From the NCBI GenBank assembly GCA_013203065.1, contig JABMQV010000037.1, positions 1 through 8,113 on the forward strand: a stretch of DNA of 8,113 nucleotides. Reading direction: 5' to 3'. Made by a program: the position numbers and the translations under genes. The notes under the pieces were generated by a model that worked only from the letters and a program-made list of their open reading frames with translations, was not told where the DNA came from and ran no database searches. Shown piece after piece: positions 1 to 8,113 of the stretch (the stretch's first letter is position 1; each line of letters starts with the position of its first letter). Origin of the DNA: Desulfobacteraceae bacterium. GTDB taxonomy: Bacteria > Desulfobacterota > DSM-4660 > Desulfatiglandales > Desulfatiglandaceae.

Positions 1-273
1 AACTTGGCACGACGTAACAACGACGAAGTGTCGCCGTCAATCAGGCCCTTCTCTTTGCCATCTTGACCAAAAAAACATCTTGGGGGTGACTCTCAAAAGT
101 CTCCCCACAGCAAAGAAGGGGCCTTTCTTGCTTCTTCGGGGTGGCCGTCAAAACAACTCTTGAGAGGCCTTTCATGCATCTGGATAAGTTCTTTATGGTA
201 AATCGATCTTTCGGTCACGATGGTTCAAACGCTCCACCGGTTGCCGACGGCGGTCGCCCTTTTGGGTCGGTGG
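1..273. other. Non-coding left end, possible dispersed repeat
   Basis: No gene with a credible start, ribosome binding site and family resemblance is visible here. Bases 1-66 are open on the plus strand up to a TGA at 64-66, and the minus strand also shows short open stretches in two frames, but none can be assigned. At 84-108 there is an imperfect hairpin (GGGG.GACT pairing with AGTC.CCCC, one mismatch, loop about 6 nt). It lies downstream of the acyl-CoA synthetase gene and has no U-run. Short open frames on both strands resemble the spurious short proteins that repeated intergenic elements produce. That impression comes from memory and was not tested. Confidence 0.3.
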
Positions 274-1758
274 TTATACCGCAGTTAGGGTTGCATTTGT
301 TTGCGATCGGAGATATTCCGCATAGCTTGCCAGGCCCGCCATGACAACCGCAGTGTCTTCCGGGTTGGGATAGCAGGCATACCCCATTTGCCCCAACATG
401 AGGTCCATCCGGTTCTCCAGGTTTTCCACTGAGAACGGTAGCTCAGAGCCTATAATGACCGGCTTCTGATGATGACGCGCCAGCCCCATGAATCTTTCAA
501 AGACATCACGTATGGCATTTAACAAGTTCCGGAGCCGTTTCTCCATCACCTCCGGGGAGGTAGAGGGCGCAAGAGGTTTGAAAGGTAAGGCCGGCATGAT
601 TCCAAGAAGGATGATTCCGTCAAGCGTTGGGCATCGAAGGAGGCATTCCAGGGATCTCTCAAGGTGATCAGGTTTCAGGCCGGCCACCAGATCTACCGGG
701 TTACTGCGGCTCCACCACACCGGGAGAAACGTATCCAGTTCTTTGATGGTCTCGTCCGGAAGGGCGGGAATATCGAGCCCCTCCTCAGCGCAGGCGTCTG
801 CAGCCAAGACGCCCCAACCACCACCCGCAGTGACGATCCCCACACGCCTTCCCGAGGGGAGAGGTTGGCCCACAAATCCGGCCGCAATGTTCGTGAGGTC
901 ATCCATGCTTCTGGCGCGAACAACTCCCGCCTGTCTGCATGCCCCTTCAAAAGCCAGATCAGAGCCCGCCATGGCCGCGGTATGTGATTTTGCCGCTCTG
1001 GCACCGACATCGGTCGCCCCTGCCTTGATCATAATCATCGGCTTTTTCCGGGTCACCCGGCTGGCAATATCAAAAAACCGCCGACCGTCCCGAAATCCTT
1101 CGATGTAACTAATGATGACCTTGGTCTCCGGATCTTCCGAAAGGTACTCAAAATAGTCCTCACAGTGCAAGTCCGCCTCATTCCCGCTGCTCACAAAACG
1201 GCTGATTCCAAAACCCTTTTTCATTCCCCGCCGGCCGATTGAGGTAGCCACATTTCCGCTCTGAGCCACCACAGCCATGGGCCCGGGTGGAAAAAAGATC
1301 GGGGGCATTGCCACATGCAGTCTCTCGGGCGGACTCATGATGCCATTGCAGTTGGGCCCCACCAGTATCATGCCTCCCTGGCGAGCCTTCCTCACCATAT
1401 CTCTCTGTAAACTCTCTCCCCCACTCCCCACTTCGGCGAATCCCGCCGTAATTACAATTCCCGCCTGAACCCCTTTGACCACACACTCGCCGATGACAGA
1501 CGGAACGGCCTGGGGAGGAACAACGATGACCGCCAGATCCGGAACCTCCGGGACATCTGCGATCGTCTGGTATGCCCGTAACCCCTGGATCGTAGACTCA
1601 GAGGGGTTTATTGGATAGACGGTTCCTGGAAAATCTCCGTTTACCAGGTTAGCCAGTACGATAAAGCCCCATTTCCCTCGCTTATTAGAGGCACCAATAA
1701 AGGCCACCGACCCGGGGTGAAACAACCTGTTGAATTTTTGTTTTATTTCGGGTAACAA
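274..1758 (-). CDS. Acyl-CoA synthetase (ADP-forming)-type protein, CoA-binding alpha-subunit architecture
   Basis: Proteins of this family (acetate/acyl-CoA ligase, ADP-forming, related to succinyl-CoA synthetase) interconvert acyl-CoA, ADP and phosphate with acid, ATP and CoA through a phosphohistidine. Counting from the TTG start, residues about 12-130 form the CoA-binding Rossmann domain (HPGSVAFIGAS, then PINP). GPNCNG lies near 134-139 and a QSGN phosphate-binding turn near 166. The candidate phosphorylated histidine is about residue 259, in KSHTAAMAG. A ligase-type CoA domain follows (VTAGGGWGVLAADA). The ATP-grasp beta domain is absent, so the protein (494 aa) matches a separate alpha subunit, and its partner is not in the window. 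I chose TTG at 1758 because AGGAG lies 7 nt upstream and the product then begins about 11 residues before the conserved HPGSVAFIGAS. An in-frame ATG at 1803 would add 15 residues but has only GGAG 13 nt away. The substrate cannot be told from the sequence. Confidence 0.87.
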   Translation of the reverse strand: MLPEIKQKFNRLFHPGSVAFIGASNKRGKWGFIVLANLVNGDFPGTVYPINPSESTIQGLRAYQTIADVPEVPDLAVIVVPPQAVPSVIGECVVKGVQAGIVITAGFAEVGSGGESLQRDMVRKARQGGMILVGPNCNGIMSPPERLHVAMPPIFFPPGPMAVVAQSGNVATSIGRRGMKKGFGISRFVSSGNEADLHCEDYFEYLSEDPETKVIISYIEGFRDGRRFFDIASRVTRKKPMIMIKAGATDVGARAAKSHTAAMAGSDLAFEGACRQAGVVRARSMDDLTNIAAGFVGQPLPSGRRVGIVTAGGGWGVLAADACAEEGLDIPALPDETIKELDTFLPVWWSRSNPVDLVAGLKPDHLERSLECLLRCPTLDGIILLGIMPALPFKPLAPSTSPEVMEKRLRNLLNAIRDVFERFMGLARHHQKPVIIGSELPFSVENLENRMDLMLGQMGYACYPNPEDTAVVMAGLASYAEYLRSQTNATLTAV

Positions 1759-1765
1759 AAGCACT

Positions 1766-1770
1766 CTCCT
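1766..1770 (-). promoter_or_regulatory. Ribosome binding site favouring the TTG start
   Basis: AGGAG on the minus strand lies 7 nt before the TTG at 1758, within the reading frame that the upstream ATG at 1803 would open. It is the better-placed Shine-Dalgarno sequence of the two and is the main reason for preferring the shorter protein. Confidence 0.5.
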
Positions 1771-1897
1771 TTCTTCTCCCAAACATCTCGAAAACTGGAA
1801 CATTTAAAACTCGCAACTCCTCAATCCACCAACTTCTGCCTGGCCGGTTTCGATTGACAAGAGACTGTCTTCACGGTCGGCTTCTTGTGCGGTATTG

Positions 1898-1913
1898 TGT
1901 GCAGTTAATCACA
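1898..1913. promoter_or_regulatory. Crp/Fnr-family-like palindrome upstream of the acyl-CoA synthetase gene
   Basis: TGTGCAGTTAATCACA differs at one of ten positions from the Crp-family consensus TGTGA-N6-TCACA. It lies 140 nt upstream of the TTG start, in non-coding DNA. A regulator of the Crp/Fnr superfamily is the natural candidate, but no such gene is in the window and the site rests on consensus matching alone. Confidence 0.33.
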
Positions 1914-1936
1914 TATTGGTCCGGGCTTCAACAAAG

Positions 1937-1976
1937 ATTGTCTGATTCAGCAAGGGGTCTTGCGTTGCCAGACAAT
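1937..1976. repeat. Nested inverted repeat upstream of the acyl-CoA synthetase gene
   Basis: The outer arms ATTGTCTG (1937-1944) and CAGACAAT (1969-1976) pair perfectly over 8 bp. Inside them GCAAG (1950-1954) pairs with CTTGC (1959-1963) around a GGGT loop. The two stems are separated by 5 unpaired bases on each side, giving a symmetric stem, internal loop, stem and tetraloop. It could be an RNA leader structure or a protein-binding site. No U-run follows on either strand. Confidence 0.4.
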
Positions 1977-2090
1977 TCTGCAGGGTTATCCCATGAAAGA
2001 TTCAAGGTCAGGTTTTCCTTCCGGACGAAAGAGGTCGTGGAGTTTAAGTACGGGCAGGTGGGGGGAACGCGCAATTTCTCGCAAGTAGAG

Positions 2091-2129
2091 GGTTCCCAGG
2101 GAAATGATGTGGCCATTTCCCCGGGAACC
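2091..2129 (-). terminator. Strong 16-bp hairpin downstream of the foldase gene, without a U-tract
   Basis: The arms 2091-2106 and 2114-2129 pair over 16 positions with a 7-nt loop. The only irregular pair (A2098 with C2122) is a mismatch in a plus-strand transcript but a G-U wobble in the minus-strand one. The RNA helix is therefore uninterrupted only in the direction of the foldase gene, whose stop lies about 51 nt before it. No run of U follows, so it is not a textbook intrinsic terminator. It may protect a 3' end or assist termination by another route. Confidence 0.42.
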
Positions 2130-2180
2130 TGGTTGTGATTCCACCTTTCTATCTCGAAAGGACCCCGTTGGAGGTATGTT

Positions 2181-3212
2181 TTACGCGGGATTCCCTTCAC
2201 CGGGTTTCTCGCTTTGAAAGACAATGGCTGCATCGGCTTTGAGGGAATCTATATATTCCCTGAAAGCCTTCTCTTTCTCTTGGACAAGAAGTTGATTTGA
2301 GATAAATTCACTCACGTCAGAGAGCGGAACCTTCCCGGCTTCCTTGTGGTCCAGCACCTCAATGATATGATAGCCGAAATCCGTTTCCACAACAGGCCCG
2401 ATCTCACCAACCTTCTGGCTGAAGGCCGCATCCTCAAAGGCCTTTACCGCTTGTCCGCGACTCAATACACCAAGTGCCCCACCTTTTTTCTTGCTGGGGC
2501 AGTCAGATACCTCCGCAGCAATCGCCTCGAAATTCGCCCCCTTTTTATCCACCAACTGCCGTCGAATCTTCTCGGCCTTTTTCATCTTTTCAGACTTGAC
2601 CGAATTTTCATCATCCGGCTTGACCGCAATAAGGATATGCCTGACTTCTATGCCTTCCGGCATCTGGAATTTTTCTGCATTTTCTGCGTAGTAGGCATCT
2701 ATTTCTTTATTGGTGGGCTCCGCTATGCCAGTTGCCTGTTGTTCCAGAAGCTTTTTAATCCTTAAATCTTTACTCACGGTCTGTCTCAAATCCTTTTCCG
2801 AAAAACCCACTTTCTTGAGATATTCCTCAAAGTTGGTCCCCGGAGCCAACGACGCCCGCAACTGTTTTATGACAACTTCGATCTCTTCATCCTTTATCGT
2901 GGTATTCTGCTTTTCAACTGCCTCTGTGAGTAATGCCTCTGCAATCATACTTTCCAGGACTTTCCCACTCAACTGGTCATTGATTTGAGCCAGTCTTTCT
3001 GGAGGGAGCGTTTTTGCTTGAGGTCCTAAAATCCCTTCTATTCTTTTCTCAACCGCACCTTTCGTGATCTTTACATCATTAACCCTAACCAGTACCGGAT
3101 CGTTCCCTCTCTGATCGTTTCGTGCCCAGCTGTTGAGCGCTAGTGCCCCTAAAACCAGAGCGAGAAAAGAAATGGTTATCCCCTTTGCCAATGTTATTTT
3201 CTTTTTCTTCAT
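2181..3212 (-). CDS. Secreted SurA/PrsA-like peptidyl-prolyl cis-trans isomerase (parvulin type)
   Basis: The 343-residue product is an exported foldase that should catalyse proline isomerisation and chaperone proteins in the periplasm. Residues 1-30 form a signal peptide: lysine-rich start, hydrophobic core around 11-26, and likely cleavage after NSWA. Residues about 38-165 are a helical SurA-N-like chaperone segment. Residues about 187-288 are a PpiC/parvulin domain with RHILI (His192), DCPSKKKGGALG (Cys238) and FGYHII (His282), matching the conserved His-Cys-His set. A charged C-terminal helix follows. A longer frame from 3389 exists, but ATG 3212 has AGGAG 6 nt upstream and starts exactly at the signal peptide. 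The Cys also fits family catalytic-site usage and is not extra. The gene follows pspF on the same strand after a 302-base gap and is probably a separate transcript. Confidence 0.92.
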   Translation of the reverse strand: MKKKKITLAKGITISFLALVLGALALNSWARNDQRGNDPVLVRVNDVKITKGAVEKRIEGILGPQAKTLPPERLAQINDQLSGKVLESMIAEALLTEAVEKQNTTIKDEEIEVVIKQLRASLAPGTNFEEYLKKVGFSEKDLRQTVSKDLRIKKLLEQQATGIAEPTNKEIDAYYAENAEKFQMPEGIEVRHILIAVKPDDENSVKSEKMKKAEKIRRQLVDKKGANFEAIAAEVSDCPSKKKGGALGVLSRGQAVKAFEDAAFSQKVGEIGPVVETDFGYHIIEVLDHKEAGKVPLSDVSEFISNQLLVQEKEKAFREYIDSLKADAAIVFQSEKPGEGNPA

Positions 3213-3514
3213 GATTAGCTCCTTTCTAATATTGATCTTTGTTGATAATGTGCCCTGCCCACCTTGACCAATTTCCGCCGACGCTATCGCCCCCTTTCGC
3301 TGATCGTATTCTCCTGACTCAAAGGGCTTCTCTTCTTCCCTTTGGGAAAAAGCTATTACAGGGTCCTTTCCTGGACCTTTCTTGAACATTACAATTCGGT
3401 AAGGTTTGAGCTTCTAGGAGGGAATGGCTGAATATTAAAAGAACTCACGGGGCGGGGGAGTCGTTTTCAAAAAACAAGTTCTTTACCAACCTCTCAATAG
3501 TTCGGAGAAAGAGA
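3213..3514. other. Intergenic region between pspF and the foldase gene
   Basis: This gap has no credible gene. It holds the foldase ribosome binding site (AGGAG, 3219-3223, minus strand) and a short perfect inverted repeat, GGTCC (3362-3366) with GGACC (3373-3377). A terminator-like fold for pspF lies at 3438-3484. No promoter for the foldase stands out. The best minus-strand match, TTGGTC followed about 16 nt later by an ATTATC-like hexamer near 3250-3270, is weak. Confidence 0.45.
3438..3484 (-). terminator. Possible terminator of pspF
   Basis: On the minus strand the arms AAAGAACT and AGTTCTTT (3477-3484 and 3438-3445) pair perfectly over 8 bp. They enclose a small inner hairpin GTTTT-TTG-AAAAC and a C-rich segment. 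The right arm runs into TTTTAATATT, a short U-rich tail. The structure starts about 30 nt after the pspF stop. The large loop and weak tail make this a modest candidate. Confidence 0.33.
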
Positions 3515-4561
3515 TTATTCTACCTCTTTACTGTATTTTCGGTACAATCCTCGAAATTGGTGGTAGGACAACCCCAGGATTTGAGCCGCCTTTCTTTGGT
3601 TATGCCTCGCCTGTTTCAATGCCCTGGTTAGAAGACGGATTTTGAGCTCTTTCACGGCCTGATTTAAGGGTTTATCCATGGATTCCTCAATCGGAGGTTT
3701 TTCGGGATCAATGGTTTCCCCATGTTTCGACGTGTGACCCTCAGCCAGGGGAGAACGGAACGGGTCGAACACGATTTCCGTGATCAGTGATGAATCCGCC
3801 CGATACACCGCTCGTTCCACCAGGTTTTTGAGTTCGCGGACATTCCCGGGCCAGGAATATCTTGTGAGTGCCGTGGTGGCTTCCTTGCTGAACCGGGGTA
3901 TTTCTTCCCGGCCCAATTCAAAGGCCATCCGAGCAGCGAAATGCTCTGCCAACAAAATGATATCTTCCCTTCGTTCCCTCAGGGCGGGCAAAAACAAGAC
4001 TTCAAAAGTTAGCCTGTCGAGCAGATCTCGTTTGAACCGTCCCTCTTCCGCCAGACCAACCAAATCAGCATTGGTGGCTGCAATGATGCGTACATCCACT
4101 TCAATGCTCTCCGAACTGCCAACACGTTCAAAGGTCCCGTATTCCACCACGCGCAATATTTTTTCCTGGACTTCCAGGGGGATGCTGCCTATCTCATCGA
4201 GGAACAGGGTTCCCTCGTCGGCGGCCTCAAATCTCCCGCTCCGCCTCTCTAAAGCGCCCGTGAAAGCGCCCTTCTCGTAACCAAAGAGCTCTGACTCTAT
4301 CAGGGAAGAACTCAAAGCCGAACAATTGATAGCCACAAAAGACCCCTGCCAGCGTTCTGAAAGGAAGTGCAAACGGGAGGCTGCCAGTTCCTTCCCGGTC
4401 CCCCGCTCACCCATCAAGAGAACGGGCCGATTGATGGGTGCCACACGCGAAAGCCGTTCCTGAAAATCCAGGAACGTCTCGGAGTGCCCCAAGGCCTCAT
4501 CCTTTCCGGCAAGGGGACCTGATCTGACAGTATGTTTTGTATCATCCGTTTCTTTTTTCAT
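3515..4561 (-). CDS. pspF: PspF, sigma-54-dependent activator of the phage-shock operon
   Basis: PspF is a bacterial enhancer-binding AAA+ ATPase that remodels sigma-54 RNA polymerase at the psp promoter and is held inactive by PspA. The 348-residue product has no receiver domain, as in E. coli PspF. Visible motifs are Walker A GERGTGKE (51-58), the sigma-54 contact loop GAFTGA (98-103), Walker B GTLFLDEI (117-124), a sensor segment ATNADL (162-167), arginine-rich [10 protein letters not shown] (175-184) and [10 protein letters not shown] (237-246). A Fis-type helix-turn-helix ends it (about 318-344). [11 protein letters not shown] keeps the tryptophan (Trp71) that corresponds to the PspA-binding patch of E. 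coli PspF. The gene diverges from pspA with a 177-base gap. The start has only a poor Shine-Dalgarno sequence, which would suit low regulator expression. Compared with E. coli it has a longer N-terminus (about 15 residues) and a longer linker before the HTH. Confidence 0.95.
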
Positions 4562-4606
4562 GGTGAAAAACCAAATTAAATGGTCATTTTAACTATTATT
4601 CGGCAA

Positions 4607-4636
4607 TTTATACCATATTAAGTTATGATATGTCAA
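4607..4636 (-). promoter_or_regulatory. Sigma-70-type promoter of pspF
   Basis: On the minus strand TTGACA (4631-4636) is followed after 18 nt by TATAAA (4607-4612), giving 11 of 12 consensus bases. The expected transcript start near 4600 leaves a leader of about 39 nt before the pspF ATG. The spacer contains the palindrome at 4614-4632. Confidence 0.68.
4614..4632. promoter_or_regulatory. Candidate PspF upstream activating site overlapping the pspF promoter
   Basis: CATATTAAGTTATGATATG has perfect 5-bp outer arms (CATAT/ATATG). Its centre is about 88 bp upstream of the predicted pspA start, the range where PspF sites lie in E. coli, and it fills the spacer of the pspF promoter. That position would allow one site both to activate pspA and to repress pspF, as known for the E. 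coli locus. An inverted pair ATGGT (4580-4584) and ACCAT (4612-4616) may mark a second site. This is inference from position and symmetry. Confidence 0.38.
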
Positions 4637-4645
4637 TACAGTAAC

Positions 4646-4663
4646 CCCCTGATCCCCCAGGGG
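4646..4663. repeat. Perfect inverted repeat between activator site and sigma-54 promoter
   Basis: CCCCTG and CAGGGG (6 bp each) flank ATCCCC. The repeat lies roughly 50-65 bp upstream of the predicted pspA start, in the stretch that must bend for an enhancer-bound activator to reach the polymerase. Its role is unknown. Confidence 0.35.
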
Positions 4664-4684
4664 ATATGGGGAAAACGGTCTGGT

Positions 4685-4700
4685 TGGCATAATTTCTGCT
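4685..4700 (+). promoter_or_regulatory. Sigma-54 promoter of pspABC
   Basis: TGGCATAATTTCTGCT matches the sigma-54 consensus TGGCACG-N4-TTGCT with the invariant GG and GC elements exactly 10 bp apart and three differences elsewhere. Transcription should begin near 4710, leaving about 28 nt before the pspA ATG. The adjacent, divergent pspF gene encodes the expected activator. Confidence 0.8.
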
Positions 4701-4738
4701 TCCCAAACATGTCAAACAAAAAAACTGGAGGTCTTATT

Positions 4739-5416
4739 ATGGGAATATTTACGCGATTTCGTGACATCATCAATTCAAATATCAATGCGATGTTGGACAA
4801 GGCGGAGGATCCTGAAAAACTGATAAAACTCATGATCCATGAAATGGAGGACACTCTCGTTGAGATCAAGGCTTCTTGCGCGGGTGTCATGGCCAACCGA
4901 AAAAAGGCTGAGCACCGATTGGACCAGATCCAATCCAAGGTGAAATACTGGGGGAACAATGCGGAACTCGCAGTCAACAAAGGCAGGGATGATCTTGCCC
5001 GTGAAGCCCTCGTGGAAAAACGCAGATTGACAGAGATGGAAACTCCCCTTGAAAAACAAATCATGGAACATAACAGTTTGATTGAGCAGTATCAGGAGGA
5101 CATCCGGCAACTCGAGGACAGGCTCAGAATGGCTCGGGAAAAGCGACGGGGGCTGGTACAACGCCACCTTCGGGCAAAAGGAAAAAAACGGACCCAGGAA
5201 GAAATCCGTCGCATGGATAGTGCCGAAACCATATTCAAATTCGAGCAACTGGAAAACCGCATCGAACGAATGGAGGCCGAAGCGGATTTGGTTAATTTCG
5301 GAAAAGGTCCAGCCCTTGAAGGGGAATTTGAGAACCTTTTGGTTGACGATGAGATCGAAAAAGAGCTTCAAGACCTGAAATCCTCTTTACAGAAGGAAAC
5401 TACCACGCCCGCGTGA
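4739..5416 (+). CDS. pspA: PspA, phage-shock protein A (PspA/IM30 family)
   Basis: PspA is a peripheral inner-membrane protein of the ESCRT-III-like superfamily. It stabilises damaged membranes and, when free, binds and inhibits PspF. The product is 225 residues, close to the 222 of E. coli PspA. It begins with the amphipathic helix MGIFTRFRDIINSNINAMLD. The family segment KAEDPEKLIKLMIHEMEDTLVEIK follows as two shorter pieces around residues 21-44. Long charged coiled-coil helices then run to about residue 190, ending with an acidic tail. ATG 4739 was chosen because GGAGG lies 7 nt upstream and the product starts at the known N-terminal helix. A longer frame from 4625 would run through the sigma-54 promoter. 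It is the first gene of pspABC, with 154 nt before pspB. Confidence 0.96.
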   Translation: MGIFTRFRDIINSNINAMLDKAEDPEKLIKLMIHEMEDTLVEIKASCAGVMANRKKAEHRLDQIQSKVKYWGNNAELAVNKGRDDLAREALVEKRRLTEMETPLEKQIMEHNSLIEQYQEDIRQLEDRLRMAREKRRGLVQRHLRAKGKKRTQEEIRRMDSAETIFKFEQLENRIERMEAEADLVNFGKGPALEGEFENLLVDDEIEKELQDLKSSLQKETTTPA

Positions 5417-5570
5417 GCCTCGAAGGGGTTCTTTGTTCTGTACGACCACCTGAATACCTCTTGAGAAAATACACGGGATCAGATAATGTAGATCGGTGTA
5501 CACCCATTCATTAGGGCAAACAGGTGTAATTTAAGCCGTTTTCTTGACATCAAATGGAGTTGAATCAGCC
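5417..5570 (+). other. pspA-pspB intergenic segment with a perfect 10-bp palindrome
   Basis: No reading frame of note lies here, although the gap is long for adjacent psp genes. GGTGTACACC at 5495-5504 is a perfect palindrome, and GGTGTA recurs at 5523-5528. No strong hairpin followed by a U-run is visible, so read-through from pspA into pspBC is expected. Confidence 0.4.
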
Positions 5571-5819
5571 ATGCATGGAGCGTTGATGTTAGCCACCATC
5601 TTCGGGGGCACCATCCTGGTACTGGCAATTATCGGGAGCACGATTCTGATGGGAATCAAGATCCTGAAGGGAGGAGCATCCCGCAGCGACCAGAAAATGC
5701 AATCCGATGAAGCCAAAGTAATTCAAGGAATCTACCAAGGCCTTTCACGAATGGAAAAACGGGTGGAAGCACTTGAAACCTTGATTTTCGACCTTGAGAA
5801 AAAGGAAAAGGAACTATGA
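5571..5819 (+). CDS. pspB: PspB, phage-shock protein B
   Basis: PspB is a small inner-membrane protein that works with PspC to sense envelope stress and draw PspA to the membrane, freeing PspF. The 82-residue product (74 in E. coli) has one N-terminal membrane helix, about residues 5-27. A basic and polar stretch follows. The C-terminal coiled coil contains SRMEKRVEALETLIFD, which parallels the RMRERIQALESILD region of E. coli PspB. ATG 5571 places the membrane helix at the very N-terminus, with GGAG 11 nt upstream. A TTG at 5544 in the same frame has no ribosome binding site and is less likely. The stop overlaps the pspC start (ATGA), so the two are probably translationally coupled. Confidence 0.88.
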   Translation: MHGALMLATIFGGTILVLAIIGSTILMGIKILKGGASRSDQKMQSDEAKVIQGIYQGLSRMEKRVEALETLIFDLEKKEKEL

Positions 5820-6199
5820 GAAAATTTAAAAATATATTTCACGGTGGGCTGTACCGTTCCAGAAACGGTGTCATATTGGGTGTCTGCAGAGGCATTGCCG
5901 AGTATTTTGATTTTTCTGTTTTTTGGGGCAGAATCATTGCCTTGGCATTACTCTTCATCAGCGGTTTCTGGCCCACCATGGCCCTTTATTTTATTGCAGG
6001 CCTGTTGATGAAACCTGAACCTGTCTTGCCCATCAGCGGGGAGGACGAACAGGAGTTTTATGACGGTTACATTCATTCTCGGAAAGGGGCGGTGGACCAA
6101 CTCAACCGGAGATATGGGGCCCTGGAACGGCGTATTCAACATATGGAGCACTCGGTGACCAGGCGAGAATTTGATTGGGAGAACAGACTGAACAGCTAG
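5816..6199 (+). CDS. pspC: PspC, phage-shock protein C
   Basis: PspC is an inner-membrane partner of PspB that senses membrane stress and relieves PspA inhibition of PspF. The 127-residue product carries the PspC domain at its start: GLYRSRNGVILGVCRGIAEY (about 11-30). A hydrophobic membrane region follows (about 35-67), with a break at SGFWPT suggesting a re-entrant or two-segment arrangement. The C-terminal part (about 90-127) is a charged, heptad-like helix suited to coiled-coil contacts. The length is close to E. coli PspC (119). It overlaps pspB by 4 bases, with AAGGA just upstream of its ATG. It is the last psp gene and converges on the selenoprotein gene, 61 nt apart, with no clear terminator beyond a U-rich CTTTCTTTTTCT after its stop. 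Confidence 0.93.
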   Translation: MRKFKNIFHGGLYRSRNGVILGVCRGIAEYFDFSVFWGRIIALALLFISGFWPTMALYFIAGLLMKPEPVLPISGEDEQEFYDGYIHSRKGAVDQLNRRYGALERRIQHMEHSVTRREFDWENRLNS

Positions 6200-6260
6200 G
6201 GCTTTCTTTTTCTAACGGCAGGGAGGGTCAAGGCGGGAAGGCATTATCCCTCACGAAATC

Positions 6261-6890
6261 TTATGCTTCGGGACTCCGTCTGTTTATATGATTTGTTTTC
6301 ATAAACCGTTCCAATATCTCGTAGGACTGAGCCCCCACAACGGTTCTCCCGTTCATCATAAAGGTTGGGACAGCCGTCACCCCCTTATCACCGGACCGGG
6401 CCCAGTCTGAATCAACAGATTTCCTCAAGGCCCTTGTCTCCAGCACCTCCTGGGCCTCTTCGCCGGGAAGGCTTACAGATATGGCCAGCTCTACCAGGTC
6501 AGGTATTTTCGCGATATTTATGCCATCCACAAAATAGGCGTGAAAGGCCGCCATGTGAAACACCTCTCCTTTTCCCTTCACCTCCGCCCATTTCCCAAGT
6601 TCCTGGGCCAACCGGCTATTGTACGTCATGGTTCTCTGACCCAAGGGTAATCCCTCAGCATCCGCCACCCGCCTGAGTCTGGCCATGATCTCGGGGATGT
6701 TTACCATACGTCCTTCAAAGAGCTTTTCAAGGGACAGCCCTTCTTCCGGTGTATTCGGGTGAAGGGGGAATGCAGTCCATTGAATTTCAATCTCATAGTT
6801 TTTCCGCAAGCGATCAACACGACCTGTGATGAAGTAGCACCAGGGTCAGACATAGTCGGAAAAAATCTCCAGTATTGCAGGTTCGGCCAT
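6261..6890 (-). CDS. DsbA/FrnE-family thiol oxidoreductase, probable selenoprotein with UPWC active site
   Basis: The frame runs from ATG 6890 to TAA 6261 with one internal TGA at 6846-6848 (codon 15). Read as selenocysteine, the 209-residue product begins MAEPAILEIFSDYV-U-PWCYF. This is the thioredoxin-fold active site that is normally CPWC in DsbA/FrnE-type proteins, which catalyse thiol-disulfide exchange. A helical insertion follows (about 50-165), then the cis-proline loop GVTAVPTFMMNG (Pro175) and a final helix. FrnE-like features include FPLHP near residue 41 and the absence of a signal peptide, suggesting a cytoplasmic enzyme. AGGAGG lies immediately before ATG 6890, with GAGG 6 nt away. 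A SECIS-like hairpin follows the TGA. Alternatives are a TGC-to-TGA nonsense mutation or a sequencing error, but the rest of the gene is intact. Other genes here use TGA as a real stop, so recoding would be specific. A conventional call would begin at TTG 6809 and lose the active site. Confidence 0.85.
6810..6838 (-). promoter_or_regulatory. SECIS-like hairpin after the in-frame TGA
   Basis: In the transcript, with base 1 immediately after the UGA, CAC (18-20) pairs with GUG (26-28) around the loop AGGUC. Beyond a U-U mismatch, UCA (14-16) pairs with UGA (30-32). Further weak pairs can extend the stem to bases 8-36. The loop contains GGU at bases 22-24. In the E. coli fdhF SECIS the essential GGU lies at about bases 19-21 after UGA, also at the tip of a short stem. 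This agrees with bacterial SECIS rules as I know them (a G among the first loop bases, loop within about 11-37 nt). A competing fold pairs CCUG.UG with CACAGG. Confidence 0.58.
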
Positions 6891-6993
6891 ATGCCTCCTC
6901 AGTGACCTTTGTTTGCATCAGGTGAACAGGGACTCCACCTTCCCAGGAGAGAAAGAGCGGAGAGACGATAAATATCTGTTTCTTTTGACGGTG

Positions 6994-7022
6994 AGCGTAA
7001 GGAATTTTTCCCGATCTGTCAA
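6994..7022 (-). promoter_or_regulatory. Possible promoter of the selenoprotein gene
   Basis: On the minus strand a perfect TTGACA (7017-7022) is followed after 17 nt by TACGCT (6994-6999), which matches only 3 of 6 bases of the -10 consensus. The weak -10 box suggests either a need for activation or a different start. The inverted repeat TTCCCG-N9-CGGGAA surrounds the -35 box. Confidence 0.38.
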
Positions 7023-7028
7023 CGGGAA
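7008..7028. promoter_or_regulatory. Inverted repeat around the -35 box, candidate operator
   Basis: TTCCCG (7008-7013) and CGGGAA (7023-7028) are perfect 6-bp arms separated by 9 bp, and the minus-strand TTGACA lies inside the spacer and ends at it. A 21-bp dyad over a -35 box is typical of a repressor site. The regulator is unknown. Confidence 0.38.
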
Positions 7029-7053
7029 TGATGATTTGGCCCTGGATTCGCCC

Positions 7054-7082
7054 TTGACACGGACCCGTAATGTCCTTATATT
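7054..7082 (+). promoter_or_regulatory. Sigma-70 promoter of the DUF3047 gene
   Basis: TTGACA (7054-7059), a 17-nt spacer and TATATT (7077-7082) give 11 of 12 consensus bases with ideal spacing. The start would be near 7089, leaving an unusually long leader of about 130 nt before ATG 7219. Confidence 0.7.
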
Positions 7083-7106
7083 TCGCCTTAACCGGCGAAC
7101 TTGACG

Positions 7107-7122
7107 TGTGACCCGGTCCACA
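7107..7122. promoter_or_regulatory. Crp/Fnr-family-like palindrome in the DUF3047 leader
   Basis: TGTGACCCGGTCCACA differs at one position from TGTGA-N6-TCACA. It lies about 18-33 nt downstream of the start predicted for the promoter at 7054-7082, where a bound protein would block elongation or initiation. Alternatively it may serve a second promoter using TATAAA at 7179-7184. The evidence is consensus matching only. Confidence 0.32.
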
Positions 7123-7161
7123 TTTTATCCACGTGACTTCATTATTTCGTTTGATAAATCC

Positions 7162-7199
7162 AGGCCCCCGTCAGGTGATATAAAAGGCAGGGCTTTTTT
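7162..7199 (+). terminator. Terminator-like fold in the DUF3047 leader
   Basis: AGGCCC (7162-7167) can pair with GGGCTT (7190-7195) over 6 bp including one G-U pair, and a run of six T follows directly (7194-7199). The loop is 22 nt, so the stem is weak. Its place just upstream of the ribosome binding site (AAAGGA, about 7205-7210) would suit an attenuator. Confidence 0.28.
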
Positions 7200-7218
7200 C
7201 TCCTAAAGGAAATACCCT

Positions 7219-7878
7219 ATGTCATGGCACATCTTCATGCGGACTTTGTTGTTTTGTATATTGTTAGTGTGTCTTACGCCCGCCTGGGCCTCCCAGAGCG
7301 TGGTGGTCGCTGATTTCTCTGCGGGTGTTGACAAGGATGGCGTCCCTCAGGGATGGCAGCTCAAGGAAAAGACAGGGAATGCGGATTTTGCCGTTGTCAG
7401 AGACGGTCTTGTAACCGCGCTTCGCCTGAGGAGCCAAGAGACCTCATTTGCGCTTCAGAGGGCGGTGGATGTAAATCCCCAGTTGTATCCGTTGATTTCC
7501 TGGAAATGGAAAGTAACCAAACTGCCCGAGGGGGGGGATTGCAGAAATTCCAAGACCGATGACCAGGCAGCCCAGCTTTTCCTCGCATTTTCCAACGCAA
7601 ACGTTATCTCCTATATCTGGGACACAACCGCGCCACAGGGCCTGGTCGAGGATACCTGGTCATTTCCCTTTGTGACCGTCAAGGCGATTGTCCTCCGTTC
7701 CGGACATTCAGAAACCGGCAAGTGGGTAACGGAGACCCGAAATGCCTACGAAGATTACAGGGAGCTTTTTGGCCATGAACCTCCCGGGGTCGCCGGCATC
7801 AGGATCCAGATAAACTCTCAACATACTGAAACTTCGGGAGAAAGCTTTTTTGCGGATGTAATATTCAAACGGCAATGA
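7219..7878 (+). CDS. Exported DUF3047 family protein
   Basis: I recognise the family (DUF3047), but its function is not known to me. The 219-residue product has a signal peptide: hydrophobic core about residues 8-20 and AWA before likely cleavage near residue 25. The mature part should be periplasmic and soluble. Recognisable conserved stretches are VADFSAGVDKDGVPQGWQLK near the mature N-terminus, LISWKWKVTKLPEGGD in the middle, DDQAAQLFLAF, ISYIWDT, ETRNAYEDYRELFG and a closing FFADVIFKR. The pattern suggests a compact beta-sandwich, possibly carbohydrate-binding-like, which is inference. AAAGGA lies 8 nt before ATG 7219. An internal ATG seven codons in would also leave a signal peptide. It has its own promoter and ends one base before the convergent TfoX-like gene. 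Confidence 0.86.
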   Translation: MSWHIFMRTLLFCILLVCLTPAWASQSVVVADFSAGVDKDGVPQGWQLKEKTGNADFAVVRDGLVTALRLRSQETSFALQRAVDVNPQLYPLISWKWKVTKLPEGGDCRNSKTDDQAAQLFLAFSNANVISYIWDTTAPQGLVEDTWSFPFVTVKAIVLRSGHSETGKWVTETRNAYEDYRELFGHEPPGVAGIRIQINSQHTETSGESFFADVIFKRQ

Positions 7879-8113
7879 TCAAGGATTCATCACTTCCTGC
7901 CCCGCTTTTTCTTTTCTTTTTGAGGCACGAACGGCCGCATCAAAGGCCTTTTCTGCCCACCGGAAAAGGACCCCGGAACTCTCCATTGCATCGTGCGGCG
8001 CCTGATAGTAAGACATGGAAAGCTCTTTTCCTTTTCTTGTGTAAGTAAAGGGGGGAAGTCCCCTTGCTTCGAAATCGGGACGGTTCCTTTCATCAGCCTT
8101 CAGGTAGAAAGTG
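7879..8113 (-). CDS. TfoX/Sxy N-terminal-domain protein, C-terminal part (start beyond the window)
   Basis: The minus-strand frame is open from the window edge (first full codon 8112-8110) to TGA at 7879-7881, giving the last 77 residues. FYLKADERNRPDFEARGLPP and the following FTYTRKGKELSMSYYQAP match the pattern of the TfoX N-terminal domain (YLKAD...FE..G..PF.Y...GK...MSY...P, then a helix with W.E.A...A). Many such proteins are short, single-domain and of unknown role. The name comes from Sxy/TfoX, a competence regulator in gammaproteobacteria, and that role should not be assumed here. A lysine-rich tail (ASKRKEKAG) follows. The stop abuts the DUF3047 stop with no intergenic base. Confidence 0.83.
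   Translation of the reverse strand, partial: TFYLKADERNRPDFEARGLPPFTYTRKGKELSMSYYQAPHDAMESSGVLFRWAEKAFDAAVRASKRKEKAGQEVMNP

Follow-up and report, generated by a model that had tools for sequence, protein, structure and literature searches.

A FrnE/DsbA-type oxidoreductase gene of a Desulfobacteraceae bacterium with a conserved in-frame TGA, probably read as selenocysteine

The minus-strand gene at positions 6261 to 6890 of the stretch of Desulfobacteraceae DNA analysed here (8,113 nucleotides, hereafter the window) very probably encodes a thiol-disulphide oxidoreductase of the FrnE/DsbA type whose active site is Sec-Pro-Trp-Cys; the UGA at codon 15 would be recoded as selenocysteine (Sec) by means of a small hairpin at nucleotides 17-35, counted from the TGA. 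As judged by sequence comparison, the frame, the fold family, the conservation of the TGA and of the hairpin, and the presence of Sec machinery in the closest relatives are established. An earlier note on this DNA had proposed a selenoprotein with a UPWC site, and that proposal is supported by a TGA at the same codon in homologues, by homologues with Cys, by Sec machinery in the two closest genomes, by the conserved hairpin and by the intact frame.

The gene and its reading frame

The features of the gene are as follows.

6261..6890, minus strand: gene for the predicted Sec-containing FrnE/DsbA-type protein, ATG to TAA, 209 codons, TGA codon 15 read as Sec, PF01323; same layout in 80 relatives
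6846..6848, minus strand: in-frame TGA, codon 15, predicted Sec of the UPWC motif; TGA in 81 of 81 genes
6837..6848, minus strand: active-site motif U15-P16-W17-C18, from translation and alignment
6894..6900, minus strand: probable ribosome binding site GAGGAGG, ending 3 bases 5' of the ATG, from sequence inspection
6366..6368, minus strand: probable cis-Pro loop, Pro175 within TAVPTF, invariant in 25 sequences
6261..6809, minus strand: short 182-residue frame with a TTG start (6809-6807), the yield of standard table-11 gene calling in place of the full gene

The TGA (6848-6846) stands exactly where the earlier note had placed it, at the first active-site Cys position of a CPWC motif. It is the sole interruption of the 209-codon frame, and the intactness of the frame that had been claimed is confirmed: the frame is otherwise open from ATG to TAA, and the read-through protein matched the Pfam family DSBA (PF01323) across residues 7-196 with 114.6 bits (cut-off 25.6, E 6.4e-33). 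The ribosome binding site that had been remarked on is the GAGGAGG 3 bases ahead of the ATG. The window protein has a single Cys, C18, and Pro175 is probably the cis-Pro that is typical of thioredoxin folds. No NCBIfam model matched above its cut-off, no Rfam model matched anywhere in the window at gathering scores, and ARAGORN found no tRNA within the window.

A dead gene would be expected to show an excess of non-synonymous differences of roughly 3:1. Relative to its closest homologues, the window gene had 8 synonymous and 7 non-synonymous codon differences to L001, 9 and 10 to L002, and 84 and 68 to L003, of which 9 and 3 were located 5' of the TGA. Judged by these raw codon-difference counts, the frame is constrained at the protein level on both sides of the TGA, and signs of decay, which together with a lack of TGA homologues had been named as grounds for abandoning the selenoprotein reading, were absent from the differences to L001-L003.

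Conservation of the TGA and annotation of the gene

To place the codon among relatives, we scanned genome contigs from a collection with one genome per species, which yielded 494 relatives, of which the best 80 were kept. Homologues with TGA at the same codon, which the earlier note had suggested looking for, were found at all 80 of these best loci, or 81 of 81 with the window included; 76 of the 80 calls were made by a motif script and four (L049, L067, L069 and L075) were read individually. The record titles of the 80 loci were mostly deltaproteobacterial (Desulfobacterales, Syntrophales and others), with the exception of Nitrospiraceae (L064, L067), Thermodesulfovibrionia (L069), Abyssobacteria (L039) and an "alphaproteobacterium" (L075).

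Were the in-frame TGA known from a single metagenome-like sequence, the codon could be taken for a true stop, in a dead gene or through a sequencing error at that base, with no full-length protein made. We consider this very improbable, since the same TGA recurs at 80 of 80 best loci from the relatives' assemblies, the relatives' frames are otherwise open and of matching length, both sides of the TGA appear constrained, and the hairpin described below is conserved.

We also sampled more widely, drawing 297 genomes of the phylum to which G002, the genome of L002, belongs; 61 of these had a match at E 1e-20, giving 63 rows. Among rows with at least 44% identity, a TGA was located inside the match, counted anywhere in it, in 41 of 42, the sole exception being the downstream piece of a split gene in G155, the other piece of which has the TGA. 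Counted in the same way, rows with at most 39% identity had a TGA inside the match in 10 of 21 and none in 11 of 21. All 11 whole-gene rows without TGA that were fetched had TGC or TGT at the codon. Together with the Cys in 3 of the best 120 proteins (below), these genes bear out the expectation that Cys-containing homologues align at this position. One locus, L100 (G248:C35:7830-8438), contained two TGA codons inside the match rather than one.

The protein-database entry for the window gene is the short 182-residue form (P0002). A protein search scored 8000 candidates and passed 7795. Among the best 120 of these 7795 homologues, 80 begin past the position of residue 15, while at that position Trp stands in 37 and Cys in 3 (P0015, P0080 and P0099). 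The forecast that automated annotation would truncate the gene is thus borne out.

The codons around the TGA behave differently on its two sides. Upstream, they are conserved as protein, with Phe at -5 in 78 of 80 genes, Asp at -3 in 81 of 81 and Tyr at -2 in 80 of 81, all with synonymous variation. Downstream, the codons themselves are frozen: TTC is used at +5 for Phe in 80 of 80 cases, CGT at +9 for Arg in 67 of 67 and ATT at +10 for Ile in 62 of 64, and for the same residues further downstream in these genes several codons are used.

These patterns bear on the possibility that translation begins at an internal start past the TGA, giving the 182-residue protein that the databases annotate and leaving the upstream part unused. 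The in-frame TTG at 6809-6807 in the window and the 80 of the best 120 homologues recorded as starting past the codon speak in favour of such a start. Against it, codons 1-14 show conservation at the protein level, the frozen codons 3' of the TGA would be left unexplained, and the short form, as placed on the structural model described below, would be left without an active site, without the first strand (5-11) and with only half of the first helix (16-31). We therefore give an internal start very little credence and retain the full-length frame with Sec at codon 15.

The Trp-bearing entries raise the question of whether a variant code or readthrough places Trp, or some other standard amino acid, at the TGA, giving WPWC. 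A gene caller that uses a code such as table 4 writes TGA as Trp. For three of the 37 Trp-bearing proteins a locus matching over 100 residues was available, and its codon at this place is TGA, so that the Trp derives from the gene caller's code; for the other 34 we infer the same. The 37 WPWC proteins among the best 120 (P0007-P0115) thus have Trp at a catalytic residue in the database, probably as a TGA read as Trp. Besides these 37 entries, which are what favours a Trp reading, the evidence points the other way: TGA terminates 39 of these 81 genes (29 end in TAA and 13 in TAG), the 11 of 11 non-TGA homologues have Cys, and the closest relatives possess Sec machinery. Three other complete genes in the window (4625-5416, 5544-5819 and 7219-7878) and an incomplete one (7879-8112) also end in TGA; given the three complete ones, TGA is a normal stop here. 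A standard amino acid at codon 15 is accordingly the least probable of the readings considered, with next to no chance of being correct, and Sec remains the preferred one.

The hairpin downstream of the TGA and the selenocysteine machinery

The hairpin occupies the following positions.

6814..6832, minus strand: predicted SECIS hairpin, nucleotides 17-35 (TGA = 1-3), with pairs 17-35, 18-34, 19-33, 21-31, 22-30 and 23-29
6825-6821, minus strand: hairpin loop, nucleotides 24-28, AGGUC in RNA

Pairing of nucleotides 17-23 with 29-35 was first proposed from an alignment of 81 stretches, and RNAalifold run on the alignment returned the same hairpin, with a small consensus energy of -2.89. Over the 75 distinct rows of the alignment, 99.8% of 450 cells were paired. 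Changes on both sides of a pair were seen in 12 cells, as compared to 1.3 in shuffled alignments, and none of 500 shuffles reached as high a number. The pairs with such changes numbered two (21-31 with U-A, C-G and A-U; 19-33 with A-U and G-C), which is not exceptional since 33 of the 500 shuffles reached it. Sliding the 3' partners by +3 gave a covariation score of 0.124 versus 0.109 for the hairpin, yet left only 52.9% of the cells paired.

The full set of six pairs was present in 80 of the 81 genes, and the last gene had five, a count in which the genes share ancestry and are not independent tests, and in which the helix was chosen on the same genes. Random synonymous recodings drawn from the pooled codon usage had six pairs in 1.4% of cases, or 2.7% for the window's own stretch. 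For a held-out set, we used 20 stretches, consisting of every whole-gene row that has no TGA (11) and 9 of the 21 rows with TGA. None of the 11 Cys genes had five or six pairs (four pairs in 3, one or two in 8), and the nine held-out TGA genes, at 30-47% identity, had six pairs in 5 and five pairs in 4. A further 28 TGA loci (L091-L118, none removed, although at least L092 comes from a genome, G010, already represented among the first 80) had six pairs in 25, five pairs in 2 and three pairs in 1. The last of these, L113, has another stable hairpin right after the TGA (-21.9 kcal/mol), and its recoding signal may differ.

Taken alone, the 62 nucleotides around the TGA in the window gave no sign of a fold (z +0.96, with 172 of 200 shuffles folding no worse), and the hairpin is evident only by comparing the 81 genes. 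We compared it with a published bacterial SECIS model, of which the available portion specifies a loop of 3-9 nucleotides and an upper stem of 4-16 bp (PMC13188914, Fig. 2A legend), a G within the first two positions of the loop, a UGA-loop distance of 16-37 nucleotides and an energy of at most -7.5 kcal/mol (PMC13188914). The geometry fits, with a 5-nucleotide loop and six pairs with one internal mismatch, as do the loop AGGUC, in which G25 is invariant in the 81 sequences, and the UGA-loop distance of 20 nucleotides (nucleotides 4-23). The energy is -4.1 for the hairpin alone and -7.5 for 48 nucleotides with an added lower stem when the hairpin is enforced, and the window can take up a different, more stable fold at -9.8. 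The AGGUC loop presumably resembles that of the E. coli fdhF element.

The same register recurs in more distant genes. Four DsbA homologues from the same phylum (L135-L138) also have TGA at this codon and carry the hairpin in an identical register, with six pairs in 2 of 4 and five in 2 of 4; they differ from the window gene in being only about 30-35% identical and in having Phe or Tyr for Trp in the motif (UPFC/UPYC). Relatives as distant as these also include Cys forms (L119-L129).

The closest relatives are collinear with the window, L001 at 95.9% over 3179 bases and L002 at 93.9% over 4608 bases, and the genomes of both (G001 and G002) contain selB, selA, a tRNA-Sec match of 73.6 bits and selD with one in-frame TGA. 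More broadly, selB was found above the cut-off in 18 of 18 relatives' genomes and in 17 of 20 in the wider sample, compared with 2 of 14 controls. Split by form, selB was present in 9 of 9 TGA genomes and 8 of 11 Cys-form genomes, the three genomes without it all being of the Cys form; with selB this frequent in both, its co-occurrence is no predictor of the Sec form. A second selB-like gene above the family cut-off was seen in G179, G204 and G004.

The remaining components were sought in nine genomes, which may be incomplete. We found selA in 8 of 9 (G003 being without it; controls 1 of 14) and selD above the cut-off in 8 of 9 (G005 being without it). Matches to the tRNA-Sec model RF01852 exceeded the gathering score in 9 of 9 genomes, and also in 5 of 14 controls, so that this score is not specific; we therefore counted matches of 94-95 nucleotides with at least 69.9 bits, which were present in 8 of 9. 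The match in G003, of 77 nucleotides and 50.3 bits, may be an ordinary tRNA. The best selD match contained one in-frame TGA in G001, G002, G003, G004, G008, G011, G012 and G015, and the SelD of these eight genomes is probably itself a selenoprotein.

Fold, likely function and relation to published families

A DsbA-like thioredoxin domain with UXXC in place of CXXC is indicated by the profile, the model and the structural matches. The AlphaFold2 model, built with 25 sequences and Cys in place of Sec, had a mean pLDDT of 92.7 and a pTM of 0.88, and strand 5-11 and helix 16-31 flank U15-C18. The best PDB profile match was FrnE of Deinococcus radiodurans (E 3.7e-30), which also led the structural matches with a TM of 0.87 at 2.0-2.2 A (5coh, 5cp1). 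This FrnE (PDB 5cnw, 5cp1, 5coh), the closest PDB relative, has a CPWC-type active site, whereas the window protein has Sec for the first Cys, 209 rather than 260 residues, and no C-terminal CXXXXC. Past the motif, 55 of the 81 genes encode no Cys at all and 26 encode one to three.

The available portion of one study describes FrnE as a predicted cytoplasmic oxidoreductase, the mutant of which is sensitive to cadmium and diamide, proposes a disulphide reductase activity, and assigns a regeneration role to the C-terminal CXXXXC, which many but not all FrnE proteins have (PMC8945050). Since FrnE proteins without CXXXXC are named in that text, its absence here is no bar to FrnE membership. The window protein is probably cytosolic, because no signal peptide was seen by eye.

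In the proposed mechanism, SelB bound to the hairpin at nucleotides 17-35 would bring selenocysteyl-tRNA(Sec), and the ribosome would pass the UGA at codon 15 with insertion of Sec. The selenolate of U15 would then attack a substrate disulphide, giving a selenenyl-sulphide for C18 to resolve, after which the U15/C18 pair would be re-reduced by an external thiol system. Here we infer the Sec insertion, the location in the cytosol, whether the enzyme reduces or isomerises, and the substrate and partner.

The neighbouring genes in the window are these.

3515-4561, minus strand: sigma-54 activator, divergent from PspA
4625-5416: PspA, from Pfam
5544-5819: weak PspB-like frame, below the Pfam cut-off
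5816-6199: PspC, from Pfam

Positions 3515-6199 thus hold a phage-shock-type cluster; DUF3047 and TfoX_N are further neighbours. When up to three frames of at least 90 codons per side were clustered over the 81 loci, psp neighbours recurred in 4 of 81, and no shared partner gene emerged, the largest neighbour cluster being seen at 8 of 81 loci and in varying positions. With no cluster larger than this, the context names no partner.

DsbA-like selenoproteins have been reported before. The available portions of the literature describe a DsbA-like selenoprotein of COG2761 with UXXC, from nine sequences in 2005 (PMC1088965), DsbA-like selenoproteins in Anaeromyxobacter dehalogenans, Desulfovibrio desulfuricans and Desulfotomaculum reducens, two of them deltaproteobacteria, in 2006 (PMC1794560), and a 'DsbA 1' family with UxxC and 63 sequences (PMC2398784). 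They also give the figures 41 and 45 for the DsbA-like selenoprotein family (PMC5029168) and list it among predicted families (PMC9312934; PMC13188914, as 'DsbA-like protein form 1', PF01323, UxxC). As far as these portions describe it, the published family shares with our genes PF01323, UxxC, a TGA followed by a small hairpin and deltaproteobacterial carriers, and we found no difference of kind, the likeness being drawn from descriptions. For COG2761 (FrnE) membership, the nearest proxy is the profile match to FrnE in the PDB (E 3.7e-30). That the window gene is a new member of this already published family, usually mis-annotated, is well supported.

A Sec-containing FrnE has also been described in green algae, in Mamiellophyceae and Mesostigma, and by the wording of the available part of that paper it is likewise a FrnE-type protein with Sec (PMC6627142). 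It differs from ours in being eukaryotic, and the likeness is by description alone. In a eukaryotic Sec-FrnE the SECIS is expected in the 3'-UTR.

In the available portions of the open-licence literature that was searched, we found no description of a near Sec-only UPWC branch or of the fixed hairpin. Tentatively, the UPWC proteins could form a nearly Sec-only FrnE branch of deltaproteobacteria and some Nitrospirota, possibly a selenium-dependent disulphide reductase that belongs to the cytosolic core of anaerobes, with very rare return to Cys (3 of the best 120), without C-terminal regenerating cysteines and with a hairpin register that has stayed fixed also in a sister group only about 30% identical; we hold this broader view as somewhat doubtful.

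The gene adds a firmly supported selenoprotein gene for deltaproteobacteria, with a covarying hairpin that can be tested pair by pair. It also exposes an annotation gap, in that, among the best 120 homologues, 80 are cut before the catalytic residue and 37 have Trp there. Finally, the occurrence of Sec and Cys forms within one phylum offers a direct test of what selenium gains for a FrnE-type enzyme.
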